A stretch of DNA of 64,000 nt from Candidatus Micrarchaeum acidiphilum ARMAN-2 (GTDB taxonomy: Archaea > Micrarchaeota > Micrarchaeia > Micrarchaeales > Micrarchaeaceae): NCBI GenBank assembly GCA_009387755.1, contig GG697241.1, forward strand, positions 1 through 64,000, given 5' to 3'. Both the position numbers and the translations under genes were made by a program. Shown here one piece after another: positions 1 to 64,000 of the stretch (positions are counted from its first letter, which is position 1; the number at the start of each line of letters is the position of its first letter). The notes under the pieces were generated by a model. That model was not told the origin of the DNA. It worked only from the letters and a program-made list of their open reading frames with translations, and made no database searches.

Positions 1-32
1 TAGAATATAGACAGCTAACATTCATACTTACA

Positions 33-932
33 ATGTTCCTGATAGTGCAGTTCTCGGGCATATTGCTTGCTTCCATCGATTTGCGTGGGGTCACTACGCA
101 GCAGATAGCGAGTGCGCAGATAGCCACTACCCCAATCAGCGCGCTCTTCTTGATCGCTTACATTGTCATACTTAGCGCGGTAATGATATTCCTGTTCAGG
201 GTTTACAAGGGCAACGCTATATTCAAAATTATAGAAGGTGCGGTAATATTCATCGCGTCGTTCTTTGTATTCTTCACCCTTCTTGGCAATCTAAACTTGA
301 ATTTTGGGCTGGTCGCTGCGGTTATCCTGGCAATAGCACTGGTAATTGCCAAGAACAGGTATCAGAAGCTGAAAAACCTTACCGCCATGATTGCCAGCGT
401 CGGGGTAGGGCTTGTGCTAGGGCTCAGCTTCAGTTTTCTTGACGCCCTGATTTTTATGGCCATCCTGGCTGCATACGACTTCATAGCCGTATTTGTGACG
501 AAACACATGCTCACCTTAGCCAATGTAGCAATCGAGAACAACCTTGCCCTGCTTATAGACGTCAAGGAGGTCGAGGCTGTTCCGGAGAGCTATCTCAGCA
601 AGGGGGAGCGCACGGCGTTTGAAAAGGAGAAGGCAAGCATAGAAAAGAACGCGAGGCCGCTCAGGGGAGTCATAGAAAAGGGTATGGTTCCGATGGCCGC
701 AAACGTGTCGCTAGGGACAGGAGACCTTGCAATGCCCCTTATGGTTGCGATATCGGCCTTTGGAGTGAGCATGAACTTCACGCTTAGCATTTTCGTTACG
801 CTTGGTGCTGCGCTGGGCCTTATACTGACAATGTTCATATTGCGCAGGTTTAAGAGGGCGCTGCCGGCGATACCGCCGCTACTTTTTGGCGTCCTTATAG
901 GAGTAGGGGTCTACTACCTGCTGGCGCTGTGA
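33..932 (+). CDS. Presenilin/signal-peptide-peptidase-like intramembrane aspartyl protease, probably cut at the window edge
   Basis: Multi-pass membrane protein with the two signature aspartates of GxGD intramembrane proteases: a YD pair (Asp149) in one helix and Gly-Thr-Gly-Asp (Asp231) in a later one, followed by a Pro-Ala/Pro-Pro-rich segment near residues 278-283 that resembles the PAL motif. A hydrophilic loop (about 175-215) separates the catalytic helices. The family cleaves membrane-embedded peptides such as signal-peptide remnants. The reading frame stays open upstream of this ATG to base 3 and encodes more hydrophobic residues, so the true start and part of the first helix probably lie before the window. 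It converges with the XPD helicase gene 12 bases downstream. The family call is firm; the substrate is unknown. Confidence 0.85.
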   Translation: MFLIVQFSGILLASIDLRGVTTQQIASAQIATTPISALFLIAYIVILSAVMIFLFRVYKGNAIFKIIEGAVIFIASFFVFFTLLGNLNLNFGLVAAVILAIALVIAKNRYQKLKNLTAMIASVGVGLVLGLSFSFLDALIFMAILAAYDFIAVFVTKHMLTLANVAIENNLALLIDVKEVEAVPESYLSKGERTAFEKEKASIEKNARPLRGVIEKGMVPMAANVSLGTGDLAMPLMVAISAFGVSMNFTLSIFVTLGAALGLILTMFILRRFKRALPAIPPLLFGVLIGVGVYYLLAL

Positions 933-944
933 GGCAGTTCTGAT

Positions 945-2789
945 TTAAGTATTGCCTTTAGATATCTCCGCTTCTGTGTTTTTCTTCCAGAAGTCGGATA
1001 TGTGCTGCGCGTAGTCCCCGATTTCGCTTATCTTTACGGAATTGCTTACAAGCGAGTAGTAAGTGCCCCAGCCGTATCGCTTGTCCATGAAAACAAGCAC
1101 TGCGCGGTCCTTTTCATTGCGTATTGCCCGCCCCGCGGCCTGTACCGACTTTATGATTGCAGGTACGAAATAGGCGTAGTCGCTGCCCCTCTGTCCGAAT
1201 TTCTTTGTAAAGTAGTTTATCTTTGCGTTCAGCAGCAGGTTGGGCCTTGAAAGCGGGATGCCCACTATTATGACGCATTTTATGCTGTTGTTCTCGTAGT
1301 CTATTCCCTCGCTCAGGCTTCCGCCGGCGACTCCGAGCAGTATGCCCTTTTCCCCCTTTTTGAACTTCTCCAGGACGCCATCTATTGACAGGCTTTTCAT
1401 GTTCCTGTGCTGCCGGTATATGTTCCCTGGGCGCATGTACCTGTAGACCCCTTCCATGACATCGAAGCTCGGGAAGAATACTGCAGTGTTGCCCGGTATT
1501 ATGGAGCTGACCCTGTCTATCCTCTCCGCTATCCTGCGATACTCTCCTACCGACCTGCTCTCGTATTTTGTAGTTACGCTTTCGTCTATGAAAGCCATCC
1601 TGTTCCCTTCTGGAAACGGCGATTTGTAGCTTTTCATGACGGCATTGCCCGAAGAGAAAAGGTCTGCGTACATTTTGGTCGGGTCCAGCGTTGCGCTCAT
1701 GAACACGTTTGCAAACGCCTCCTTTAGTATTGCAACAGACTCCTCCGGGTAGATTGAGTTTACTGAAAGCTTTGCCCCGTCACCCATCTTTGATATTATC
1801 CGCACTGATGATTCGCTTTCGTGATACCACGACGTAATAAATTTTACTATGTGCATGAGCGATGAGCGTTTCGCCTTTGTCTGGCTTATGTATTCTATGC
1901 CTGCCTTCTCTATGTCTTCTGAAATGTCCGTCTGCTCCGGGACCACCATGGAGAGGTCGTCCATGCCTATGAACGATTCGGACTTCGCGCCCAGCATTTT
2001 TGCCCTGAGCCTCGAAAGCCCGAATTTCATATAGCTCAGGTCTATGCTGCTCCCGATCCTTGCAAGTTCGGCCTGTGCCAAGTCTATTGTCCGGTTGGTC
2101 AACGAAACGCTGAAGTAAGAGTTCGCTATGTCGATCAGGTTGTGCGATTCGTCCCATATTATGATCGCGTTGTCCAGCGACTTGCCTATTTTCCTAAGAA
2201 AGGTTTGCTTTGTATAAGGATTGAGTATATGAGAGTAACCGGCTATTATGACGTTTGCATTTTTAGCTATACGCGCAGTTGCCTCATAAGGGCACAGCCC
2301 GAGATCGTATGACGCGCTGAATACGCTGTTGTGCCCCTGCGATGATAGGGAAGAAAGCTTCGCAAGAGCGGATTCGTCTATGGATTTTGAATTGGTGAAA
2401 AAGCTGCACTTGTTGCGCTTGACCAGCCCGTCGCAGGCGGCATAGAAGGCGTCTCCAGTTATCATGTTTATTTCCGGGTTCGCGCACATGTTCTGCTTTC
2501 CAACTACGTCAACAAAGCGTATATCGGCACCGAATTTTTCCCTTATGCCGCGAAGGGCCTCCATGGCTATCTTATGCTGGGATATTTTTGGAGTAAGGAA
2601 AAATACATCTTTGGAATTTTTAAGTGCGTAGGTAAGAGTAGCGCCTATTGCAGCGTCTGTCTTGCCTATTCCAGTAGGGGCGTTAACTAGTATGCTCTGG
2701 CCGCGCGATACGGCGCCGTATATGTCTTGCATCATCTCCTTCTGGTACTGGCGCGGGGCGCTGAACCTGAAAAGGAAGTCCTTCTGCAT
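945..2789 (-). CDS. XPD/Rad3-family DNA helicase with Fe-S cluster
   Basis: Superfamily 2 5'-3' DNA helicase, 614 residues, the usual archaeal XPD size. Walker A (APTGIGKT, Lys43), a DESH box at 213-216, and motif VI (QAAGRAIRNEKD) near the C-terminus are all present. Four cysteines (102, 119, 128, 166) between Walker A and the DESH box match the 4Fe-4S cluster that defines the XPD/FancJ/DinG group. The C-terminal half carries the GVAGGSLSEGIDY segment typical of XPD motif V. Expected role is duplex opening in nucleotide excision repair or related DNA repair. ATG start at 2789; the gene runs divergently from the membrane protein beginning near 2885, with a short AT-rich gap holding both promoters. 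Confidence 0.92.
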   Translation of the reverse strand: MQKDFLFRFSAPRQYQKEMMQDIYGAVSRGQSILVNAPTGIGKTDAAIGATLTYALKNSKDVFFLTPKISQHKIAMEALRGIREKFGADIRFVDVVGKQNMCANPEINMITGDAFYAACDGLVKRNKCSFFTNSKSIDESALAKLSSLSSQGHNSVFSASYDLGLCPYEATARIAKNANVIIAGYSHILNPYTKQTFLRKIGKSLDNAIIIWDESHNLIDIANSYFSVSLTNRTIDLAQAELARIGSSIDLSYMKFGLSRLRAKMLGAKSESFIGMDDLSMVVPEQTDISEDIEKAGIEYISQTKAKRSSLMHIVKFITSWYHESESSVRIISKMGDGAKLSVNSIYPEESVAILKEAFANVFMSATLDPTKMYADLFSSGNAVMKSYKSPFPEGNRMAFIDESVTTKYESRSVGEYRRIAERIDRVSSIIPGNTAVFFPSFDVMEGVYRYMRPGNIYRQHRNMKSLSIDGVLEKFKKGEKGILLGVAGGSLSEGIDYENNSIKCVIIVGIPLSRPNLLLNAKINYFTKKFGQRGSDYAYFVPAIIKSVQAAGRAIRNEKDRAVLVFMDKRYGWGTYYSLVSNSVKISEIGDYAQHISDFWKKNTEAEISKGNT

Positions 2790-2884
2790 GTTCTTTATTA
2801 CGCAGTTATATTAGATATTAGTTTCTGTCATGCTTATTCGCATAGCTAATACTTTTATTGTTTGTATGCAAATTAATACAGGTC

Positions 2885-3847
2885 ATGAACGTGGAAAGGA
2901 GAATAAAGGCAGACATATCCATATATTCTGCCTTCTTCGGCGGGCTTCTGGCGCTCATTTATACAGTATCTTACATGGAGCAGCTGGCATACAGCCTGGG
3001 CTTCGCTTCCGGAAGCGCTACGATATTGAAATATTACAATATATCTTCGCCGCTGCCCGGCACGATAACAGCGCTTATATCCGGATCCGGAGCGGCATTA
3101 ATAGCGCTGCACATAACATACGTGATGCTACCAGTTTCTGTTCTTTCAGTAGTCCTTGCCGCGCTGTGGGTGTTCCATAGAGCTTATGGCAGGACTGGCG
3201 GCGCTGCAATTGTCTTTATGGCAATAGTGCTTCTGATGCTGACTGCACTTCTCGATTCGGACTTCTCTTTCGGTTCTGGAATAGGAGCATATGTGCCGTA
3301 TTTTGGATATCTGCTCATGCTGATAGGCGGAGCTTGGGCTATTATAATCCATAGGACCGTACAGGCAGGGGCGCACGGGTCCATAGAAATAAATCCGGAT
3401 ACCCCGTATACCAACATCATTATGCTTTCCAGAAAGATGATGAACAAGCTGCATGGTGAAATACGCATACTTGATATGCACTTTGACGATAAGGCTTTTG
3501 AAAACCTGGCTTACATGACTAGGAGGAACATTGGAAATTACACGTCGATAAGGATCCTGACCCGCAGGGACAGGGTCGGGAAGGACTTTGAGAAGGCGTA
3601 CGTTGAATTCAAGAAGGAACTTGAAAACAGGGCCATAGCGTTGGAGATTAGGGTCATGGGTGGCGACGACGCAGTAGAGCAGCACGAGAGGATGATAATG
3701 GACTCGGAGAAGGCGTACAAGATACCGCCTTTCAACATAATAAACAGGAAAAGCGAGCACATTGTGCAGCTTGAATATTCTGGATCCAGAAAAAGATTTG
3801 ATGAAATATGGAATAGGTCTACCAAAATAGAGAATTTTGGCAGGTAA
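2885..3847 (+). CDS. Membrane protein with a C-terminal phospholipase-D-like domain (predicted)
   Basis: About 320 residues. The first 175 or so hold roughly four hydrophobic helices; the rest is soluble and alternates strands and helices. The soluble part contains phrases seen in PLD-superfamily half domains: an IRILDMHFDD strand, an IRILT strand, an EIRVM strand and then HERMIMD, a His-x-Arg-x3-Asp string where PLD enzymes have HxKx4D. No second HKD copy is seen, so an active enzyme would need a dimer. The ATG at 2885 gives a natural N-terminus; a TTG at 2858 would add nine residues. No recognised family name; the domain assignment is inference from pattern. Confidence 0.5.
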   Translation: MNVERRIKADISIYSAFFGGLLALIYTVSYMEQLAYSLGFASGSATILKYYNISSPLPGTITALISGSGAALIALHITYVMLPVSVLSVVLAALWVFHRAYGRTGGAAIVFMAIVLLMLTALLDSDFSFGSGIGAYVPYFGYLLMLIGGAWAIIIHRTVQAGAHGSIEINPDTPYTNIIMLSRKMMNKLHGEIRILDMHFDDKAFENLAYMTRRNIGNYTSIRILTRRDRVGKDFEKAYVEFKKELENRAIALEIRVMGGDDAVEQHERMIMDSEKAYKIPPFNIINRKSEHIVQLEYSGSRKRFDEIWNRSTKIENFGR

Positions 3848-3926
3848 CAGTTTTATTTCTGGAAATCGCCGGACCGCGAAGTTTTATTAATTTTAATTTA
3901 ACATTAATACCGCATCTGGTGTTTTA

Positions 3927-5741
3927 TTGCTTCGTAAACAATTGCTTGTTTCTATTTTGGCAACTGCAGCCCTTGGAATTGCAATCTTGCAGCTTTCAGG
4001 AGCGGCTTTAGTTGGCACTGCGCAAATACATGCCCCTGCAGTAATATTGAGCAACAACACAGGCGTACTTACGATTATAAAGCTAACAGTATCTACGGGA
4101 GATGGAAAGGTAAGCGTTGTCGGCCCGTATAAAGTTGGCAGCAGTACGATAAAGTCTGCTGAAACCGCGGCGGCATATGGCGCAGGCTACTTGGGGCTTG
4201 ACTACAGAAATTACAATTTTACTTATGACATAGTGGACCCGAATGCGAACGTTTCCGGGCCTAGTGCAGGCACCGCGATGACCTTGCTGGCAGTATCGGC
4301 ATTGTCCGGCACCAGATTACTCGGCAACTTTACAGTTACCGGGACCATCTCAAGCAACGGCACGATAGGCGCGATAGGAGGAGTGTATGACAAGGTGGCC
4401 GCTGCAAAGGCAGCCGGGATGAAGTTCGCGATAGTGCCGGAGGTGCCGGCCGACTCCACCGAGAACATGCTTTACCTCCTTGTACAGGACAATTTTGATA
4501 TACCGCTGATCCAGGCGGCCAACTTTTCGCAGGCATACGCTTACGCATCTGGCTTAAAAAAGATTTCAAGAGCGGACCTCACCTCGTTTGATTTTTATAC
4601 TGATTACAACGTTTCCAGGATATCAAACGCCACGCTTGAATGCACGGGCCCGGACAGCTGCAACCAGACCGCATTCAAGGACCTATATGGTTTTACATAC
4701 GCTATGACAAAAGGCGCAATATCAAATCTCTCTGCGAATAGGAGATTTACAAACGTGAGCGCACAGCTTATGAGGGTGCTCAACCAGTCCGACAGGATAT
4801 ACAGCAATGGCTATATCTACACCGGGGCCGACATGGCATTCCTTGACTATCTTGACGCCTTCTTTTTCATAAATCACAACGCAAGCAAGGGCTCGGGATT
4901 GAACGAGATAAACAGCATAAATAACTACTGCAACGCGCTAGTGCCTCCAAATATGACATACGATAATTACGAATATGTGCTGGGCGGCGAGCTCAGGCAG
5001 GCGTGGGGCGAGTATACCGCCAATGCGACCCTAGAAGCTTACAACACCACAGCAGTTGATACTGACGGCGTGCTCGAATCGCTTTACGTGGCAGGGGAGG
5101 CGAATGCATGGTGCAGTGCAGCCAATTTCATGTATGGAATGAGCGGAAAAATAGGAGGCAATGCGACCGTTTATCCGGACTCGGCGCTCGCCGAAGTCGC
5201 AAGGCAGAGGCTTGCACGTGCTTCTGGATACTATGGCATATATTTGGCAACCGCAAACCAGGCCTACAGCAATGGCAATTATCCTTTGGCCATACTGGAT
5301 TCAGACTATGCATACGCTCTAGATGGCGGGATAAGCCCGAATGCTAGCCTGAATTCTAGTGCAATTGAAGGGCAGATATACGCCATTACGAAAAACGCAA
5401 CTTTCGGGGTATGGGCCCAGCAGTTTTCAGATGAGGCGCGCTTCTATGCTGAAGAGGCTGCAATGTCGCAGAATGCAACCCTATCGAAGAATTACGCAGA
5501 GACTGGATTTACTACTGCGGTGCTTGCCAGCATGCTGAGCAATGATACAAGGGTAATATTTAATAATCTTACTACGACAAAAGTAATAACTACAACAGCA
5601 GCGCAGAAGCAGGCAATAACAGGCATTTCGATTGTTTACATCCTTATCGTTGTGTTCATCCTGCTTGCGATAATCTTGACTGCTTTGTTTTTACTGCTGA
5701 ACAGCCACATAGGAGATAGCAGCACTGTAATTAAAAGGTGA
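3927..5741 (+). CDS. Secreted/membrane-anchored Lon-like (S16) serine protease
   Basis: N-terminal hydrophobic segment (residues 5-30) acts as signal peptide or anchor; residues 60-215 form an S16 Lon protease domain with no AAA+ ATPase. The catalytic dyad is visible: Ser113 in GPSAGTA and Lys156 in GGVYDKVAAAKAAG, 43 residues apart as in Lon. The region 215-565 is rich in NxS/T sequons and Tyr/Asn/Ala, consistent with an extracellular glycosylated domain, and a C-terminal helix (about 570-590) anchors it again. Starts at TTG 3927. Its stop codon overlaps the GTG start of the next Zn-ribbon gene (GTGA). Archaeal homologues of this kind are annotated as ATP-independent S16 proteases; the substrate is unknown. 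Confidence 0.82.
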   Translation: MLRKQLLVSILATAALGIAILQLSGAALVGTAQIHAPAVILSNNTGVLTIIKLTVSTGDGKVSVVGPYKVGSSTIKSAETAAAYGAGYLGLDYRNYNFTYDIVDPNANVSGPSAGTAMTLLAVSALSGTRLLGNFTVTGTISSNGTIGAIGGVYDKVAAAKAAGMKFAIVPEVPADSTENMLYLLVQDNFDIPLIQAANFSQAYAYASGLKKISRADLTSFDFYTDYNVSRISNATLECTGPDSCNQTAFKDLYGFTYAMTKGAISNLSANRRFTNVSAQLMRVLNQSDRIYSNGYIYTGADMAFLDYLDAFFFINHNASKGSGLNEINSINNYCNALVPPNMTYDNYEYVLGGELRQAWGEYTANATLEAYNTTAVDTDGVLESLYVAGEANAWCSAANFMYGMSGKIGGNATVYPDSALAEVARQRLARASGYYGIYLATANQAYSNGNYPLAILDSDYAYALDGGISPNASLNSSAIEGQIYAITKNATFGVWAQQFSDEARFYAEEAAMSQNATLSKNYAETGFTTAVLASMLSNDTRVIFNNLTTTKVITTTAAQKQAITGISIVYILIVVFILLAIILTALFLLLNSHIGDSSTVIKR

Positions 5742-5917
5742 TAAGAATAGCAACTACCTTACCAGGAAAAGTTTGTGTTTCATGCGGAAAGCTTACGCAC
5801 GAGTATACTGATTTCAAATGCCCAAAATGCGGAGAATCTGAAATAATAAGATGCAGCCACTGCAGAGAGATAACCAACACGTACAAATGCAGCGCATGCG
5901 GATTTGAGGGACCGTAA
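5738..5917 (+). CDS. Small double zinc-ribbon protein upstream of aEF1-beta
   Basis: A 59-residue protein starting at GTG 5738, overlapping the previous stop by four bases and ending directly before the ATG of aEF1-beta. It has four CxxC knuckles (CVSC, CPKC, CSHC, CSAC) that can form two zinc sites. Small archaeal zinc-finger proteins of this type (DUF1610 / HVO_2753-like) are commonly encoded immediately before EF-1 beta, which supports the call. Expected to bind RNA or act with translation. Its position and reading-frame coupling make it a real gene despite its size. Confidence 0.88.
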   Translation: MIRIATTLPGKVCVSCGKLTHEYTDFKCPKCGESEIIRCSHCREITNTYKCSACGFEGP

Positions 5918-6166
5918 ATGGCAAAAGTCGGAATTGTATATAAGGTTTATCCGAAGGACGACATGCTGGAGAGCGTGGTAAAGAACATAAAGGAGAAATT
6001 GTCTCCGGCCGGCTTGCAGACCGAGGATATAGCATTTGGCATACAGATTGTTAAGGCCTTCTTCACATTTGATGACTCTGAAAAGAGCTCCTCTGAAATA
6101 GAGGAATCGCTAAAAAAGTTGGAAGGCGTAAGCGAAGTCGAAGTCGAACAGGAGAGCCTTATCTGA
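5918..6166 (+). CDS. Translation elongation factor aEF-1 beta
   Basis: 82 residues, close to the usual length of the archaeal factor (about 88-90). It aligns with the C-terminal nucleotide-exchange domain of eEF1B: an N-terminal strand VGIVYKVYP, a helix, the central FGIQIVKAFFTFDD segment and a C-terminal VEVEQESLI strand. It promotes GDP release from aEF-1 alpha. Translation is probably coupled to the Zn-ribbon gene, whose stop abuts this ATG. An 18-bp palindrome follows 28 bases after the stop. Confidence 0.9.
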   Translation: MAKVGIVYKVYPKDDMLESVVKNIKEKLSPAGLQTEDIAFGIQIVKAFFTFDDSEKSSSEIEESLKKLEGVSEVEVEQESLI

Positions 6167-6169
6167 TTT

Positions 6170-6225
6170 AAGGGCTTCTGCACTTATTCTCCAGGTTGAC
6201 GCATGTCAACCCTGCACAAAAGCCA
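6170..6225 (+). other. Nested inverted repeat after aEF1-beta
   Basis: Bases 6194-6211 are a perfect palindrome: GGTTGAC, a GCAT loop, GTCAACC. Outside it, GGCTT plus TGCA near 6173-6182 can pair with TGCA and AAGCC near 6213-6225, giving a two-tier stem. There is no T-run, so it is not a classic intrinsic terminator. It may be a 3'-UTR structure, an operator for the gene starting at 6272, or a small structured RNA. Confidence 0.5.
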
Positions 6226-6271
6226 TAAATAAGCCTTTAGGCAAGGCTCTACTTATTCGTGGGTGTCTGTA

Positions 6272-6682
6272 ATGGAAGGATTAAAATTTTTAGACAGCAG
6301 GGATTCGCTCGCACGCGAAAAGGTTGAGAAGGTAGAGCATTTCTCGGCACAGGGAAGCAGGGATGGGGCCAGGGTGTCATATATTTTTAATATAAACCTG
6401 GCAAAAAGCGGCGATTCAAAGCAGGATGAGCTACTTCATGGCATTATATCAAGTATTTTCAACCACACTTCCGACCTTAGGAATGGAGAGCTTGATTGGA
6501 AGGCATACCTGCTTGATGATAGGAAAAGTGTATTCGCATCAATCAGGATAGATGTCCCGACAAGTTATGCGAAGAAAAACGAGCAAGAGATTGTGGCTAG
6601 CTTGTGCAAATATTGCGATGCATTCGAAAAGCAGCTGTCTGCAGCAGTAGGCAAGGCAATTTTCAGAAGCTTTAGGAGATAG
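6272..6682 (+). CDS. Hypothetical protein, 136 residues
   Basis: Not recognised. The ATG at 6272 follows a GGTG Shine-Dalgarno by about five bases and is preferred over GTG 6263. The protein is soluble and mixed alpha/beta: a charged N-terminal helix (LDSRDSLAREKVEKVEHF), a strand pair (VSYIFNINLA and VFASIRIDVP), then a helical C-terminus ending in Arg residues. No cysteines form a metal site; no membrane helix. It stands alone between aEF1-beta and the Rad50-like gene on the same strand, and its own TATA-like stretch lies near 6220-6245. Confidence 0.65.
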   Translation: MEGLKFLDSRDSLAREKVEKVEHFSAQGSRDGARVSYIFNINLAKSGDSKQDELLHGIISSIFNHTSDLRNGELDWKAYLLDDRKSVFASIRIDVPTSYAKKNEQEIVASLCKYCDAFEKQLSAAVGKAIFRSFRR

Positions 6683-6767
6683 CACAACGTTTTTATGAAG
6701 CTTCGGCGGTTTCCCGAGAAAGTAATTTATATATTGTTTGGGATATTTAACGGGAGCCGCTGATTTA

Positions 6768-9071
6768 ATGATAAGATCCATAGAGCTTATTAATTGGAAG
6801 ACGCACAGGCACACCAAGCTCGAATTCAGAAAGGGAGTAAATGTACTTATAGGTGTAATGGGAGCCGGCAAAAGCTCCGTCATGGATGCAATATCTTTCT
6901 CGCTTTTTGGAACCTTCCCTGCACTGAAGCAGGGCAGGATAAAGCTTGATGGTATACCAACCAACAGGCCGCGCGTTGAAGAAGATTCGGAGGTCAGGCT
7001 CACCTTTGATGCAGGGCAGGATACATACGTAGTATCTAGGAAAGTTTTCAAGAATAAAAAAAGCGAGGCATACTTGGAAAGGAACGGAAAGCACCTCCAG
7101 ACACAATCGGAAAGGGTTACTGAGGAAATAGAGTCAATACTCAAGCTTGATTATGATACCTTTTCGCGGGCAATATATTCTGAGCAGAACAGGCTTGATT
7201 ACTTCCTGCAGCTCAGAAAAGGAGAGAGAAAAAGAGAAATTGACCAGATGCTGGGTCTGGACCACTTTGCAACGGTTGAGGAAAACACTACATCGCTGAT
7301 AAACAGCATAAAAAACCTTGAGAAAGAGGATGCGCAGCTGGCTTCTGGGATAGATGGCGCCGCCATACGCGACAGCATCAGCAAGATTAAAGGTGAAATA
7401 TCACAGGCGGAAAAGGAGGCTCTTGAGAACGGTGAAAAGGCGAAAAGGCTTGGCGAAGAGGTCGATGCAATAAGGTCTGATGTAGAGAAGGCAAGGGATG
7501 AAAATGACAAAAGGATAAAGATAGAAAAGGAAATCGCAGAAATTGAAAGCACGATAAAGGCGAAGAAAAACGAGACCAAGAAAATAAACGACATGGGAAT
7601 TGACGGAAAAGTTGTTGATGCTGAGCTTGCCGAAAGCACCGGTAGGGAACATAAACTTTCTGAGTCCAGTGCAAAAATAAAAAAAGAAGAGATAGAGCTG
7701 CAGAAGAGCCTTGCAGCCCTGCACGAAAGGATGGACCTCAATACCAAAAAGATTGAAGAGAAGCGCAGGATAGAGAAAGAGATTGGCAATGGCGCTGTCG
7801 AGGAACTTTATGCAAAGCTCAAAGAGTGCTCCGAAAAGATGGAAAAGGCTATTGCAGAAGCTGCATCAGGCAGCTCAAGAGCTGAAGAGCTTAAAGAGCT
7901 GATAGCAGAGCTTGACAGGCATAAGGGCGTATGCCCGGTGTGCGAAAGAGAATTTGAGGAAGGATTAAGGGAAAGGCTGCTTAAGAAGAACAAGGAGGAG
8001 CTTGAAAGTTTGAAAGGCAAGCTAGTGGCATTAAAGCAGGAGACAAAACGCAGCCAAGACGAGAAGGAGAAGATAGAATCGCAGATAAAGAAGCTGGAAA
8101 AGCTGTCAGGCAGGCTTGAGGAATACAAGGATGTAGAACGTTTGGTTGAATCGGACAGGAAAATGGTCGAACCTATGGTCAAAAAGGTGCGTGATACGGA
8201 GGAGCTGCTCAAGAAAAATGAGTCCGAATTGGATGGCGTACGGGACAAGATAAGGGAATTGAAGAGCAAACACGAAACGCTGAAGAGGAAGGCAGAGCTT
8301 GATAAGGAGATTGTTGCTGTCGAGAAGGATCTCGCGAAGAAACTTGAGGAGCACAGGAGCATGAAAACAGACCAGGATAGTGTGGACGCTTTGCAGGACA
8401 GGTTCAACACCAAGAACTCAGAGTACCAGAAGGTGCTTGCAATAATACAGGAGAGTTCCAAGTCCTTAAGGATGCTGAAACAGCAGCTCAAGGACAGAAC
8501 TGACCAACTTAATAGCCTTATTGAAATAGAGAAAAGGATCAAGGCGAGAAAGGGCCAGGAGGACCTGCTCATTAAATTCAAAGGTGCTATAATAGAGACT
8601 GAGGGGCTATTAAGAAACAGGCTTGTTTCGTCAATAAATTCCATACTTGACAGCCTATGGCCCGGATTATACCCATATGGGGATTACGTAGGTGTGAAGC
8701 TGAACGCGTACAATGATGATTACAGCCTGGAGGCAGGTATAACAATAGACGGGAAGGAGCAGTGGGTGGCCGTTGACTCTGTAGCAAGCGGCGGGGAGCG
8801 CAGCATTGCTTCACTGGCCATGAGGATCGCTCTTGGCATGACGATAGTGCCAAACCTCAAATGGATAATACTTGACGAGCCGACGCACAACTTAGACAGC
8901 GCCGGAATCGGCAAGCTTATAGAGGTGCTTGGGGAGAAACTTCCCGACATAGTCGAACAGATATTCATAATAACACATGATGAGAGCCTCAAAGGTATAA
9001 GCTATGCAAACGTCATTGGATTCGAAAGGGACAAGAACAATTCAGGCTCGACCGCAATAATGCAAAACTGA
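6768..9071 (+). CDS. Rad50-like SMC-family ATPase
   Basis: 767 residues from ATG 6768 (MIRSIELINWKTH, the usual Rad50 start); an upstream TTG at 6738 is unlikely. N-terminal Walker A (GVMGAGKSS, about 29-37), long charged coiled coil, zinc hook CPVC (389-392) in the middle, second coil, then the ABC signature SGGERS and Walker B (LDEPTHN, Asp703-Glu704). Rad50 dimers tether DNA ends and work with the Mre11 nuclease. Here the next gene is isocitrate dehydrogenase, and no ordinary Mre11 is seen in the window. Slightly short for Rad50 (usually about 850-900) because the coils are shorter. Confidence 0.9.
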   Translation: MIRSIELINWKTHRHTKLEFRKGVNVLIGVMGAGKSSVMDAISFSLFGTFPALKQGRIKLDGIPTNRPRVEEDSEVRLTFDAGQDTYVVSRKVFKNKKSEAYLERNGKHLQTQSERVTEEIESILKLDYDTFSRAIYSEQNRLDYFLQLRKGERKREIDQMLGLDHFATVEENTTSLINSIKNLEKEDAQLASGIDGAAIRDSISKIKGEISQAEKEALENGEKAKRLGEEVDAIRSDVEKARDENDKRIKIEKEIAEIESTIKAKKNETKKINDMGIDGKVVDAELAESTGREHKLSESSAKIKKEEIELQKSLAALHERMDLNTKKIEEKRRIEKEIGNGAVEELYAKLKECSEKMEKAIAEAASGSSRAEELKELIAELDRHKGVCPVCEREFEEGLRERLLKKNKEELESLKGKLVALKQETKRSQDEKEKIESQIKKLEKLSGRLEEYKDVERLVESDRKMVEPMVKKVRDTEELLKKNESELDGVRDKIRELKSKHETLKRKAELDKEIVAVEKDLAKKLEEHRSMKTDQDSVDALQDRFNTKNSEYQKVLAIIQESSKSLRMLKQQLKDRTDQLNSLIEIEKRIKARKGQEDLLIKFKGAIIETEGLLRNRLVSSINSILDSLWPGLYPYGDYVGVKLNAYNDDYSLEAGITIDGKEQWVAVDSVASGGERSIASLAMRIALGMTIVPNLKWIILDEPTHNLDSAGIGKLIEVLGEKLPDIVEQIFIITHDESLKGISYANVIGFERDKNNSGSTAIMQN

Positions 9072-9087
9072 TCATGCTGGTGTAAAA

Positions 9088-10305
9088 ATGGAAGAGAATG
9101 AAAGCGATATAGTTTTTGGAGGGAGCACATGGAAGGTGCCGGACAATCCCTCTGTGCCGTTTGTATACGGAGACGGGATAGGACACGACGTCACATCTAA
9201 TGCCATGCGCGTCATAGACGCAGCCATAGACAAAGCATATGGAGGGGACAGAAGCATAAAATGGATAGAAATGCAGGCAGGAGAAAAGGCAGAAAAGGAG
9301 ACAGGCTCCAGACTGCCTGACAGCACGATAGATTACGTTAAAAAGCACGGCCTGCTTTTTAAGGGACCGCTAGAAACTCCAGTAGGCGGCGGATTCAGAT
9401 CCTTGAATGTTACGCTAAGGCTTGCCCTTGACCTTTATGCCAATATAAGGCCTATAAAATATGTCAACGGCATAACCAGCCCGCTCAGGAACCCTGACAA
9501 CATAGACCTTGTGATCTTCAGGGAGAATACCGACGACATATATATAGGCATAGAATGGAAATACGACAGCAAGGAAGCCGGTGAGGTAAGGGATTTCTTA
9601 AAGAGCAAGATGGGCGTAAAGATAGACCAGGATGCAGGCATCGGCATAAAACCGATAGGCAAGGCAAAGACGGAAAGGATAGCCAGGATGGCCATACAGT
9701 ATGCGATAAAGAACAAAAGGAGGTCGGTAACGATAATGCACAAGGGAAACATAATGAAGTATACCGAGGGCGCATTCAGGGAATGGTCTTATGACGTGGC
9801 TATTTCCGAGTTCAGGGACAGCATTGTAACTGAAAAGGAGGTAGCTGAAAATTACGGTGGAAAAGTTCCTGAGGGCAAAGTGCTCATAAATGACAGGATA
9901 GCTGACAACATGTTCCAGCAGCTTATAGGCAAGCCCGACATATACGATGTAATCTTAGCGCCGAACCTTAACGGAGATTATGTATCAGATGCGGCCGGGG
10001 CGCTGATTGGTGACATAGGGATACTGGGAGGCGCGAATATTGGGGACAGCGGCGGAATGTTCGAAGCAGTGCACGGCACCGCCCCGAAGTATGCGGACAA
10101 AAACATAGCAAACCCGATGGGAATGATACGCGCCGGGATGCTGATGCTTGAATATTTCGGATGGAACGAGCCCGTTGCACTTATTGATAAGGCCCTAGAG
10201 AAATCCATAGCCCAGAAGAAGGTTACACAGGACATTGCCAGGCTTATGGGCTGCGAAGCCATAGGTACCAAGGAGTTCTCAGACGCAGTTATAAGCAACC
10301 TTTAG
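9088..10305 (+). CDS. icd: Isocitrate dehydrogenase (NADP-type)
   Basis: Oxidative decarboxylation of isocitrate to 2-oxoglutarate. The substrate motif GGGFRSLNVTLR carries the Ser, Asn and Arg residues that bind isocitrate, and RENTDDIYIGIEW follows as in the bacterial-type enzyme. The C-terminal HGTAPKYADKNIANP has the Lys-Tyr pair that favours NADP over NAD. 405 residues, standard length. ATG 9088 is preceded by GGTG. With the glutamate dehydrogenase at 15 kb it would connect the citric-acid pathway to glutamate. Same strand and close behind the Rad50 gene, but not functionally linked to it. Confidence 0.94.
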   Translation: MEENESDIVFGGSTWKVPDNPSVPFVYGDGIGHDVTSNAMRVIDAAIDKAYGGDRSIKWIEMQAGEKAEKETGSRLPDSTIDYVKKHGLLFKGPLETPVGGGFRSLNVTLRLALDLYANIRPIKYVNGITSPLRNPDNIDLVIFRENTDDIYIGIEWKYDSKEAGEVRDFLKSKMGVKIDQDAGIGIKPIGKAKTERIARMAIQYAIKNKRRSVTIMHKGNIMKYTEGAFREWSYDVAISEFRDSIVTEKEVAENYGGKVPEGKVLINDRIADNMFQQLIGKPDIYDVILAPNLNGDYVSDAAGALIGDIGILGGANIGDSGGMFEAVHGTAPKYADKNIANPMGMIRAGMLMLEYFGWNEPVALIDKALEKSIAQKKVTQDIARLMGCEAIGTKEFSDAVISNL

Positions 10306-10311
10306 TTGCGC

Positions 10312-10968
10312 CTAGTTCGCCCTTGCGGCTTCCAATACATATTCGAGGAAGTCCGCAGGCGGCTTTGCCCCTTCAAACGATATCGAGTCATTTATAACTA
10401 TCTTCGGCACCGCCATCACGTTGTGCCTGCCGGAGAGCTCTGAAAATTCAGTTGCCTCTATCATGCTGCTCCTTATCATGCTGTTCTCCATGGAGAACTG
10501 GTGAGCAGTCCTTACCGCCTTGGGGCACCACGGGCAGGTCGGTGTTACGAAGACTTTTATGTCGACTGGTTTTTTGACCTCCTTGAGCCTTGCCTTTATC
10601 TGTTCCGGCAGGTCGGTATAGCCCTTTGAGGCGTCTATTATGTCAGCGAGCAGCGATGCGAATTCATAGCCGGCAGGTATGCCGAAGTAGAGCATGTTGT
10701 ATATCTTCTTTCCACCGATTACTAGGGCAGGCACCTTATCAACGCCGAGGAATTGTGCTTCCTTCTTGCTCTCGTTTATGTTGTATTCGGTCAGCTTTAT
10801 TCTGCTGTCTATGGCAGACAGCTCCTTCAGCAGTTCCGAAGTTTCCCCACAATAAGCGCATGCGTTTGGATCGCTGTCGTAGAATAGCATCAGGTTTACT
10901 TCGCCCTTCAGATCCTTCTCAAACATTGACTTTATAGTCTTTATATCATTTTCCTTGAGTTTTACCAT
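10312..10968 (-). CDS. Protein disulfide oxidoreductase (double thioredoxin fold)
   Basis: 218 residues from ATG 10968, which has GGTGAG upstream; GTG 10977 would add three residues. Two thioredoxin-like halves: the first has CAYC after a strand (LMLFYDSDPNACAYC), the second CPWC (KVFVTPTCPWC), and each half carries a cis-Pro-like segment (KVPALVI; AVPKIVI). This matches the archaeal PDO/glutaredoxin-like family of about 226 residues that forms and reshuffles intracellular disulfides. It converges with icd; ftsZ2 lies directly upstream on the same strand. One of several redox proteins in the window. Confidence 0.9.
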   Translation of the reverse strand: MVKLKENDIKTIKSMFEKDLKGEVNLMLFYDSDPNACAYCGETSELLKELSAIDSRIKLTEYNINESKKEAQFLGVDKVPALVIGGKKIYNMLYFGIPAGYEFASLLADIIDASKGYTDLPEQIKARLKEVKKPVDIKVFVTPTCPWCPKAVRTAHQFSMENSMIRSSMIEATEFSELSGRHNVMAVPKIVINDSISFEGAKPPADFLEYVLEAARAN

Positions 10969-11031
10969 TGCACTCACCAGAATAAGTAGTAGTTATTAGG
11001 TAATAAAAATATTTAACTGTTTTGTGGGGCT

Positions 11032-12081
11032 TCATACCGGCTCCAGGCCGTAATATCCAGTATTTTCCGGTTTCTCCTCGGTGGCGCCGAATATGGAAGG
11101 GCCCTTTACGCCTGCAAATATTGCAATGATTTCGAGCTTGCCATTGTATGCAGGGTCCACCCTGGCGCCCCATACCACGTTAGCCTTCGGCGAAGTCATG
11201 TCGGTGAGCTTGCTGCCAATCTCATTGGCTTCGCCCAGAGTAAGATCCTCGCCCCCGGTTATATGTATCAGTATGCTGTTGGCCTCGTGGTAGTCTACCT
11301 CCAGAAGCTTGTTCTTCAGCACGTCCTTTATGGCCTCGTCGACCTTGTTCTCCCCTGCTCCTTCGCCTATGCTTATCATGGCAAGGCCGCCGCCGCGCAT
11401 CACGTTGCGCACGTCTGCAAAGTCGAGGTTTATGAAGCTTGGTACGTTTACGGTCTCTGTTATGCCCCTGACCGCCCTGGCAGCCACTTCATCGGCCAGC
11501 CTGAAAGCCTGCTCTATGGACAGGTTCGGATACATCTCTACTAGCCTCTGGTTGTCCACCACTATGAGCGTGTCGACGTTTTTGCCGAGTGCTTCGAGGC
11601 CTTTTGCAGCTGTTTGGATTCTTACTCCCTCGAGCCTGAATGGGAATGTCACTATGCCTATCACTATTGCGCCGTTCTCCTTTGCTATTTGCGCGGCTAT
11701 CGGTGCGGCTCCCGTGCCTGTGCCGCCGCCCATACCTGCAGTTATGAATACGAGATTGTAGTCCGACAGCTCGCGCTGCAAATCCGTTTTTGAGAATTCT
11801 GCGGCCTTCGAACCCATTTCCGGGAATCCTCCGGCGCCAAAACCGTTTGTAAGGGGGCCGCCTATGAGCATCTTCCTTATGCTCGTATCGAGTGTATTTA
11901 TGTGCTTGGAGTCGGTATTTACGGCTATGAGGTTCGCGCCCTTTACGCCTATCCTGCTTAGCCTCTGGACGGTGTTGCTTCCGCAACCGCCAAGGCCGCA
12001 TACGGCTATCTTGGCCCTGAACATCTCTGATTCGTCTAGATTGTTAATGTTAGACTCCAATGCGCTGTCTATAAGCCCCAT
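11032..12081 (-). CDS. ftsZ2: Cell division protein FtsZ, FtsZ2-type
   Basis: Tubulin-superfamily GTPase, 349 residues. The signature GGGTGTG is at 118-124, an N-terminal GLGGCGSN loop binds nucleotide and NLDFADVRNVM forms the synergy T7 loop. The C-terminal half (LLEVDYHEANS, GEDLTLGEANEI, VVWGARVDPAYNGK) resembles haloarchaeal FtsZ2 more than FtsZ1. In two-FtsZ archaea FtsZ2 drives ring constriction while FtsZ1 scaffolds. The partner, FtsZ1-like, is at 58317-59384. ATG 12081 has GTGAT upstream. It is divergent from L10e, with AT-rich promoters between. Confidence 0.93.
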   Translation of the reverse strand: MGLIDSALESNINNLDESEMFRAKIAVCGLGGCGSNTVQRLSRIGVKGANLIAVNTDSKHINTLDTSIRKMLIGGPLTNGFGAGGFPEMGSKAAEFSKTDLQRELSDYNLVFITAGMGGGTGTGAAPIAAQIAKENGAIVIGIVTFPFRLEGVRIQTAAKGLEALGKNVDTLIVVDNQRLVEMYPNLSIEQAFRLADEVAARAVRGITETVNVPSFINLDFADVRNVMRGGGLAMISIGEGAGENKVDEAIKDVLKNKLLEVDYHEANSILIHITGGEDLTLGEANEIGSKLTDMTSPKANVVWGARVDPAYNGKLEIIAIFAGVKGPSIFGATEEKPENTGYYGLEPV

Positions 12082-12215
12082 GCTATCACTTAATCTTGAT
12101 TGTTAAAATAAAATTATAAAACTTTGCAGAAGCTTATGTTTTTATAGTTTTCCGTGATATAATATACCGCGTACTTATTTACCTTAGTTTTACATTGTAT
12201 CTGAGATGATCTTAA

Positions 12216-12746
12216 ATGGCAAGGATTAGACCCGCAAGGACGTACAGGAGCATATTTTCGCAGTCATGGTCCAGGTATTCGCAGAAGAAGCCCAGAAAAA
12301 ACTACGTAAGGGCGATGCCGCACACCAGCCTGCTCGTATTTAACATGGGCGCGGACAACAAGGCATATGACGTGCAGTTTACCATGAACGTGCAGGACAG
12401 GATACAGCTCAGGTCTAATGCTTTGGAGGCTGCTAGGCAGATAGCCAACAAGTACCTGGAAAAGACCATACCGGGAGGCTACTATTTTAAGGTGCTCGTG
12501 TACCCGCACAGCGTAATAAGGGAGCACAAGATGGCGACCGGAGCCGGAGCTGACAGAATATCCCAGGGTATGAGCCATGCCTTCGGGAAGCCGGTTTCAG
12601 TAGCTGCAAGACTGACGAAGAACCAGCCTGTTTTCATGATAAGGACGTCTAGGCAAAATGCAAAGCACGTGAAGGAGGCTTTCAGGAGGGCGGGCAGCAA
12701 GCTCTCTGGAAACTACAAAGTCATTGCCATAGACAGGAATAACTGA
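12216..12746 (+). CDS. 50S ribosomal protein L10e (uL16)
   Basis: Large-subunit protein of the uL16/L10e family, 176 residues, standard length. The MARIRPARTYR start, RAMPHTSLLVFNMG, GGYYFKVLVYPHSVIREHKMATGAGADR and the conserved SQGM-AFGKP segment identify it. It sits near the peptidyl-transferase centre and the tRNA elbow. The gene opens a rightward unit with dph2 14 bases behind it; its promoter lies in the 135-bp gap shared with ftsZ2. Confidence 0.95.
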   Translation: MARIRPARTYRSIFSQSWSRYSQKKPRKNYVRAMPHTSLLVFNMGADNKAYDVQFTMNVQDRIQLRSNALEAARQIANKYLEKTIPGGYYFKVLVYPHSVIREHKMATGAGADRISQGMSHAFGKPVSVAARLTKNQPVFMIRTSRQNAKHVKEAFRRAGSKLSGNYKVIAIDRNN

Positions 12747-12760
12747 TTTTTAGTGTTATT

Positions 12761-13699
12761 ATGAAGGTTTTACTGCAGTTTCCTGAGGGCCTTAAAGACA
12801 AGGCGCTCAGATATGCAAAGGAATTGGAGAGCAGAGGCGATGAAGTTTTTATATCCTGTTCTCCGACTTTCGGAGCGTGCGACCTGGCGATTGACGAGGC
12901 GAAGAAGCTCGGGGCAGAGAAACTAGTGCACTTCGGCCATGCGGAGTTTCACAAGGTGGATTTCAACGTCGAATACGTAGAATTTGAGATTGATGCGCCA
13001 CTTGGTATACTCCAAGACACGCTTGAATACCTGAAGGGCTACGACACAATAGGCGTCGTAACCACGATACAACATGTGCACCAGCTAGGCGACATAAAGG
13101 CGTTTTATGAACGGAACGGAAAAAAGGTAGTAATAGGAAGGCCGTACGGCTTTGCAAAAAAGGCCGGGCAGATACTCGGATGCGACGTTGGGAGTTCGGC
13201 GTCGGTAGACAGCATGGTCGACGCACATGTTTATTTTGGAGGGGGCATATTCCATCCTCTCGGCGCAGTACTGGCAACAAAAAAGCCGTTCGTCGCCGTA
13301 GAGCCGTTTGAAAACAGGGTAGAGAGGATAGACGGTCTCAGGGAACAGTACCGCAGGAGAAGCAGGGGCAGGGTATTGTCCGCGGTCGATGCAAAAAGCT
13401 TCGGCATTCTACTTAGCACAAAGAACGGGCAGCACAACCCTGCGCTTGCGAAGCTGCTCAAGGACAAGATAGCCTCTGCAGGTCTAGATGCAGAGATACT
13501 AGTTTCAAATACGTTCGATTTTGATTCGATAAACAACATGATGGAATTCGATGCTTTTGTAAACACAGCATGCCCCAGGATAGCAGTAGATGATACTGAG
13601 AGGCTAAGGAAGCCGCTGCTCAGCTCTAACGAACTTATGGAAGTGCTGGCAATGAAAAAGGATCTTGCAAAGATGAGAGAAAATCAGGTCATCCAATAG
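12761..13699 (+). CDS. dph2: Diphthamide synthesis radical enzyme Dph2 (archaeal Dph1/Dph2)
   Basis: 312 residues. Transfers the 3-amino-3-carboxypropyl group of SAM to the conserved histidine of EF-2, the first step of diphthamide synthesis, using a non-classical 4Fe-4S radical mechanism. The three cluster cysteines expected in the three domains are visible in FGACDLA, ILGCDVGS and NTACPRIA. The substrate EF-2 is encoded at 60.5-62.7 kb and has the acceptor histidine. The 3' end overlaps the convergent pilin-like gene by 11 bases. ATG 12761 follows L10e closely, so they are probably co-transcribed. Confidence 0.93.
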   Translation: MKVLLQFPEGLKDKALRYAKELESRGDEVFISCSPTFGACDLAIDEAKKLGAEKLVHFGHAEFHKVDFNVEYVEFEIDAPLGILQDTLEYLKGYDTIGVVTTIQHVHQLGDIKAFYERNGKKVVIGRPYGFAKKAGQILGCDVGSSASVDSMVDAHVYFGGGIFHPLGAVLATKKPFVAVEPFENRVERIDGLREQYRRRSRGRVLSAVDAKSFGILLSTKNGQHNPALAKLLKDKIASAGLDAEILVSNTFDFDSINNMMEFDAFVNTACPRIAVDDTERLRKPLLSSNELMEVLAMKKDLAKMRENQVIQ

Positions 13700-14207
13700 T
13701 TATTGTGGCTATTTCTGCTGTTTGATCTGCCACCTTTGCAGTGCTGTTTGATGAAAATTCTATCCATATCTTTCCAGACGAAACTCCAGGTGGAACCTTG
13801 AATTTTAGGAATGGAGTTACTCCATCGTTCTGAAGCGCATCTGAACTGGTATTAGATGGCACCCACGATATTGAGCCTGCAGCATCTGAAAGACCAGTAG
13901 TAGCGTTCAATGCGTTTGGATGTGGTTTTCCTTGGCTTCCAGAAGGTATAAAAGCAAATCCAACATCATATATGGCAAAACCGAGACCCTGGTCTATCGA
14001 AAGGGTGAGGTTGCCCCCTGCCGATATGGTACCTGAGAATGATGGTGTAGTGCATGAGAATTCTGGGGTGGTCTCGCAGCTGCTTCCTACCGGGCTACGA
14101 AAAACGCCAAACGCTAATAGCGCAGCAACAACTATTATTATGACAAGTAGTGCCCAGCCGTATGTGCTCAGATATTCCATAGCACTTTGCAGCCTTATGC
14201 TTCGCAT
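13689..14207 (-). CDS. Class III signal-peptide protein (type IV pilin-like), paralogue A
   Basis: 172 residues. The N-terminus RLQSAMEYLSTYGWALLV is the archaeal class III/pilin-type motif: short basic leader, Gln-Ser-x-x-Glu at the start of the mature protein, then a long hydrophobic helix. The following extracellular part has a paired-Cys region (CETTPEFSC) and a Ser/Thr/Gly-rich beta-rich body. Such prepilins are cut by a PibD-like peptidase and assemble into surface filaments. It is a diverged copy of the next gene (14281-14844): both share the leader, the helix, an SPxG-C segment and a YAFIPTG/GFAFIPSG stretch. Its stop overlaps dph2 by 11 bases. Confidence 0.85.
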   Translation of the reverse strand: MRSIRLQSAMEYLSTYGWALLVIIIVVAALLAFGVFRSPVGSSCETTPEFSCTTPSFSGTISAGGNLTLSIDQGLGFAIYDVGFAFIPSGSQGKPHPNALNATTGLSDAAGSISWVPSNTSSDALQNDGVTPFLKFKVPPGVSSGKIWIEFSSNSTAKVADQTAEIATITIG

Positions 14208-14237
14208 AATAAGGAATTGCCATTATAAGAATTAAAA

Positions 14238-14284
14238 ACAAGAGAATAAAAAAAGAGAAAAAAAGTAAATCCGAACGGATTTAC
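14238..14284 (-). terminator. Intrinsic-type terminator after pilin-like gene B
   Basis: Bases 14265-14284 form a perfect hairpin (GTAAATCCG facing CGGATTTAC, overlapping the stop codon of the gene ending at 14281). On the minus strand it is followed by a run of seven T, a CTC break and seven more T (down to about 14240). The hairpin plus U-tract suggests transcription of the pilin-like gene stops here rather than reading into paralogue A. Confidence 0.72.
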
Positions 14285-14844
14285 TTCATTGTTGCCTTTG
14301 CTACTTCGACTATAGTGCTCGGAGCAGTTGCTGTTGGGCTTGGAGTAAACTCGCCCCATATTGTTCCGCCAGTTGTACCAGAAGGTACGCAGAAGGACAA
14401 TGATGGAGTTACGCCTCCGCTTGCAAGGGTGTTACCCGGTGTGCCCGCAGCCAGCCAGCTTATTGGATTAGTGCAGCCTGTTGATCCTGATGGGTAGTCT
14501 AGCCCTGTTCCGCTGCCTCCGTCAGAAACTGCACCGATTGCATTTGCAGTCGGGGTTCCTACGCCAGTAGGTATAAACGCGTATCCCACAAGGTACCAGG
14601 TTATTCCGCTACCCTGGCCAAGAGTTACCAGATAGCTTCCAGAGCTTCCTGATGTTCCTGTGAATATTGGTGCTCCGCATGAGAACTCAGAAGACACCGC
14701 CTTACAGGTTGTACCTAGAGGGCTGCTGAATATTCCCAATGTGAACAACGCTGCCAATACTATGGCAATTACCAGTATTGCCCACCCGTATGTCATAAGG
14801 TATTCCATAGCGCTTTGCGCTTTCAGGATACTTTTTATTCCCAT
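14281..14844 (-). CDS. Class III signal-peptide protein (type IV pilin-like), paralogue B
   Basis: 187 residues, with the leader LKAQSAMEYLMTYGWAILV, that is a basic n-region, the Gln-Ser-Ala-Met-Glu cleavage zone and a hydrophobic helix of about 20 residues. The mature body is Gly/Thr/Ser-rich with two early cysteines (TTCKAV, EFSCGAP) and a later pair (GCTN, SFCVPSG), consistent with a disulfide-stapled beta domain outside the cell. ATG 14844. Paralogue of the gene at 13689-14207 and shares the leader with the LamG fusion at 22.7 kb. A hairpin with a U-tract ends the unit. Confidence 0.87.
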   Translation of the reverse strand: MGIKSILKAQSAMEYLMTYGWAILVIAIVLAALFTLGIFSSPLGTTCKAVSSEFSCGAPIFTGTSGSSGSYLVTLGQGSGITWYLVGYAFIPTGVGTPTANAIGAVSDGGSGTGLDYPSGSTGCTNPISWLAAGTPGNTLASGGVTPSLSFCVPSGTTGGTIWGEFTPSPTATAPSTIVEVAKATMK

Positions 14845-15042
14845 AAATTTTCACCTTTCTATTAAAGATACAAGTGATAAAGTATTTAAATCTTTTTGAT
14901 TTATCGGAATAAATCGATTCTTCTGAGTCCGAGCAATCCATGCATGATTCTGCACCTCTTTTATTTTTGTTTTGCATTATTTTGAAATTGTTTTTATAGC
15001 TAATGTGCGTAAACTAATTGACAACTTTTTAATTGTGAGAGC

Positions 15043-16308
15043 ATGGCAGAAGAATTGAATCCGTTTAAGATTGCACAGGAGCAGCTTGATGAAGCTGCAG
15101 AAGTTATGAAACTGGATAAGGCAGCGCATGCGATACTTAGGGAGCCGATGCAGACGCTTACCGTACACATACCGGTAAAGATGAGGGATGGCAGCGTAAA
15201 CGTGTTCGAAGGTTTCAGGGTCCATTACAACAATGCCAGGGGGCCGATGAAGGGAGGTATAAGGTTCCACCCGCAGGAGAGCATAGACACCGTCAAGGCA
15301 CTGGCTGCATGGATGACCTGGAAAGTTTCACTTGCCAACATACCGTATGGGGGCGCCAAGGGCGGCATAATATGCGACACTAAGTCGATGAACGACTCAG
15401 AGCTTGAATCTCTGTCCAGGAGCTATATAAGGGCTATAGCCGATTTTATAGGGCCAAAGATAGACATACCTGCACCGGACGTTTACACCACGCCGCAGAT
15501 AATGGCCTGGATGATGGATGAATACAGCAACATAGTAAGGCATAACGAATTCGGGGTTATAACCGGAAAGCCTTTGGAAGTTTGGGGATCTGAGGGCAGA
15601 GGGGATTCCACAGCAATGGGAGGCATGTTCGTAATGAGGGAGGCAGCGAAGATGCTTGGGATAGACCTGCACAAAGCAAAGATAGCTGTGCAGGGATTCG
15701 GCAATGCAGGAAAGTTCGCATACTCGCTCTCGAAGAGGCTGTTCGATGCGAAGGTCGTAGCAATAAGCGATTCTGAGGGCGCTATTTATGATGAAAACGG
15801 GCTGGACATGGAAAAGCTCGAAAAGGCGAAGTCCGAAACAGGCTCAGTGAAGGGGTATGAAGGAGGGCAGAAGATGACGAATGAGCAGCTCCTGGAAAGC
15901 GATGTAGACATACTTATACCAGCAGCCATAGAGAACCAGATAACCGGAAGCAATGCCGACAAAGTCAGAGCCAAGCTTGTGCTGGAGCTTGCGAACGGGC
16001 CTGTGTCTCCGGAAGCTGACAAAATACTGCATGAAAAGGGCGTGCTTGACCTTCCGGATTTCCTGGTGAACAGCGGAGGCGTGATAGGCTCCTACTTTGA
16101 ATGGGCGCAGAACATAAGCGGATACTATTGGACTGCGGACGAGGTTTACCAGAGGCTTGACAAGATAATAACTAAATCGTTTACCGATGTTGTCAATCTC
16201 AGGAAGGAGTATGAGAACAAGGGCCAGAAGATAACTCCGAGGACTGCCGCCTACATCATTGCGGTGGGCAGGGTCGCGAGCGCCATGAAAACCAGGGGCT
16301 GGTATTGA
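15043..16308 (+). CDS. gdhA: Glutamate dehydrogenase
   Basis: 421 residues, hexameric Glu dehydrogenase family. Substrate region KGGIRFHP, catalytic-lysine loop PYGGAKGGI, PAPDVYT, the Rossmann loop QGFGNAGKFA and the C-terminal SGGVIGSYFEW are all intact. Interconverts glutamate and 2-oxoglutarate plus ammonia with NAD(P). With icd and the class III aminotransferase it sits at the amino-acid/2-oxoacid junction. ATG 15043; promoter in the roughly 200-bp gap after the pilin-like genes. The MTAP-like gene follows after 18 bases and may be co-transcribed. Confidence 0.95.
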   Translation: MAEELNPFKIAQEQLDEAAEVMKLDKAAHAILREPMQTLTVHIPVKMRDGSVNVFEGFRVHYNNARGPMKGGIRFHPQESIDTVKALAAWMTWKVSLANIPYGGAKGGIICDTKSMNDSELESLSRSYIRAIADFIGPKIDIPAPDVYTTPQIMAWMMDEYSNIVRHNEFGVITGKPLEVWGSEGRGDSTAMGGMFVMREAAKMLGIDLHKAKIAVQGFGNAGKFAYSLSKRLFDAKVVAISDSEGAIYDENGLDMEKLEKAKSETGSVKGYEGGQKMTNEQLLESDVDILIPAAIENQITGSNADKVRAKLVLELANGPVSPEADKILHEKGVLDLPDFLVNSGGVIGSYFEWAQNISGYYWTADEVYQRLDKIITKSFTDVVNLRKEYENKGQKITPRTAAYIIAVGRVASAMKTRGWY

Positions 16309-16326
16309 AATAAATATAGTGATGCG

Positions 16327-17163
16327 GTGCCGGGCAAGAAAGAAAATACAAAAAAGCAGGAGGCAGGTAAGAGCTATGTCGGCATAATCGGCGGGCCAGA
16401 AATCCTGGAATTGGCGGATTACAGAGAAAAGAAGGAATTTGATACGGAATACGGAAAACCGAGCAGTCCGCTCATGCTTGGCAGCATTGCCGGCGTCGAC
16501 ATTGCAGCCATGAGAAGGGATGCTATTGACGGCGGGCTTTCGCCGCAGAACATACCCTACCTTGCCAACATAAAAGCGTTTGAGTCGCTTGGCGTGAAAC
16601 GCATAATAGCAATATCATCTGTGGCAACCATGAGATCCGACTTTGTTGCAGGCGATTTTGTATTCCCCTCGCATTTCATAAACATGTCAAACGGGAGGCG
16701 CGACACATTCTTTGATTCAGGAAACGTATTGCGCATTGGCGATCCGAAACCGTATTGCAGCGACATAGCGTATTGGGGTGCCAAGGCAGCGGACAATCTG
16801 GGCTACATTAAGTACCACAAGGAGAGCACCGTGATTATAACAAACGGCACCAGGAGGCCCACGCTGGCTGAATCCAGGCTTTTTGCCGGATGGGGATGTG
16901 ATGTAATAGATTATTACCAGTATCCCGAAATCGTTCTTGCTAAGGAGAAGGGCATTTGCTACGGCGCCGTGTCTATGGTCTTGGACTATGATTCCATTGT
17001 AGAGGAGCTGGGCAAGTCGTTCAGGGCATATGTTGACATGGAGGGACAGTACAAAAGGACAATTTCGGGGCTCAAGGCGCTGCTTTCCGAGATGCTGCCC
17101 AACATCGCAGAAGACAAAAGCTGCGAATGCAAAAGCACAGTTTATGTTAAGGATACAAAGTGA
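16327..17163 (+). CDS. Divergent MTA-phosphorylase/purine-nucleoside-phosphorylase homologue
   Basis: 278 residues with the overall MTAP plan: YVGIIGGPEIL at the N-terminus, FESLGVKRIIAISSVATM, AGDFVFPSHFI, TRRPTLAESRLFAGWGCDVIDYYQYPEIVLAKEKGICY and VLDYDSI. In ordinary MTAPs the phosphate loop is GGTG, the His-containing RHGRxH string binds phosphate and INMTTVPE contacts the ribose. Here these are GGPE, RRDAID and IDYYQYPE, so the phosphate threonine, the histidine and the Met-Thr pair are lost. The Asp-Tyr-Asp for the base remains. It may use another nucleoside, act as a hydrolase, or be regulatory. GTG start. Abuts the convergent thioredoxin-NHL gene. Confidence 0.75.
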   Translation: MPGKKENTKKQEAGKSYVGIIGGPEILELADYREKKEFDTEYGKPSSPLMLGSIAGVDIAAMRRDAIDGGLSPQNIPYLANIKAFESLGVKRIIAISSVATMRSDFVAGDFVFPSHFINMSNGRRDTFFDSGNVLRIGDPKPYCSDIAYWGAKAADNLGYIKYHKESTVIITNGTRRPTLAESRLFAGWGCDVIDYYQYPEIVLAKEKGICYGAVSMVLDYDSIVEELGKSFRAYVDMEGQYKRTISGLKALLSEMLPNIAEDKSCECKSTVYVKDTK

Positions 17164-18693
17164 TTATTGACTTTTGCCTTCTGGTTGCCATTTTATCTGC
17201 AGCGTTTCCAGTATTTTCTCGTCGATGTCAAACCTGCGTATGAGATTGTTGTTTGTGTCGGCGATTATCAGCGCGCGGCCAAAGGGCTTGACATCGTTTG
17301 GCTCGTAAAGCTGCAGAGTGTCGCATTTGGGGTCCCCGAATCTGCATGCGGACTTCCTGCCAGGCCCTGACACCAAAGTTGTGATGCGGTTGGCCTTCAC
17401 ATCTATCTCCCTTATCGCGCTGTTGTAGGTATCCGCCACATAGATTAGGCCGTCTTTGGCCGACACTCCAATAGGATGCTGGAGCCTTGCGGATGCCAGA
17501 GAGCCGTCCTGGTCTCCGAATGTGAACAGTCCAGAGCCGGTTATGGTGCTTGCATATCCGTCCTTCATGTTTATTGAACGTATGGCTGACGCTTCGCTGT
17601 CTGCCACGTATATTTCATTGCCGTCGACCCATATGCCGCTTGGTTGTGCAAAAGATGCTTCTTTGAGATTGCCATCGATTATGTTTTCCGCGCAGTTGCC
17701 TGCGTATGGCGCGGCTGTGCCGTCTCTCATTATGTATTCCCATATCTGATGGGTTCCAGCCATCGCGATAAAGAGTGACCCGCTTTTCTCGTCGTAGCTA
17801 AGGTCCCACGGCGAATTTATGCTTATTTTAGTGCCTGCGGAGAAATCCCAGGGGCTTCCAGGCTGGCCTAGCCTTCCTGTTCCAAGGACTGTGGCTACTG
17901 TCCTGTCGTCAAGATTTATTTCCCTTACTGCATTGTTTTCTGTGTCAGCTATGTATATTCTATTGCCAACCCACTCTAGGCCTTGTGGCCTGTAGAATTC
18001 CGAAGTTTCGAAGCTGCCGTCGGAAAGGCCCTTGGCGCCATTCCCTGCGGTGTCCAGAACAGCAAGGCTTTTTGCATCTATAATTACGATTTCGTTTGCA
18101 TTTGAATTGCTTATGGCAATTTTCGTGCCGTCCGGTGACATGCACAGCTTTCCGGGATAACGCAGCTTTCTTGCCGAATGCTCCTGCTCTGCAAAGATTT
18201 TCGGAGGCTCTTTTGCGAGCGATGGACCACTTTCTTCCAGTATGTGGTCGATTATTGCGGATATCATTCCTGGAGTGGCCTCGCCTGCCCTTTTGTATTT
18301 TATCTTCCCGTCAGGCCCTATGATTACAAGCGTTGGCCATGAGTTGACGAAATACTCATGCCACATATGCATTTTCTCGTCGACTATGACGGGATGCCTC
18401 ATTTCGTACCTTGAAATCGCTTCCTTTATGTTATTTGAATCCTGCTCGTTTTTGAACTTTGCCGAGTGCACTCCGATTATTACAACAGGCTTGCCCCTGT
18501 AGTAATCTTCAAGTTTTTCCAGGGTATGGGCCATGTGCATGCAGTTTATGCAGCAGTACGTCCAGAAGTCAAGCACGACAACGCAGCCCCTGAGATCTGA
18601 CATAGATATCTGCCTGGTTGCGTTGAGCCACTTGAAGCCTTTGGGAAACTCCGGCGCAGTGTGATTTAGCACCCTGAATATCTCACCTATCAT
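17164..18693 (-). CDS. Thioredoxin-NHL repeat protein (NHLRC2-like)
   Basis: About 509 residues. Residues 5-150 are a TlpA/thioredoxin-like domain with the unusual motif WTYCCINCMH, shared with NHLRC2-type proteins (usual thioredoxins have WCGPC), and a cis-Pro region SWPTLVI. The rest is an NHL beta-propeller with repeats such as RPQGLEWVGNRIYIADTENN, QPSGIWVDGNEIYVADSEAS and HPIGVSAKDGLIYVADTYNS. The open frame continues upstream through the tRNA-Ser gene, which cannot be coding, so the start is ATG 18693 (a TATA-like TTTAAAATTT lies about 35 bases upstream) or ATG 18756. Probable cytoplasmic redox scaffold; no signal peptide is seen. Confidence 0.85.
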   Translation of the reverse strand: MIGEIFRVLNHTAPEFPKGFKWLNATRQISMSDLRGCVVVLDFWTYCCINCMHMAHTLEKLEDYYRGKPVVIIGVHSAKFKNEQDSNNIKEAISRYEMRHPVIVDEKMHMWHEYFVNSWPTLVIIGPDGKIKYKRAGEATPGMISAIIDHILEESGPSLAKEPPKIFAEQEHSARKLRYPGKLCMSPDGTKIAISNSNANEIVIIDAKSLAVLDTAGNGAKGLSDGSFETSEFYRPQGLEWVGNRIYIADTENNAVREINLDDRTVATVLGTGRLGQPGSPWDFSAGTKISINSPWDLSYDEKSGSLFIAMAGTHQIWEYIMRDGTAAPYAGNCAENIIDGNLKEASFAQPSGIWVDGNEIYVADSEASAIRSINMKDGYASTITGSGLFTFGDQDGSLASARLQHPIGVSAKDGLIYVADTYNSAIREIDVKANRITTLVSGPGRKSACRFGDPKCDTLQLYEPNDVKPFGRALIIADTNNNLIRRFDIDEKILETLQIKWQPEGKSQ

Positions 18694-18816
18694 TCGATCG
18701 CCATACGCATACGTATTATCATAAGTAAATTTTAAAGCAACTCCATGGCTTGTCATTTTGCAAGAAAGGCACGGCCTGGGCGCGTTGACGGCACATAAGG
18801 AGTAGGATAGCAAGAG

Positions 18817-18917
18817 CGCCGGGGGCGAGAATCGGACTCGCGGAGGCTTATTAGCCAAACAGCTTAGCAGGCTGCCGCCCTTTAGTGGGCTTTCGCCTAC
18901 CACTAGGCGACCCCGGC
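18817..18917 (-). tRNA. tRNA-Ser (anticodon GCT) with a probable D-loop intron
   Basis: The minus strand folds into a class II tRNA. The acceptor GCCGGGG pairs with CCCCGGC plus discriminator G, and CCA is not encoded. The anticodon arm is GCAGC-CTGCTAA-GCTGT with anticodon GCT. The long variable arm is GGCT-AATA-AGCC, and the T arm is GCGAG-TCCGATT-CTCGC. The total of 101 bases is about 15 too long. The excess sits between D-stem strands: removing 18884-18898 restores a GCCT/GGGC D-stem with an AGTGGTAAA loop and an 86-base tRNA. The T loop, TCCGATT, is slightly unusual. Isotype is secure; the intron position is inferred by fold. Confidence 0.88.
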
Positions 18918-18956
18918 ACGCAATAACTTTTAGTTAAAAGGTATTTATAGGTGTTG

Positions 18957-19220
18957 TGGCAGAAGCAGGGTCTGCACTGCAGCTTGACAACGCGTTATCC
19001 ATGCGTTGGCTCTACCCTGTATACAGGGAGCATAGCTTAAATATGCTTAAGGTTGCTCCTTCCGGCCTGGCCTGGTTCACATACCAAGCTATCGCCCTGT
19101 GCAGGATTTCATGACTTTCGCATGGGCGCGCTGGCATACTGCAGCACTCGCCCTGCATGACGGCCCGCCATAAAGGGATTTGCGTGCGGGAAACCCTTAG
19201 CTTCCCGGCCTATCTGCCAA
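18957..19220 (-). ncRNA. Signal recognition particle RNA (7S/SRP RNA)
   Basis: About 264 bases on the minus strand. It contains the nearly invariant SRP54-binding helix 8: GTGAACCAGGCCAGG, then CCGGAAGGAGCAA, at roughly 19050-19080, which matches the 4.5S/7S core. The 5' end (GGCAGATAGGCCGGG) has the Alu-domain GGCCGGG string and pairs with the 3' end TCTGCC near 18958-18963, closing the molecule. A TATA-like CTTTTAAATT sits at 19242-19252 on the same strand, about 27 bases before the predicted 5' end. Its protein partner SRP54 is encoded at 44.1-45.4 kb. Ends are approximate. Confidence 0.88.
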
Positions 19221-19241
19221 GCATCTATTGAAATATTGATT

Positions 19242-19252
19242 AATTTAAAAGT
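19242..19252 (-). promoter_or_regulatory. TATA box for SRP RNA
   Basis: On the minus strand this reads ACTTTTAAATT, an archaeal TATA-like element centred about 27 bases upstream of the inferred SRP RNA 5' end at 19220. The gap to the divergent aIF2-beta gene is short, so the promoters for both are packed here. Confidence 0.5.
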
Positions 19253-19322
19253 ATTTATGAAAATTGCATTCGGATAGACATAGTTTTAATAAATGAATAT
19301 AGAAAATATATGTGTGGTAATT

Positions 19323-19742
19323 TTGACTGACGAGGAATACCTAAAGCTGCTCGACAGGGCGTTTTCCAAGGCCCCGGAGCTGAGTGCGGAGAAGTCGGAT
19401 TTCGTTATACCCCCAGTGGAATCAATGATCCAGGGGAACAGGACCACAATAAGGAATATAATGCAGATATCGGACAAGGCGCGCAGGGAGCCTGACACCA
19501 TAGCGAAGTACCTTAGCAAGGAGCTTAGCGTTCCGGTCAACTACGAGGAGCAGAGGCTGATATTGAACGGAAGGTTCTCCAACGAAGACCTGAACAGGAT
19601 AATAAGGAGGTATTTTGAGGTTTACGTAATTTGCAGGGAGTGCCACAAGCCAGATACGCATCTTGAAAGCGGAAGCAACAGGGGCATGTTTACTCTGGTA
19701 TGCGAGGCGTGCGGCGCGCACTACGGGGTTAAATCGTATTGA
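19323..19742 (+). CDS. Translation initiation factor aIF2 subunit beta
   Basis: 139 residues from TTG 19323 (TDEEYLKLLDRAF), which has GTGGT four bases upstream and matches family N-termini; ATG 19293 would add ten residues. The central segment VESMIQGNRTTIRN and PDTIAKYLSKEL is the alpha-beta core, and the C-terminus is a zinc ribbon (CRECHKPDT and CEACGAHYGVKS). With the gamma and alpha subunits it delivers initiator tRNA to the ribosome. aIF1A begins six bases after its stop, making an initiation-factor operon. Confidence 0.92.
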   Translation: MTDEEYLKLLDRAFSKAPELSAEKSDFVIPPVESMIQGNRTTIRNIMQISDKARREPDTIAKYLSKELSVPVNYEEQRLILNGRFSNEDLNRIIRRYFEVYVICRECHKPDTHLESGSNRGMFTLVCEACGAHYGVKSY

Positions 19743-19748
19743 GGTGCT

Positions 19749-20072
19749 TTGATAGCCGGATATAGGAGAGGTAATCCAAGGAAGAGGAACGGGCCTGAGG
19801 TCGAGCACGAGCTGAAGAGGCCTGCGAATGGAGAGGTAGTTGGAAAGGTAGTGAAAATAGCGGGCGCAACGAAATTTTTGGTCGACTGCAACGACGGCAA
19901 GCAGAGGCTCTGCGTCATACCAGGAAGGTTCAGGCGGCGCTTCTGGATAAGGGAGAATGACGTAGTGCTGGTAAAGCCGTGGACCGTGCAGAGCGATGAA
20001 AGGGGGGACATAATCTGGAGGTACAGCCTGCAGGACATAGGCAGGCTCAGGGACATGAAAATAATATCATGA
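19749..20072 (+). CDS. Translation initiation factor aIF1A
   Basis: 107 residues from TTG 19749 with an excellent GAGGTG Shine-Dalgarno. An OB-fold factor: GEVVGKVVKIAGATKFLVDCNDG, RLCVIPGRFRRRFWIRENDVVLVKPW and DIIWRYS are the conserved strands and basic loop that bind the ribosomal A site. Length matches the family. Translationally close to aIF2-beta. Orc1/Cdc6 starts 97 bases downstream with its own AT-rich promoter. Confidence 0.94.
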   Translation: MIAGYRRGNPRKRNGPEVEHELKRPANGEVVGKVVKIAGATKFLVDCNDGKQRLCVIPGRFRRRFWIRENDVVLVKPWTVQSDERGDIIWRYSLQDIGRLRDMKIIS

Positions 20073-20169
20073 GCCACTTGGACGCCGGATCGCATTGCGA
20101 AGGTCAAAAAATATACGAATAAAAACTTTAAATCTATATTTCTTAACGTATAACTAATCTGGGGGTTAG

Positions 20170-21399
20170 ATGCAGACGCTCAACGATCTCCTTGCGGAGT
20201 CAAAGATATTTGCAAAGAGGGAGGTCCTTTCTCCGCATTATACCCCGCAGAAACTGATTTTCAGGGAAAGCGAGATAAACAGCATTGAGAGGGCCCTTGC
20301 TCCATCACTCAAGGGGCAGAGGGGAAGGAACCTTTTCGTATATGGCAAGACAGGGACCGGGAAAACATCCTGCACGCGATACGTAATAGGAGAAGTCAAC
20401 TCCATCCCCAACAACAAGGCCCGGATATCATATATAAACTGCAGGATATACAACTCAAGGTTCAGAGTGCTCAATAAGATAATAAGCGACCATCTGCCCA
20501 CCTATTCAAAAAGAGGGTACGGTGCTGTTGACCTGTATGAAAAGCTTACCGGATGGATAGAGGAGGACAGCAAGATACTTGTAGTCACACTCGACGAGAT
20601 AGACGTCGTAAAGGACCTTGACGACTTGATTTATACGCTAACCAGAATAAACAGCGATATAAAGGCCGGAGGCGTCACCATAATAGGCATATCAAACAAA
20701 GTATCGTTCAAGGAAGAGCTGGACCCGCGCAGCCTTTCAACCTTGTACGAAAGCGAGCTAGTTTTTGCACCTTATCATCCTGACGAGATCTACGGCATAA
20801 TAAAAAGTCGTGCGGCAGAGGGTTTCAAAAAAGATGTTGTAGGAGATGACATACTCAAGTATATATCGGCTGCGGCGGCCAAGGAGGGCGGTGACGCGAG
20901 ATTTTCGCTCAAGGTGCTTTCCAAGGCTGGCGAGCTGGCAGAGGAGCGCGGGCGCACTGCAGTTCTTATGGAGGATGCAGTAGAAGCGGTCAGGCAGGCC
21001 GAGAACGACATAGTTTATGACGTAATAGCTACGCTGCCCGAGCACCAGAAGCTGGTGCTCTATTCAATAGTTATGCTTACAGACAGCGGAGGCACATACA
21101 AAAAGCTGACCGACGGAGTGGACACTTATCTTTTCAGCGGCGAAGTTTATAACAGGTACAAATCCCTTTCAGAGGGGATGCACAAGTCTGCGAAGAGCGA
21201 GAGGTGGTACAGGAATTACGTGTCTGAGCTCGAGATGCAGGGACTGATAATGTCGTTTGATTCTGGAAAGGGCATTAGGGGACACACGAAACTGATAAAG
21301 CTGCTGTATCCGACCAAGAAGACGAAGGCTGTGCTTGAGAAGGATCTTTTCGGCGGCGCTGCGGAGCAGCGCGCTCAGGTACTCCCTGATGAGGAATGA
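20170..21399 (+). CDS. Orc1/Cdc6 replication initiator
   Basis: 409 residues: AAA+ domain with Walker A (YGKTGTGKTSCTRYV) and Walker B (VVTLDEIDVV), sensor 1 (IIGISNKV), a lid domain with RFSLKVLSKAGELAEE, and a C-terminal winged helix (about 300-395). Binds origin recognition boxes and loads MCM. Such genes often lie beside an origin, but the flanks here (97 bp before, 11 bp after) are too short for a cluster of origin boxes and I see no repeated G-rich ORB copies. Followed immediately by RNase P genes. Confidence 0.93.
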   Translation: MQTLNDLLAESKIFAKREVLSPHYTPQKLIFRESEINSIERALAPSLKGQRGRNLFVYGKTGTGKTSCTRYVIGEVNSIPNNKARISYINCRIYNSRFRVLNKIISDHLPTYSKRGYGAVDLYEKLTGWIEEDSKILVVTLDEIDVVKDLDDLIYTLTRINSDIKAGGVTIIGISNKVSFKEELDPRSLSTLYESELVFAPYHPDEIYGIIKSRAAEGFKKDVVGDDILKYISAAAAKEGGDARFSLKVLSKAGELAEERGRTAVLMEDAVEAVRQAENDIVYDVIATLPEHQKLVLYSIVMLTDSGGTYKKLTDGVDTYLFSGEVYNRYKSLSEGMHKSAKSERWYRNYVSELEMQGLIMSFDSGKGIRGHTKLIKLLYPTKKTKAVLEKDLFGGAAEQRAQVLPDEE

Positions 21400-21410
21400 C
21401 TGGTGTTTGA

Positions 21411-21941
21411 TTGAAATATTATGACCTGGTGGCCCCAGGATTTGAACCCGACCCTGGTTTGGTAATGAGGCTTGGATTCGAGAAGGCGTTCTCCTGCGGC
21501 AAGGACATAGCATTTCTTGATTCCGATTCCGGCGCAGCTTCTGAAAGCAGATTTGTCTGCGCAGGATATAAGGGCAGTGGAATGATGGCAGCGATACGGA
21601 ACGGCGCCTCTGCCATAGTCCCTTTAGGGCTTGAAATTGAAAATAAGGTAGCGGAATACGCAGAAGGCAGCGAAACCGTTGTATGCGTGCCTGTTTCTAG
21701 GATAATCTCGGGGTTTGGATTTAACAGGCTCAGGAATATAAGCAGGGCCAAGTCGCTTTTGAGGGTCTGCAAGAAATATGGGGCGAAGTTCACTTTCATA
21801 ACTTTTGCAGAAAACGCGCTTGGCATGCTCTCTTACATGCAGATAATAGAGGTGGCAAAAATGCTTGGAGCAAGCGAGAGCGAAGCCAGGGCTGCGGTTT
21901 CAATTGCAAACAGGTCAATAGTAACCGGTGAAATTCAGTGA
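21411..21941 (+). CDS. Ribonuclease P protein component 3 (Rpp30)
   Basis: 176 residues from TTG 21411 with TGGTG upstream. It has a short PHP-type TIM-barrel plan: KYYDLVAPGFEP at the start, RLGFEKAF, FITFAENALGMLSYMQIIEVAKMLGASESEARAAVSIANRSIV at the end, which is where archaeal Rpp30 proteins have their conserved PRS/AKMLG region. The next gene, Pop5, is its known partner in the RNase P subcomplex and overlaps it by four bases, strengthening the call. Needed for tRNA 5' maturation. Somewhat short (family about 200-230). Confidence 0.78.
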   Translation: MKYYDLVAPGFEPDPGLVMRLGFEKAFSCGKDIAFLDSDSGAASESRFVCAGYKGSGMMAAIRNGASAIVPLGLEIENKVAEYAEGSETVVCVPVSRIISGFGFNRLRNISRAKSLLRVCKKYGAKFTFITFAENALGMLSYMQIIEVAKMLGASESEARAAVSIANRSIVTGEIQ

Positions 21942-22252
21942 GGATAAAAAGGAGGTATGTGATGGTCGAGTCTGCACTGCCCATAGGGGACAGGGAAGAA
22001 TTTAAGAGGCAATTCTACAGGGAGCTTCTTCTAGTGGTGGGCGAGCTTGGATACCACAGGGTAAACCCAAGGATAATGAGGTTCATAGATGACAGACGGT
22101 TCGTGATGAAAGCGGACCTTGAAGGTGTTTCAGACGCCATAAGAGCTACTGCACTGATAAACAGAATTGGCGGGCAGGCCACGGCGTTCTACACTCTGGG
22201 CTCTTCAGGCACTATAAAGGCTCTGACAAAGACCGCACAGGGGGACGCCTAA
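21938..22252 (+). CDS. Ribonuclease P protein component 2 (Pop5)
   Basis: 104 residues from GTG 21938, overlapping the Rpp30 stop (GTGA). RRYVMVESALP at the N-terminus, then FKRQFYRELLLVVGELGYHRVNPRIMRF and a second strand pair (RFVMKADLEGV, INRIGGQATAFYTLGSSGTIKAL) fit the RRM-like Pop5 fold. Forms the Pop5-Rpp30 heterotetramer that activates the RNase P RNA. The RNase P RNA itself is not in the window. Converges with the small gene ending at 22253. Confidence 0.82.
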   Translation: MRIKRRYVMVESALPIGDREEFKRQFYRELLLVVGELGYHRVNPRIMRFIDDRRFVMKADLEGVSDAIRATALINRIGGQATAFYTLGSSGTIKALTKTAQGDA

Positions 22253-22534
22253 TTACCTGTATAGGTCTCGATTTTCTTTGGACTTCAGGTCAGCCTCGGA
22301 CCTTAATACAGATTCCCTGAGTTCGTGCATGTATTCGTCGTCGCCGGAGATTATTATCCTGAACTTGTCCTCGTTCTTGCTGTACTGTATGTCAACCATC
22401 ACGTTATTGGACTGTGCGGCTTCTAGCAGGCGCCCTTTGGCCTCGCCTTCGAGCTTAAGTGTTATTACTATTGGAGCTCCTTCGAACCTCTTCTGAGCCT
22501 GCGGTGCTTTTTGTCCCTCTTTTTCTTGCTGCAT
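22253..22534 (-). CDS. Hypothetical small protein, 93 residues
   Basis: Not recognised. A Gln/Lys-rich N-terminus (EKEGQKAPQAQKRF) is followed by a compact domain: strand IVITLKLEG, helix GRLLEAAQSNNV, strands MVDIQYS and KFRIIISG, and a C-terminal helix EYMHELRESVLRSEADLKS. The beta-alpha-beta-beta-alpha order recalls small RNA-binding or KEOPS Pcc1-like folds, but I cannot see a diagnostic motif. It converges directly with the RNase P operon and is divergent from the pilin-LamG gene. Confidence 0.65.
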   Translation of the reverse strand: MQQEKEGQKAPQAQKRFEGAPIVITLKLEGEAKGRLLEAAQSNNVMVDIQYSKNEDKFRIIISGDDEYMHELRESVLRSEADLKSKENRDLYR

Positions 22535-22666
22535 ATAAATCTGTTTGAATTGAATTGACGTGATTATTTAATTTTACGCCGGACAACGGACATTGACGTA
22601 GATGCCCGGGTTGCAAGGTCTGAAGCAGAAGCATGTATTTAATTTTTAGCTGTTTATTAATTATGG

Positions 22667-23617
22667 GTGTTTTGGACCTTGAAGCACGTAATTCGTACTG
22701 GCACACGCAATAATTCCAGGAAGGCGCAGTCTGCCATGGAGTATCTGACCACTTATGGCTGGGCGATAATAGTCATAGTAGTTGTGCTCGCAGTAATGTA
22801 CAGCCTAGGCCTGTTCAGTTTCAGCACGTATGCAGCCAGGGCTACACCAGGATCATGTCAGGTAGTGAGGCCCGAAGGTGCCGGAAGCGTTGATCTTATT
22901 GGCATTACCGGAGCATGCAATAACGCTGAGCCGGAATACGTTGCTGTTTTTAATGGTTCTACAACGTATAATCCAGTACCAGGATTCAGTAGCAGCACGT
23001 ATATAACGGCAAATACTGCAATTTCAGGTTCGAACTATCCTTTTACCATAACTATGTGGGTAAAGATCCCGACTCTTGTTCCGGGCGGTTCGTGGACCGA
23101 ACCACTATTCGGATTCAATAGCTATCAGGCGTTTGGATTTTTGGCGAGCGGTGGCGGATTGGTATTGCATAGGTGCAGCTCGGCAGACACAAGCGCAGGA
23201 CTGCCGGGAGTTACACAGTATAATGTGTGGCATTTTATAGCAGTATCGTTTAATCCTGCAAATGACAATTACCTGTGGCAGATAGATAACAACGAAGTCA
23301 ATGTTACCAATACGAATTCCTGGAATACAAATAACAACGTAGTCATAGGTGCGCAGTATATGGATTGCGATGGCAATCCTTTTGTGGGTTATATTTCTAA
23401 CGTTCAGTTGTATAATTCTTCGCTCTCTTCGAGCCAGCTGCAGGCCCTTTATTACGAGGGAATCGGCGGCAAACCTATAGATTTGATGAACCTCACGGCA
23501 TGGTGGCCTCTCAATGGCAATGCACATGATTACAGTGGAGATGCGTACAATGGCACAGCAGTAGGCGTGACGTACACCAGCGCGTGGAGCAAGGGTTATA
23601 CCAGACCGACGCCGTAA
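22667..23617 (+). CDS. Pilin-like leader fused to a LamG/concanavalin-like domain
   Basis: 316 residues. The N-terminus has a basic leader and the class III motif RKAQSAMEYLTTYGWAIIV followed by a hydrophobic helix, as in the pilin-like genes at 13.7-14.8 kb. From about residue 85 it is a LamG-type jelly roll: FTITMWVKIP, WHFIAVSFNPANDNYLWQIDNNEV, NVVIGAQYMDCDGNPFVGYISNVQLYNSSLSSSQLQALYYEGIG and the closing AWWPLNGNAHDYSGDAYNGTAV. LamG domains bind sugars or other surface ligands. GTG 22667 is used here; TTG 22679 is an alternative start. Probably a surface adhesin or filament-tip protein; there is no pilus machinery nearby. Confidence 0.85.
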   Translation: MFWTLKHVIRTGTRNNSRKAQSAMEYLTTYGWAIIVIVVVLAVMYSLGLFSFSTYAARATPGSCQVVRPEGAGSVDLIGITGACNNAEPEYVAVFNGSTTYNPVPGFSSSTYITANTAISGSNYPFTITMWVKIPTLVPGGSWTEPLFGFNSYQAFGFLASGGGLVLHRCSSADTSAGLPGVTQYNVWHFIAVSFNPANDNYLWQIDNNEVNVTNTNSWNTNNNVVIGAQYMDCDGNPFVGYISNVQLYNSSLSSSQLQALYYEGIGGKPIDLMNLTAWWPLNGNAHDYSGDAYNGTAVGVTYTSAWSKGYTRPTP

Positions 23618-23772
23618 GCTGCAAAAACCGAATTGCAAAGAATTATAAATATTGATTACATAATTTATCTGCTAGTTAGATTTGGTTTTTATGCGCATAG
23701 CTGAAGCAGCTTAGTTCAGATTAGGGGTTTTGGGCTTTAGTGCCTTTAATGTTTGACGCTTAAGGTGAATAA

Positions 23773-24468
23773 ATGTATCCGAATATCCAGGCTTATGACA
23801 GAGGAGTTATGTTCAGCCCAGACGGGCGCCTTTTTCAGGTAGAATATGCAAAAGAGGCCGTAAGGAAGGGTGCCACGTCCATAGGCATGGTGGCCGAGGA
23901 AGGGGTTGTGCTTCTCGCGCACAAGAACATAAGCGAGCCGCTGATAATACCAAGCACAGTGCAGAAGATATTCAAGGTAGATTCCTTTATAGGGGCCACT
24001 TACAGCGGCCTGGTATCGGACGGGCTCCACATAGTCAACTTAATGAGGACAAAGACGCAGACGCACAGGATGGTCTACGATGAAACCGAATCTGTCGAAA
24101 CAATGGCAAGGGAGGTTTCCGAGGAGATGCAGATGGCCACGCAGTACGGAGGTCTTAGGCCTTACGCAATATCGCTCATATTAGGGGGGATAGACACCGA
24201 AAAAAGGCTGTTCGAAGTAGAGCCCGGAGCATCGTTTTCTGGATACAAAGCGGACGCCATAGGCGTTGGCAAGAAGATAGCGGAGGAGATGCTTGTCAAG
24301 GACTACAAAGACAGCATGTCGGTCGAGGAAAGCATAAAGCTTGGCGTAGATATACTCAAAAAGGTAAATGAGAAGAAGCTTGCCCCGGAAAACGTCGACA
24401 TATCCACCATAATAGAGAAGAAGGGGTACAAACCATTGAGCGTAAAGGAGATTGCTACATATCTTTGA
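23773..24468 (+). CDS. psmA: Proteasome subunit alpha
   Basis: 231 residues; alpha subunit of the archaeal 20S proteasome. The N-terminal gate helix YDRGVMFSPDGRLFQVEYAKEAVRKG is diagnostic, and the catalytic Thr of beta subunits is absent as expected. ATG 23773 has AAGGTG upstream. First gene of a long rightward unit (SBDS, Rrp4, Rrp41, Rrp42, L37Ae, unknown, RpoP) that matches the archaeal exosome superoperon. A TATA-like TTATAAAT lies near 23643, so the leader may be over 100 bases. The beta subunit is not in the window. Confidence 0.96.
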   Translation: MYPNIQAYDRGVMFSPDGRLFQVEYAKEAVRKGATSIGMVAEEGVVLLAHKNISEPLIIPSTVQKIFKVDSFIGATYSGLVSDGLHIVNLMRTKTQTHRMVYDETESVETMAREVSEEMQMATQYGGLRPYAISLILGGIDTEKRLFEVEPGASFSGYKADAIGVGKKIAEEMLVKDYKDSMSVEESIKLGVDILKKVNEKKLAPENVDISTIIEKKGYKPLSVKEIATYL

Positions 24469-24479
24469 TTTGTGATTTA

Positions 24480-25166
24480 ATGTCTGGAAAGACCGTAATT
24501 GCCAGGTTTGAACAGGGCAAGGAAACTTTTGAAATACTGGTAAACTCTGATTTGGCATACGAGTATATAACTGGGAAGCGCAAGGACCCTATGAGCGTGC
24601 TCGACGCGGAGGAGATATTCAAGGACGCCAGGAAGGGCGAAAGGCAAGGGGAGGAGAAGATAAAGAAGGCATTCGGGACCACAGACATGGCAACTGTTGT
24701 AGACCACATACTAAAGAAAGGGGATGTCCCAATAACTACAGAGCAGAAAAACAGACTTATGGAGGAGAAGAGGAAGCAGATCATAGATATAATTGCGAGA
24801 AACTCAATAGACCCCAGAACTAATGCGCCTACGCCTGCGCTCAGGGTGGAAAACGCCATGAACGAGGCCCGTGTATCGATTGACCCCTTCAAGGGCCCTA
24901 ACGAGCAGGTGGAGGCAGTGGTAAAAAAGATAAGCCTTATACTTCCGATAAAGTTTGCAAAGATAAAGATAAACGTCAACATACCTCCAGAGTACTCTAA
25001 CAGGTGCTACGGCATACTCAAGCAGTACGGCCTCAAGTCGGAGGAATGGCTTTCAAATGGCAGCCTCAGTGCTGTTGTCGAGTTCCCTGCAGGGATGCAG
25101 ACCGAATTTTATGAAAAGATAAACAACGCAACCCAGGGCAGGGCAGAGACCAAGATATTGGAGTGA
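24480..25166 (+). CDS. SBDS ribosome maturation protein homologue
   Basis: 228 residues from ATG 24480 (SGKTVIARFEQGKETFEILV). Three-domain SBDS: the FYSH domain with VLDAEEIFKDARKGE, a central helical domain with NRLMEEKRKQIIDIIARNSIDPRTNAPTP split over helices, and a C-terminal ferredoxin-like domain. The eukaryotic protein helps release eIF6 from 60S subunits. It stands between psmA and rrp4 as in most archaea. A TTG at 24465 overlapping psmA would add five residues. Confidence 0.95.
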   Translation: MSGKTVIARFEQGKETFEILVNSDLAYEYITGKRKDPMSVLDAEEIFKDARKGERQGEEKIKKAFGTTDMATVVDHILKKGDVPITTEQKNRLMEEKRKQIIDIIARNSIDPRTNAPTPALRVENAMNEARVSIDPFKGPNEQVEAVVKKISLILPIKFAKIKINVNIPPEYSNRCYGILKQYGLKSEEWLSNGSLSAVVEFPAGMQTEFYEKINNATQGRAETKILE

Positions 25167-25170
25167 AGCT

Positions 25171-25803
25171 ATGAGAAATTTTATTTTTCCAGGTGAAGTA
25201 GTCGCGGAAAGGCAGCTGCGCATGGACAATACATATATAGAAAATGGAGTTACGAGATCTTGCATATTTGGTGTGTTTGACGACGAACGCAGGGCCCTGA
25301 TACCGCTGGAAGGGGTATGGAAGCCCAGGTCCGGGGATATAGTGGTCGGCGTCGTGAGCGATGTGACAAGGAATTCGTACAGGGTCAAACTTACGGATCA
25401 TTTTGAAGGGATATACGTTCCCGGAAAAATGGAGGGCACGGTTTTTAAGGTTGGGGACGTTATGGAAGCTGAGCTTGGCCCTGTTGGAAGACGGCCGGTT
25501 ATAGAGCTCGAGAGGCCGCGAAGGCTCTCCGGAGGCGTGCTCATAAACGTAAAGCCGGTCAGGATCCCAAGGATAATAGGCAGGGAGGACACGATGATAA
25601 GGCAGATAATAGACATCACGAAATGCAGGGTAGCAGTAGGTAGGAACGGCATTGTATGGATCAGCGGCAAGAACCTGGGAATCGCAATGGAGGCCATACT
25701 GAAAATAGAGCGCGAGGCGCACGTTCCAGGCCTTACCAACAGGATAAAATTGATGCTCGAAGAAAGGATAAAGGAAAACAAAAGTGATAGTAATGGGTTC
25801 TAG
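25171..25803 (+). CDS. rrp4: Exosome RNA-binding subunit Rrp4
   Basis: 210 residues: N-terminal FPGEVVAE domain, S1 domain (PRSGDIVVGVVSDVTRNSYRVKL), and KH domain (RIIGREDTMIRQIIDITKCRVAVGRNGIVWISG) with the usual GRNG loop. Forms the RNA-entry cap on the Rrp41-Rrp42 ring. Starts four bases after SBDS and its 3' end overlaps rrp41. Confidence 0.96.
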   Translation: MRNFIFPGEVVAERQLRMDNTYIENGVTRSCIFGVFDDERRALIPLEGVWKPRSGDIVVGVVSDVTRNSYRVKLTDHFEGIYVPGKMEGTVFKVGDVMEAELGPVGRRPVIELERPRRLSGGVLINVKPVRIPRIIGREDTMIRQIIDITKCRVAVGRNGIVWISGKNLGIAMEAILKIEREAHVPGLTNRIKLMLEERIKENKSDSNGF

Positions 25804-26533
25804 CTCAAACAAGCCGCAACTCATAGTTGACGGCAAAAGACTTGACGGAAGGGACTTCAACGAATTGAGGCCATTAAAGATAGAGGCGGGGATACTTGCC
25901 AATGCAAACGGATCCGCATACTTGGAATGGGGCAACAACAAGGTGCTCGCGGCAGTATACGGGCCAAAGGAGGCGACGCCAAGGCACCTTGCAGACACCA
26001 ACAAGGCCATAATAAAGTGCAGGTACTCCATGGCTCCTTTCTCATCCATGGGAGACCACGGCAGGAGCGGCCCAAACAGGAGAGCGATAGAGATATCTAA
26101 GGTCACCAAGGAAGTGTTTGAAAATGTCGTCATGCTTGAGGAATTCCCAGGAAGCGAGATAGAGATATTCATAGAGATACTACAGAGCGATGGGGGCACA
26201 AGGGCTGCTGGCATAACGGCGGCCGCAGTTGCCCTGGCCAATGCCGGCATACACGTAAAGGACATGGTGTACGCGGTAAGCGCAGGCAGGATAGACGAGC
26301 ACGTAGTAATAGACGTAAACATGATTGAGGACAACTATTCCGATGCAGACATGCCGGTGTCAATATCGCCCAAGGACAATTCCGTGCTGCTTTTGCAGAT
26401 GGACGGCGGGTTCACCAAAGAGCAGTTTGGCGAGGCGATGAAGATGATTTTGGAGTCCGGCAAGGTAATATCGAAAGTGCAGCGTGATGCGCTGAAAAGG
26501 CTGTATGAAAATGCAGAAAAAGGAGGTGCTTAA
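25793..26533 (+). CDS. rrp41: Exosome catalytic subunit Rrp41
   Basis: 246 residues from ATG 25793 (GTG 25784 is an alternative), overlapping the end of rrp4. RNase PH fold: RLDGRDFNELRPLKIEAG, MAPFSSMGDHGRSGPNRRAIEISKV for phosphate/RNA contacts, QSDGGTRAAGITAAAVALANAG and the metal-site segment YSDADMPVS with catalytic acidic residues. The active phosphorolytic 3'-5' nuclease of the hexameric ring. Confidence 0.96.
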   Translation: MGSSSNKPQLIVDGKRLDGRDFNELRPLKIEAGILANANGSAYLEWGNNKVLAAVYGPKEATPRHLADTNKAIIKCRYSMAPFSSMGDHGRSGPNRRAIEISKVTKEVFENVVMLEEFPGSEIEIFIEILQSDGGTRAAGITAAAVALANAGIHVKDMVYAVSAGRIDEHVVIDVNMIEDNYSDADMPVSISPKDNSVLLLQMDGGFTKEQFGEAMKMILESGKVISKVQRDALKRLYENAEKGGA

Positions 26534-27310
26534 ATGGACGCTAAAGACGTAATATTGGGAAACTACATAAAGGAGCTTGCAAAGGAGGGCAAGAGAGAAG
26601 ATTCTCGGGGAAGCATGGACTTCAGGGACCTAAAGATAAGCAGGGGCGTGATAGACCATGCAGAAGGGTCTGCACAGGCAGACCTTGGGGCAACCAAGGT
26701 GCTTGCAGGCGTGAAGCTGGTGCAGGAAGATGTGTATGAGGATACTCCTGATCAGGGCAACCTTGTAGTATCGGCGGAATTGCTACCACTCGCGGCTGCC
26801 GAATACGAAACAGGACCGCCCAGCCCGGAGGCCATAGAGCTCGGCAGAGTTGTTGACAGGGCAATAAGGGCAGGCAACTGCATAGACCTGAAAAGCCTGC
26901 TGCTCGAGGAGGGCAAGGCGTGGACGGTCTACGTTGACGTTTATGTGCTCAACTTCGACGGCAACCTTTTCGATGCAAGCGTGATTGCCGCGATGAGTGC
27001 TATACTTGATGCCAGGGTGCCCGAATACGCTGACGGCAAGGCAGACTACACAAAAAGGGAGAAGAAGCTGAAGGTTGACAATGTCGTTTCCTCGACAACA
27101 TTCGCCAAGATAGGCAAGGCGATACTACTGGATCCGACCGGGAACGAAGAGCTCGGTATGGATGCCAGGCTCACTATAAGCACCGATGGCAAGATGATAA
27201 GAGCCATGCAAAAGGGCCTTGCCGGAAGCTTTTCAGTTGAAGAGATAGAGAGCCTTATAGCAGAGTCGCTCAAGAAGCACGCCCACATGGAAAAGAAGAT
27301 ACGGGGATAG
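26534..27310 (+). CDS. rrp42: Exosome subunit Rrp42
   Basis: 258 residues; inactive RNase PH paralogue that pairs with Rrp41 in the exosome ring and helps shape the active site. GKREDSRGSMDFRDLKISRG, SAQADLGATKVLAGVKL, DRAIRAGNCIDLKSLLLEEGKAWTVYVDVYVLNFDGNLFDAS are typical. The ATG follows the rrp41 stop directly and has a full AGGAGGTG Shine-Dalgarno, the strongest in the operon. Confidence 0.96.
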   Translation: MDAKDVILGNYIKELAKEGKREDSRGSMDFRDLKISRGVIDHAEGSAQADLGATKVLAGVKLVQEDVYEDTPDQGNLVVSAELLPLAAAEYETGPPSPEAIELGRVVDRAIRAGNCIDLKSLLLEEGKAWTVYVDVYVLNFDGNLFDASVIAAMSAILDARVPEYADGKADYTKREKKLKVDNVVSSTTFAKIGKAILLDPTGNEELGMDARLTISTDGKMIRAMQKGLAGSFSVEEIESLIAESLKKHAHMEKKIRG

Positions 27311-27381
27311 TGCATATTTAAATATATTAATGCACTAGATTAAGTCCTATTAGACTGATGTATAAAGTTCGGAGTGTTTGT

Positions 27382-27627
27382 ATGACCAAGTACAGCATAA
27401 GATACGGAGCCAGCCTCAGGAAGAGACATAGCAAGGTAAAAAGCCAGAAGATCGCCCTTTACAAATGCGAAATTTGCGGCAAGGTAGAAGTCGAAAGGGT
27501 CGGTACTGGCATATGGAAGTGCAGGAATTGCAAAAACACGTTTGCAGGAGGCGCTTACGCTCTGACTACGGCGCAGGGCGAAATAGCAAAAAGGCTCATA
27601 GAGGATCTCGGGCACAGCGGTGCGTAG
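27382..27627 (+). CDS. 50S ribosomal protein L37Ae
   Basis: 81 residues from ATG 27382 (TKYSIRYGASLRKRHSKV), preceded by GGAGTG; ATG-like start at 27358 would add eight residues. Zinc-binding large-subunit protein with two CxxC pairs (CEIC and CRNC) and the FAGGAYALTT end. Standard place after rrp42. Its stop abuts the ATG of the next ORF. Confidence 0.94.
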   Translation: MTKYSIRYGASLRKRHSKVKSQKIALYKCEICGKVEVERVGTGIWKCRNCKNTFAGGAYALTTAQGEIAKRLIEDLGHSGA

Positions 27628-27987
27628 ATGGTAGACATAACATATTCCCCAGTCAGGGAGCTTGTAGTGCACGAGGTTGTCAAGGTAGAAATGGACGACC
27701 TTTTGAGGGAGAGGATAACCCCGGCAGGCAACATGCCGCTGTACTGGTGCGACGGAGTGCTTTTCAGCTTCTCTTCGTTGCCCATGACGAAGAAAATAGT
27801 CGACGACTACATCCGCGGCACAATACACTGGATGGAGGTCCACTACTCAAAGATGAAGGAGTATGCTCCGGTCGCAGAGCTGAACGACGAGCATTACAAT
27901 TCTGTGCTCAAGATAAGGGTAATAGACACAAGTAAATCGGATCTGCACAGGGACTTCGCAAAGTGGCTTAACAAAAGTTTGAAATGA
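27628..27987 (+). CDS. Hypothetical protein between L37Ae and RpoP
   Basis: 119 residues; ATG immediately after the L37Ae stop, so translation is coupled. Not recognised. Sequence features: an N-terminal strand pair (ELVVHEVVKVEMDDLL), PLYWCDGVLFSFSSLP, a helix (TKKIVDDYIRGTIHWMEVHYSKMKEY), strand NSVLKIRVIDT and a C-terminal helix. One cysteine only, no metal site, no membrane helix. Its location inside the exosome-RNA polymerase superoperon suggests a role in RNA metabolism or ribosome assembly; other archaea place proteins such as Pcc1 or Brix-domain factors in this neighbourhood, but I see no match to either. Confidence 0.75.
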   Translation: MVDITYSPVRELVVHEVVKVEMDDLLRERITPAGNMPLYWCDGVLFSFSSLPMTKKIVDDYIRGTIHWMEVHYSKMKEYAPVAELNDEHYNSVLKIRVIDTSKSDLHRDFAKWLNKSLK

Positions 27988-28005
27988 TATTTTTCGGTGA
28001 ATACA

Positions 28006-28137
28006 ATGTCGTACATATGCACTAAATGCGGGAGGGAGACGAAGAACATAGAGGATTTTGTAAGGTGCCCCTACTGCGGCAACAAGATACTGATAAAGGG
28101 AAGGCCGAATATTCCCAGGGAAATAACCACAGACTGA
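28006..28137 (+). CDS. rpoP: DNA-directed RNA polymerase subunit P (Rpc10/RpoP)
   Basis: 43 residues from ATG 28006 with GGTGAAT upstream. A single zinc ribbon, CTKC and CPYC, followed by GNKILIKGRPNIPRE, exactly the Rpc10/Rpb12 pattern in which the basic KGRP segment contacts the Rpb2/Rpb3 interface. Standard position in the archaeal superoperon. It converges tail to tail with the PRC-barrel gene at 28138. Confidence 0.95.
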   Translation: MSYICTKCGRETKNIEDFVRCPYCGNKILIKGRPNIPREITTD

Positions 28138-28374
28138 TCAGGTTTTTACTATTATAGTTTCTGAAACGCTTTTTACCCTGCCGAAGTTTACGCTTTTTCT
28201 CTTTAGCGCTTCAGCTGTCCTTTCTGCCCTTGATATGTTTTCCATCTTGTCGAGCAGAAGGCTCGCCACAGATCCGCTTTCAAAGTCCAGTATTATGTCC
28301 TCAACAGAGCCTATCTTGTTTCCAGCAGTCGTTATTATTTCCTTGCCGTAAAGGTCCGATATAAGGATGGCCAT
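28138..28374 (-). CDS. PRC-barrel domain protein
   Basis: 78 residues. LISDLYGKEIITTAGNKIGSVEDIILDFESGSVASLLL is a clear PRC-barrel, the small beta-barrel found in RimM and photosynthetic reaction-centre H subunits, and in many stand-alone archaeal proteins near ribosomal or division genes. It likely mediates protein or RNA contacts. ATG 28374, 27 bases after the end of the upstream Zn-ribbon gene. Confidence 0.85.
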   Translation of the reverse strand: MAILISDLYGKEIITTAGNKIGSVEDIILDFESGSVASLLLDKMENISRAERTAEALKRKSVNFGRVKSVSETIIVKT

Positions 28375-28401
28375 TGCATCACCACTATTATTTTGAATAT
28401 C

Positions 28402-28947
28402 CTATCTTATATTACTTATCTTTTTTGCCGCAAAAACCCTTACTATGTATTCCCTGAGCTCCTTCATGAATGCCTCTTCGCCGAGCCGGTCAATGTCGGC
28501 CAGTTCCTTGGGATCGAAAAGCTCCTTGTTCTTGACTACAAGCTTGGCCAGATACGCGTCCGTTAAGTAATACGACTTAGATCCGCAGGACCCGCATATG
28601 TATATTGGCATTACAGGTATGGCAGAAGCATTGCCAGCAGATTCCGCCGCGCGGACTAGGTCCATCTTGCCGCATTTGGGGCACGACTTCTTCAGCTTTA
28701 CCTCTTCGAATACGCTTTCTCTGGGCTCTATGCCGTTGCGCTCTATAAAGCCGTCAACAGAGTCACGGAGCGTGCGACCAGACAGCTTTGAAAGCACTTG
28801 GTCTATTATTCCGCCATTCGCATCGAACGCGGTCTGCAGGGCGTAGTCCCCACCTATTTGCTCCCATAGCAGCACAATCTGGACCCCGTTCTGCAGATAT
28901 TCGAGCTTTATGCTGTGGCTTGGGCTTTCTGAGATGCTGGCTTCCAT
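28402..28947 (-). CDS. Zinc-ribbon protein of unknown function
   Basis: 181 residues. N-terminal 85 residues are mixed strand/helix (SIKLEYLQNGVQIVLLWEQIGGDYALQTAFD). A zinc ribbon follows, SCPKCGKMDLV and YICGSCGSKSYYL, split by a 24-residue insertion. The C-terminus is helical and charged (AKLVVKNKELFDPKELADID). No family recognised. It lies between the histone gene (upstream on the same strand) and the PRC-barrel gene with short gaps, so the three may form one unit. Confidence 0.7.
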   Translation of the reverse strand: MEASISESPSHSIKLEYLQNGVQIVLLWEQIGGDYALQTAFDANGGIIDQVLSKLSGRTLRDSVDGFIERNGIEPRESVFEEVKLKKSCPKCGKMDLVRAAESAGNASAIPVMPIYICGSCGSKSYYLTDAYLAKLVVKNKELFDPKELADIDRLGEEAFMKELREYIVRVFAAKKISNIR

Positions 28948-28968
28948 TTAGACACACTTCAGATACGC

Positions 28969-29172
28969 TTATATGCGGGACTTGTAGGATTCTATGTCCT
29001 CGGGTTTTATTATGCTTCGGTGGTGCCTTTTTGCATTTTCGACAGCATATTTGGCTATTTCCGCGGCATTTTCCGCAAGCGCCTTCGCGATGGCTTCCGC
29101 AGCATCGTCCGTGACCATTATGCCAGAATCCTTTCCGAATAGCTTTTTTATCGCAGAAGTAGCTATTTTCAT
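28969..29172 (-). CDS. Archaeal histone-fold protein
   Basis: 67 residues from ATG 29172 (GGT upstream); GTG 29181 would add three. The three-helix histone fold is visible: TSAIKKLFGKDSGIMVTDDAAEAIAKALAENAAEIAKYAVENAK followed by KRHHRSIIKPEDIESY, the usual loop and third helix. Arg and Lys at the fold ends and the R/KPEDI motif match HMf-type histones, though the RHHRS loop is distinctive. Wraps DNA as dimers. Divergence from HMf makes its tetramer-forming ability uncertain. Confidence 0.88.
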   Translation of the reverse strand: MKIATSAIKKLFGKDSGIMVTDDAAEAIAKALAENAAEIAKYAVENAKRHHRSIIKPEDIESYKSRI

Positions 29173-29269
29173 ATAGACCACGTTTCAGCACTCAAGATCT
29201 TCATCACAAATCAGATCTTTTGTTCATCATCTGAGTTATTTCTGCGACAAAGTATATAAAAAGTGCGCT

Positions 29270-31990
29270 TCACCTTGTTTTGCTCTTCTTGGCCCTTTCG
29301 GTGTGCACGTCGCGCAGCATGTTCCTTACCCCCCTGTCGACCTTGTCTTCAGTTATCAGGTCTCTTTCGAGGACTGGAATGACTTTGGAGCGCAGCACTT
29401 CGCCTGCATTTCCGTCAACATCAAAGTCCATGAACGTGTATCCGTTCACCGACCCGAGGGGAGTTGTTCCTATTGGTATCTGTATCCTTTTTAGGAACGG
29501 ATTGTCTTCTGCATCCTGCATGCTCGGTATTTTTATCATGAGTTCGCCGCCTGCAGTGGCTACCTGGCACACATGATCATGCCCAGCTATGTGGAGCACG
29601 GCGTTGGTCCTCTTCTTTTCGACAAAGCCCAGCATGCTGCCTGGGTTTCCGGTACCCAACTCGTGGCTGGCCATGGTTTCTATACCATCAATACGTATCT
29701 GGTCCGCGCCGAATTCGCTGCCGCCGATCCCCATTATGCGGTTGTCTGTTTCGAGAGCCTTCTTTACCATCTCGTAGGCTTTCTTGTCCGGAATTCCGCT
29801 GGCTTCGGATATTTCCAAGTACCCTCTTAGGTGGGCTTTTATGTGGCTCACAACATTGGTTGATTCATCATTTCTCCATTCCCTGTGGGTGTTGTTGTAA
29901 TGGTTTCCTGATACAGATATCACTGCGCCGCCGCGGAGAATCACATCGTCTATAAGCTTCCACATGTGGCTTAGGAGTATTTCTGGCTGCTCGTCAATGT
30001 TGTGTATTGACTTGCCGATGCTCTCTCTTAGCATTTCCGACATTTTCTTGTACACCTCCGCTTCGGAGAAGCCCATCCTTTTTAGAGCTGACTCGTACTT
30101 TTGTGGAAAGTCTGCAGTGTTGCCGTACCTCGTTACAACTGCATAATAGTTCAGCAGGCCCTCCAACATGTCGCCATCTAGCACTATAACGTTGGGCTGG
30201 CGTTTTATGGCATCGGATACTGCTGCATCGAGAAGCTTGAGCTTGCTGTGGTTCCCGACGTGCACGTCTGAGAATGCTGCTATTTTAAGGTTTATTATTC
30301 CGTGCAGCGGCTTCTCGTCTTTTCTTGCTGTCATTTTTTCAAGGTTGCCGCTTGATGCAATATCCGAAAGTTCGTGGTCCTTGAGCTCTGAAGGCCTTTT
30401 GCTCATTGCGACGGCAAGATCAAGCTCCTTCCTTCTGAGCGAAGCTTCGTCGTTGTTCTGCTTCTTACCGGAATTTTTAAGGCTGCGCAGCCTCCTTTTG
30501 AGTTTTCTGCTTTCTTCCCTGTCATTTTCCTTGCGCTTCTCGTAAAGATATCTGTCGCTCAGTATTTCGTGTTCTATTGGCTCGCTTTCAGGTATGCGCA
30601 AGAACGAGGCACCCGAGCTCAGATATCCCTTTTCGACCGCCTGCGTGTCCTTTGTGTTTATGCCTGCATTCCACATGGATGCGAGGCCCTTAGTGCTCCA
30701 GAACGGTCCCTGGGATAGCAGCACCAGCTCCGAAGGCGACCCGTTTTTGAGAGGTTCTATGGAAAATGAGGTGAACTCATGCTTTCCTGTAACGAATATG
30801 TTTAGGAGTTTTGCCTCGAGCGCCTTCTTGTCAAGCACGCCGTTTACTGTTAGTATCTCTAATCTGTTTGCTGGCAGGTTGTTGCTCTGCCTCTTCCTGG
30901 TTCCCATTATAACAGATGGATCGTTGGATGTGATTACATTGAACGTGAACGCGCCGCTGTTGTGCTCTTCCAAGGAAACTTTTTCGGACTGTATTGTTAT
31001 GTCCCTTTTTCTACCGAATGCATTTCTGAGCTCTGTCATGTAGTAGGAATGCGCGAGTTCGTTTATTATAGAGTGTGAGCCCCTTGACGTTATTGCATTG
31101 TGCACGAATATGTCTACCTGCTTGTTCTCTTTGTCCTTTGAGGCTTTTTCGTTGCCTTCCCTCACGTCGGCTAGCCTGTTGTTGAGCAGTCTTATTGAAT
31201 TTGCGATCTTTTTGGCCCTGGAAACAAGCTCTTCATATTTTGCGGTATCCTTTTCTACGGTCTTGAATTCCTCCGAAACCGCCTTTTCTGCTTCAATCTT
31301 CTCCTCTAAAGTTTTCTTTATCTGCTCTTCCTCTAGGTTGCTGAGTGTTAGCAGGTACAGGCTGTTCAGCAGCTCTAGCCTGTGCTCAGCCTCGGTTCGC
31401 TCCTCTGTATTGACTTTGAGTTTGATTTCTATGTTTTTAAGTTCCTCTAGTATTCTTTTGTTGTTTGGATTATGCGCAATCTGCTGCTCTGCGGCAGCCT
31501 TGGAATGCTCTACCGCGTTTATTATAGCCTTCCTGCCGGCTATCAGCTCTATTTCCTCGCCCATCCTGTCCTCTATCCGTTCCCTGTGGAATTTGAAGTC
31601 CAGGCCAAGGTCCCTTATATACTCGTCAATATTGCGCTGGTCCGATTCGGACGTTATGTATATTATCTTGCAGTCTTCAGGAGTCTGCGCGACCAACCTT
31701 TCCAGATGGGGCTTCATTACTGCGGCAGTATCACGTATGTACTGCAGGTTTTCCATTATCACGTCGAGGTAGTCGTTGCTCCTGTTTGAGCCGCGCTGCG
31801 GGAAAAAAGGTAGTATGCCGCCGTTTATAACCAACATGTTTGGTTTATCTTCCGGAGGAATATTGCGCAGGTATTGCGCCATTCCTATGAGGTTGTCGTC
31901 GCTCATGTATTTTGTTGCACCGCCAATATCAGACAAAACCAGTATGTTGAACTTGCGTTTTGGATTTCCGCCCACAGGTTTTTCCTCCAA
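29270..31990 (-). CDS. Large double calcineurin-like phosphoesterase protein with coiled coil
   Basis: 906 residues from TTG 31990, which has GGGTGAG five bases upstream. The C-terminal domain (about 566-850) has all metallophosphoesterase motifs: SDVH (Asp575, His577), DGDMLEG (Asp607), SGNHYN (Asn696-His697), ASHELG (His776) and AGHDH (His804, His806). The N-terminal region (about 14-150) repeats the fold pattern but has SDIGG and INGG in place of DxH and GD, so it looks inactive. Between them lies a charged coiled coil (about 165-310), a mixed region and a basic segment (RKLKRRLRSLKNSGKK). It is not Mre11 by layout. Function unknown; nuclease or phosphatase acting on nucleic acid is possible. 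Confidence 0.8.
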   Translation of the reverse strand: MEEKPVGGNPKRKFNILVLSDIGGATKYMSDDNLIGMAQYLRNIPPEDKPNMLVINGGILPFFPQRGSNRSNDYLDVIMENLQYIRDTAAVMKPHLERLVAQTPEDCKIIYITSESDQRNIDEYIRDLGLDFKFHRERIEDRMGEEIELIAGRKAIINAVEHSKAAAEQQIAHNPNNKRILEELKNIEIKLKVNTEERTEAEHRLELLNSLYLLTLSNLEEEQIKKTLEEKIEAEKAVSEEFKTVEKDTAKYEELVSRAKKIANSIRLLNNRLADVREGNEKASKDKENKQVDIFVHNAITSRGSHSIINELAHSYYMTELRNAFGRKRDITIQSEKVSLEEHNSGAFTFNVITSNDPSVIMGTRKRQSNNLPANRLEILTVNGVLDKKALEAKLLNIFVTGKHEFTSFSIEPLKNGSPSELVLLSQGPFWSTKGLASMWNAGINTKDTQAVEKGYLSSGASFLRIPESEPIEHEILSDRYLYEKRKENDREESRKLKRRLRSLKNSGKKQNNDEASLRRKELDLAVAMSKRPSELKDHELSDIASSGNLEKMTARKDEKPLHGIINLKIAAFSDVHVGNHSKLKLLDAAVSDAIKRQPNVIVLDGDMLEGLLNYYAVVTRYGNTADFPQKYESALKRMGFSEAEVYKKMSEMLRESIGKSIHNIDEQPEILLSHMWKLIDDVILRGGAVISVSGNHYNNTHREWRNDESTNVVSHIKAHLRGYLEISEASGIPDKKAYEMVKKALETDNRIMGIGGSEFGADQIRIDGIETMASHELGTGNPGSMLGFVEKKRTNAVLHIAGHDHVCQVATAGGELMIKIPSMQDAEDNPFLKRIQIPIGTTPLGSVNGYTFMDFDVDGNAGEVLRSKVIPVLERDLITEDKVDRGVRNMLRDVHTERAKKSKTR

Positions 31991-32196
31991 CTGCTCACCC
32001 AGTAAAAAGTTGCTGGCAAAAGGTATTTAATTAGATTAAAAAAACGTGGTTATTAAAATCAAGGATTTGGTAATCAAATAAAATCGCGCCGCGGCAACAA
32101 CGGCAGTAAGTTGGGATTGCTTGTCCGACGCAAAGATAAATGATATCCTGACAAACGTTTTTATATTTTTAAAACAGAATTTATGAATGTGGTATA

Positions 32197-32517
32197 ATGG
32201 CAGTAGCAGACGTAAATTCGAGGGATTTTGAGGATGAAGTACTTAAGTCTAAGATACCGGTCGTAGTAGACATATGGGCCGAATGGTGCGGACCGTGCAG
32301 GATGTTTTCACCTATTGTGGATGAGGTTTCTGAAGAGTACAAAGGCAAGGTAAAGTTTGTAAAGCTAAACGCAGACGAGAACGAGGAGATAGCTGCGAAA
32401 TACAACATAATGAGCATACCGACCGCGCTACTCATAGAAAAAGGGAATGTGAAGGCGGTGAATGTCGGGGCAATACCAAAAGAGCCGTTTAAGAAGTGGA
32501 TAGACTCAAATCTGTAA
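32197..32517 (+). CDS. Thioredoxin
   Basis: 106 residues with the classical active site WAEWCGPCRM, cis-Pro in MSIPTALL and the expected thioredoxin length. Reduces protein disulfides in the cytoplasm. ATG 32197 has a GGT-containing leader and a T-rich TATA-like run (TTTTTATATTTTTAAA) about 30 bases upstream. Stands alone before hisS. Confidence 0.95.
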   Translation: MAVADVNSRDFEDEVLKSKIPVVVDIWAEWCGPCRMFSPIVDEVSEEYKGKVKFVKLNADENEEIAAKYNIMSIPTALLIEKGNVKAVNVGAIPKEPFKKWIDSNL

Positions 32518-32599
32518 GCTTTGCACTTCGAGGCTCTGACAGGCTTCACAGTATGTATTAAATCCCTTTTTAATTATATTCTATTGCACCGGTGCTAAA

Positions 32600-33871
32600 A
32601 TGACCGATTTACCGTTTCCGAGAGGGGTTAGGGACCTGTTGCCTAATGAAGCCCTATTCAAAGCCGAGACTGTAGGGAAGATTGAATCCGTATTTAGAGC
32701 CTTTGGCTTTTTAACCATATCAACGCCTAAGATAGAGTCTCTTAAGATCTTGAAGGGAAAGAGCGCGATTGGGGAGGATGAAAAGCTCATATATGAGCTG
32801 AAGGAGGAAGAGCTGGGGCTTAGGTACGATCAGACGGTATCTCTGGCAAGGTATTTTATAATGCACAACAACCTCCCTCTGCCATTTAAAAGATATGCGA
32901 TTGGGGAGGCCTGGAGAATGGACGAGCCGCAGCACCTTAGGTATAGGGAATTCACACAGGCCGACGTTGACATAATAGGAGGGGAAAGGTCGCTTTGCGA
33001 TGCGGAGGTGGTAGCCACCATTGCGAGCGCCCTCGATGCGCTGGACATCAAGTATGAGGTACTCGTCAATAGCAGGGTTCTCATGGAGGACATGCTCGAT
33101 GCTTTCGGCGTGCCTGAGGACAAACACATAGAGGTTATGAGGATAATAGACAAGCTGGACAAGGCTGGGAGCGATGGCGTGAATCAGATGCTCGAAAAGG
33201 CGGGCATGGACAGCGAACAGCGCCTAAAGGTAGTAAACTTCGTAGGCGCAAAGGGGACCAATGAGGAGAAGCTCAAATATGCGAAGGACTTTGCGAAGGG
33301 CAGCGGGGCATGTGATGAGCTGGGGAATATGATAGAGTTGGTGAAAAAGTATCCGATTAAAGGCGAGCTTAAGGTAGATTTCTCAATCGTTAGGGGCATA
33401 GATTACTATACTGGTATGGTATTTGAAATTAGGGCGGCTGAAGAGGGAGCGCCGATCCAGTCGCTGTGCGGAGGGGGCAGGTACGACAAGCTAATTGAAA
33501 ATTATGGCGGTAAAAGCATTCCGGCTGTGGGCGGAACCATAGGAGTGGACAGGGTTCTGGACTTGCTTAAATTCTCCTACTCAAAAAGGTATACATTTGC
33601 AAAAGCTTTTGTAGCATACATACGAAAAGAGAATTATGATTATGCGCTGTCTGTCGCCAACAAGCTCAGGGAAAACGGCATAAATACCGAGATAAACTTG
33701 GCTGACAGGAACATATCGAACCAGCTTTCTTACATATCTTCGATGAACATAGAGTATGCGGTTATAGTTGGAGACATAGAGCAAAAGGAGGGCAAAGTCA
33801 AGCTTAGGAATATGGTAAGCGGTGATGAAGAAGTAATAGGCCTTGACGTGCTGGTCCAGAAATTGAAATAG
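32600..33871 (+). CDS. hisS: Histidyl-tRNA synthetase
   Basis: 423 residues, class II synthetase. Motif 2 region RYAIGEAWRMDEPQHLRYREFTQADVDIIG, the histidine-binding RYDQTVSLARY, the HisA loop IVRGIDYYTGMVFEI, SLCGGGRYDKL and motif 3 GGTIGVDRVL are present, and the C-terminal anticodon-binding domain (ALSVANKLRENGINTEINL) is complete. ATG 32600 with GGTGCT upstream. The next gene starts eight bases after its stop. Confidence 0.95.
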   Translation: MTDLPFPRGVRDLLPNEALFKAETVGKIESVFRAFGFLTISTPKIESLKILKGKSAIGEDEKLIYELKEEELGLRYDQTVSLARYFIMHNNLPLPFKRYAIGEAWRMDEPQHLRYREFTQADVDIIGGERSLCDAEVVATIASALDALDIKYEVLVNSRVLMEDMLDAFGVPEDKHIEVMRIIDKLDKAGSDGVNQMLEKAGMDSEQRLKVVNFVGAKGTNEEKLKYAKDFAKGSGACDELGNMIELVKKYPIKGELKVDFSIVRGIDYYTGMVFEIRAAEEGAPIQSLCGGGRYDKLIENYGGKSIPAVGGTIGVDRVLDLLKFSYSKRYTFAKAFVAYIRKENYDYALSVANKLRENGINTEINLADRNISNQLSYISSMNIEYAVIVGDIEQKEGKVKLRNMVSGDEEVIGLDVLVQKLK

Positions 33872-33879
33872 ATGATAAA

Positions 33880-34398
33880 ATGGCAAAGTCAGAAGTTGAT
33901 AAAGTAACCGAGGAGAAAATAGCTCACGGAGGCGTTCTTGTAAACGTTTATTTCGACATGCAACACAAGGAAAGGGAGAAGCTCCAACAGCTAATGGTAG
34001 ACCTTGTAAACGAGAGGCTGCTGAAGGAGCGCGGCGTAGTGTACTGCTATGGCGCAATCGAGGAACCATTGGAAAAGGAGGGCATATTCACTACCAGCGC
34101 AAAGATAACCACGCTGGTAGACAATTTCATGGCATTGGTCAATATCGCCTTCAACTACTCCCCCGCAGGCATAGAAATACTGAAACCGAACAGCGAGATG
34201 CGGTTCAAAGTGTCGGAGCTACAGTCGATGCTCATGGACCTATCCCAGATATCGGCAAACTATTCGAGGTTCATACTAGAAAAGGTGCTTAAGAAAGAGG
34301 ATATAGAGGAGATAAACGCTGCACTTGAGAACAGGGCTGCAATAGGAAAGAAGCTGATGGAAACCTCAAACAAGCAGCCAGAAGGCAACGAGCAATAG
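33880..34398 (+). CDS. Hypothetical protein following hisS
   Basis: 172 residues, not recognised. Soluble and helix-rich: KIAHGGVLVNVYFDMQHKEREKLQQLMVDLVNERLLKERGVVYCYGAIEEPLEKEGIFTTSAKITT splits into an N-terminal strand, a long helix and a beta hairpin; FNYSPAGIEILKPNSEMRF follows and the C-terminal third is helical with a Gln/Asn tail. No cysteine pairs or nucleotide motifs. Close coupling to hisS suggests co-transcription. It converges with the DUF763 gene two bases downstream. Confidence 0.7.
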   Translation: MAKSEVDKVTEEKIAHGGVLVNVYFDMQHKEREKLQQLMVDLVNERLLKERGVVYCYGAIEEPLEKEGIFTTSAKITTLVDNFMALVNIAFNYSPAGIEILKPNSEMRFKVSELQSMLMDLSQISANYSRFILEKVLKKEDIEEINAALENRAAIGKKLMETSNKQPEGNEQ

Positions 34399-34400
34399 AT

Positions 34401-35480
34401 TTATCTTGAGTACGCCTGCGACATCCTAGCAGAAAGCCTTGAAAGAGCGCGAACCTTGTCCCTGCCCTCTATTCTGGAGCGAGAAACTATCTCTTTCATC
34501 GAGTTTATCACATCGTCGTAGTGCTTGAGATTTATGGGGTATGGAATACCGTCCTTACCGCCGACGTTGTAGGCATACATAACCGGATCGCGCTTGTATA
34601 TCTCTGTATCGTATATGAGCGAGGATATCATGGCTATTGACCTAAGCGTCCTGCCGCCCATGCCAGGTATTGACAGTAGTTCCGCATAGTCCTTTGGCTG
34701 CATCTCGTTGGCGAACCTTATAAGTTCGCGGGCTCGTTTGGACAAATCTGATCCGATAATGTAGTGCCGCCTTGGAAATTCCAGCGCCGTTGCGCTGGTT
34801 CCGACAAGTTTGTTGATGTCTTCGCGTACTGCCCTGAGGCTGCCGGTCTTTACGCTGCTGTTTTTTGAAAAGGTAAGGTCAATCGCCTCAACGCCTGCGC
34901 TGCCTGTCACCGCGCCGTTGGTCTCTTCTGTGATGTCTTTTCCCAGAAGCGAATCCAGCACCTGGAACCTGACAGCGTATTCAGTTTCTCCGAGCATGCC
35001 CTGCTGTACTATGCACCATCTTGCGTTTTTCGAGAATATGAATGCGTGGTGGTAAATTGAAACCCTGTCGTATACCAGCGCGGAATCTATTTTTGCTATA
35101 ATCCTGCTTTTCGACGCGAATTCATCTGCTACTGCAGACCTTGATAGATAGTCGGCGCCTGTCGCTATTTGGGAGGGCGTAGATGTGCCTTCGCTGCCCT
35201 TGCCTCCTGCTATAAATATGTCGGAATTGAAATTCAGAGCTTCCTTGAGCGCCGCTATGGTCACCGTGGTAGTGCCGCTGCTGTGCCAATCATACCCTAT
35301 GGCACACGCCAGCGCCTGGAACCATTTCGGGTCGGCTATTCTGCGCACCAGCTCGTCTGCACCGAATTCGTCCATTATTTCCTCTGTTATTATGCCGCCG
35401 AGCTTTACCATTCTGCCGAAAAGCCATTTTGGAGCCCTGCCTCCGTGAAGCGGCAGGTAAGTCAATTTCTGCATGATCAT
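34401..35480 (-). CDS. DUF763 family protein
   Basis: 359 residues. The N-terminal LPLHGGRAPKWLFGRMVKLGG, DPKWFQALACAIGYDWHSSGTTTVTIAALKEAL and the mid-region WCIVQQGML are characteristic of DUF763, a family found in archaea and some thermophilic bacteria with no firm function. A helix-hairpin-like LLSIPGMGGRTLRSIAMIS in the C-terminal half is a plausible nucleic-acid contact. ATG 35480 overlaps the stop of the upstream secreted-protein gene (ATGA). Confidence 0.85.
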   Translation of the reverse strand: MIMQKLTYLPLHGGRAPKWLFGRMVKLGGIITEEIMDEFGADELVRRIADPKWFQALACAIGYDWHSSGTTTVTIAALKEALNFNSDIFIAGGKGSEGTSTPSQIATGADYLSRSAVADEFASKSRIIAKIDSALVYDRVSIYHHAFIFSKNARWCIVQQGMLGETEYAVRFQVLDSLLGKDITEETNGAVTGSAGVEAIDLTFSKNSSVKTGSLRAVREDINKLVGTSATALEFPRRHYIIGSDLSKRARELIRFANEMQPKDYAELLSIPGMGGRTLRSIAMISSLIYDTEIYKRDPVMYAYNVGGKDGIPYPINLKHYDDVINSMKEIVSRSRIEGRDKVRALSRLSARMSQAYSR

Positions 35481-36520
35481 TTGATGGATATGTCGGCCAG
35501 CACTCCGGGCGTCTGCGTTGGATACGTGCCGAGCTCGAAATCGCCTATTGCCATGTAAGCGCCAGGCTGCAGCGTATCTGACACGACCCTTATTCTTACG
35601 TTTTCGCCAAGCAGCGAAGTAAGCGGTATTGTGGCGTTCCTGAAGGTGTACGCACTTGTTGAACCGAATATCGTGCTGTTGAACGTGTTGAAATGCGCTA
35701 TTATCTGGGTTTTATTGCCTTCGAGGATTTCGACAGCTATATTGTTGTTTAGCGGGCTTATTATCTTGAAGTTCAGGAACGGCTTTGACACCCTGAAGGC
35801 GCTTGAAGTTATATTTCCCGGCGACACGGAAGTGCCGCAGGTGTAGGTTGTGGCAAAGAAGCTACCATTATAGCCCTGCCATGTCGCATTCTGATAGCAG
35901 CGTGTGGTATTGAGGTCTGCATGCGTTATGTTGAGCGGTGCTGTCCCAAAGCCTTTGCCCGCTACCTGCCAGCCGATGTAGCCGTTGCTGAAGTTCGCAT
36001 TGTATACCTGCGAATACACTGTTGGTGGGGGCGTTATCGATCCGTTCAGGGTTATCAGGGCATATGGATTGGGGCATGTGCCTCCTGGCGGGCCCTTTTT
36101 CAGCGAAATATAATATTTCTGGGCAGGTCCTGTAAAGTTTGAAACAAGGGTTACGCAGTTGAATGTTGAGGTGCCATTAGAATAGACCACCTTGTTGGCG
36201 CCCGTTACGGTGAAATGCGCTTTGGTTGCATTGCCCGTAGCAACCCATACGCCTAGCCTTCCGCCTGTCCAGTAGCATGTTTCATTTACGGTCGAATTTG
36301 GCATTTGGTCAAAAACGCTATAGTTCATGCACGAGTATGCATAGGCAATTGTGGTACTAGTGGTGTTTGTAGTCGTAGTAGAAGATACTGAGGTAGTCGG
36401 AACCGTAGTTACAGTAGTGGTTGACAGACTCGGTATGTCGTGGTATCCCCCAGTATAGAAGTAGCCGATTACCAATATAATAACAAATATTATTATGTAG
36501 GCGATTATTCCCTTGTGCAA
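35477..36520 (-). CDS. Secreted, membrane-anchored protein with Thr-rich stalk
   Basis: About 347 residues if it starts at TTG 36520, preceded by AGGTG. An ATG at 36556 lies in a TATA-like TTTATAATTTTTAAATA stretch and is less likely. One N-terminal helix (IIAYIIIFVIILVIGYFY), a Thr/Ser/Val-rich stalk (STTTVTTVPTTSVSS and onward), then an extracellular region with many NxS/T sequons and paired Cys. The last 150 residues (NANFSNGYIGWQVAGKGFG, NNNIAVEILEG, LLGENVRIRVVSD, YMAIGDFELG) look like a galactose-binding-type jelly roll. No family named; likely surface protein. Confidence 0.7.
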   Translation of the reverse strand: MHKGIIAYIIIFVIILVIGYFYTGGYHDIPSLSTTTVTTVPTTSVSSTTTTNTTSTTIAYAYSCMNYSVFDQMPNSTVNETCYWTGGRLGVWVATGNATKAHFTVTGANKVVYSNGTSTFNCVTLVSNFTGPAQKYYISLKKGPPGGTCPNPYALITLNGSITPPPTVYSQVYNANFSNGYIGWQVAGKGFGTAPLNITHADLNTTRCYQNATWQGYNGSFFATTYTCGTSVSPGNITSSAFRVSKPFLNFKIISPLNNNIAVEILEGNKTQIIAHFNTFNSTIFGSTSAYTFRNATIPLTSLLGENVRIRVVSDTLQPGAYMAIGDFELGTYPTQTPGVLADISIK

Positions 36521-36618
36521 AAGAACACCTTGCAAGTATTTAAAAATTATAAACATTTAAATTTATGTATGTAAAAATAGGTATTGGTCTTTTTATTTTA
36601 ATGTTTTAAGGTGAATTC

Positions 36619-36732
36619 TTGGGAAGCATACCTAGAAAATGGAAGAAAAAAGGAAGAATGCGCTGGAAATGGATAAAGAAAAGGAGAAAAAGGCTCAAGC
36701 GCGCCCAGAAGAGGAGAGTCGGAGAACTCTGA
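36619..36732 (+). CDS. 50S ribosomal protein L41e (eL41)
   Basis: A 37-residue, extremely basic peptide from TTG 36619, which has an AAGGTG Shine-Dalgarno. An internal ATG at 36658 would give a 24-residue form starting [15 protein letters not shown], very like the canonical 25-residue L41 (MRAKWRKKR...). Almost half of its residues are Lys or Arg and there are three Trp. eL41 is the smallest ribosomal protein and is easily missed. It converges with secY. Confidence 0.78.
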
Positions 36733-36773
36733 GCCGCGGGGGCTTTCCCTGCAGCTTCTGATTTGTCTTTTCC

Positions 36774-38225
36774 TTATTTTGTTATTTTGTTTAGTATCGG
36801 GTAGGTATCGTAGAGGTTCTCCTGCTCCAGCTGCTGGTACAGCATATATATTATGCCCACAGTGAGGAGTATGCCCATCCCCGTGCCTATGGCTCCGGTG
36901 AGCGTAGCTATCGCTGCAAGTAATCCTACGAACAGGCTGCCTAGCACGGTTATTGTAGGGACGTACTTGTTTAGCACGTTTTCTATTACCCGCGGGTCCC
37001 TTCTGAATCCAGGGATCTGCCAGCCCGTTTCGCCGAGCTGCTGGGCCATGTTTTTGGGGCTCTGACCGGTCATTTCTATCCAGAATTTGCCGAATATCAC
37101 GCACAGTATCAGCAACACTACAGTGTAAACTATCACGTGCACCCATTCTGGCACGAGCACCATCCCGCCCCATGGCAGGAATAGGTTGCTGGTATGTGTA
37201 GCTAGGTAGGTGAAATATGCCCCGTAGCCCCCTATTCCGTACGGTGCGGAATACGGCAATGGGAATGTGGGCGATATCAGGTACACAAGACCGCCTGAAA
37301 GAGTCTGCGTGCCGCCTACCGACTGGTAGTAGGCTATGAACTTTGCTACGCTGGCCAAATTGCCCTTCACGCCTGCAAGGAACCGAAACCATACCGTGAG
37401 GCTGAGCTCCAGGGAAGACGCCAGTATCACTGGCAGTACGCTCACGTAAAGGAAAGGTATGGGCAGCCTTCCGCCCACGCCGCGAAGCTGCTCGAAGCTC
37501 AGCGGCAGCTCGACCTTCATCTCATAGGCGTATATGCTTACCAGGAATATTACAAATGCGAATATCAGCGGCCCGAAGGCAAGGAGTGCATTTGCCGGGG
37601 CGGCTGCTCCGCCTGCAGCGATTGCCGCGGCAGCCTCAGGTATGAGTATGCTAACAGTTCCGGCTATTATGGCGTACGACACCCCGGCTGCTATAAACAT
37701 GTTTATTCCGGATGTGATGCCCCACTTGCTCATTATTTCGTCCAGGAATATTATTATTATCGCACCTATGGCCAATTGCAGTATTACATAGCCTATCAGC
37801 GACGGAGACGCGACCGGCACGTATCCGCTGAGCACAAATACCACTGATTCTATTACTGCTATGCAAATTGCAGACAGCTTTTGCAGGGCCTGGAACCTGG
37901 ATTTCTGCGCGGTCTCCGTGAGATCCAGTTTTATCAGTCCGGATCCGTTTATAAGCTGCAGTATTATGCTAGATAGCACTATGGGCCCTATTCCCACCGT
38001 TATGAGGCTGCCGACCTTTGCGGCGAATATTATGCTTATGAGCTGCAGCAGCGGCTGGGTTACGTCCTGCTGGTTGACTCCTATGGCGTATGTGTTGTAC
38101 AGCAGGAAATATATTACAAGGATTCCTGCCGTCCAGTACATCTTTTCGCGGAGCGACAGCGGTTTCTTAGGTCCCTGTATCGATGGAAGATACTTGGATA
38201 TCTTGTCCATGAATTCTAGTGCCAT
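36774..38225 (-). CDS. secY: Preprotein translocase subunit SecY
   Basis: 483 residues, about ten transmembrane helices. The plug/TM2 segment LITVGIGPIVLSSIILQLINGSGLIKLDL, cytoplasmic loop YEMKVELPLSFEQLRGVGGRLPIPFLYVSVLPVILASSL and C-terminal QLGETGWQIPGFRRDPR are all standard. Forms the protein-conducting channel with SecE and SecG. Not within a ribosomal protein operon here. SRP54 and SRP RNA are elsewhere in this window. ATG 38225. Confidence 0.95.
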   Translation of the reverse strand: MALEFMDKISKYLPSIQGPKKPLSLREKMYWTAGILVIYFLLYNTYAIGVNQQDVTQPLLQLISIIFAAKVGSLITVGIGPIVLSSIILQLINGSGLIKLDLTETAQKSRFQALQKLSAICIAVIESVVFVLSGYVPVASPSLIGYVILQLAIGAIIIIFLDEIMSKWGITSGINMFIAAGVSYAIIAGTVSILIPEAAAAIAAGGAAAPANALLAFGPLIFAFVIFLVSIYAYEMKVELPLSFEQLRGVGGRLPIPFLYVSVLPVILASSLELSLTVWFRFLAGVKGNLASVAKFIAYYQSVGGTQTLSGGLVYLISPTFPLPYSAPYGIGGYGAYFTYLATHTSNLFLPWGGMVLVPEWVHVIVYTVVLLILCVIFGKFWIEMTGQSPKNMAQQLGETGWQIPGFRRDPRVIENVLNKYVPTITVLGSLFVGLLAAIATLTGAIGTGMGILLTVGIIYMLYQQLEQENLYDTYPILNKITK

Positions 38226-38260
38226 CTGCTATTCCCCAAAATAGTTGTTGCCTTTCTTTT

Positions 38261-39412
38261 TTATTTTTTGTTTAGGCGTATGGTGTATGTGCCCCCTTTT
38301 ATTTCCTGGACAGCTTCTATTGTAGAATCCCTGTCCGGGGACATGCCGCTTATCAGCGCAAGAGAAATCTCTATGAGCTCCTGCCTTGAATTTATGGTAT
38401 CAAATGAAAGCTCTACGGGATAATTTTTTGAATTTTTAATACTTAGTTTACCAAGGTTTAATAGCTTTACGCTGCTTTGAAGGCATTTACCGTAAGACTT
38501 GTCATCCCTGCCGTATACAGACAGTATCTTGTCGCCAAGTATCCCGCCCACATACCTTACGCTGTCTTTCATGTATTCCAGATACGCCTTGTCTGAGACA
38601 ACCTTGTTTAGCATATAGTAGTATGATTCCGAGAATTTGGCGCTGTTGGAAAGGTCGTTTCTGCTAAGGTCTGAGTATAGGCTTGAGGCAAGGCGTTCCA
38701 ATAGCCCCTTTGGCTCGATGGGTAAGTCTGCTTCGTAGTCTGCAGTATTAGAAACTGTGAATACGCAAAGGTCGGAATCGTTGTTTTGGCACCTCTGCTC
38801 CGATACCTTTGAGTATACGCCGGTTATTGCCGTGAGAAACCCGGATATTATGCCGGCTTCAAAGCTGTGCAGGTTCATCCCTATGTTCTGGCCCTTGTTT
38901 GACCTTATAAAAAAGGATATCTTTCCGTCCCTATATATTTCGTGTGACGCACTCGCGTATCCTATCTTTTCTATGAAGTCAGTAAGATCCGAAAGCGCGG
39001 CGTGCTTGTCCTTGTAGATGCTGCCATATCCGCCGCTTACCTTTACCCCTATGGCAAATCCGCTATGGTATGAAACCCTTCGCATGCCCTTTGTAAGATT
39101 CATCAGTACGTGGTTTAGCAGTATTGCGTTTCTGTCCACCTGAGCTTCAGGCACGCTCTTTATTATATTATTTATCATTATGTCGGTTAGGCCGTTTTGG
39201 GTATTTGTAGTGCTTGCAGCGGCGCTAGGGATTTGATGAAGGGCTTTTTTAGGCGTAGAGCCGGATGCCAATTTTTTTGGATTCTGGCGTTTCTTCGGCG
39301 CATGCGTAATTTTTGAATTTGCGTGAATCTTTCTTGCTGCTGAACTAGCCTTTCTTCGCGCTTTGGATTTCCGGACTTTATCTTTTTTGCCTGATTTTTT
39401 ACTGCTAGCCAT
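38261..39412 (-). CDS. V4R-like domain protein with basic N-terminal tail
   Basis: 383 residues. The first 65 are Lys/Arg/Ser/Ala-rich and probably disordered. The middle (about 85-235) resembles a V4R/heme-NO-binding-like domain: RVSYHSGFAIGVKVSG, then FEAGIISGFLTAITGVYSKVSEQRCQNNDSDLCVFTV, where V4R proteins have a Cys-x-GD-x-C-x-F segment that can bind a metal or ligand. A second, weaker copy may follow (SESYYYMLNKVV, SVRYVGGILGDKILS). The role is unknown; such domains often sense small hydrophobic ligands. ATG 39412; secY lies 36 bases beyond its stop on the same strand. Confidence 0.55.
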   Translation of the reverse strand: MASSKKSGKKDKVRKSKARRKASSAARKIHANSKITHAPKKRQNPKKLASGSTPKKALHQIPSAAASTTNTQNGLTDIMINNIIKSVPEAQVDRNAILLNHVLMNLTKGMRRVSYHSGFAIGVKVSGGYGSIYKDKHAALSDLTDFIEKIGYASASHEIYRDGKISFFIRSNKGQNIGMNLHSFEAGIISGFLTAITGVYSKVSEQRCQNNDSDLCVFTVSNTADYEADLPIEPKGLLERLASSLYSDLSRNDLSNSAKFSESYYYMLNKVVSDKAYLEYMKDSVRYVGGILGDKILSVYGRDDKSYGKCLQSSVKLLNLGKLSIKNSKNYPVELSFDTINSRQELIEISLALISGMSPDRDSTIEAVQEIKGGTYTIRLNKK

Positions 39413-39492
39413 AAAACCGCCTTGGTCACCTATCCAGTAATTAGTTGATTAATAATAAATTACTTACTGGTTGCAGGCTATGCGGCGGTCTG

Positions 39493-40041
39493 TTACCTTG
39501 TACGCGCTATCCTTCCAGAAAGGTAGTATATCGAAAGCAAGTTTGCAGCTATGAATACTGCGATTAGGGCGGGGCCGTAAACGGCTATTGCGGATATTAT
39601 CCCGCTCACGGCGAATACGTTAAGGCCCAGAGGGTATAGTATGCTGCCGAGTATTGGAACTTCGCACGAGCACCCGGCTATGACGCCGCTTGCTGCAGGC
39701 ATTGCCACGCTCAAGAAGCTCGCCGGCGCCCCGTTTTTTATTTTGCTTCTCCTTAGCGATCTTATTGAGAATATGCTGATTGAAAGCAGTATGCCGGAGG
39801 TTATCACAAGCAGGTATATCATGTATGCAGGTATTGTAAGCAGGAATACGCCATGGTCGCTCTGCGTTATCAGGAAGTAGAACAATAGGTAGTATATTAC
39901 CGCACCAATAACAGCTATGCCTATGTGTTCGGGCCTTGAAAATACCGCCCTTATTGAGGCAAGCCTTCTTCTCCTGGCGGATGCGGCATTTGGCCGTTTA
40001 GTGCTTCTTGTTTTGCTTTTGTATGGCATTGGTACCATCAT
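39493..40041 (-). CDS. Small integral membrane protein paired with DUF929
   Basis: About 182 residues from ATG 40041, overlapping the DUF929 stop by four bases (ATGA). A longer start at 40086 lies inside the neighbour and is unlikely. A basic cytoplasmic tail (KSKTRSTKRP...RRRR) precedes about five membrane helices. One loop has GVIAGCSCEVPILGS, a CxC that may take part in thiol chemistry. Tight coupling to the thioredoxin-like DUF929 gene suggests a membrane redox pair analogous in role to DsbB/VKOR with DsbA. That link is inference. Confidence 0.65.
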   Translation of the reverse strand: MMVPMPYKSKTRSTKRPNAASARRRRLASIRAVFSRPEHIGIAVIGAVIYYLLFYFLITQSDHGVFLLTIPAYMIYLLVITSGILLSISIFSIRSLRRSKIKNGAPASFLSVAMPAASGVIAGCSCEVPILGSILYPLGLNVFAVSGIISAIAVYGPALIAVFIAANLLSIYYLSGRIARTR

Positions 40042-41162
40042 ATGCCTTCGCTGTTCTCTATGCCCTTTATTGCAGGCAGTGAACATATGCTAGGCATGTT
40101 TGTTGTCGTGCCGTTCAGCGTTGAGCACATCATGGCCGCGTATATGTCCGCACCGGCATATTCGGTAAGGGCGAATTGATCAGTGGGGTTTGCAAGCTGC
40201 TTGAATACGGAAGCGTGTGTCATGTTAGTCATTGGGAGTGTGTTGTTTGTTGGGGTCGAATTGCCAAAATCCACGGCGTCTGCGCCGGCTACGTTGTACT
40301 TGCCCCATATAGTATATGGAGTGCCTTGGAAGTTGTTCAACTGGACTATGAACTTCATGGCGTCAATGTATACAGTATTGTTAGTGGCGTTTATCCTGCT
40401 TTGTATGGTGCCCATCGGATTCAGGACGAATCCTCCGGTTATGGGATTGGCGTCGTCTATGGATATGAAGTTTATGTAGCTGCTGTTGTAGAAGGCGCCG
40501 AGGTCTTCTGCTGACTGATTGTATTGCGCCGGTGACCAGTAAAGCGTTGGCAGATCATGGTCTCCGAAGGAGCTGTACCCTTTATAAAGCCTGGAGAACG
40601 TGCCGAACCTTGAAAGTGCCAACGCCATGGCCCACCTGTTCTCTCCGCAGAAGACGCAGGTTATAGAGCCCAGATATATTGTAGATGGCTTGCCGTTAAC
40701 TATGAATGGCGGTACTACCGAAGAGCCCTTTCCGCTTGCAAAATTTACCAAGGAGCCGTTGAGCAGCATTTCGCCTGCCGTCTCAAAGTACGAATTGGGT
40801 GCATTGTTTATTACTGCCAGGTCTGTCGCGTTGAGCGGCTGGTTTATGTTGGTAAGCCTGCTTCCGAATGGCATCTGCTTTGTTATTACTGGGTCGCTAG
40901 GTATAGATGTGGGAGGCACAATAAGATTGCCGGTTATGTTGTACGAGGGAACTGTTGAGCTGTTACTGCTTGATGAGAAATGCAGGTTTGATATTTCTGT
41001 TTTGATGGAACTTATGCTTGAGCTAAATGCCAATATGGTGAATATCAGCGCTATTGCAAGGACAAGTACGGCTGCAGAAAGTACATAGTTAGATCTTGAA
41101 AGCCGTTTTATGGCTGCTTCTGTGCCGGCCCTTGGGGCGCCTGAACTTTTAATCTTGGGCAT
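40038..41162 (-). CDS. DUF929 thioredoxin-like exported protein
   Basis: 374 residues. One N-terminal membrane helix (VLSAAVLVLAIALIFTILAF) anchors an extracellular domain. The core has STIYLGSITCVFCGENRWAMALALSRFG, the thioredoxin-like CxxC region of DUF929, then FGDHDLPTLYW and YTIWGKYNVAGADAVDFGN. The family is best known from Sulfolobales and Thermoplasmatales. Probably an outer-face thiol oxidoreductase. It is upstream of, and overlaps, the CxC membrane protein gene. Ends with a further Cys pair (MMCSTLNG, SICSLPA) that may form a disulfide. Confidence 0.85.
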   Translation of the reverse strand: MPKIKSSGAPRAGTEAAIKRLSRSNYVLSAAVLVLAIALIFTILAFSSSISSIKTEISNLHFSSSSNSSTVPSYNITGNLIVPPTSIPSDPVITKQMPFGSRLTNINQPLNATDLAVINNAPNSYFETAGEMLLNGSLVNFASGKGSSVVPPFIVNGKPSTIYLGSITCVFCGENRWAMALALSRFGTFSRLYKGYSSFGDHDLPTLYWSPAQYNQSAEDLGAFYNSSYINFISIDDANPITGGFVLNPMGTIQSRINATNNTVYIDAMKFIVQLNNFQGTPYTIWGKYNVAGADAVDFGNSTPTNNTLPMTNMTHASVFKQLANPTDQFALTEYAGADIYAAMMCSTLNGTTTNMPSICSLPAIKGIENSEGI

Positions 41163-41245
41163 AATGCATCTCTTTATTATAAAGCAATTGATTTATTAAT
41201 AATATTCTGATATTTAATTTTATTCAGATATATATGCGTTAGGTG

Positions 41246-42040
41246 ATGTGCCTGCAACAGACACGGCAACTTATGACCCATATAAACAGGATGGAACTGC
41301 GAAAAACAGTTACGGTTATGGCGGATGCCCATTGCCACCTTGATGCAATAGATATTCTAAAGATAAACGAGGCGGTCGAAGATGGGGTGCTCTACATGTT
41401 TACAGATGGCGTCGACACGAAATCCAACTTGAAGTCCATAGACCTGGCATCAAAGCACGTATTTCCGCTTGTAGGGGTGCATCCAGAATATGCAGCGGCC
41501 ATGTCAGATAAGGAGCTCAATTACAATTTGGATATAGCAAGAAGCAACAAGAGCGTAATTGTAGGCATAGGCGAGATAGGCTTGGATTATACCCGCGCTG
41601 CCGGCTTCGAAGGCATGGACAGGCAGAAGCAGGTTTTTGAGCTTTTTCTGGACCTAGCCGAAAAGCTTAAGATGCCCGTCAGCGTGCATTCCAGAAATGC
41701 AATAGATGATGTGTTCATAATACTCAAAGAACGCACAGACCTCAAAGTACACATCCACTTCTTTGAGGGCGGCGTTGAGCATGCCAAAATTGCTGAGAGA
41801 AGGGGTTATATGATATCGGTGCCTCCGCTGAAATCTGCCAAAAGGGACAAAGTAATAAATAGCATATCCATAGATTACTTAATGGCAGAGACGGATTCGC
41901 CGACTGCAGGCATGTTTCCTAAGGATGTTAGATCCGCGGTTGAGAACATAGCCAGGCTAAAACAGGTAAGCTTCGAGACCGCTGCTGAAAAGCTAACGCA
42001 AAATACTATTGAATTTTTTAACGTTAAGGACAGGATTTAG
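41246..42040 (+). CDS. TatD-family metal-dependent hydrolase/DNase
   Basis: Metallo-hydrolase TIM barrel: ADAHCHLDA near the start gives the HxH pair, then VGVHPEYA, VGIGEIGLDY (Glu ligand), PVSVHSRNAIDD, VHIHFFEG and the late MAETDSP aspartate. This is the TatD DNase pattern (PF01026). About 264 residues from ATG 41246; the N-terminal 24 residues are not conserved, and ATG 41291 or 41318 (MADAHCHLD) are alternatives. TATA-like stretch 41212-41236. The tRNA-Arg gene starts one base after the stop codon. Confidence 0.88.
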   Translation: MCLQQTRQLMTHINRMELRKTVTVMADAHCHLDAIDILKINEAVEDGVLYMFTDGVDTKSNLKSIDLASKHVFPLVGVHPEYAAAMSDKELNYNLDIARSNKSVIVGIGEIGLDYTRAAGFEGMDRQKQVFELFLDLAEKLKMPVSVHSRNAIDDVFIILKERTDLKVHIHFFEGGVEHAKIAERRGYMISVPPLKSAKRDKVINSISIDYLMAETDSPTAGMFPKDVRSAVENIARLKQVSFETAAEKLTQNTIEFFNVKDRI

Positions 42041-42041
42041 C

Positions 42042-42136
42042 GGGCCCGTAGCTCAGCTTGGACAGAGCAGCAGCCTTCTAAGCTGATGGTCGCGGGTTCA
42101 AAATGCACAGAATGCATGAAAGTCCCGCCGGGCCCG
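42042..42136 (+). tRNA. tRNA-Arg (anticodon TCT) with a probable T-loop intron
   Basis: The acceptor GGGCCCG pairs with CGGGCCC plus discriminator G. The D arm is GCTC-AGCTTGGACA-GAGC, and the anticodon arm is GCAGC-CTTCTAA-GCTGA with anticodon TCT (a G-A at the stem base). The T-stem is GCGGG/CCCGC. The T loop reads TTCAAA and then has 20 extra bases (about 42103-42122) before T and the stem. Removing them gives TTCAAAT, a perfect T loop, and a 75-base tRNA. The insert itself folds (ATGCA-cagaa-TGCAT). CCA is not encoded. The isotype is secure. Confidence 0.92.
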
Positions 42137-42142
42137 CGAAAT

Positions 42143-42574
42143 TTATGCTTGTGACGGCGGCTGTTCGCCTTTTGCCCTTCCGCCGCGCTTTTCCTGCCTG
42201 CCAGAGTTTGCGTTCGGGAACTCTGTGAGAAGGTCCTCTTCTGACGTGCTATCCATCCATGCCTTTACGTATGCAGCTATGTTTTTGAGGGGCTTGGTAT
42301 AACGGTCGGTAAGCGAATACGAAGTATTTTCGTGCTTCAGCATTCCGATTTGAACGCCGTAGTCAAGGTATCTTTTTGCCGTAGCTATCGGAATGTCCTT
42401 TGGGACGTCCTTTAGTTTCAGGGTTCCTTTCCTTTTGACCGAGTAAAGAAGCGCTGCAAACCGATATGCCTCTGTCTCATTGTCGAAAAAGATTTTTGCG
42501 ATCTCCTTTACGTTGAGGTTCTTAAGCTTCTCCTTGAAAGGGGCGTCCTCAAATTCCCAGTATTTTATGCCCAT
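42143..42574 (-). CDS. Winged-helix-like hypothetical protein
   Basis: 143 residues from ATG 42574 (GTGAT upstream; GTG 42583 is an alternative). KEIAKIFFDNETEAYRFAALLYSVKRKGTLKLKDVPKDIPIATAKRYLDYGVQIGMLKHENTSYSLTDRYTKPL looks like a winged helix: recognition helix IATAKRYLDYGVQIG and a wing ENTSYSLTDRY. The tail is a Gly/Arg/Lys-rich disordered segment. Could be a transcription regulator or a translation-linked DNA/RNA binder. Same strand and 31 bases downstream of the Drg GTPase gene. Confidence 0.65.
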   Translation of the reverse strand: MGIKYWEFEDAPFKEKLKNLNVKEIAKIFFDNETEAYRFAALLYSVKRKGTLKLKDVPKDIPIATAKRYLDYGVQIGMLKHENTSYSLTDRYTKPLKNIAAYVKAWMDSTSEEDLLTEFPNANSGRQEKRGGRAKGEQPPSQA

Positions 42575-42605
42575 CTCGATCACTGCGCTTGCTCATTTAA
42601 CATAT

Positions 42606-43712
42606 TTATTCTTTTATGAATGTTATGGTATCGCCTTCGGCAAGTATGTGGTTCACGCCTACCCGCTGATTTCTAAACTTTACGCTGGGGCCGTTGATGT
42701 AAGCGCATTTAAGGTCGTTAAGTATTTCTGTATGGAGCTTTCTTGCCAGCAGGCCCACAGTGCAACCGCTCTTTACTATTATCGGTTCGGGGTTTTCTTT
42801 TGCCCTTGGCTTGAGGTAAACTCTCATTATTGACAGGTTTTCGTATATTGAACGCTTTAGAGCTTCTATTCCTGTCCCGTTTAGACCGCTGGTCGGCACC
42901 GTAGCGAATCCGTATCTGCTTTCGATATCCGCCTTGGCCTTTTCAAAATTTTTGTTAGTGTCGACCTTATTCAGCGCGACTATTCCAGGTATGTATGAAG
43001 ACTTCCCAGAGATTATGCCTATTAGGTCATTCCCATCCAGGTTGTCCCATATCCTTACGTTAGCATTGTAAACGCCAAAGCTGTTCAGTATCATTTTTAT
43101 TTCGTCTGCCCCGAGGTCGGACTTGTTGACGTCTATAACGATGCCTGGCGAAGTTTCGTCCGGCATTATTTGGACTGATGGCCTCTTCTTGTTTACGAAT
43201 ATCTGCAGGGCGTTGAGTTCCTTTAGCAGCATGCCGAGCTGATCTATGGAATTCACGTCTATCACGAAAACCAGCAGATCCACAACCTTCATCTGGGCTA
43301 TAACTGCCACGCCGCCCCCGTACCCTTCGTGTGCGTTTTCTATTATGCCGGGCATATCGAGAACTTGTATGTGCGCGTCATTATAGAGCATGGTGCCAGG
43401 TATTATGGTGGTTGTTGTGAATGCGTAATATCCGGTTTTCGACTTGGAATTTGCCAGCGCGTTCAATATTGTCGATTTTCCGGCGCTAGGGAAGCCCACA
43501 AGCGCCACAGTTGCATCGCCATATTTTTTGACAAAAAATCCACGGCCGTGCTTTTTCTTGCCCGCCTTTATTATGTCCTTTTTTACCGCTGCGATCTTTG
43601 ACCTGAGCGCACCGAGGTGCTTGTTTGTCGCCTTATTGTCCTTTGTCTTTGAATATTCTTCCTGTAGCTCTTCCAGTTTTGATTCGAGCTTTTCCTTGTC
43701 CTGCATTTTCAT
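42606..43712 (-). CDS. Developmentally regulated GTP-binding protein (Drg, Obg-like GTPase)
   Basis: 368 residues. N-terminal coiled coil (EELQEEYSKTKDNKAT), G domain with ALVGFPSAGKSTILNAL (G1), TTTTIIPG (G2), LDMPGII (G3), ALNKVD (G4) and a C-terminal TGS domain (EPIIVKSGCTVGLLARKLHTEI...VGVNHILAEGDTITFI). Eukaryotic and archaeal Drg proteins bind translating ribosomes and help stalled elongation. Complete relative to the family (about 365-370). ATG 43712. Confidence 0.94.
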   Translation of the reverse strand: MKMQDKEKLESKLEELQEEYSKTKDNKATNKHLGALRSKIAAVKKDIIKAGKKKHGRGFFVKKYGDATVALVGFPSAGKSTILNALANSKSKTGYYAFTTTTIIPGTMLYNDAHIQVLDMPGIIENAHEGYGGGVAVIAQMKVVDLLVFVIDVNSIDQLGMLLKELNALQIFVNKKRPSVQIMPDETSPGIVIDVNKSDLGADEIKMILNSFGVYNANVRIWDNLDGNDLIGIISGKSSYIPGIVALNKVDTNKNFEKAKADIESRYGFATVPTSGLNGTGIEALKRSIYENLSIMRVYLKPRAKENPEPIIVKSGCTVGLLARKLHTEILNDLKCAYINGPSVKFRNQRVGVNHILAEGDTITFIKE

Positions 43713-43957
43713 ACCTTGATTTATTTGTCAGCAAAATCTTATAAAGTGAATTTTTAGGGCTAAGTTTTTCAATTTTGCTGAAACCAGCATTTTCTTGGAA
43801 AATTGGTTGATTTGCATGATTTTCGGCCTGATGAATAGGTTTAATCAAAAGCTACGGCGACAGAATTTGGGTCGACGCAGACATGCTGCTTTTATGTAGG
43901 TAAAACAATTTATATCTGGATAAAATATCATGTAATATCATTAAAGATTTTATACGA

Positions 43958-43970
43958 ATATATTTAAATA
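43958..43970 (+). promoter_or_regulatory. TATA-like element for the 17-codon Lys-rich ORF
   Basis: ATATATTTAAATA, a near-ideal archaeal TATA sequence 40 bases before ATG 44010. Initiation about 25 bases downstream would leave a short leader that contains GTGAGAT as Shine-Dalgarno. Remaining bases between the Drg start (43712) and here are AT-rich and show no gene I can support. Confidence 0.55.
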
Positions 43971-44009
43971 TTTTTTATTCAATCATAACATTTGCTGAAA
44001 GTGAGATAA

Positions 44010-44063
44010 ATGGCAGCGAAAAAGTCAAAGAAGGCAAAGAAGAGTTCAAAGAAGAAGAGATAA
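44010..44063 (+). CDS. Tiny Lys-rich peptide, 17 residues (candidate)
   Basis: MAAKKSKKAKKSSKKKR: ten Lys and one Arg out of 17. It has its own strong TATA-like element, a Shine-Dalgarno (GTGAGAT) and a hairpin-plus-T-tract immediately downstream, so it looks like a complete transcription unit although very short. Similar to the Lys-rich N-terminal tail of the protein starting at 39412. Possibilities include a nucleic-acid-condensing peptide or an untranslated RNA that happens to contain this frame. No homologue is known to me. Confidence 0.45.
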   Translation: MAAKKSKKAKKSSKKKR

Positions 44064-44068
44064 ATTTT

Positions 44069-44119
44069 GGTGGCTTCACCATAATTTTGTTTTAGTTTTC
44101 TTTTTATTTTAATTTTGTT
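44069..44119 (+). terminator. Hairpin and T-rich tract after the 17-codon ORF
   Basis: GGTG-GCTT-CACC (44069-44080) is a short stem-loop followed by about 38 bases that are mostly T (runs of four and five), the usual form of archaeal U-tract terminators. It begins six bases after the tiny ORF's stop and lies before the convergent SRP54 gene, whose own minus-strand end is at 44140. Confidence 0.6.
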
Positions 44120-44139
44120 ATCTGCTATTTTTATGTTTT

Positions 44140-45435
44140 TTATGAGAGCTTGGAAAAGAAGCGCTTCATTCCGCGGTTGTTTTTTAGCATGTTGAAAGAT
44201 TTTTTCATCTTGTTGAAATCTGATAGCAGCGCGCGCACGTCCTTTTCCGTTGTGCCGCTTCCCCTGGCGACCCTTTCCGCGCGGCTTGGGTCGTGGAGCA
44301 GCTTTTCGTTCTGCCTTTCCTCCTTGGTCATTGACGATATTATCACTTTGTATTTGTTGAGCTTCGATTCGCCCTCTTCGACCAGCTCCTTTGGAACGTC
44401 CGGAGCGCCTAGCATGCCAAACACATTTTTCAGCGGGCCCATCTTGTTCAATGCCTTGAGCTGCGCGTAGAACGTTTCAAAATCGAGCTTTTCTACGTCT
44501 ATCTCGTCTTCGCTTAGATTGGCTTCCTTGACCGCCGCGCTTACATGTTCTATGAGTTTTTCTATGTTTGGTACTCCAAGCAGTTCGCCGATAAATTTTT
44601 CGGAATCGAACGGCTCTATATTGGAGATCTTCTCTCCAGTACCTATGAACATTACTGGTGCGTGCGCCGCATTTGCTGCACTCAGTGCGCCTCCGCCCTT
44701 CGCAGAGCCGTCCATTTTTGTTACTATTACTCCGCTGATTGATATTGCTTTTGCGAATTCGCGGGCCTGCCTGCCGGCAACCTGGCCTATGTCTGCGCTA
44801 ACGACAAGTACCTTTTCTTCCGGGGCGAACGCATCAGATACCCTTTTGAGCTCCTCTACCAGGTTTGCGTCAAGAGCGCTTCTGCCGCTGGTATCGCAGA
44901 TTACAACGCCCTTGCCCTTCATAGCCTCCAATCCCGACTTCACTATTTTGACCGGATCTTTGCTGTCTTTGATTCCGAAAAACGCTACGTTTGCCTGCTT
45001 TGCCAGGGTTTCGAGCTGCTGGTAGGCGGCGGGGCGTGTGACATCGCAGCATATTACGCCGGCGCTTAGCCCCCTATCCTGGTAGTATTTCGCCAGCTTG
45101 GCAGCGGTTGTTGTCTTACCTGAACCGTAGAGTCCTGCCAGCAATATGCGTTTTTTGGATATCTGGGGCTCGTAGGTCTTGCCCATCAGCTTTGTCAGTT
45201 CTTCGTATACCATATTGGTTATGTATTCGCGCGGGTCTAGGCCTGGCGGAGGCTTGCTCTTTAGCGCCTGCTCCTGTATGCTTTTGGTGAATTCCGCAAC
45301 AAGGTTTACTTCAACGTCTGCCATAAGCAGGGTTTTCTGCAGCTCCTTAGAAAATTCGCGAATCGTGTTTACGTCTATTATAGTGGAACGTGAAATTTTT
45401 GCTATTGCCTGCCTTAGGCCTTCTCCGAAGTCCAT
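44140..45435 (-). CDS. srp54: Signal recognition particle protein SRP54
   Basis: 431 residues: N domain, GTPase G domain (LLAGLYGSGKTTTAAKLAKYY, VICDTSGRSA, VTKMDGSAKGG, FIGTGEKISNIEPF) and Met-rich M domain (MTKEERQNEKLLHDPSRAERVARGSGTTEKDVRALLSDFNKMKKSF) that binds SRP RNA helix 8 and signal sequences. Ends FNMLKNNRGMKRFFSKLS. Its RNA partner is at 18957-19220. ATG 45435. Co-directional with nothing close; divergent from the glycosyltransferase gene. Confidence 0.95.
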   Translation of the reverse strand: MDFGEGLRQAIAKISRSTIIDVNTIREFSKELQKTLLMADVEVNLVAEFTKSIQEQALKSKPPPGLDPREYITNMVYEELTKLMGKTYEPQISKKRILLAGLYGSGKTTTAAKLAKYYQDRGLSAGVICCDVTRPAAYQQLETLAKQANVAFFGIKDSKDPVKIVKSGLEAMKGKGVVICDTSGRSALDANLVEELKRVSDAFAPEEKVLVVSADIGQVAGRQAREFAKAISISGVIVTKMDGSAKGGGALSAANAAHAPVMFIGTGEKISNIEPFDSEKFIGELLGVPNIEKLIEHVSAAVKEANLSEDEIDVEKLDFETFYAQLKALNKMGPLKNVFGMLGAPDVPKELVEEGESKLNKYKVIISSMTKEERQNEKLLHDPSRAERVARGSGTTEKDVRALLSDFNKMKKSFNMLKNNRGMKRFFSKLS

Positions 45436-45522
45436 TTTATCATCGCGCTGCGCTTATATAGGTTATTGACAAAGTATTAAAACACGGTTAAGTTTATTAG
45501 ATATAATACCATAAATGATTTT

Positions 45523-46662
45523 ATGGATATCGCAATAACACAGGCAAACCTTACCATGAAGGGTGGGGCCGAAAAGATAGTGCTCAAGATGGCTCAGCAC
45601 TACAAAGCCAAGATATACACCGCCGAATACGATAAGAACGCAACGTTTCCGGAATTTTCGGATCTTGATGTTGAGGTTATAGGTACCAAAGCCGCGGCCA
45701 AAATTTTACCGTACAGCAGGGCTACGCAAGGCCTCGATTATGGCATGTCTTTTTACAGGTTCGTAATCAAAGAGGACTATGACGTGATAAATGCCCACAT
45801 AGCGCCCAGCCATTGGATAAGGAACAGCAATGAACGCGTTGTATGGTATTGCCACACCCCGCTAAGAGAGCTATATGATCTTTACGCTTACAGGCAGAAA
45901 TTCAGGAAGGTGTGGAGCAGACCGGTTTACAAGGTAGGCGCATCATTTGTCAGGAAAATGGATTACGGAGTTGTAAAGAAAATAGAGTTCATATTTGCAA
46001 ACAGCGAAAATACCAGAGGCAGGATAAAGAAGTATTTCGGGAGAGATGATGCAGTGGTACTTAATGGCGCGGTAGATTATCAGAACTATTTGGATAGGGG
46101 CAATGACAAGTACTTCCTCTATCCAGCGCGTATCTCTCCAAACAAAAGGCAGGATTACGCAATAAGGGCTTTTGAAATATTTAGGAGGATTTCCAAATCC
46201 AAGGGCTACCGCCTAATCCTGGTCGGGCCTGTGTCGAAGGACAGCTTCTATCAGGAATACTATCGTAAGGTCATTGAGAGTTCCAGGGCGACGAAAGGAA
46301 TAGAGGTAATGACCGAGGTAAACGATAAAGAGCTTATTGACCTGTACTCTAGGTGCACTGCGGTTATTTATCCGCCGCTGAACGAGGATTACGGGCTGGT
46401 GCCGCTGGAGGCGATGGCGAGCAGAAAGCCGATAATCGCGGTTAACGAAGGCGGTCCGCGTGAGACGGTTGTAGACGGGAAAACAGGGTTTCTGACAGGT
46501 AGCGAAGAGGAGATGGCCAGGCGTATGGCAATGGTTGCCGAGAACGATGACCTGGCCGCAAAATTGGGTAGGGCGGGCCGCGCTCACGTCAAGAAAAATT
46601 ACTCATGGGACCGATTCTTCGAAAGTTTTGAAAAGGAAGCAAGAAAAGTAGCAAAAATGTAA
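45523..46662 (+). CDS. GT4-family glycosyltransferase
   Basis: 379 residues, GT-B fold. N-terminal domain [27 protein letters not shown] with the GGAE acceptor loop; C-terminal domain with [27 protein letters not shown], and the nucleotide-sugar site [37 protein letters not shown], where the Ex7E pair spans E and LEAM. Transfers sugars from UDP/GDP donors, probably to lipids, surface glycans or glycoproteins such as those encoded around 3.9 and 35.5 kb. No neighbouring glycan cluster. Confidence 0.88.
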   Translation: [379 protein letters not shown]

Positions 46663-46665
46663 TAT

Positions 46666-46923
46666 CTACTTTGCCGGAGGATTTATAGAAAGGACGTACT
46701 TTGAAAGCACCTTTGCCGCATATGCGAGCACCTTTTTTATGTTGGCCTCGGTGTTCGAGCCGGTGCATATCATTTTGCCATTTTTAAATAGTATTATGAC
46801 GGCCTTTGGTTCGGCTATCCTGAATATGGCGCCTGGAAACTGCTCTGGCTCATAGTCGACTGCTTTTACGTCCTTGGAAAGCGCGTAAAGGTCTATTGTT
46901 GCATGAAGATCCGCGCTTACCAC
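46666..46923 (-). CDS. TATA-binding-protein domain, single repeat with disrupted N-terminus
   Basis: 85 residues from GTG 46923, with the hallmark TBP text AVDYEPEQFPGAIFRIAEPKAVIILFKNGKMICTGSNTEANIKKVL split over one repeat. A normal TBP is about 180-190 residues with two such repeats; only one is present, most like the second. The frame continues upstream of GTG for 26 codons (PKINIQNIV precedes VSADL, as in TBPs) but contains no ATG/GTG/TTG. An ATG at 46988 in the neighbouring frame would connect to it by one extra A in the CCCAAAAGC run near 46972. So the gene is either frameshifted, mis-sequenced, or starts late. Two copies would need to dimerise to form a saddle. Confidence 0.8.
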   Translation of the reverse strand: MVSADLHATIDLYALSKDVKAVDYEPEQFPGAIFRIAEPKAVIILFKNGKMICTGSNTEANIKKVLAYAAKVLSKYVLSINPPAK

Positions 46924-47078
46924 TATATTCTGTATGTTTATTTTAGGTTCGGGTATATCTTGTGGACCTGTGCTTTTGGGTTTCTCATTTTTAGGCGTTT
47001 AACCACCGTAATAAAAATTACTAAATAAAATAGGGTAGAAAGGTATAAATACATGATAATCTGCGCGGTTGATATTAT

Positions 47079-48191
47079 ATGGAAAAGGAAATCGTTATAG
47101 TTGGGGCGGGCAGCGCCGGACTTATGCTTTCCATAGAACTAGCCAGGAGGGGCATACATTCCACAGTATACGAAAGAAAGCGCAGAGTAGACGATGGTGT
47201 AGAAAAGGCATCAGGCATACTATCCAAAAATGGCCTGGATAGGATGGAGCTTGAGTACAGAACTAGCATAATAAATGATCTTTACGGCGCAGACATATTC
47301 GCAGGCAATGAAAAACTGGCAGTTATGGCAAAATCGGTTGTGGCGTACGTAGTCGACAGAAAGAAATTCATAAATTTATTTTACAGCGCGGCAAAGGAGG
47401 CGGGGGTTGATGTGTTATTGGGCAGGGAATTGAACAGGGAAACGTTGGTAGACATGGCGGGTAGAGGCGATAAAATAATAGTCGGCGCGGATGGCGCGCT
47501 TTCACATGTGGCCAGCGCGTTCGGTTTTCCGCCTATTCACAGATTTGTACTCACATACAAAGCCGAATTTGATGGCGCATTAGTAGAAGACCCCAAGAAG
47601 GTTGGGGTCTACGTAGGGGAGAGGTATATAAAGGGTTTCTTTGGCTGGATGGTGCCCTATGGCAAAAGCATAGCCGAAGTCGGGATTGGCATAGACAGCA
47701 GCGCGAAGAAAAGCAGTGCGGTCGTTTTTGATTCGTTCTTGAAAAACAGCAGCATATCCAATATTATTTCTGGCTCTAGGAAGATAGCTGGACATGCGAG
47801 CATAATACCACTAGAGGTAAGGAAAAAAACAGTTTTGGGAAACGTGATGCTTTTAGGAGACGCTGCAGGTCAGGTAAAGGCCACCACGGGAGGAGGCATA
47901 ATATTCGGGATCCTCTGTGCCAAGATCGCAGCAGAATCGATAGCTAAAAAATTGGGCGGCAGAGAGCCGCTGGGCGAGTATGAGAGAAGATGGAGGGCGC
48001 TGTACGGAGCAGATTTAAAAATGCACAACATGATACACTCTTATTATTCGTTCTTAAATTCCATAGGCCCCAGAAACTCCGGTTATTTCATAAAATTTCT
48101 GAAGGCGCTTGGAGTTGGCGAATTCTTGAGCAAGCATGGGGATATGGACAGTCCGAAGGCCATGCTTAAGCGCGTATTTATAAGAAAGTAG
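47079..48191 (+). CDS. Geranylgeranyl reductase-family FAD flavoprotein
   Basis: 370 residues. The FAD-binding GAGSAGLMLSIELARRGI Rossmann loop is at the N-terminus, then the family motif GVGxGDAAG-like LLGDAAGQVKATTGGGIIFGI where FAD pyrophosphate and substrate meet, and YxWxFP-like FFGWMVPYGKSIAEVGIG in the substrate domain. In archaea such enzymes saturate the isoprenoid chains of membrane lipids (digeranylgeranylglycerophospholipid reductase) or of quinones. Alone in the region; convergent with the aminotransferase operon. Confidence 0.87.
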   Translation: MEKEIVIVGAGSAGLMLSIELARRGIHSTVYERKRRVDDGVEKASGILSKNGLDRMELEYRTSIINDLYGADIFAGNEKLAVMAKSVVAYVVDRKKFINLFYSAAKEAGVDVLLGRELNRETLVDMAGRGDKIIVGADGALSHVASAFGFPPIHRFVLTYKAEFDGALVEDPKKVGVYVGERYIKGFFGWMVPYGKSIAEVGIGIDSSAKKSSAVVFDSFLKNSSISNIISGSRKIAGHASIIPLEVRKKTVLGNVMLLGDAAGQVKATTGGGIIFGILCAKIAAESIAKKLGGREPLGEYERRWRALYGADLKMHNMIHSYYSFLNSIGPRNSGYFIKFLKALGVGEFLSKHGDMDSPKAMLKRVFIRK

Positions 48192-49505
48192 CTATTTTGA
48201 GCAGACGCTCTTGAATGATGCTTCCAGTATGTTCAGACCTTTTTCCATTGCGCCCTTGCTTACTGTAAGCGGTGGTATTATTCTTATGGATGATGCACCT
48301 GCAGGAAGCATTATTAAGCCGTTGTTGAACGATTCCTCTAGGATTCTTGACCTTTCTTTTATACCGGGCTCCTTGGTTTTTCTGTCCTTGACTATTTCTA
48401 TGCCTATCATGAGCCCTATGCCACGTACGTCGCCTATTATCTCGTATTTTTCCTGCATCTCCCTAAGGCGTTTCATTATCGCTTTGCCCTTCTCTACTAC
48501 TAGCTTGTGCAGCACCGCCTTGTTTTTTATAACATAATCGATAGACGCGTTAGCGGCCGCTACTGAGACCAGGTTCCCGCCAAACGTGTTTGCATGAGCG
48601 CCTGCGGGTATGTCGCCGAGTTCCTTGCTTACCGCCGTGACACCCATTGGGAAACCTCCAGCTATGGATTTTGCCATTGTGTACATGTCGGCAGTAACTC
48701 CGAAGTTTTCAAGCGCTAAGAACTTGCCTGTACGCATGTAGCCCGACTGCACCTCGTCGGCAACCATGAGTATTCCGTACTCGTCTAGCACCTTTTTCAG
48801 CTCCTTGAAATAATCCAGGGGTGGAACCACGTAGCCGCCCTCGCCCTGTATCGGCTCTATGAAGAATGCGGCTATCTCCTTCGGATCAACCTCTTTCGAC
48901 AGTGGATATTTCTTTATATAGTCTATGCATGCAAAGCCGCAGCCGGGATATTTCTCGTTGAAAGGGCACCTGTAGCAGTATGGAAACGGCACGTGTATGG
49001 AATTCGGGAACGGACCAAAATGGCTTCTTTGAATAGACTTCGATGCAGTAAGCCCGAGGGCGCCCTTAGTCCTGCCGTGGAATGCATTATAAAAAGCCAT
49101 TGTATACTGCTTCCCTGTCATTACGTTGGAAAATTTTAACGCAGCTTCGTTTGCCTCAGTGCCTGAATTTGACAGGAACAGCTTGCCGTAGCCGCGCGGA
49201 AGCATGCTGATCAGCTTTCTTGCAAATATGGTCGGAAGTTCGGCATAATAGTCCGTGAATGCAGGATGTATTAACTTGTCTATTTGGGCCTTTGCCGCTT
49301 CGCGTATCCTTGCGTTGGCATTTACTCCAAGATTGTAGACAGATATGAAGCTTGAGAAGTCTATAAACTTGTTACCATCAAGGTCGTAGACAAAGTCGCC
49401 GTCACCATGATCCGCCACAAATGGGAAGTCTTCTTTTGTGGTCGTCAAGAAAAGCTTCTTGTCATTCGCTATCACATTCTGGGTCCTTTTAGATATCTTT
49501 ATCAT
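48192..49505 (-). CDS. Class III PLP-dependent aminotransferase
   Basis: 437 residues, acetylornithine/4-aminobutyrate aminotransferase-like fold. SNSGTEANEAALKFS (PLP phosphate), AFHGRTKGALGLTASK, EPIQGEGGYVVPP, VADEVQSGYMRTGK and the Lys of TMAKSIAGGFPMG bind PLP. The sequence has a Cys cluster (CYRCPFNEKYPGCGFACIDY) seen in archaeal members related to broad-range amino-acid racemases/aminotransferases, so exact substrate is uncertain. ATG 49505 overlaps the stop of AcdA (ATGA), so it is the last gene of an operon with the ADP-forming acyl-CoA synthetase, consistent with amino-acid degradation. Confidence 0.88.
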   Translation of the reverse strand: MIKISKRTQNVIANDKKLFLTTTKEDFPFVADHGDGDFVYDLDGNKFIDFSSFISVYNLGVNANARIREAAKAQIDKLIHPAFTDYYAELPTIFARKLISMLPRGYGKLFLSNSGTEANEAALKFSNVMTGKQYTMAFYNAFHGRTKGALGLTASKSIQRSHFGPFPNSIHVPFPYCYRCPFNEKYPGCGFACIDYIKKYPLSKEVDPKEIAAFFIEPIQGEGGYVVPPLDYFKELKKVLDEYGILMVADEVQSGYMRTGKFLALENFGVTADMYTMAKSIAGGFPMGVTAVSKELGDIPAGAHANTFGGNLVSVAAANASIDYVIKNKAVLHKLVVEKGKAIMKRLREMQEKYEIIGDVRGIGLMIGIEIVKDRKTKEPGIKERSRILEESFNNGLIMLPAGASSIRIIPPLTVSKGAMEKGLNILEASFKSVCSK

Positions 49506-50941
49506 TTTCCCATCCTATGCAGGTATTTAGAATAGCTTATCAGGGCAGCCAGCGCTCTCGAAGCAGTGTTAGGGGAATCGTATACAGGTATGCCTGAGCG
49601 CTCCATCATCATCTTGTGCACACCCGTATAGGACCCGCCTATGCTTACGACGACCATCGGCTTTTCCATGGTGGTGCCGTAGTGTATCAGTGTGGATGCG
49701 ACACGCGAATCTGCCCCAGGAGTCTGAAACAGCGTTATCGCCATTATCGCGTCTATGTTTTGGTCCTTTGATATTATGTCCAGGGTTGCGGAAAACCTTT
49801 TGTCATCGGCATCTCCGGCCATGTCTATGGGCATGTTCACGCCCACGATAGGCGGCAGGGCCTTCTTCAACGCCTTTTTGGACTCTTCGGAGAGCTCTGC
49901 AAGCTGCAGCCCATTTGAATACAGGGAGTCGGTTCCGACTACACCGACCCCGCCGCCATTCGTCATTATTGCAACCCTATTGCCGGTGCATTTCGGCTGC
50001 GAGACAAATATTTTTGAGAATGACACAAAGTCCTGAATGTCGTCGGCCCTTATTAACCCGAACTGCCTGAATACGGCATCGTATGCTTCATAGCTGCCTG
50101 CGAGCGAGGCGGTATGCGAATGCGCGGCCTTTGACCCTGCCTCGGTTCTGCCGCCTTTTAGTACCACTATGGGTTTTTTCAACGTTGCTTTTTTGGCTGC
50201 CTCTATGAATGCGCGGCCTCTTTTAACGCCTTCTATATAGTATAGGATGACTTTTGTGTCTTCATCTTTGGCTAGATAATTCAGTATGTCTGTTTCGTCT
50301 ATTACCGAAGCGTTTCCATACGATATGAACTTTGAAAGGCCAAAGCCCTCGTTGGCTATTATGTCTAGCGTGGAACTCCCTACCGCGCCGCTTTGTGATA
50401 CGAAACTTACTCCGCCTATGCTTGGCCTGTCTATCTTGAATGTGGGAAGGAACAGCGTGTCAACCCGCGACTTAAGGTCCATTACACCGAGGCAGTTAGG
50501 TCCCAGCAGAGGTATCTTGTACTTATTTGCAAGGTCTATGAGCTCCTGCTCAAGCTTTACCTCGCCGATTTCTGCGTAGCCGCTGCTCACTACGACAATG
50601 CTCTTTACCCCAGCCTTATGGCATTCTGTAATCAATTCTGATGTAAATTTTGCGGGTATTGCAATCACTGCCAGGTCTATTGGTTTCTTTATTTCGGTAA
50701 TGTTGCGGTACGATTCTAAGCCGAGAATTTTCCCGGAGGCGTTTGCATTGACCGGATACAGCTTGCCCGAATATCCGACGTCGAGATAGTTCTGCAGTAT
50801 TACATGGCCTACCTTGTCAGGATTTTGTGACGCGCCCACGATTGCCACACTCTTGGGGTTCATCATTATGGCAAGCCCCTCTACCTTATCAGCATCGCTC
50901 AGAATGCCATGATTTTCATGTTTGACGATATTGGATGCCAT
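49502..50941 (-). CDS. acdA: ADP-forming acyl/acetyl-CoA synthetase subunit alpha
   Basis: 479 residues. CoA-binding Rossmann domain (SVAIVGASQNPDKVGHVILQNY), the phosphohistidine-carrying ligase domains with SSGYAEIG, GPNCLGVMD and KGGRTEAGSKAAHSHTASLAGS, the last holding the His used for phosphoryl transfer. Converts acyl-CoA, ADP and phosphate to the acid, ATP and CoA, the main substrate-level ATP step of peptide-fermenting archaea. Follows the beta subunit gene on the same strand with five bases between. Confidence 0.94.
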   Translation of the reverse strand: MASNIVKHENHGILSDADKVEGLAIMMNPKSVAIVGASQNPDKVGHVILQNYLDVGYSGKLYPVNANASGKILGLESYRNITEIKKPIDLAVIAIPAKFTSELITECHKAGVKSIVVVSSGYAEIGEVKLEQELIDLANKYKIPLLGPNCLGVMDLKSRVDTLFLPTFKIDRPSIGGVSFVSQSGAVGSSTLDIIANEGFGLSKFISYGNASVIDETDILNYLAKDEDTKVILYYIEGVKRGRAFIEAAKKATLKKPIVVLKGGRTEAGSKAAHSHTASLAGSYEAYDAVFRQFGLIRADDIQDFVSFSKIFVSQPKCTGNRVAIMTNGGGVGVVGTDSLYSNGLQLAELSEESKKALKKALPPIVGVNMPIDMAGDADDKRFSATLDIISKDQNIDAIMAITLFQTPGADSRVASTLIHYGTTMEKPMVVVSIGGSYTGVHKMMMERSGIPVYDSPNTASRALAALISYSKYLHRMGK

Positions 50942-50946
50942 TATGA

Positions 50947-51582
50947 TTACCTCATTAGCCTAAGGTCTACTGCACAATAGCCGCCTTCGTATATTATTAC
51001 CGGATTAAGGTCCAGCTCCTCTATTTCCTTGTGATCCAATATGAATTTCGAAACCTTTAGCAGGAGACCTGTAAGCATTTTCCTAGACTGCTCGTCAGGG
51101 GCGATTATTTTGCCGGACTTTAGCTGGTCTAGCATTTCATTTGCGTCGTATTCGCCTATTGGGCATACGCGAATGGCAACGTCCTTGAACGTCTCGACAT
51201 ATATGCCGCCCAGCCCGACAAGGATAAGCTTGCCGAATTGCTCGTCAGTCTTGCCGCCCACTATGATTTCCTTGTCGCCTTTTACCATCTTCTGGACGAG
51301 TATTTTGTAGGGCTTTATTTTCTGCGCCTTTGCCGAAAGATCTTCAAATGCGCCCTCTATGTCTGCAGGTTTTGATAGCCCGAGCCTTACTAGTCCGCTT
51401 TTTGACTTGTGCAGCGCCTTTTCCGAGATTACCTTCATTGCAAGGGGTTCTCCTCCGTTAGAAAATTCAATCGCGTCTTTGGCGCTGGTCACGTATTTTG
51501 CTTCGGCAGCTTTGATTCCGTATGCACCGAGCATCTTGTAAGCTTCAACGTAGTCTACGAGTTTGCCTGACAATATATCCAC
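50947..51582 (-). CDS. acdB: ADP-forming acyl/acetyl-CoA synthetase subunit beta
   Basis: 211 residues, ATP-grasp domain: EAYKMLGAYGIKAAEAKYV, EPLAMKVISEKALHKSKSGLVRLGL, EIIVGGKTDEQFGKLILVGLGGIYVETFKDVAIRVCPI and the C-terminal LDLNPVIIYEGG. Binds ADP and the phosphohistidine of the alpha subunit. First gene of the acdB-acdA-aminotransferase operon. Length close to the separate archaeal beta subunit (about 230). Confidence 0.93.
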   Translation of the reverse strand: MDILSGKLVDYVEAYKMLGAYGIKAAEAKYVTSAKDAIEFSNGGEPLAMKVISEKALHKSKSGLVRLGLSKPADIEGAFEDLSAKAQKIKPYKILVQKMVKGDKEIIVGGKTDEQFGKLILVGLGGIYVETFKDVAIRVCPIGEYDANEMLDQLKSGKIIAPDEQSRKMLTGLLLKVSKFILDHKEIEELDLNPVIIYEGGYCAVDLRLMR

Positions 51583-51612
51583 CTATTATTAAACTTTGAT
51601 TGGCCGACGACA

Positions 51613-52440
51613 TTATAGCGATATTATTCCCATCTCCTTGAGTATCAGGACAACTACCACTATTAGGAGTATTGCAACCATTACCTTGACGCGTTTGCTG
51701 CGCATCTTTTTGACCTTGACTAGCATGTTCTCCAGCTCTTTTATCTCGGATTCCTCAGAGTTTGCAGGCTTGGGCTTCATTGAAGGTGCGCTGCTCTGCG
51801 ACTTTTCGGGAACCTGGGCCTGAGATGGTGGAGACTGTGGGATTTGCTGCTGCACCACTGCGGCAGGATTTTGAGCGACAGTTGAAGGCTGCATGGGCTG
51901 GACTTGCACCTGCGGAGTGGCTGAGGGCTGCGGCACGGCCTGCTGCTGTAATTCGGCCTTAGCCTCTTGCGGAGGCTCTGGTATCTTTCCGCTTTTGCTT
52001 TGCATGAATCCTTTTTCTGTAAGTGACAGATCCAGCTTGCCGTTCCTGAAGTCGACACTTATGTATCCTTGTGCCAGCATCTTGTTCAGCCGCATGGCCA
52101 TGTCGAGAGGCCTTAGGTTGACTGATGCAGTCAAGTCGTTTAGTCCGCGCCTTCCGGCCGACATTTGATTCAGTATCGCAAGATCCAGCTGGTCGAAATT
52201 GGCTGTGGATTTGGCCTTTGCATCGCCCAGCAGCTTGTTTCCCAGGTCGGTTATCTTTATGGCGTTTTGGCCGGGCGATATTGAAGTGAAGTCAACTAGA
52301 CCCTTAAGTTTTAGGGACCCTAGCATATTTGATCCGTCAAAGAATGATGAATTTACCAAGCCCCCGAATTTCTCGACAGTCGTGGATGGTGTAATTTTGC
52401 TTAGAGCCATAATGTCCATGAAATTTATCTCATCAGCCAT
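51613..52440 (-). CDS. Membrane-tethered tandem winged-helix protein
   Basis: 275 residues. Two helical/winged domains (1-75 and 80-150), the second with DQLDLAILNQMSAGRRGLNDLTASVNLRPLDMAMRLNKMLAQGYISVDFRNGKLDLSLTEKG, a clear MarR-like winged helix. A Pro/Gln-rich linker (about 155-225) is followed by a short charged coil and one C-terminal membrane helix (KVMVAILLIVVVVLILKEMGI), making it tail-anchored. No family name. Could report surface events to nearby DNA or hold nucleoid or ribosomes at the membrane. ATG 52440, immediately upstream of acdB on the same strand but with its own possible leader. Confidence 0.7.
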   Translation of the reverse strand: MADEINFMDIMALSKITPSTTVEKFGGLVNSSFFDGSNMLGSLKLKGLVDFTSISPGQNAIKITDLGNKLLGDAKAKSTANFDQLDLAILNQMSAGRRGLNDLTASVNLRPLDMAMRLNKMLAQGYISVDFRNGKLDLSLTEKGFMQSKSGKIPEPPQEAKAELQQQAVPQPSATPQVQVQPMQPSTVAQNPAAVVQQQIPQSPPSQAQVPEKSQSSAPSMKPKPANSEESEIKELENMLVKVKKMRSKRVKVMVAILLIVVVVLILKEMGIISL

Positions 52441-52548
52441 AGCAACCAGTCCAGATTCGGCAACACTAGATATTGCAATAAGAATATTTATATAATTTTA
52501 TTGAAAATAGCACTTGCTTTATTTTTATTAAGTTGCAGATTGGTATAA

Positions 52549-53805
52549 ATGAAACTCAGGTTCCTTGGCGGTGCAAGCGAAGTGGGCAGATCCGCCATAT
52601 TGATTGATGACCAGCGCAGGATAATGCTTGATTATGGCATAAAAATTGACGATGTAACAGATTATCCCATATCAATCCCGGACATAGACGCGGCTGTGGT
52701 CAGCCATGCGCACCTGGACCATAGCGGATCGTTGCCCCTGCTTTACAAAGACATGTCGATACCAACATTCGGCACGGCCCCCACGCTCAAGCTCTCAAAC
52801 CTTTTGCTTGAGGATTCACTCAAGCTTTTTAAGAAGAATCATGTTCCTCCAAAATTTCACAAAAGGCAGCTCAACGACCTGCTAAAACACTATATAAGCT
52901 TAGAGTATCGCAAGAAGATAAACTTCAGCAACTACGATATTACCCTCTACGACGCTGGCCACATAACAGGCAGCGCTATCACCCTAGTTGAAAGACCTCG
53001 CGGCAAGGATACGAAAAGGATAGTTTATACGGGCGACTTTAAGATTACACCGCAGATGTTGCACGCCGGCGCAGAAATAGTCAAAAGCGACCTGCTGATA
53101 ATAGAATCGACCTATGCGGGCAAGAGCCATCCCGACCGCGGAGACCTGATAAAAAAATTCGTAGCAGAAATACGCGATGTTCTAGATAGTGGGGGAAACG
53201 CGCTGGTGCCGGCTTTCGCGGTTGGAAGAAGCCAGGAGCTGCTGGCTGTGCTTTACAAAAATGGCCTTGCAGATGTGACATATGTCGACGGCATGTCAAA
53301 AAGCGCGACGTCCATAGTCCTGGAGTATCAGAACTATATAAATAACAAAAACCTGCTTAACGGAGCAGCTAAGAGTGTCAACTGGGTTGAGGACTATGAA
53401 ATGAGGAACGACGCGCTGAGCCAGCCTTCGGTGATATTGACAACCGCAGGCATGTTAAACGGCGGGCCAGTGCTGAACTACATAACCAGGCTGAATTCCA
53501 GGTCGAAGATATTCTTGACGGGATACCAGGTCGATGGGACCAATGGCAGGCTGCTGCTGGAAAACAAGAAGCTCAATATTGACAACAGCAAAGTAGCGAT
53601 TAAGACGCCTGTCAGCTTCTATGATTTTTCTGCGCATGCGGACAACAACGACCTTTATGAATTTATAGAAAAGAGCTCGCCCAATACCATTGCCTGCGTG
53701 CACGGCGACAGCACTAGGATATCAGAATTCGTCGAAAACCTCAAGGGCATGGGATTCGATGCATATGGGCCCAAGGTAGGGGATTCGATAGATATAAACG
53801 ATTAA
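52549..53805 (+). CDS. Beta-CASP metallo-beta-lactamase RNase (aCPSF2/aRNase J-like)
   Basis: 418 residues: MBL motif HAHLDHSG, Zn ligands in DAGHITGS and YTGDFK, beta-CASP motifs in IIESTYAGKSHP, VPAFAVGRSQELL, DGMSKSA, LTTAGMLNGGP and SFYDFSAHAD. No N-terminal KH domains, so closer to aCPSF2 than aCPSF1. Endo/exonuclease for mRNA 3' processing or decay. Follows a promoter near 52500. UMP kinase follows 29 bases after. Confidence 0.92.
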   Translation: MKLRFLGGASEVGRSAILIDDQRRIMLDYGIKIDDVTDYPISIPDIDAAVVSHAHLDHSGSLPLLYKDMSIPTFGTAPTLKLSNLLLEDSLKLFKKNHVPPKFHKRQLNDLLKHYISLEYRKKINFSNYDITLYDAGHITGSAITLVERPRGKDTKRIVYTGDFKITPQMLHAGAEIVKSDLLIIESTYAGKSHPDRGDLIKKFVAEIRDVLDSGGNALVPAFAVGRSQELLAVLYKNGLADVTYVDGMSKSATSIVLEYQNYINNKNLLNGAAKSVNWVEDYEMRNDALSQPSVILTTAGMLNGGPVLNYITRLNSRSKIFLTGYQVDGTNGRLLLENKKLNIDNSKVAIKTPVSFYDFSAHADNNDLYEFIEKSSPNTIACVHGDSTRISEFVENLKGMGFDAYGPKVGDSIDIND

Positions 53806-53834
53806 CTTTTAAAATATTGAATGGCTGTGGTATC

Positions 53835-54533
53835 ATGGATGGCGAAATACTTTGCATATCGCTTGGTGGGAGCGTAATATCTAAAAAGGATGGCCCGAAC
53901 GTGCAGTATGTTGACAAATTTGCAGAGCTGATTGCGCGGCACGGCGACAAGAAACTCATAATAACCGTGGGCGGAGGCTACACCGCCAAGGCGTACGTTG
54001 AAGCGTCTAGGGGATTTACCTCGAACAACTTTTTGCTGGACGAGATAGGAATAAACGCCACTAGGATAAATGCAATGCTTGTGCGTAACGCGATAGCTTC
54101 CAGAACGGGCGGGGTTTTCCATAGCATACCTATCGACGTTGAAGGGATAAGGCGCGGCATCGAGGTCAGCAGAATTGTGGTGCTCGGTGGGCTTGTGCCT
54201 GGCATAACCACAGATGCCGTTTCCATAATAGCGGGGGAGCTTGCAGGCAGCAAAACCCTAATAAACGTAAGCAACATAGCATATGTATACGACAGGCCTC
54301 CGGAGGAGCAGGGAGCCAAAAAACTAGAGAGGATTACGCACGAAGAGCTCATAGGGTTGGCCACAAAGTACGACCAGAGGGTAGCCAGATCCAACTTTAT
54401 ATTCGACCTTGTAGGGGCCAAGCTTGCGGGAAGGTCCAAAATGAGCATATTCTTCGTAGATGACAGCATAGACGAGCTTGGAAAGCTGCTCGAAGGCAAG
54501 GAGCACAACGGCACAGTTGTTGAAAGCGACTGA
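53835..54533 (+). CDS. pyrH: Uridylate kinase (archaeal UMP kinase)
   Basis: 232 residues from ATG 53835 (MDGEILCISLGGSVISKKDG); TTG 53817 is less likely. Amino-acid kinase fold: Gly-rich ISLGGSV, VGGGYTAKAYVEASRG, LDEIGINATRINAMLVRNAI, VVLGGLVPGITTDAVSIIAGE, INVSNIAYVYD and FIFDLVGAKLAGRSK. Phosphorylates UMP to UDP. Slightly overlong at the C-terminus. No pyrimidine genes nearby. Confidence 0.93.
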   Translation: MDGEILCISLGGSVISKKDGPNVQYVDKFAELIARHGDKKLIITVGGGYTAKAYVEASRGFTSNNFLLDEIGINATRINAMLVRNAIASRTGGVFHSIPIDVEGIRRGIEVSRIVVLGGLVPGITTDAVSIIAGELAGSKTLINVSNIAYVYDRPPEEQGAKKLERITHEELIGLATKYDQRVARSNFIFDLVGAKLAGRSKMSIFFVDDSIDELGKLLEGKEHNGTVVESD

Positions 54534-54628
54534 CCGCCGTAAATCCAGTATTTTAAAACATCAAAATTTCATTGATATTTTGCAAATTTTAGCATCTGCT
54601 TTTAAACGTTTCGAATAAATCAAGATTG

Positions 54629-55918
54629 ATGAAGATACGGATAAGCGGGTATTTGATGCTTCTCGCGGCCATAATAACTACCGCGTCTACGCCGATACTC
54701 TACAAGCTTGGAAGCACAATTTCCTTCATAGAGCTAGCATTCATGATATCGCTTGTAGGCACAATCATATCGCTGTCCGTCGTGCTTTTGAGGCATACGT
54801 GGAAGCAGGTAGTTGAGCGCTTCAGCAATGCAAAGCAGTTTCTGCATGTCGCCAGCTTCGGAATTCTCACGTACGTCCTTATAACTGTAATATTCAGTTA
54901 TTCGACGCATTATGTCAGCGCAGACCTGACCGCCATAATTTACAGGACGTGGCCCTTGATGGTCGTTGCGCTTGCTCCTGTAATGATGCGTGAAAAGATT
55001 AACAGATATGATATCGCAGGGGTAGCAATCGGCTTTTCCAGCCTTCTTATAGCCATTGGGGCCGGATCAGGCATAGGCATACCGGTTGCTGCCCTGCCGT
55101 TTGTCTTGATACTGCTGCTTTCGGCGCTGTTCGACGCGGTGGCTTCGGCAATATCAAAAAGGTACAACTATGAGATAACAAGCTCGCTTTTCATATACAA
55201 CTTCGTTGCGCTTGTGGTATTCCTTCCGGTAGCTGTGCTTACAAATTCCATAAACACCTCGGCCATAGGCGCCTACGGATGGGCTGCGATACTCCTGCTG
55301 GGTGTGGTTCAAAACGTGCTGCTGACGTTCTTCTTCGTCGGGTCGTTCCGCATGGTAAAGACATCAATAGCTAGCAATGTGTACGTGCTTAGCCCTTTTA
55401 TAACCATGGTCCTTGGCGCGGCGGTGCTCGGGGAAGCGATTTTGCCGTACTACCTTATAATAGCGCTTGGGGTACTGATTGGCATAGTAGTTCAGAGGTC
55501 CGCGCCCAAAACCGGCAACTATATAGCGGAGGACAAAGACGAGAGCAAAAAACTATCCATATATGACATAACAGGCGCATTTGTAAACACCAGAAACAGC
55601 GCGATATATAACGCCATGAAAGGCGATGGGCGCGTCCTTGCATTCTATAAGAAAGGTATGGCAGACGCATTCGAAACAGCGCTTGTTGACAGATTTTCGA
55701 GTGATGGTGGTGAAGGAGGGCTGGTGTTTACCGACAAGGCTCATGGGGGAAATGTCACAGGCGATGAGCTTGAATTCGTCAGGGACATTATGGGCTGTGA
55801 TGAGAACGACTGCATATTCATAGGCGCCGGCAACCCGAAATACATAGAGCGCAGGTTCTACGAGATAAACAGCCGGATAGGAAACGTGCAGATGCCGGAA
55901 ATCAAATCAGTTCAGTAG
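54629..55918 (+). CDS. EamA/DMT-type transporter with C-terminal cytoplasmic domain
   Basis: 429 residues from ATG 54629. About ten membrane helices in two EamA repeats (residues 1-290), with the duplication typical of the drug/metabolite transporter group; LTAIIYRTWPLMVVALAPVMMREKINRYDIAGVAIGFSSLLI is the usual first-repeat end. Residues 295-429 are an additional soluble domain (DITGAFVNTRNSAIYNAMKGDGRVLAFYK, GCDENDCIFIGAGNPKYIERRF) of unknown kind, probably cytoplasmic. The 3' end overlaps the convergent regulator gene by 17 bases. Substrate unknown. Confidence 0.8.
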   Translation: MKIRISGYLMLLAAIITTASTPILYKLGSTISFIELAFMISLVGTIISLSVVLLRHTWKQVVERFSNAKQFLHVASFGILTYVLITVIFSYSTHYVSADLTAIIYRTWPLMVVALAPVMMREKINRYDIAGVAIGFSSLLIAIGAGSGIGIPVAALPFVLILLLSALFDAVASAISKRYNYEITSSLFIYNFVALVVFLPVAVLTNSINTSAIGAYGWAAILLLGVVQNVLLTFFFVGSFRMVKTSIASNVYVLSPFITMVLGAAVLGEAILPYYLIIALGVLIGIVVQRSAPKTGNYIAEDKDESKKLSIYDITGAFVNTRNSAIYNAMKGDGRVLAFYKKGMADAFETALVDRFSSDGGEGGLVFTDKAHGGNVTGDELEFVRDIMGCDENDCIFIGAGNPKYIERRFYEINSRIGNVQMPEIKSVQ

Positions 55919-56909
55919 GCCATGCAGAGGTATCGAAGTACTTTTCAACGTCCAGGTTCCTTATTGGAAGATAGCCCTTTACAACCTTCTTTATAAACCC
56001 ATACAGTATTACCGGCTGGTCCTTTTTGAATACCTCCTTGTGGAAGTCTATGCTTTCTTTGATTGCGGTTTTCTCATCCGAATAAGACACGATGGTGAAG
56101 GTCTGGTCGCTTCCAGTTATGGACCACATAACCTGAAGCCTGTTAACAAGGTCAATTTCCGGACCTTGCTTGAAGTACACCGCCTTTCTTTCCGTCAGTA
56201 TCCTTTCCATGATGCCGGGCTTTATCGAATGTGACTCGAAGTACGCCATGTTTGACTTCAGAGGAGGATTTGTTATTATGGTGGTAAAGCGCTTTACCAG
56301 CTCCATCTTTTTCAGGTTTAAGAAATAGTATCTTGTTATGCTTTCTTTCATGCCTATCCTTTTGCTCAGATCGCGTACGCTGATGCGTGAATTTTCATTG
56401 AGCACTTCAATTATCTTTTTATAGACGTCTTCTATGGAAGATGTGGCTATTAGGGACTTGTCGAAAGGAACAAAACCCAACCGGGTTATTGTTACCTCGG
56501 AGGGCCGCAGGTAAATCCCGTATTCTGCAAATTTAAGCTGAATTGCCAGCTCCCATTGCGCATATTCTTTTGTGCTCCTAGCTATTGCAAATATGAGAAG
56601 ATCGAAATCGCCATCAGTTATGGCAACGAACTGCGCAATCCTGCTGTCCTTCAGGGATTCAAGCACGTACGCTTCTGTAGGCATTTTTTGGAACTTTATC
56701 CTTATGGTGTGGATAGTAGTTACTCCGAGCGCCTCTGGGTATAGCTCGAGGGTGTAATGCAGGCCCAGCTTTTTCTCTAGATCCTTTATGTATTTAGATG
56801 CAATGTATCTCGGAATTCCGAATTTTTTTGAAATCTCCGATAGCGGGATCCTTGAGTTTACACAAAGCTCCCTGAGTATCTTCCGTTCCATTGTGTTTAT
56901 TTCTTCCAT
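55902..56909 (-). CDS. Lrp/AsnC-like double helix-turn-helix transcription regulator
   Basis: 335 residues from ATG 56909 with GGTAA upstream. Two AsnC-type HTH segments: residues 5-50 (TMERKILRELCVNSRIPLSEISKKFGIPRYIASKYIKDLEKKLG) and 165-215 (KKIIEVLNENSRISVRDLSKRIGMKESITRYYFLNLKKMELV), each followed by an alpha/beta segment that may be a diverged ligand-sensing domain. Single-repeat Lrp proteins are about 150 residues, so this is a tandem fusion. Target genes are unknown; it neighbours the DMT permease (convergent) and deoxyhypusine synthase (same strand, upstream). Confidence 0.78.
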   Translation of the reverse strand: MEEINTMERKILRELCVNSRIPLSEISKKFGIPRYIASKYIKDLEKKLGLHYTLELYPEALGVTTIHTIRIKFQKMPTEAYVLESLKDSRIAQFVAITDGDFDLLIFAIARSTKEYAQWELAIQLKFAEYGIYLRPSEVTITRLGFVPFDKSLIATSSIEDVYKKIIEVLNENSRISVRDLSKRIGMKESITRYYFLNLKKMELVKRFTTIITNPPLKSNMAYFESHSIKPGIMERILTERKAVYFKQGPEIDLVNRLQVMWSITGSDQTFTIVSYSDEKTAIKESIDFHKEVFKKDQPVILYGFIKKVVKGYLPIRNLDVEKYFDTSAWPTELI

Positions 56910-56937
56910 TCCCAATTACCACGGTGCCGATTTGGCT

Positions 56938-57891
56938 TCAGTACATATTTATGGCACTGCACATGAAGGGCAGTATTATTGTTGCATCGCCGTCTATTGT
57001 CACGTACTTTGCTTTCTCTTTCACTTTGCCCCATGATACGGCTTCAGTAAGGCGGGCACCGGAAAGGCTGCCGTCAAACTGTGTTGCAGTGGTTATGTAT
57101 ACAGCATAGTCCAGGCCGCCCTTGAATTGGTTCCACCAGATAACATGGTGCTTGCTTATGCCGCCACCTATCATCAGCGCACCAGTAACTTTGTTGTCAA
57201 ATGCGATGTTGCTCAGCTCGAGCTCGTCCTTTATTAGATTGAGCTTAAAATCGTGATCCTGAGCGAATATGGAAAGCTGCGTCCCGAATGCGCCATCAAG
57301 TATGCCAGGATTGAATACCTTGACTTTGTGAAGGTATGCCTGCCTTAGTATGGAATCCGGAGATTGTATTCTTTTCCCGAACTCGTATATCAGTTCGCTC
57401 GCGCTATACTCCTTTTTGTAGTCCTTTGAATGGTATATGTCGGACATTATCTTGTTGAACGATTCCTCAAGCTTTAGGCCGTATTCCTTGTTCTCTATAA
57501 ATACATTGCCAAGCCTGTACACACCAATCTTGTGGAGTTCCGAATCGTCTGCGTTGAACGTTCCAAGGCTGTACTTGCCGCCGAACGCCCTGGCTATGTC
57601 GTGGTCAAGGGTACCACCAGTTGTTATTATGGCATCGAAATGCTTTACCATTCCAGCAATGACGCCCCTGAGCCCGGTTGATATTATGTCAGCAGGGAAG
57701 GACAGAAAATTGAAAGATTTGCTATCAGAGTCCATCTCTTTTAGGATTTTTATGCCTTTGACCATGTGCTGGGCTGAAAAGCCTCCGATTTTAGACATCC
57801 CTGTGATCAGTTCGGACACCTTCATGTCCTTTTTTATCTTTACATCTTTCACTTCGGTTGCAAGAAGCTCCTTTTTGTTTATCCGTGGCAT
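56938..57891 (-). CDS. dys: Deoxyhypusine synthase
   Basis: 317 residues from ATG 57891, which has GAGTGAT upstream. NAD-dependent transfer of the aminobutyl group of spermidine to a lysine of aIF5A. Visible signatures: GGFSAQHMVKG, FLSFPADIISTGLRG, ITTGGTLDHDIARAFGG, GALMIGGGISKHHVIWWNQF containing the catalytic Lys, and TTATQFDGSLSGARLTEAVSWGK. aIF5A itself is not in the window. An in-frame extension upstream (to 57942) is unlikely to be translated. Confidence 0.94.
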   Translation of the reverse strand: MPRINKKELLATEVKDVKIKKDMKVSELITGMSKIGGFSAQHMVKGIKILKEMDSDSKSFNFLSFPADIISTGLRGVIAGMVKHFDAIITTGGTLDHDIARAFGGKYSLGTFNADDSELHKIGVYRLGNVFIENKEYGLKLEESFNKIMSDIYHSKDYKKEYSASELIYEFGKRIQSPDSILRQAYLHKVKVFNPGILDGAFGTQLSIFAQDHDFKLNLIKDELELSNIAFDNKVTGALMIGGGISKHHVIWWNQFKGGLDYAVYITTATQFDGSLSGARLTEAVSWGKVKEKAKYVTIDGDATIILPFMCSAINMY

Positions 57892-58006
57892 TAGATCACT
57901 CAAATGATTGCAGCAATATATTGCATGTATTCTTTGTGGCATCCCCTGCCAGCAAACGGTGTTGGCTTTCTGGGTGTATGTGATTGGTCATCATGATGCC
58001 ACAGGC

Positions 58007-58136
58007 ATAGTTCCTGCTTTTTAAGCCAAGAAAAAGTGCATGTTCCCCTTGATAAATACATCTTCAGATTAAATGTTTCCTTCTGCTCCATTGAAGGATA
58101 TGCATGGTATTCATATGCAGTTTTCATGGCGGCCAT
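58007..58136 (-). pseudogene. N-terminal remnant of an IS200/IS605-type TnpB
   Basis: A 78-codon frame (58136 to 57900) begins MAAMKTAYEYHAYPSMEQKE and continues TFNLKMYLSRGTCTFSWLKK, which follows the TnpB opening (short basic strand, YP-x-x-EQ, Leu/Asn helix, aromatic-Asn/Ser-Trp). After about 40 residues the match stops; in the next frame downstream SRNYACGIMM resembles a TnpB C-terminal tail. This suggests an internally deleted, frame-broken element of roughly 200 bp. A good TATA (AAGTATATAAATT, 58158-58170) lies 25-30 bases before the ATG, so it may still be transcribed and could feed dys. No TnpA, end hairpin or guide RNA is identified. Confidence 0.55.
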
Positions 58137-58316
58137 ATTTATTGCACTATTTGAATTTATATACTTTGAGGTGGATTTGTATACGTTGCTGCGGGCCTAT
58201 GTTTAGGTTCCGGAGCGGCGTGCTTTATGCCAATGCTGATAATCCTATTTATTTACAATAACTTTTTAACTTTTTATGAGGAATAAATATATTGGCGACT
58301 ATGTTGGATGGTAATT
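58137..58316 (+). other. Non-coding stretch before ftsZ1
   Basis: Between the TnpB remnant and ftsZ1. Contains the AT-rich promoter region for ftsZ1 (T-rich TTTTTAACTTTTTATGAGG at about 58263-58281). A 62-codon frame across 58073-58261 overlaps the TnpB remnant and shows no recognisable feature. Nothing else can be supported. Confidence 0.4.
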
Positions 58317-59384
58317 ATGGAGCAAACAGCGAGTGTTGATGACGAGGACATATTAAGATTTATTGAAAATGCAAAACCGAAGATTTATGTTGTTGGTACT
58401 GGTGGCAGCGGCAGCAACACCATAAGCAGGCTTTCTGAGCTGGGTGTAGACGGCGCAACCCTTATTGCAATGAATACCGATGCCCCGCACCTTATAAAGA
58501 CAAGGGCTGAAAGGAAACTTCTTCTTGGCAAGAAGGCCACTAAAGGGCTTGGGGCAGGAAGTGATATAAAAGTCGGGGAGGAAGCCGCGATTGAAAGCAA
58601 AGATGAAATAAGGCACATGCTTGGAGACGCGAACCTTGTACTGGTAACATGCGGCCTTGGAGGCGGCACCGGCACAGGCTCTGTGGCAACTATAACGCAT
58701 GAGGCGCGTGAGGCAGGCGCCATATCTGTTGCTATAGTAACGCTGCCGTTTTCTAGCGAGGGCAGGACAAGGATGCGGAACGCGCTGGAAGGCTTAAGCA
58801 GACTGAAGAAGGTCGCAGATACCGTTATAGTCATACACAATGATAAACTTCTGTCTGTTGCACCGGATCTGCCGCTCAATATGGCTTTCCGCGTGTCTGA
58901 CGAGATACTGGCTAACGCCACCAAGGGCATAGTAGAGATGGTGACCAAACCGGGAATGGTCAACATAGACTTTGCCGACCTGAAGATGGTGCTCAAGGAT
59001 TCCGGATACGCAGTAATAGGATCCGGAGAGGGCATGGCCACCAAACTGGTACCCAACAGAGCGCTGGTTGCGCTTGAGAATGCGATAAAGAGTCCGATGT
59101 TAGACGTTGCGCTTGACAACGGGAAGAAGGCGCTTATAAACATAGTAGGAGGTGAAAGCCTTACGCTCAGGGAAGCAGAGGCGGTGTTTCAGGAGCTTTC
59201 CAGCAGGATAAGCCCGGATGCACTGCTCAAATGGGGCGCAAGGATCGACACCGACATGCAGAAAGACGTCCTTAAGGTAATGATAGTTGTAAGCGGAGTA
59301 GATTTCAAGGAGTACAGTGAGAAGAATATTGAGAAGGAGATAAAAGACATGAAGGACTTTGACCTTGATACAGTATTCGGGTGA
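58317..59384 (+). CDS. ftsZ1: Cell division protein FtsZ, FtsZ1-type
   Basis: 355 residues from ATG 58317, behind GGATGGT. GGGTGTG at 115-121, N-terminal VVGTGGSGSN, T7 loop NIDFADLKMVL. The body (EEAAIESKDEIRHML, SSEGRTRMRNALEGLSRL, VSDEILANATKGIVEMVTKPGMVN) tracks haloarchaeal FtsZ1 rather than FtsZ2. Pairs with the FtsZ2-like gene at 11032-12081, nearly 47 kb away. The C-terminal tail is short and acidic with DFDLDTVFG as a possible binding peptide. Converges with the L24e ribosomal gene. Confidence 0.93.
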   Translation: MEQTASVDDEDILRFIENAKPKIYVVGTGGSGSNTISRLSELGVDGATLIAMNTDAPHLIKTRAERKLLLGKKATKGLGAGSDIKVGEEAAIESKDEIRHMLGDANLVLVTCGLGGGTGTGSVATITHEAREAGAISVAIVTLPFSSEGRTRMRNALEGLSRLKKVADTVIVIHNDKLLSVAPDLPLNMAFRVSDEILANATKGIVEMVTKPGMVNIDFADLKMVLKDSGYAVIGSGEGMATKLVPNRALVALENAIKSPMLDVALDNGKKALINIVGGESLTLREAEAVFQELSSRISPDALLKWGARIDTDMQKDVLKVMIVVSGVDFKEYSEKNIEKEIKDMKDFDLDTVFG

Positions 59385-59395
59385 GTTTTCCTTTT

Positions 59396-59575
59396 TTACT
59401 TGCTCTGCTTGGGCTTCGCCTTGATCCTGTTCTCCTTAAGGTTCATCTTTTTGCGGTATATTATGTCGTTCTTATAGCATCTGCCGCTGCAGTAGTAGTT
59501 TATCTTGCCGGTCTTGAATACGTACATTGTTCCTGAGCCTCTGCGTATCTCGTTCTGGCAATACGTGCATTTCAT
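59396..59575 (-). CDS. 50S ribosomal protein L24e
   Basis: 59 residues from ATG 59575. Zinc-binding CTYCQNEIRRGSGTMYVFKTGKINYYCSGRCYKN has the CxxC...CxxxC pattern of eL24, and the C-terminus is Lys/Arg-rich. Last gene of the L7Ae-S28e-L24e operon, the standard archaeal order. Confidence 0.94.
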   Translation of the reverse strand: MKCTYCQNEIRRGSGTMYVFKTGKINYYCSGRCYKNDIIYRKKMNLKENRIKAKPKQSK

Positions 59576-59599
59576 TTAGAAGACCTTCTGCTATGATTT

Positions 59600-59863
59600 T
59601 TACTTTACCTTTATCTCTCTTGCTTCCCTGCTTGTATCGGGCAATCTGATTATGTCCCCTATTTTTATCGGGCCTATTGAATTCCTCCTTATTATCCTGC
59701 CTTTGTCCTTGCCTTCGAGTATCCTGCAGGTAACAGAATATACCTCCCCGTACATACCGGTTTTGCTTACCCTGTTGACCTCTACGATTTCGGCCAGGAA
59801 GCCTGCAAATTGCCTTGATGCAGGAGTTTGCGGCTGTTGCGGGGTTGCATTCGGTTCTGCCAT
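59600..59863 (-). CDS. 30S ribosomal protein S28e
   Basis: 87 residues from ATG 59863 (MAEPNATPQQP), with a Pro/Gln-rich start and the conserved eS28 core AEIVEVNRVSKTGMYGEVYSVTCRILEGKDKGRIIRRNSIGPIKIGDIIRLPDTSREAR, split in beta strands. ATG 59875 upstream would add four residues. Between L7Ae and L24e. Confidence 0.95.
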   Translation of the reverse strand: MAEPNATPQQPQTPASRQFAGFLAEIVEVNRVSKTGMYGEVYSVTCRILEGKDKGRIIRRNSIGPIKIGDIIRLPDTSREAREIKVK

Positions 59864-59878
59864 TAAGATCATCATCTA

Positions 59879-60415
59879 TTATTCGCTTTGTTCGGCTGCC
59901 TTGTGCTCGTGCTTTTCCTCTGATTTTTCCTTCTTCGGTTCCTCCTTCTTTGCTTCGGGTTCCTGCTTGTGCTCGTGCTGCGGCTTTTCCTGCTTGTGCT
60001 CATGTTCGGCAGGCTTCTGCTCCTTCGATTCCTTCTGTTCCTTGGGCTTGCCTGAAACTCCGGTTACCTGGGCGATTATATCGTTTATTGCGTGGGCAGA
60101 TCCGCCAAGCTCTTCAACGGCTACTGCTGCGCACTGGACCGACAGCCCTATTGACTTGCCAAGGTCCTTCTTGCTTGCAACATACGTAAACGGTATCTTC
60201 TTCTGCTCGCACAGCTGCGGCAGGTGCATTATCACTTCCTCCGGCTCTACGTCTTCGGCCATTACGACGAGTTTGGCAGCGCCGCGCTCTATGCTCTTTG
60301 TGGCCTCGTTGACTCCCTTCTTTATCTTGCCGGATTGCCTTGCCAACTGCAGGGCTTCATACGTCTTTGACATGACGTCTTTCGATACTTCGAATTTCAC
60401 ATAGGATTTGGACAT
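59879..60415 (-). CDS. 50S ribosomal protein L7Ae with long charged C-terminal tail
   Basis: 178 residues; the kink-turn-binding core fills about 1-120: GKIKKGVNEATKSIERGAAKLVVMAEDVEPEEVIMHLPQLCEQKKIPFTYVASKKDLGKSIG. Residues 121-178 form an added Glu/Lys/His/Gln-rich tail with repeated EHKQE-like units (EHEHKQEK, QHEHKQEPEAK). Ordinary L7Ae is about 120 residues. L7Ae binds k-turns in 23S rRNA, C/D and H/ACA sRNAs and RNase P. First gene of the operon with S28e and L24e; ATG 60415, with the TATA-like region toward 60470-60510. Confidence 0.9.
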   Translation of the reverse strand: MSKSYVKFEVSKDVMSKTYEALQLARQSGKIKKGVNEATKSIERGAAKLVVMAEDVEPEEVIMHLPQLCEQKKIPFTYVASKKDLGKSIGLSVQCAAVAVEELGGSAHAINDIIAQVTGVSGKPKEQKESKEQKPAEHEHKQEKPQHEHKQEPEAKKEEPKKEKSEEKHEHKAAEQSE

Positions 60416-60531
60416 TCAAACACCTTGGATATTTCACTTCATCGGTATTTTGCATTTTACAAATAAGAACCGACTTAACAGACTATAATGTTTAATTAAG
60501 AAAATATTTAAATGTTGTTTAATAATGGAAG

Positions 60532-62724
60532 TCAGCCGATGAACTGGCTTGCCGTCGGAGGCTCAGGCGGCTGACCCTTCCTCTGCCTTATTTCTCTGAC
60601 TATTTTATCCTGCAGGTCCTGCGGCAGGCGCTCGTATCCGGCAAACTCTGTGTACCATATGGCCCTGCCCTGCGTAAGCCCCCTAAGGTCATTTGAGAAC
60701 CCTTTGAGTGTTTCGGCTACTGGCATCTTGGCTATTATAGACATCTGCTCGCGCTCCTGCTCTATCGTCAGCACCTGGCCCCTCCTGCTTTGTAGGAAGG
60801 TTATCACTGATGACATGTATTCTTGGGGTATATTTATCGTGAAGTTTTGCTTTGGTTCGAGAAGGTACACGCCCGCAGTTAGCATTCCCGCATATATCGC
60901 ATTTCTCATTGCGGGGATTATTTGCGCTGGTCCCCTGTGCACCGGGTCCTCGTGTATTACGGCATCTACGACGTTTACCATGATTCCCGAGCACTTTTCC
61001 CTTGCGAGCGGGCCGTCTTTTATTGCTTCCTGGAATCCGTCAATGAGAAGCTCCATAACCTCGTTCATGTACTGAACGCCATGAGTTACATCTGCAAATA
61101 CGCATTTGTTGTATATGTATTCCACGTTTTTGGCGACCTGCCTGTCCATGCCTGCGGCGACCATCGCCTCTATTGCGTTCTGGCCCTTTGGCTTGCCCTC
61201 CCTTATGGTGCCTTCGTCTATGGCTTTCTGCACAGACTCGCCCAGCGGTTCTACGGTTACATAGAATTTTGAATGCTTGTTCGGAGTCTTTCCCTCTATT
61301 GGACCTGCCTTGTCGGTAATAGTTTCCCTGTATATCACTATCGGCGGGCTGCTTATTATCGGTATCTGGAATTCGTCCTTAAGCTTGGTCTCTATTATTT
61401 CTAGGTGAAGCTCTCCCATTCCACTCACAAGGTGTTCGCCGGTTTCCTGATTTATTTCGGTAACTATAGTAGGATCTGCTTTAGAAAGCTCCCTGAGGGC
61501 CTCTATTAGCTTTGTCGTGTCCCTGGAATCCTTTGCTTCTATGGCCTTGGTCACGACGGGTTTTGAATAGTGCACTATCTGCTCGAATGGCTCTATGATA
61601 TTTTCGCTTAGGGTGTCCCCTATGCTTAGGTCCTTCAGGCCCACTATCGCGGCTATGTTCCCGGCAGGTATTTCGTCTACAAGTACCCTTTCCGGACCCA
61701 TATATATGCCGACCTGCTGCACGCGCTGCGGATTGGGCTTGCCGCTTATGTTGAGCTCAGTGCCTTTTTTGACTGCGCCGGAAAACACCCTGCCCACAGC
61801 CACTTCGCCGCTGTGCTGGTCGTATGTCATGTTGAATATTACTATATTGGTCTTGGCTGTGGTGTCCGCGTTGAGCATTGCCTGGCCGTCCTCGGTGTTT
61901 AGATCGCCGTGCCATATCTGCGGGATCCTGTATCTCTGCGCCACCTTCGGAGACGGGAGGTGGTCTATCATCATCATAAGCGTGGTTTCATCTATTGGAG
62001 CGACCTCTTGAAGGCGCTTCTCGTTGCCTTCTGCCGTGAGCGCAAATATGTCCTTGAACGTGACCTTGTATTTTGCCATTATCGGAAGCGATATGGCCCA
62101 CTTCTTGGCCGCGGATCCGAACGCGACGCTGCCTTTTTCTACGCTGACCCTCCATTCCTTCAGGAATTCCTCAGGAGCATACTGCTCTATGAGCTTGTCT
62201 ATGTCATTGACCAGCTTCTGGAGCCTCTCGAAGGTTTGCTCCTGGGTAAGCCTTAGCTCGGTTATCAGCCTGTCAACCTTGTTCACGAACAGGACCGGCT
62301 TGGCCTTCTCCTTGAGCGCCTGGCGCAGCACGGTCTCGGTCTGCGGCATTATGCCCTCGACGGGGTCCACGACCAGCACTACGCCGTCGACGGCCCTCAT
62401 TGACCTCGTTACGTGGCCTCCGAAGTCGACGTGGCCCGGAGTGTCTATCAGGTTTATTATGTAATCCTTTCCGTTGTAATCGAAACCCAGCGATATGTCT
62501 GCAGATTTTATGGTCATTCTCCTGTCTTTTTCTATCGCTTCGTAGTTTGTGTAGAGTACGTCCCCCGCAACCGCCTTGGATATTAGGCCGGCCCTCGCGA
62601 GCAGCGAGTCTGTAAGCGTAGTTTTACCGTGGTGAACGTGCGCAATTATGGCTACGTTTCTGATGCGGTCCTCCTCCTTCATCATTTTTGCTATTTCCTC
62701 AACTACGTACTCTTTCCTAACCAT
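60532..62724 (-). CDS. Translation elongation factor aEF-2
   Basis: 730 residues from ATG 62724 with GGTG upstream; a GTG at 62733 would add three. G-domain motifs are AHVHHGKTT (with His31 where Asp is usual), DTPGHVDFGG, NKVDRL and a long five-domain body ending QRKGQPPEPPTASQFIG. The diphthamide loop VHRGPAQIIPAMRNAI is intact and is the target of Dph2 at 12.8 kb. Catalyses ribosomal translocation. Followed upstream by S7 and S12, the archaeal str order. Confidence 0.95.
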   Translation of the reverse strand: MVRKEYVVEEIAKMMKEEDRIRNVAIIAHVHHGKTTLTDSLLARAGLISKAVAGDVLYTNYEAIEKDRRMTIKSADISLGFDYNGKDYIINLIDTPGHVDFGGHVTRSMRAVDGVVLVVDPVEGIMPQTETVLRQALKEKAKPVLFVNKVDRLITELRLTQEQTFERLQKLVNDIDKLIEQYAPEEFLKEWRVSVEKGSVAFGSAAKKWAISLPIMAKYKVTFKDIFALTAEGNEKRLQEVAPIDETTLMMMIDHLPSPKVAQRYRIPQIWHGDLNTEDGQAMLNADTTAKTNIVIFNMTYDQHSGEVAVGRVFSGAVKKGTELNISGKPNPQRVQQVGIYMGPERVLVDEIPAGNIAAIVGLKDLSIGDTLSENIIEPFEQIVHYSKPVVTKAIEAKDSRDTTKLIEALRELSKADPTIVTEINQETGEHLVSGMGELHLEIIETKLKDEFQIPIISSPPIVIYRETITDKAGPIEGKTPNKHSKFYVTVEPLGESVQKAIDEGTIREGKPKGQNAIEAMVAAGMDRQVAKNVEYIYNKCVFADVTHGVQYMNEVMELLIDGFQEAIKDGPLAREKCSGIMVNVVDAVIHEDPVHRGPAQIIPAMRNAIYAGMLTAGVYLLEPKQNFTINIPQEYMSSVITFLQSRRGQVLTIEQEREQMSIIAKMPVAETLKGFSNDLRGLTQGRAIWYTEFAGYERLPQDLQDKIVREIRQRKGQPPEPPTASQFIG

Positions 62725-62736
62725 AAAAAGCACCTA

Positions 62737-63450
62737 TTACTTCGCGCTCCTTGCCATGCGCTCGATCTCGTTCTTCCTCTTTATTGCATAGCTGTTTATG
62801 TCGTTCTTTGCAGCCAGAATAAGCTCGTTGGCTAGCGCCTCGCTTATAGTCTTCTTGCTCCCGAATGCACCTATTATGGATGCCGTGGCTATGTTCCTTA
62901 GTGCTATGTCTAGCCTTCTGCTGGCGCTTATGTCCACAGGTATGTTAGACACCGTGCCGCCCTGCCTTATCCTTGTGGTGTCCTCTATGGGCGCGCTGTT
63001 TTCAAGCGCCATTATAAGCAGCTGGAGAGGGTTCTCCTTTGTGTCCCTGTGCACAGAATCAAATGCGCTTTCTATAACGTGCATGACCTTTATCTTCTTG
63101 CCTTGCAGCCTTCCCTTGGTCCTTATTACGTGGCCGCCTATCTTCTTTCCGGTTCCGCCGCGCATCATGGCGTTTTCAAGGCGCTCCACTATGTTCATGC
63201 CGGCCTTTGAAAACATCTTCTTGCTGGTTCTCCTGAAAGTTGACGGGAATGCAAGCGGCTTTAGATTTATGTAGTTCCTAAGGCTAAGGTCCTCGACCTT
63301 TACGTCGTACGAGTACTTGTCGAAGAGCTGCTGCTCCTTCTTGCTGAACTTGTTGCTTGGTAAGGGCGCCTTGCGCTTCGGCGCTGCTCTTGATTTCTTT
63401 GCGGGCTTCGCCTTCTCTTCAGCTTTGTTCTCGGTCTTAGCTTCTGCCAT
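62737..63450 (-). CDS. 30S ribosomal protein S7
   Basis: 237 residues, longer than typical because of a Lys/Ala-rich N-terminus (first 35 residues). The core has NYINLKPLAFPSTFRRTSKKMFSKAGMNIVERLENAMMRGGTGKKIGGH, LLIMALENSAPIEDTTRIRQGGTVSNIPVDISASRRLD and the C-terminal ELILAAKNDINSYAIKRKNEIERMARSAK. Nucleates 30S head assembly. ATG 63450; EF-2 starts 13 bases after its stop. Confidence 0.94.
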   Translation of the reverse strand: MAEAKTENKAEEKAKPAKKSRAAPKRKAPLPSNKFSKKEQQLFDKYSYDVKVEDLSLRNYINLKPLAFPSTFRRTSKKMFSKAGMNIVERLENAMMRGGTGKKIGGHVIRTKGRLQGKKIKVMHVIESAFDSVHRDTKENPLQLLIMALENSAPIEDTTRIRQGGTVSNIPVDISASRRLDIALRNIATASIIGAFGSKKTISEALANELILAAKNDINSYAIKRKNEIERMARSAK

Positions 63451-63465
63451 GCGATCATTTCAAGA

Positions 63466-63894
63466 TTATCTCTTTGGCTTTTCCTTCCTGCCTTTTATGA
63501 TTTCTTTCATGTTTGCGTTGTTTACTTCGACTACTTTGTACTTCATCCCGGGTATGCACCCCATTTGGCCTCTCTGCGATCCGCCCAGGCCTTCTATGGT
63601 GACCTCATCGTGCTCGTCTATGAAATTTACGGCGCCGTCGCCTGGCACGAATGCGCCAACAACCTTTCCATTCTTTATGAGCTGCACGCGCACGCACTTT
63701 ATCTGGCCGGAGTGCGGCTGTTTTTGCTCCACCGCAAATTTTTGCAGAACCAGACCCTTCGCGCGAGGAACCGTCCCTACCGGATCGTACTTCTGCTTTA
63801 GATGGAGCTTTTTCCTCTTGAGCCATTTCTTAAGCATTCTTTGGTGCTTCCTTGACCTTACAAGCTTCCTTGCTGCGAATTCACCGTTTGGCAT
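63466..63894 (-). CDS. 30S ribosomal protein S12
   Basis: 142 residues, archaeal length. [72 protein letters not shown] is the conserved core with the PNSA-like region in [17 protein letters not shown]. Contacts the decoding centre. First gene of the S12-S7-EF-2 unit; ATG 63894 with AT-rich promoter sequence at about 63910-63945. Confidence 0.94.
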
Positions 63895-64000
63895 TATTTA
63901 TCACGATTTTTAAAATTTTAAAGCGTTAAATATTTAATATATTCGAGTTTCCGGCTTCTATTATTGCGAGCGTTGATACGGAGTACGGTTTGCCGCACAC

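Follow-up and report, generated by a model that had tools for sequence, protein, structure and literature searches.

What protein is encoded by the long reading frame at 29270-31990 of the window (the whole stretch of DNA analysed, 64,000 nucleotides of Candidatus Micrarchaeum acidiphilum ARMAN-2), and what might a chain carrying two phosphoesterase-like domains do? The frame is uninterrupted and encodes 906 aa, as a sequence-only reading of the locus had described, to which the minus strand can now be added; it starts with TTG at 31988-31990 and stops at 29270-29272, the 906 codons being given with the stop included in the coordinates. The version in a congener has 95% protein identity and a dN/dS of 0.051 overall (0.05 rounded), with 0.037 in the N-domain, 0.036 in the coiled coil, 0.076 in the linker and 0.048 in the C-domain. 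As dN/dS is low in both the N-domain and the C-domain in this comparison, both halves are under selective maintenance; the gene is real, and purifying selection acts on both domains. A 70 aa archaeal histone-like ORF (28969-29181, minus strand) adjoins the gene and is matched by NF043032 at E 5.5e-10 with 39.5 bits, under the model's cut-off of 50. This adjacency, pointed out earlier, holds at the locus itself, but among the 61 loci compared it is shared by the congener alone, and a histone link is thus ruled out as a trait of the family. Elsewhere in the window, 34404-35480 encodes a DUF763 protein (332 bits) of unknown function, two genes past a histidyl-tRNA synthetase.

The C-terminal half (residues 563-880; 29351-30304, minus strand) is a calcineurin-like phosphoesterase according to Pfam PF00149 Metallophos (E 1.9e-6; 28.9 bits vs. 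a cut-off of 21.5; best stretch at residues 568-612). Every metal motif of that fold, which had been read from the letters as intact, is found there (DxH, GD, GNH, H and [HD]xH), with the ligands D575, H577, D607, N696, H697, H776, H804 and H806 all present. Across 56 distinct members of the family, all positions given here lying on the minus strand, motif I (D575-V-H577; 30260-30268) has the Asp in 56/56 and the His in 55/56, motif II (G606-D607; 30170-30175) has Asp in 44/56 and Glu in 12/56, and motif III (G695-N696-H697; 29900-29908) has N696 in 54/56 and H697 in 56/56. Motif IV (H776; 29663-29665) is invariant, motif V (H804-D-H806; 29573-29581) has H806 in 56/56 and either His (31/56) or Asp (23/56) at residue 804, and E709 (29864-29866), found after motif III in 56/56, is an invariant signature of the family. 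The ligand set is complete in 53/56 members if Asp or Glu is accepted at 607, and in 41/56 with Asp only. The exchange of Glu for Asp at this position is an unusual metal-site variant (L113, L114, L117-L125 and L129); all 12 such members belong to the Woesearchaeota phylum, with Asp in 34/34 Micrarchaeota rows. According to PMC10721889, the ligands of DP1 are D360, H362, D404, N450, H497, H560 and H562, with H451 as the catalytic histidine. The C-half carries this set, D-x-H/D/N/H/H-x-H, and H697 corresponds by motif to H451.

The N-terminal half is predicted to be the same fold, interrupted by a long helical arm. In the full-length model (12-row alignment; mean pLDDT 78.7, pTM 0.78), phosphoesterase strands occupy residues 13-112 and 331-478, and the stretch between them (~115-325) is helical; because these strands flank the helices, the predicted coiled coil (about 115-325) is an insertion inside the N-terminal domain, placed after motif III, with the strands resuming at ~331. 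It therefore does not join the two domains, as had first been thought. The first part of the domain (residues 10-114; 31649-31963, minus strand) holds degenerate motifs I (D21-I-G23), II (G57-G58) and III (around 113-117), followed on the same strand by the predicted helical insertion (residues 115-325; 31016-31648) and by the second part (residues 326-483; 30542-31015), which holds degenerate motifs IV (N356) and V (around 402-404). The two domains are joined instead by a charged linker, helical in the full-length model (about residues 484-562; 30305-30541, minus strand). The linker is only 15-57 residues in most members of the Woesearchaeota phylum, with 199 in L127, and the coiled-coil region is 91-97 residues in six short-form members (718-764 aa), namely five from the Woesearchaeota phylum and one from Micrarchaeota that groups with them. 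Some members of the Woesearchaeota phylum have an N-terminal extension weakly resembling winged-helix DNA-binding domains (LexA 7.9e-5, 22.8 bits vs. a cut-off of 23.7; MarR 0.019; below curated cut-offs), and searching this extension against the PDB gave a MarR-type chain at 0.0029; a second N-terminal extension searched against the PDB gave nothing.

Predicted alone from 54 rows, the N-half reaches a mean pLDDT of 87.4 and a pTM of 0.84. Comparing this model with VIA-align places DP1 first: 8ppt is matched at Z 18.9 over 233 residues with an rmsd of 3.5, and six DP1 entries lie at Z 17.8-18.9 (231-233 residues, rmsd 3.3-3.5). The eukaryotic B-subunits follow at Z 12.9-16.0, with 16.0 for that of Pol delta and about 12.9-14.6 for the others (Pol epsilon, zeta and alpha); lower matches include the best Mre11 at 13.7 (MjMre11), LpxH at 13.2 and Vps29 at 12.7. 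The full-length model agrees, with DP1 at Z 16.1 over residues 11..483. The models thus suggest that the N-half is nearer to DP1 and the eukaryotic polymerase B-subunits than to Mre11, a preference that depends on VIA-align and may be explained in part by greater aligned length. Foldseek returned no match for the N-half in the PDB at E <= 0.001, with Mre11 in the top rows.

Although the fold is present in the predicted structure, the metal site of the N-half is not. DxH plus GD is found in the N-domain of 0/56 members, and what remains varies: Asp or Glu at position 21 in 48/56, G57 in 50/56, D117 in 52/56, N120 in 51/56, the His of motif IV in 26/56 and that of motif V in 37/56, with both His in 23/56 and one or none in the others. 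As the remnants are uneven and the half conserves residues of its own, it looks like a former phosphoesterase which has lost its metal site to differing degrees while keeping its own signature. Predicted structure and profile comparison together support the earlier description of two phosphoesterase domains, the one intact and the other degenerate, in a nuclease-like layout, with the metal residues of the N-terminal copy replaced, and a shared fold with asymmetric loss of the site is very likely.

The two halves are also linked by their profiles. Profiles built for each half from the 56 distinct members can be aligned across 244 columns, with a score of 58 and a probability of 94; motifs I, II, IV and V coincide, and motif III nearly does. 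Because E-values from a single pair of profiles are uncalibrated, the controls bear the weight: reversed profiles score 13.0 and 13.4, 20 column shuffles reach at most 15.1, and the best of 42 comparisons with 21 other clusters is 23.2. When Micrarchaeota rows alone (34) are used on both sides, the link falls to 32% over 48 columns, indicating that the apparent duplication signal needs the wide family. The link between the halves is consistent with an internal duplication in the chain, which we consider likely. In comparison with other families, the C-half profile matches the DP1 domain at 95% over 206 columns vs. Mre11 at 59% over 49 columns, and the N-half profile gives 55% for DP1 and 6% for Mre11, values that drop to 1.0% and 1.6% if only Micrarchaeota rows are used. 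By profile, the C-half is nearer to DP1 than to Mre11, these being the two families compared.

No library family covers this architecture, in keeping with the earlier judgement that the protein is neither Mre11, nor the small subunit of DNA polymerase D, nor any recognised family; a profile match to a characterised family of the exact architecture was looked for and none was found. For the 906 aa protein, NCBIfam gave nothing over cut-off and no Mre11 or SbcD model up to E 10, PF04042 and the NCBIfam DP1 models gave no match up to E 10, and in Pfam Metallophos alone was over cut-off. When 12 members were aligned and searched, Metallophos models were found in up to 9/12 of them, and any other family in two at most. 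Searching the PDB by sequence gave nothing below E 0.09, the matches being mostly coiled coils. Among PHROGs, phrog_7339 'DNA repair exonuclease' matches 8/12 members; in its strongest case the best stretch is confined to the C-terminal half (6 of the 12 members looked at). PADLOC matched 0 families for the 906 aa protein up to E 1; relatives have weak JetC/LmuB matches (E 0.00036 or weaker), which probably come from the coiled coil, and membership of a known anti-phage defence family was rejected, the weak PADLOC matches being in relatives only. A viral or plasmid origin was likewise rejected, with no relative in the viral contigs, phages or plasmids searched. A search of open-licence papers, with few subscription journals and no bioRxiv preprints among them, found no published description of such a protein.

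The protein belongs to an old and patchy DPANN family, as judged from whole-genome scans covering two DPANN phyla. Strong matches (E below 1e-30) occur in 49/301 genomes of the Micrarchaeota phylum, of which 24 belong to the same family as the window (f1, own genome included), 23 to a second family of the order (f2) and 2 lie elsewhere in the class; at the tool's threshold 65/301 genomes match, the other 16 being weak. The Woesearchaeota phylum (Nanoarchaeota in GTDB) has matches at E <= 0.001 in 50/371 genomes, and in 33/371 these fall in a frame at least 680 aa long, a count which leaves out one 2540 aa frame and was made by hand, as was that of 49/301. A pattern scan of genome contigs gave 20 loci, of which 18 carry a Micrarchaeota or Marsarchaeota title and 2 a Woesearchaeota one. 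From the 33 long-frame matches 20 were taken, and with L073 and L074 they make up 22 aligned rows, which span both halves, L127 being doubtful. The full set holds 61 loci, and dropping 5 identical copies leaves 56 rows; L127, whose ligand set is incomplete, and L143, which lacks part of the N-domain, are inside the 56-row counts and outside the 54-row N-half alignment. In a tree made by a quick method, members from the Woesearchaeota phylum and from Micrarchaeota form two sides (SH-aLRT 99) with one exception, and the long branches of L125 and L127 are placed with little certainty. The exception is L150 (9433-11724; genome G013, f1), from the window's own family, which groups inside the Woesearchaeota-phylum short form (SH-aLRT 100), suggesting that it was transferred or is an old paralogue. 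On the tree, the labels f1 and f2 require 4 and 3 changes, and so old paralogues, loss or transfer are called for.

Neighbouring genes offer a hint of function, and no fixed operon is seen among the loci compared. In one genome the tandem gene is flanked by DP1-DP2 and, on its opposite side, by PCNA. All five short-form loci compared from the Woesearchaeota phylum (5/5) adjoin a RecJ-like gene (NF053576, 74 bits vs. a cut-off of 360) and have PCNA six genes off, these loci being syntenic and not independent; TatD, ERCC4 and LigD 3'-phosphoesterase genes occur near the tandem gene in single lineages. A HerA-like ATPase lies within about 5 kb in 4/23 f2 carriers (G058, G171, G184 and G206 by hand count, G184 with a HerA-like fragment only), accompanied by endonuclease IV in three of the four. 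Endonuclease IV and a HerA-like ATPase are found as a close pair in many f2 genomes (e.g., G058:C38, G206:C28 and G171:C16), and as the pair is widespread in f2 genomes lacking the tandem gene, a fixed operon of the two with it was rejected. At most other loci the neighbours, judged by eye, are transporters, synthetases or unknowns, with no DNA-repair neighbour, and scanning gene lists from the compared loci by eye turned up no Rad50-like neighbour. The repair-type neighbours are a hint only, because they were picked after looking. Judged by eye, the genes around one Woesearchaeota member (L073; 7403-13981) seem to encode a trypsin-type protease and a metalloprotease, along with two proteins that resemble a small nuclease and a caspase.

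Which known system does the protein most resemble? In DP1 (PF04042/PRK04036; 5ihe, 8ppt) the calcineurin-like fold and the ligand set of the C-half are found together, and DP1 is the best structural match of the N-half; the tandem protein differs in having two copies per chain, the N-terminal one dead and holding an inserted coiled coil, and in matching no DP1 model. A second DP1-like subunit, docking on DP2 or another part of the replisome and giving DNA polymerase D an alternative or regulatory exonuclease, would fit the structural match of the N-half, the profile of the C-half and the one gene lying between DP1-DP2 and PCNA. However, this adjacency to DP1-DP2 holds at 1 of the loci searched with the DP2 seed, and the own genome has a normal, separate DP1 (457.7 bits with NF003118). 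In addition, no OB-type barrel is seen before or between the domains in the secondary structure of the predicted model, where the first strand of the N-domain starts at residue 13 and both the insertion and the region between the domains are helical. The gene is also carried by 49/301 genomes, whereas PF04042 finds a match in 25/31, and a DP1-like subunit is accordingly held to be unlikely. The 6/31 genomes with no PF04042 match (G008, G009, G011, G013, G014 and G015) include four that are >= 90% complete, and in them DP1 is either divergent or missing; replacement of DP1 by the tandem protein was rejected, as genomes with neither and with both exist. According to PMC6741145, Thermococcus DP1 binds GINS and GAN, a GINS-associated nuclease.

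Mre11/SbcD shares the fold and ligand set. It is a single-domain protein that works as a dimer with Rad50, and one could imagine a DNA-end processor of this type whose pseudo-domain and coiled coil do the work of a second Mre11 protomer and of the Rad50 arms. Two phosphoesterase domains per chain with a helical arm, the place of Mre11 at the head of the Foldseek results for the N-half and the HerA-like neighbours would suit this idea, yet no ATPase domain is matched in the protein by Pfam, Mre11 is encoded separately in the own genome and in 31/31 genomes searched, the arm is a short insertion and the profiles favour DP1, making it quite improbable. A further candidate is a phosphatase or a nucleotide or cyclic-nucleotide phosphodiesterase acting on something other than nucleic acid, with the N-half as a sensor or regulatory part. 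Evidence for it comes from the full-length model, for which the highest VIA-align score of the C-half is the archaeal phosphodiesterase 1s3l at Z 12.6 (Mre11 about 11), in a comparison that gives one best alignment per PDB entry and does not display the C-half against the DP1 entries. Rv0805, a mycobacterial phosphodiesterase, is top in Foldseek for the same model and the sole match at E <= 0.001, with DP1 fourth at 8.6e-3. Both 1s3l and Vps29, alike in fold to the C-half and the N-half respectively, are small single-domain proteins (165-203 residues in the listed chains). The nearness of the C-half profile to DP1 among the families profiled, together with the helix-turn-helix-like extensions and DNA-repair neighbours of some members, argues for a nucleic acid; a small-molecule enzyme is therefore considered rather unlikely.

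The reading preferred here, at somewhat better than even, is that of tandem phosphoesterases of the DP1/B-subunit kind, in which a live C-terminal copy cuts a phosphodiester and a dead N-terminal copy acts in cis. One fold occurs twice in the chain and is linked by profile, the site is lost in one copy and retained in the other, and the gene is under purifying selection and spread through DPANN. The C-terminal copy would keep a two-metal site with the ligand set of DP1 and Mre11, H697 would fill the catalytic-histidine role, and the bond hydrolysed would most likely be a DNA phosphodiester, RNA or a small nucleotide being less likely. The N-terminal copy, with its site lost and the coiled coil inserted, would act in cis together with its arm, most likely as a scaffold, substrate guide or partner-binding platform. 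The scaffold role is proposed by analogy with the inactivated B-subunits of eukaryotic replicative polymerases, which are thought to serve as scaffolds after loss of the metal site (PMC4996933). Those B-subunits, compared here by fold alone, differ in that they contain an OB domain and lack a second, catalytic copy in the same chain. The tandem protein is thus probably an enzyme that cuts DNA or RNA and carries its own inactive partner, nucleic acid being a reasonably well-favoured substrate and a role in replication or repair falling slightly short of an even chance. The same fold also serves phosphatases and nucleotide phosphodiesterases, and none of the results here bears directly on the substrate. 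More speculative, and doubtful as a whole, is a DPANN-specific repair or replication nuclease derived from an internally duplicated exonuclease domain of the PolD type; one copy would have turned into a dead scaffold, as an independent parallel to the eukaryotic B-subunits, and its partner in the chain would have kept catalysis.

Two copies of a DNA polymerase D exonuclease-type domain, one live and one dead, in an unnamed DPANN protein constitute an architecture without a library family. DPANN genomes are very small, yet about 700 to 1,100 codons are given to this unnamed enzyme, which is also a candidate nuclease, in organisms about whose repair systems little is known. Because its members show graded loss in the N-domain, 23/56 still keeping both His, the tandem family lets one ask within a single chain how an exonuclease of the phosphoesterase kind becomes a scaffold, the step which was taken in the B-subunits of eukaryotic polymerases.

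Follow-up and report, generated by a model that had tools for sequence, protein, structure and literature searches.

A one-repeat TATA-binding protein with a probable ACG start in a Micrarchaeota archaeon that appears to make TBP as two half-size proteins

Introduction

Can a gene that encodes half a TATA-binding protein (TBP), and that seems to have no start codon, be a working gene? TBP in archaea and eukaryotes is described as a two-repeat, single-chain saddle (PMC7289017). A frame on the reverse strand of the window—the whole 64,000-nucleotide stretch of DNA analyzed here—encodes a single repeat, and an earlier note on this DNA had read it as a half-length TBP whose start was disrupted by a frameshift in a short run of A. 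Here we examine the frame, its start, and its counterparts among relatives, and we propose how a TBP delivered in two chains could work.

A complete TBP repeat

The gene, termed TBP-B (Table 1), encodes a product of 110 residues, TPKNEKPKSTGPQDIPEPKINIQNIVVSADLHATIDLYALSKDVKAVDYEPEQFPGAIFRIAEPKAVIILFKNGKMICTGSNTEANIKKVLAYAAKVLSKYVLSINPPAK, which ends at a TAG stop. The half-length TBP of the earlier note is borne out: the PF00352 model is covered once and from end to end (1–85 of 85, E 9.8e-26), and the phrases YEPEQFPG, EPKAV and GKMICTG are all unbroken. Compared with the Sulfolobus TBP structure 1mp9 (2.8e-40), both repeats of the known protein align onto one and the same region of TBP-B. 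AlphaFold, supplied with an alignment of 45 relatives, predicted a fold with a pLDDT of 90.1, and this is the fold used throughout; a prediction made with no alignment (pLDDT 42) was set aside. All 44 PDB matches of the predicted structure at E ≤ 0.001 were TBP structures or TBP-containing complexes, and the model typically superimposes on one half of a solved TBP saddle at 0.8–1.0 Å rmsd over about 81 residues.

The residues that matter for function are also in place, both in TBP-B and in a second one-repeat protein of the same genome, TBP-A. The two share the strand-1 Asn (in NIV), a Phe in EQFPG, a Phe in LLF or IILF, and the Thr of CTG—that is, one Asn, two intercalating Phe and one Thr that we take to be the DNA-contact positions of TBP structures—and both carry the EPEQFPG stirrup, presumably the C-terminal, TFB-binding one of canonical TBPs. 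By repeat sequence, repeat fold and DNA-contact residues TBP-B belongs among the TBPs, and it departs from the canonical two-repeat, single-chain architecture in having one repeat in 110 codons. TBP-B is a genuine, complete TBP repeat and no broken gene.

Table 1. Features of the TBP-B locus in the window, with TBP-A from elsewhere in the genome
Feature	Position	Strand	Basis
TBP-B, one-repeat TATA-binding protein CDS, 110 codons + TAG	46666..46998	-	translation, Pfam, AlphaFold, PDB match, family conservation
Single TBP repeat, PF00352 model positions 1-85	46696..46944	-	profile search
ACG, proposed TBP-B initiation codon	46996..46998	-	same codon at same position in 25 of 34 family members
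In-frame TAA abutting ACG on the upstream side	46999..47001	-	sequence
GGTGGT, Shine-Dalgarno-type hexamer, 3 nt before ACG	47002..47007	-	conserved hexamer in relatives
Internal GTG, first canonical in-frame start, judged unused	46921..46923	-	would remove conserved strand 1
Out-of-frame ATG, judged unused	46986..46988	-	own frame soon meets TAA; unused by relatives
Four-A run, judged intact	46974..46977	-	ACG start needs no frameshift
TATTTATA, TATA-box-like candidate promoter, ~46 nt before ACG	47044..47051	-	sequence only
Glycosyltransferase-like gene, TBP-B neighbor	45523..46662	+	found at 51 of 58 TBP-B loci
FAD-dependent oxidoreductase-like gene, TBP-B neighbor	47079..48191	+	found at 44 of 58 TBP-B loci
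SRP54 gene, TBP-B neighbor	44140..45435	-	found at 27 of 58 TBP-B loci; locus length limits the count
TBP-A, one-repeat TBP, 104-residue ORF, ATG start	G000:C5:30350-30664	-	TBP-model search

The start of TBP-B

The earlier note was right that no canonical start codon lies in frame upstream of the internal GTG, and the lack of any ATG, GTG or TTG ahead of the domain recurs across nine genomes (the window's own, G002, G006, G008, G019, G020, G021, G026 and G031). Around the start the window reads GGT GGT TAA ACG CCT AAA, and since the in-frame TAA abuts the ACG the TBP-B frame is unable to open any earlier. In the window's Micrarchaeota family (f1), 25 of the 34 genomes with a B gene have ACG at the Met position, the other nine having ATG there, or GTG in the case of G029. 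The sequence GGTG[AGT]T—which we take to complement the anti-Shine-Dalgarno end of archaeal 16S rRNA—precedes the ACG in 22 of these 25 genes, at a spacing of exactly 3 nt in 20 of them. A conserved non-AUG codon at the homologous start, together with a ribosome-binding site, is what marks out a non-AUG gene, and TBP-B has both. B genes of the sister family in the same order (f2) have ATG or TTG. Among relatives, G003, G005, G009 and G028 contain a downstream in-frame ATG that is a possible alternative start.

ACG is normally a very weak initiator. It makes up 20.5% of Thr codons in the long genes of the window, and 22 distinct ACG cases would arise from Thr codon usage with a chance of 7e-16 if they were independent, a calculation that ignores shared ancestry. 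Common ancestry makes the probability less telling, yet the tails that follow the ACG have diverged while the ACG itself has stayed. Nor does the codon appear to serve the lineage at large. Starts were screened in 305 conserved genes drawn from the TBP loci and the window, with overlap filtering against antisense shadow frames; 11 of the 25 rows flagged for having no canonical start before the conserved part were TBP-B, and the remainder were mostly shadow-like. As there were only two other credible sporadic non-canonical starts among the 305 genes, the ACG is peculiar to TBP-B. Judged by this conservation, TBP-B most likely initiates at ACG 46998, which would be why the frame has no ATG, GTG or TTG.

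Several individual loci are worth recording. SRP54 in G026 (L073) reads GGTGATGTT-CTG at its start, and the FAD oxidoreductase in G002 (L072) reads GGTGGTACC-ATC. At the TBP-B loci L164 and L166 the ACG position is occupied by ATA (GGTGTTTAA-ATA) and GCG (GGTGATTTT-GCG), respectively. The A gene of G018 (L085) has no canonical start at the expected place, where it reads GGTGTTTTTT-ACG-TCA.

Two other accounts of the start can be weighed against these data. The out-of-frame ATG does sit one base off, as the earlier note said, and its own frame soon reaches a stop; loss of a base from the A run might have removed the true ATG, or a programmed −1 shift at C CCA AAA might join this ATG to the TBP frame. 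We consider such decay, mis-sequencing or slippage very improbable. The ACG and Shine-Dalgarno sequence stand at the same place in relatives whose tails differ too much for one shared sequencing error, the domain is intact and uninterrupted by a stop, and relatives that do carry an ATG have it where the window has ACG. The out-of-frame ATG is not brought back into frame in any relative, and the conserved arrangement means that the A run has lost no base; what had looked like a disrupted start is most likely a conserved ACG start behind a strong Shine-Dalgarno sequence. A pseudogene or frameshifted gene was rejected as a candidate, relatives having the same start architecture and an intact domain. 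Initiation at the internal GTG, the first in-frame ATG, GTG or TTG, seems just as remote. It would give an 85-residue protein, perhaps a dominant-negative form or decoy, that loses strand 1 (PKINIQNIV) and its DNA-contacting Asn, a strand under clear protein-level conservation across B genes.

Within 46972–46988 of the window, C CCA AAA comes after the out-of-frame ATG. This is a −1 slippery heptamer of the classical type and would lead into the TBP frame, but it is not conserved in relatives, and we therefore take it as coincidence.

TBP genes of the genome and its relatives

The genome from which the window comes (1.01 Mb in 8 contigs, 96.6% complete) was searched with the TBP model to E 10. 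Two places were found, the window gene and TBP-A on contig C5, with no two-repeat TBP in this 96.6% complete genome even at that threshold. The earlier note, which suggested looking for a second TBP gene, had argued that a one-repeat TBP must homodimerize or else regulate a full TBP encoded elsewhere: the need to pair stands, while the full TBP falls away, the only other TBP being the one-repeat A. The Micrarchaeota archaeon of the window appears to make TBP as two separate half-size proteins.

One-repeat TBPs, which the note had also proposed to seek in relatives, turn out to be common. In a 60-genome search, nearly all f1 genomes carry both A and B, at separate places. Of 35 f1 genomes with a completeness of 88% or more, 33 gave two or more one-repeat TBP matches, one of these 33 having a two-repeat TBP besides that is a probable contaminant; a further genome gave a single match and another none. 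No two-repeat TBP was seen at the TBP-B locus in relatives. Most f2 genomes carry A only, with B present as well in a minority; in G039, assembled as one contig, a single one-repeat gene is the only TBP. Although the assemblies are mostly metagenomic, several single-contig genomes agree (the one-contig genomes of the sample include G009, G010, G025, G031 and G039). Of the 23 family groups in the class, 15 have one-repeat TBPs, and the remaining 8 have two-repeat TBPs of 186–218 aa. The carriers of one-repeat TBPs are Micrarchaeota, including Mancarchaeum and Micrarchaeaceae, and the TBPs of the Diapherotrites sample are two-repeat with one clear exception.

Position in the genome separates the two proteins. 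A genes, like single-copy one-repeat TBPs, adjoin L21e, DUF655 and RpoF, a locus that holds the two-repeat TBPs of other Micrarchaeota and of Diapherotrites; sharing it makes the A-type proteins positional orthologues of full TBP, still at the ancestral locus. TBP-B genes form a single clade (100/97) at a conserved locus of their own, distinct from that of A, which marks B as a later-born partner rather than a fragment of the ancestral gene.

A proposed two-chain saddle

How might such proteins serve in transcription? One repeat is unable to make a saddle, and the chains must therefore pair. Our preferred model, which we regard as probable, is that a saddle for the TATA box is assembled from two chains, A and B, and that B is synthesized from its conserved ACG behind a strong Shine-Dalgarno sequence, which would keep the output of B low. 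It is built on gene content, fold, conserved residues, synteny, and the conservation of the ACG and Shine-Dalgarno sequence. Two chains, likeliest one A and one B, would pair via their first strands, rebuilding the saddle that other archaea form from one two-repeat chain. The A-B saddle would then bind TATA boxes and recruit an ordinary two-cyclin TFB, and the weak ACG behind its strong Shine-Dalgarno sequence may hold B at a set, low level relative to A.

The partners that a working general TBP needs, TFB and TATA promoters, are present. The window's genome encodes one ordinary two-cyclin TFB, and of the 12 one-repeat relatives tested 11 have such a TFB as well. Upstream of genes in the f1 family, TATAAATA-type words are enriched. 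Promoter words of A-only and A+B families were also set side by side for signs of greater TATA-box symmetry, on small counts.

The main rival concerns which dimer does the general work. A-only genomes imply A-A homodimers, and an A-A dimer could equally be the working general factor in the window's organism, leaving B an accessory whose level is held down by the ACG and which forms A-B or B-B saddles at particular promoters or under particular conditions. We think this plausible but distinctly the less probable reading. It draws on the majority of f2 genomes and the many further Micrarchaeota families that manage with an A-type protein alone, on the standing of B as a later duplicate at a different locus, and on the way a weak start suits a minor partner. 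Against it, B is retained in nearly every reasonably complete f1 genome, and the f1 A proteins lie on a separate branch from f2 A (100/99, length 0.25), as would follow had A become dependent on B. Given this near-universal retention and the separate A branch, the organism of the window most likely works with A-B, as far as sequence comparison can tell.

A broader version of the A-B model is quite possible, though we hold it with less than even confidence. General transcription across Micrarchaeota would run on dimeric one-repeat TBPs, A-A where A is alone and A-B in the window's family, and the ACG of B would be a throttle setting the ratio of the two saddles and thereby steering promoter choice. 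If true, the ACG throttle would be a layer of control that no TBP is known to have.

Origin of the repeats

Two one-repeat genes in one genome also invite the idea that a canonical TBP was split, with A derived from its N-terminal half and B from its C-terminal half, and the QNIV motif of B is indeed typical for C-terminal repeats. The trees make this improbable. In a single-repeat tree, built from a short alignment (108 rows, 84 columns) and with long branches that meet, A falls with B (99/98), away from canonical N and C repeats, and a topology placing A with N and B with C is rejected at p 0.044. Genomes with A alone exist, moreover, and it is A, not B, that has kept the ancestral locus.

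The same tree gathers all Micrarchaeota and Diapherotrites repeats, whether first or second, into a single clade (98/97, branch 0.64) that excludes the canonical N and C repeats. One old N/C duplication as the source of all these repeats is rejected (AU p 0.007 for Diapherotrites with Micrarchaeota, p 0.003 for Diapherotrites alone), so that in this branch either the two repeats were homogenized or one of them disappeared and the other was duplicated anew. On the RpoB tree the one-repeat state forms no single clade (AU p 0.002) and at least three changes are needed. The origin of TBP is assumed to lie in duplication of the gene for a one-repeat prototype (PMC4910066); for the Micrarchaeota/Diapherotrites branch, repeated shifts from one state to the other contradict that picture of a single duplication.

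Relation to known systems

Canonical archaeal TBP (PF00352; 1mp9, 1pcz, 2z8u) has in common with A and B the repeat fold, the DNA-contact Asn, Phe, Phe and Thr, the EPEQFPG stirrup, and probably operation with TFB at TATA promoters. It differs in carrying two repeats per chain, where the window's organism has one per chain from separate genes, and its repeats stem from an ancient N/C duplication, while those of Micrarchaeota and Diapherotrites both descend from one repeat. The TBP paralogues of haloarchaea are known as full two-repeat proteins, whereas A and B each amount to half a TBP. What the haloarchaea, with their multiple TBP paralogues (PMC7289017), do share with the A/B system is more than one TBP per genome and the possibility of different factor combinations. 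One-domain TBP-like modules are known, for example the N-terminal domain of RNase HIII (PMC7289017), which resembles TBP-B in its single TBP-type domain but is no general transcription factor; the window protein matches RNase HIII (2d0a) in the PDB at E 0.24, versus 6e-8 for TBP itself.

For the start codon, the nearest likenesses are bacterial and chloroplast genes. The bacterial infC gene has a conserved AUU start and, like TBP-B, pairs a conserved weak start with a role in the expression machinery, as do chloroplast genes with conserved non-AUG starts (PMC9845219). Unlike these cases, TBP-B joins an ACG to a Shine-Dalgarno sequence in an archaeal transcription factor.

The half-size pair is apparently an undescribed rearrangement of a core transcription factor: in a literature search mostly outside subscription journals and preprints, no relevant publication on a one-repeat TBP or an ACG start in archaea was found. 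Living cells apparently use one-repeat TBPs, some as their sole TBP. This renders initiation from a symmetric saddle testable, and likewise the question of what fixes the direction of promoters, presumably TFB together with its upstream element. A second unexpected feature is the ACG conserved in a core factor of archaea, and it has a practical side, in that pipelines accepting only ATG, GTG and TTG will truncate or miss TBP-B. Cultivated Ca. Micrarchaeum harzensis (G031), with a chromosome of 989,838 bp (PMC8975820), appears to have A and B, including the ACG start, and makes such tests feasible.

Other TBP-like genes among relatives

A few further genes were met along the way. The Diapherotrites exception (L273, G140:C38:27624-27869) is a 90-aa one-repeat TBP beside L21e/DUF655, which suggests a further one-repeat case beyond Micrarchaeota. 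In family f7 (G073, G079, G082 and G097), outside f1 and f2, each genome has two or three A-like one-repeat TBPs, an independent expansion of paralogues. One f1 genome, G011, includes an 8.4-kb contig (C43, L159) with a canonical two-repeat TBP alongside transposase-like and MFS-transporter-like frames, probably contaminating DNA from another archaeon. At a contig end in G059 (C39, L020/L158) two A-type repeats are apparently fused in one frame, with the overlapping 90 nt identical; this could be a tandem duplication of very recent date or an error of assembly, and given the latter possibility it was left out as evidence. Lastly, a second and very divergent family of small one-domain TBP-like proteins (about 92–118 aa, 19–42 bits) occurs beside a normal TBP in Diapherotrites and a few Micrarchaeota, with members at G090:C12:19300-19539 and G060:C9:21028-21222 and in the Diapherotrites genomes G137, G138, G143, G144, G145, G148, G151, G154, G155 and G159.
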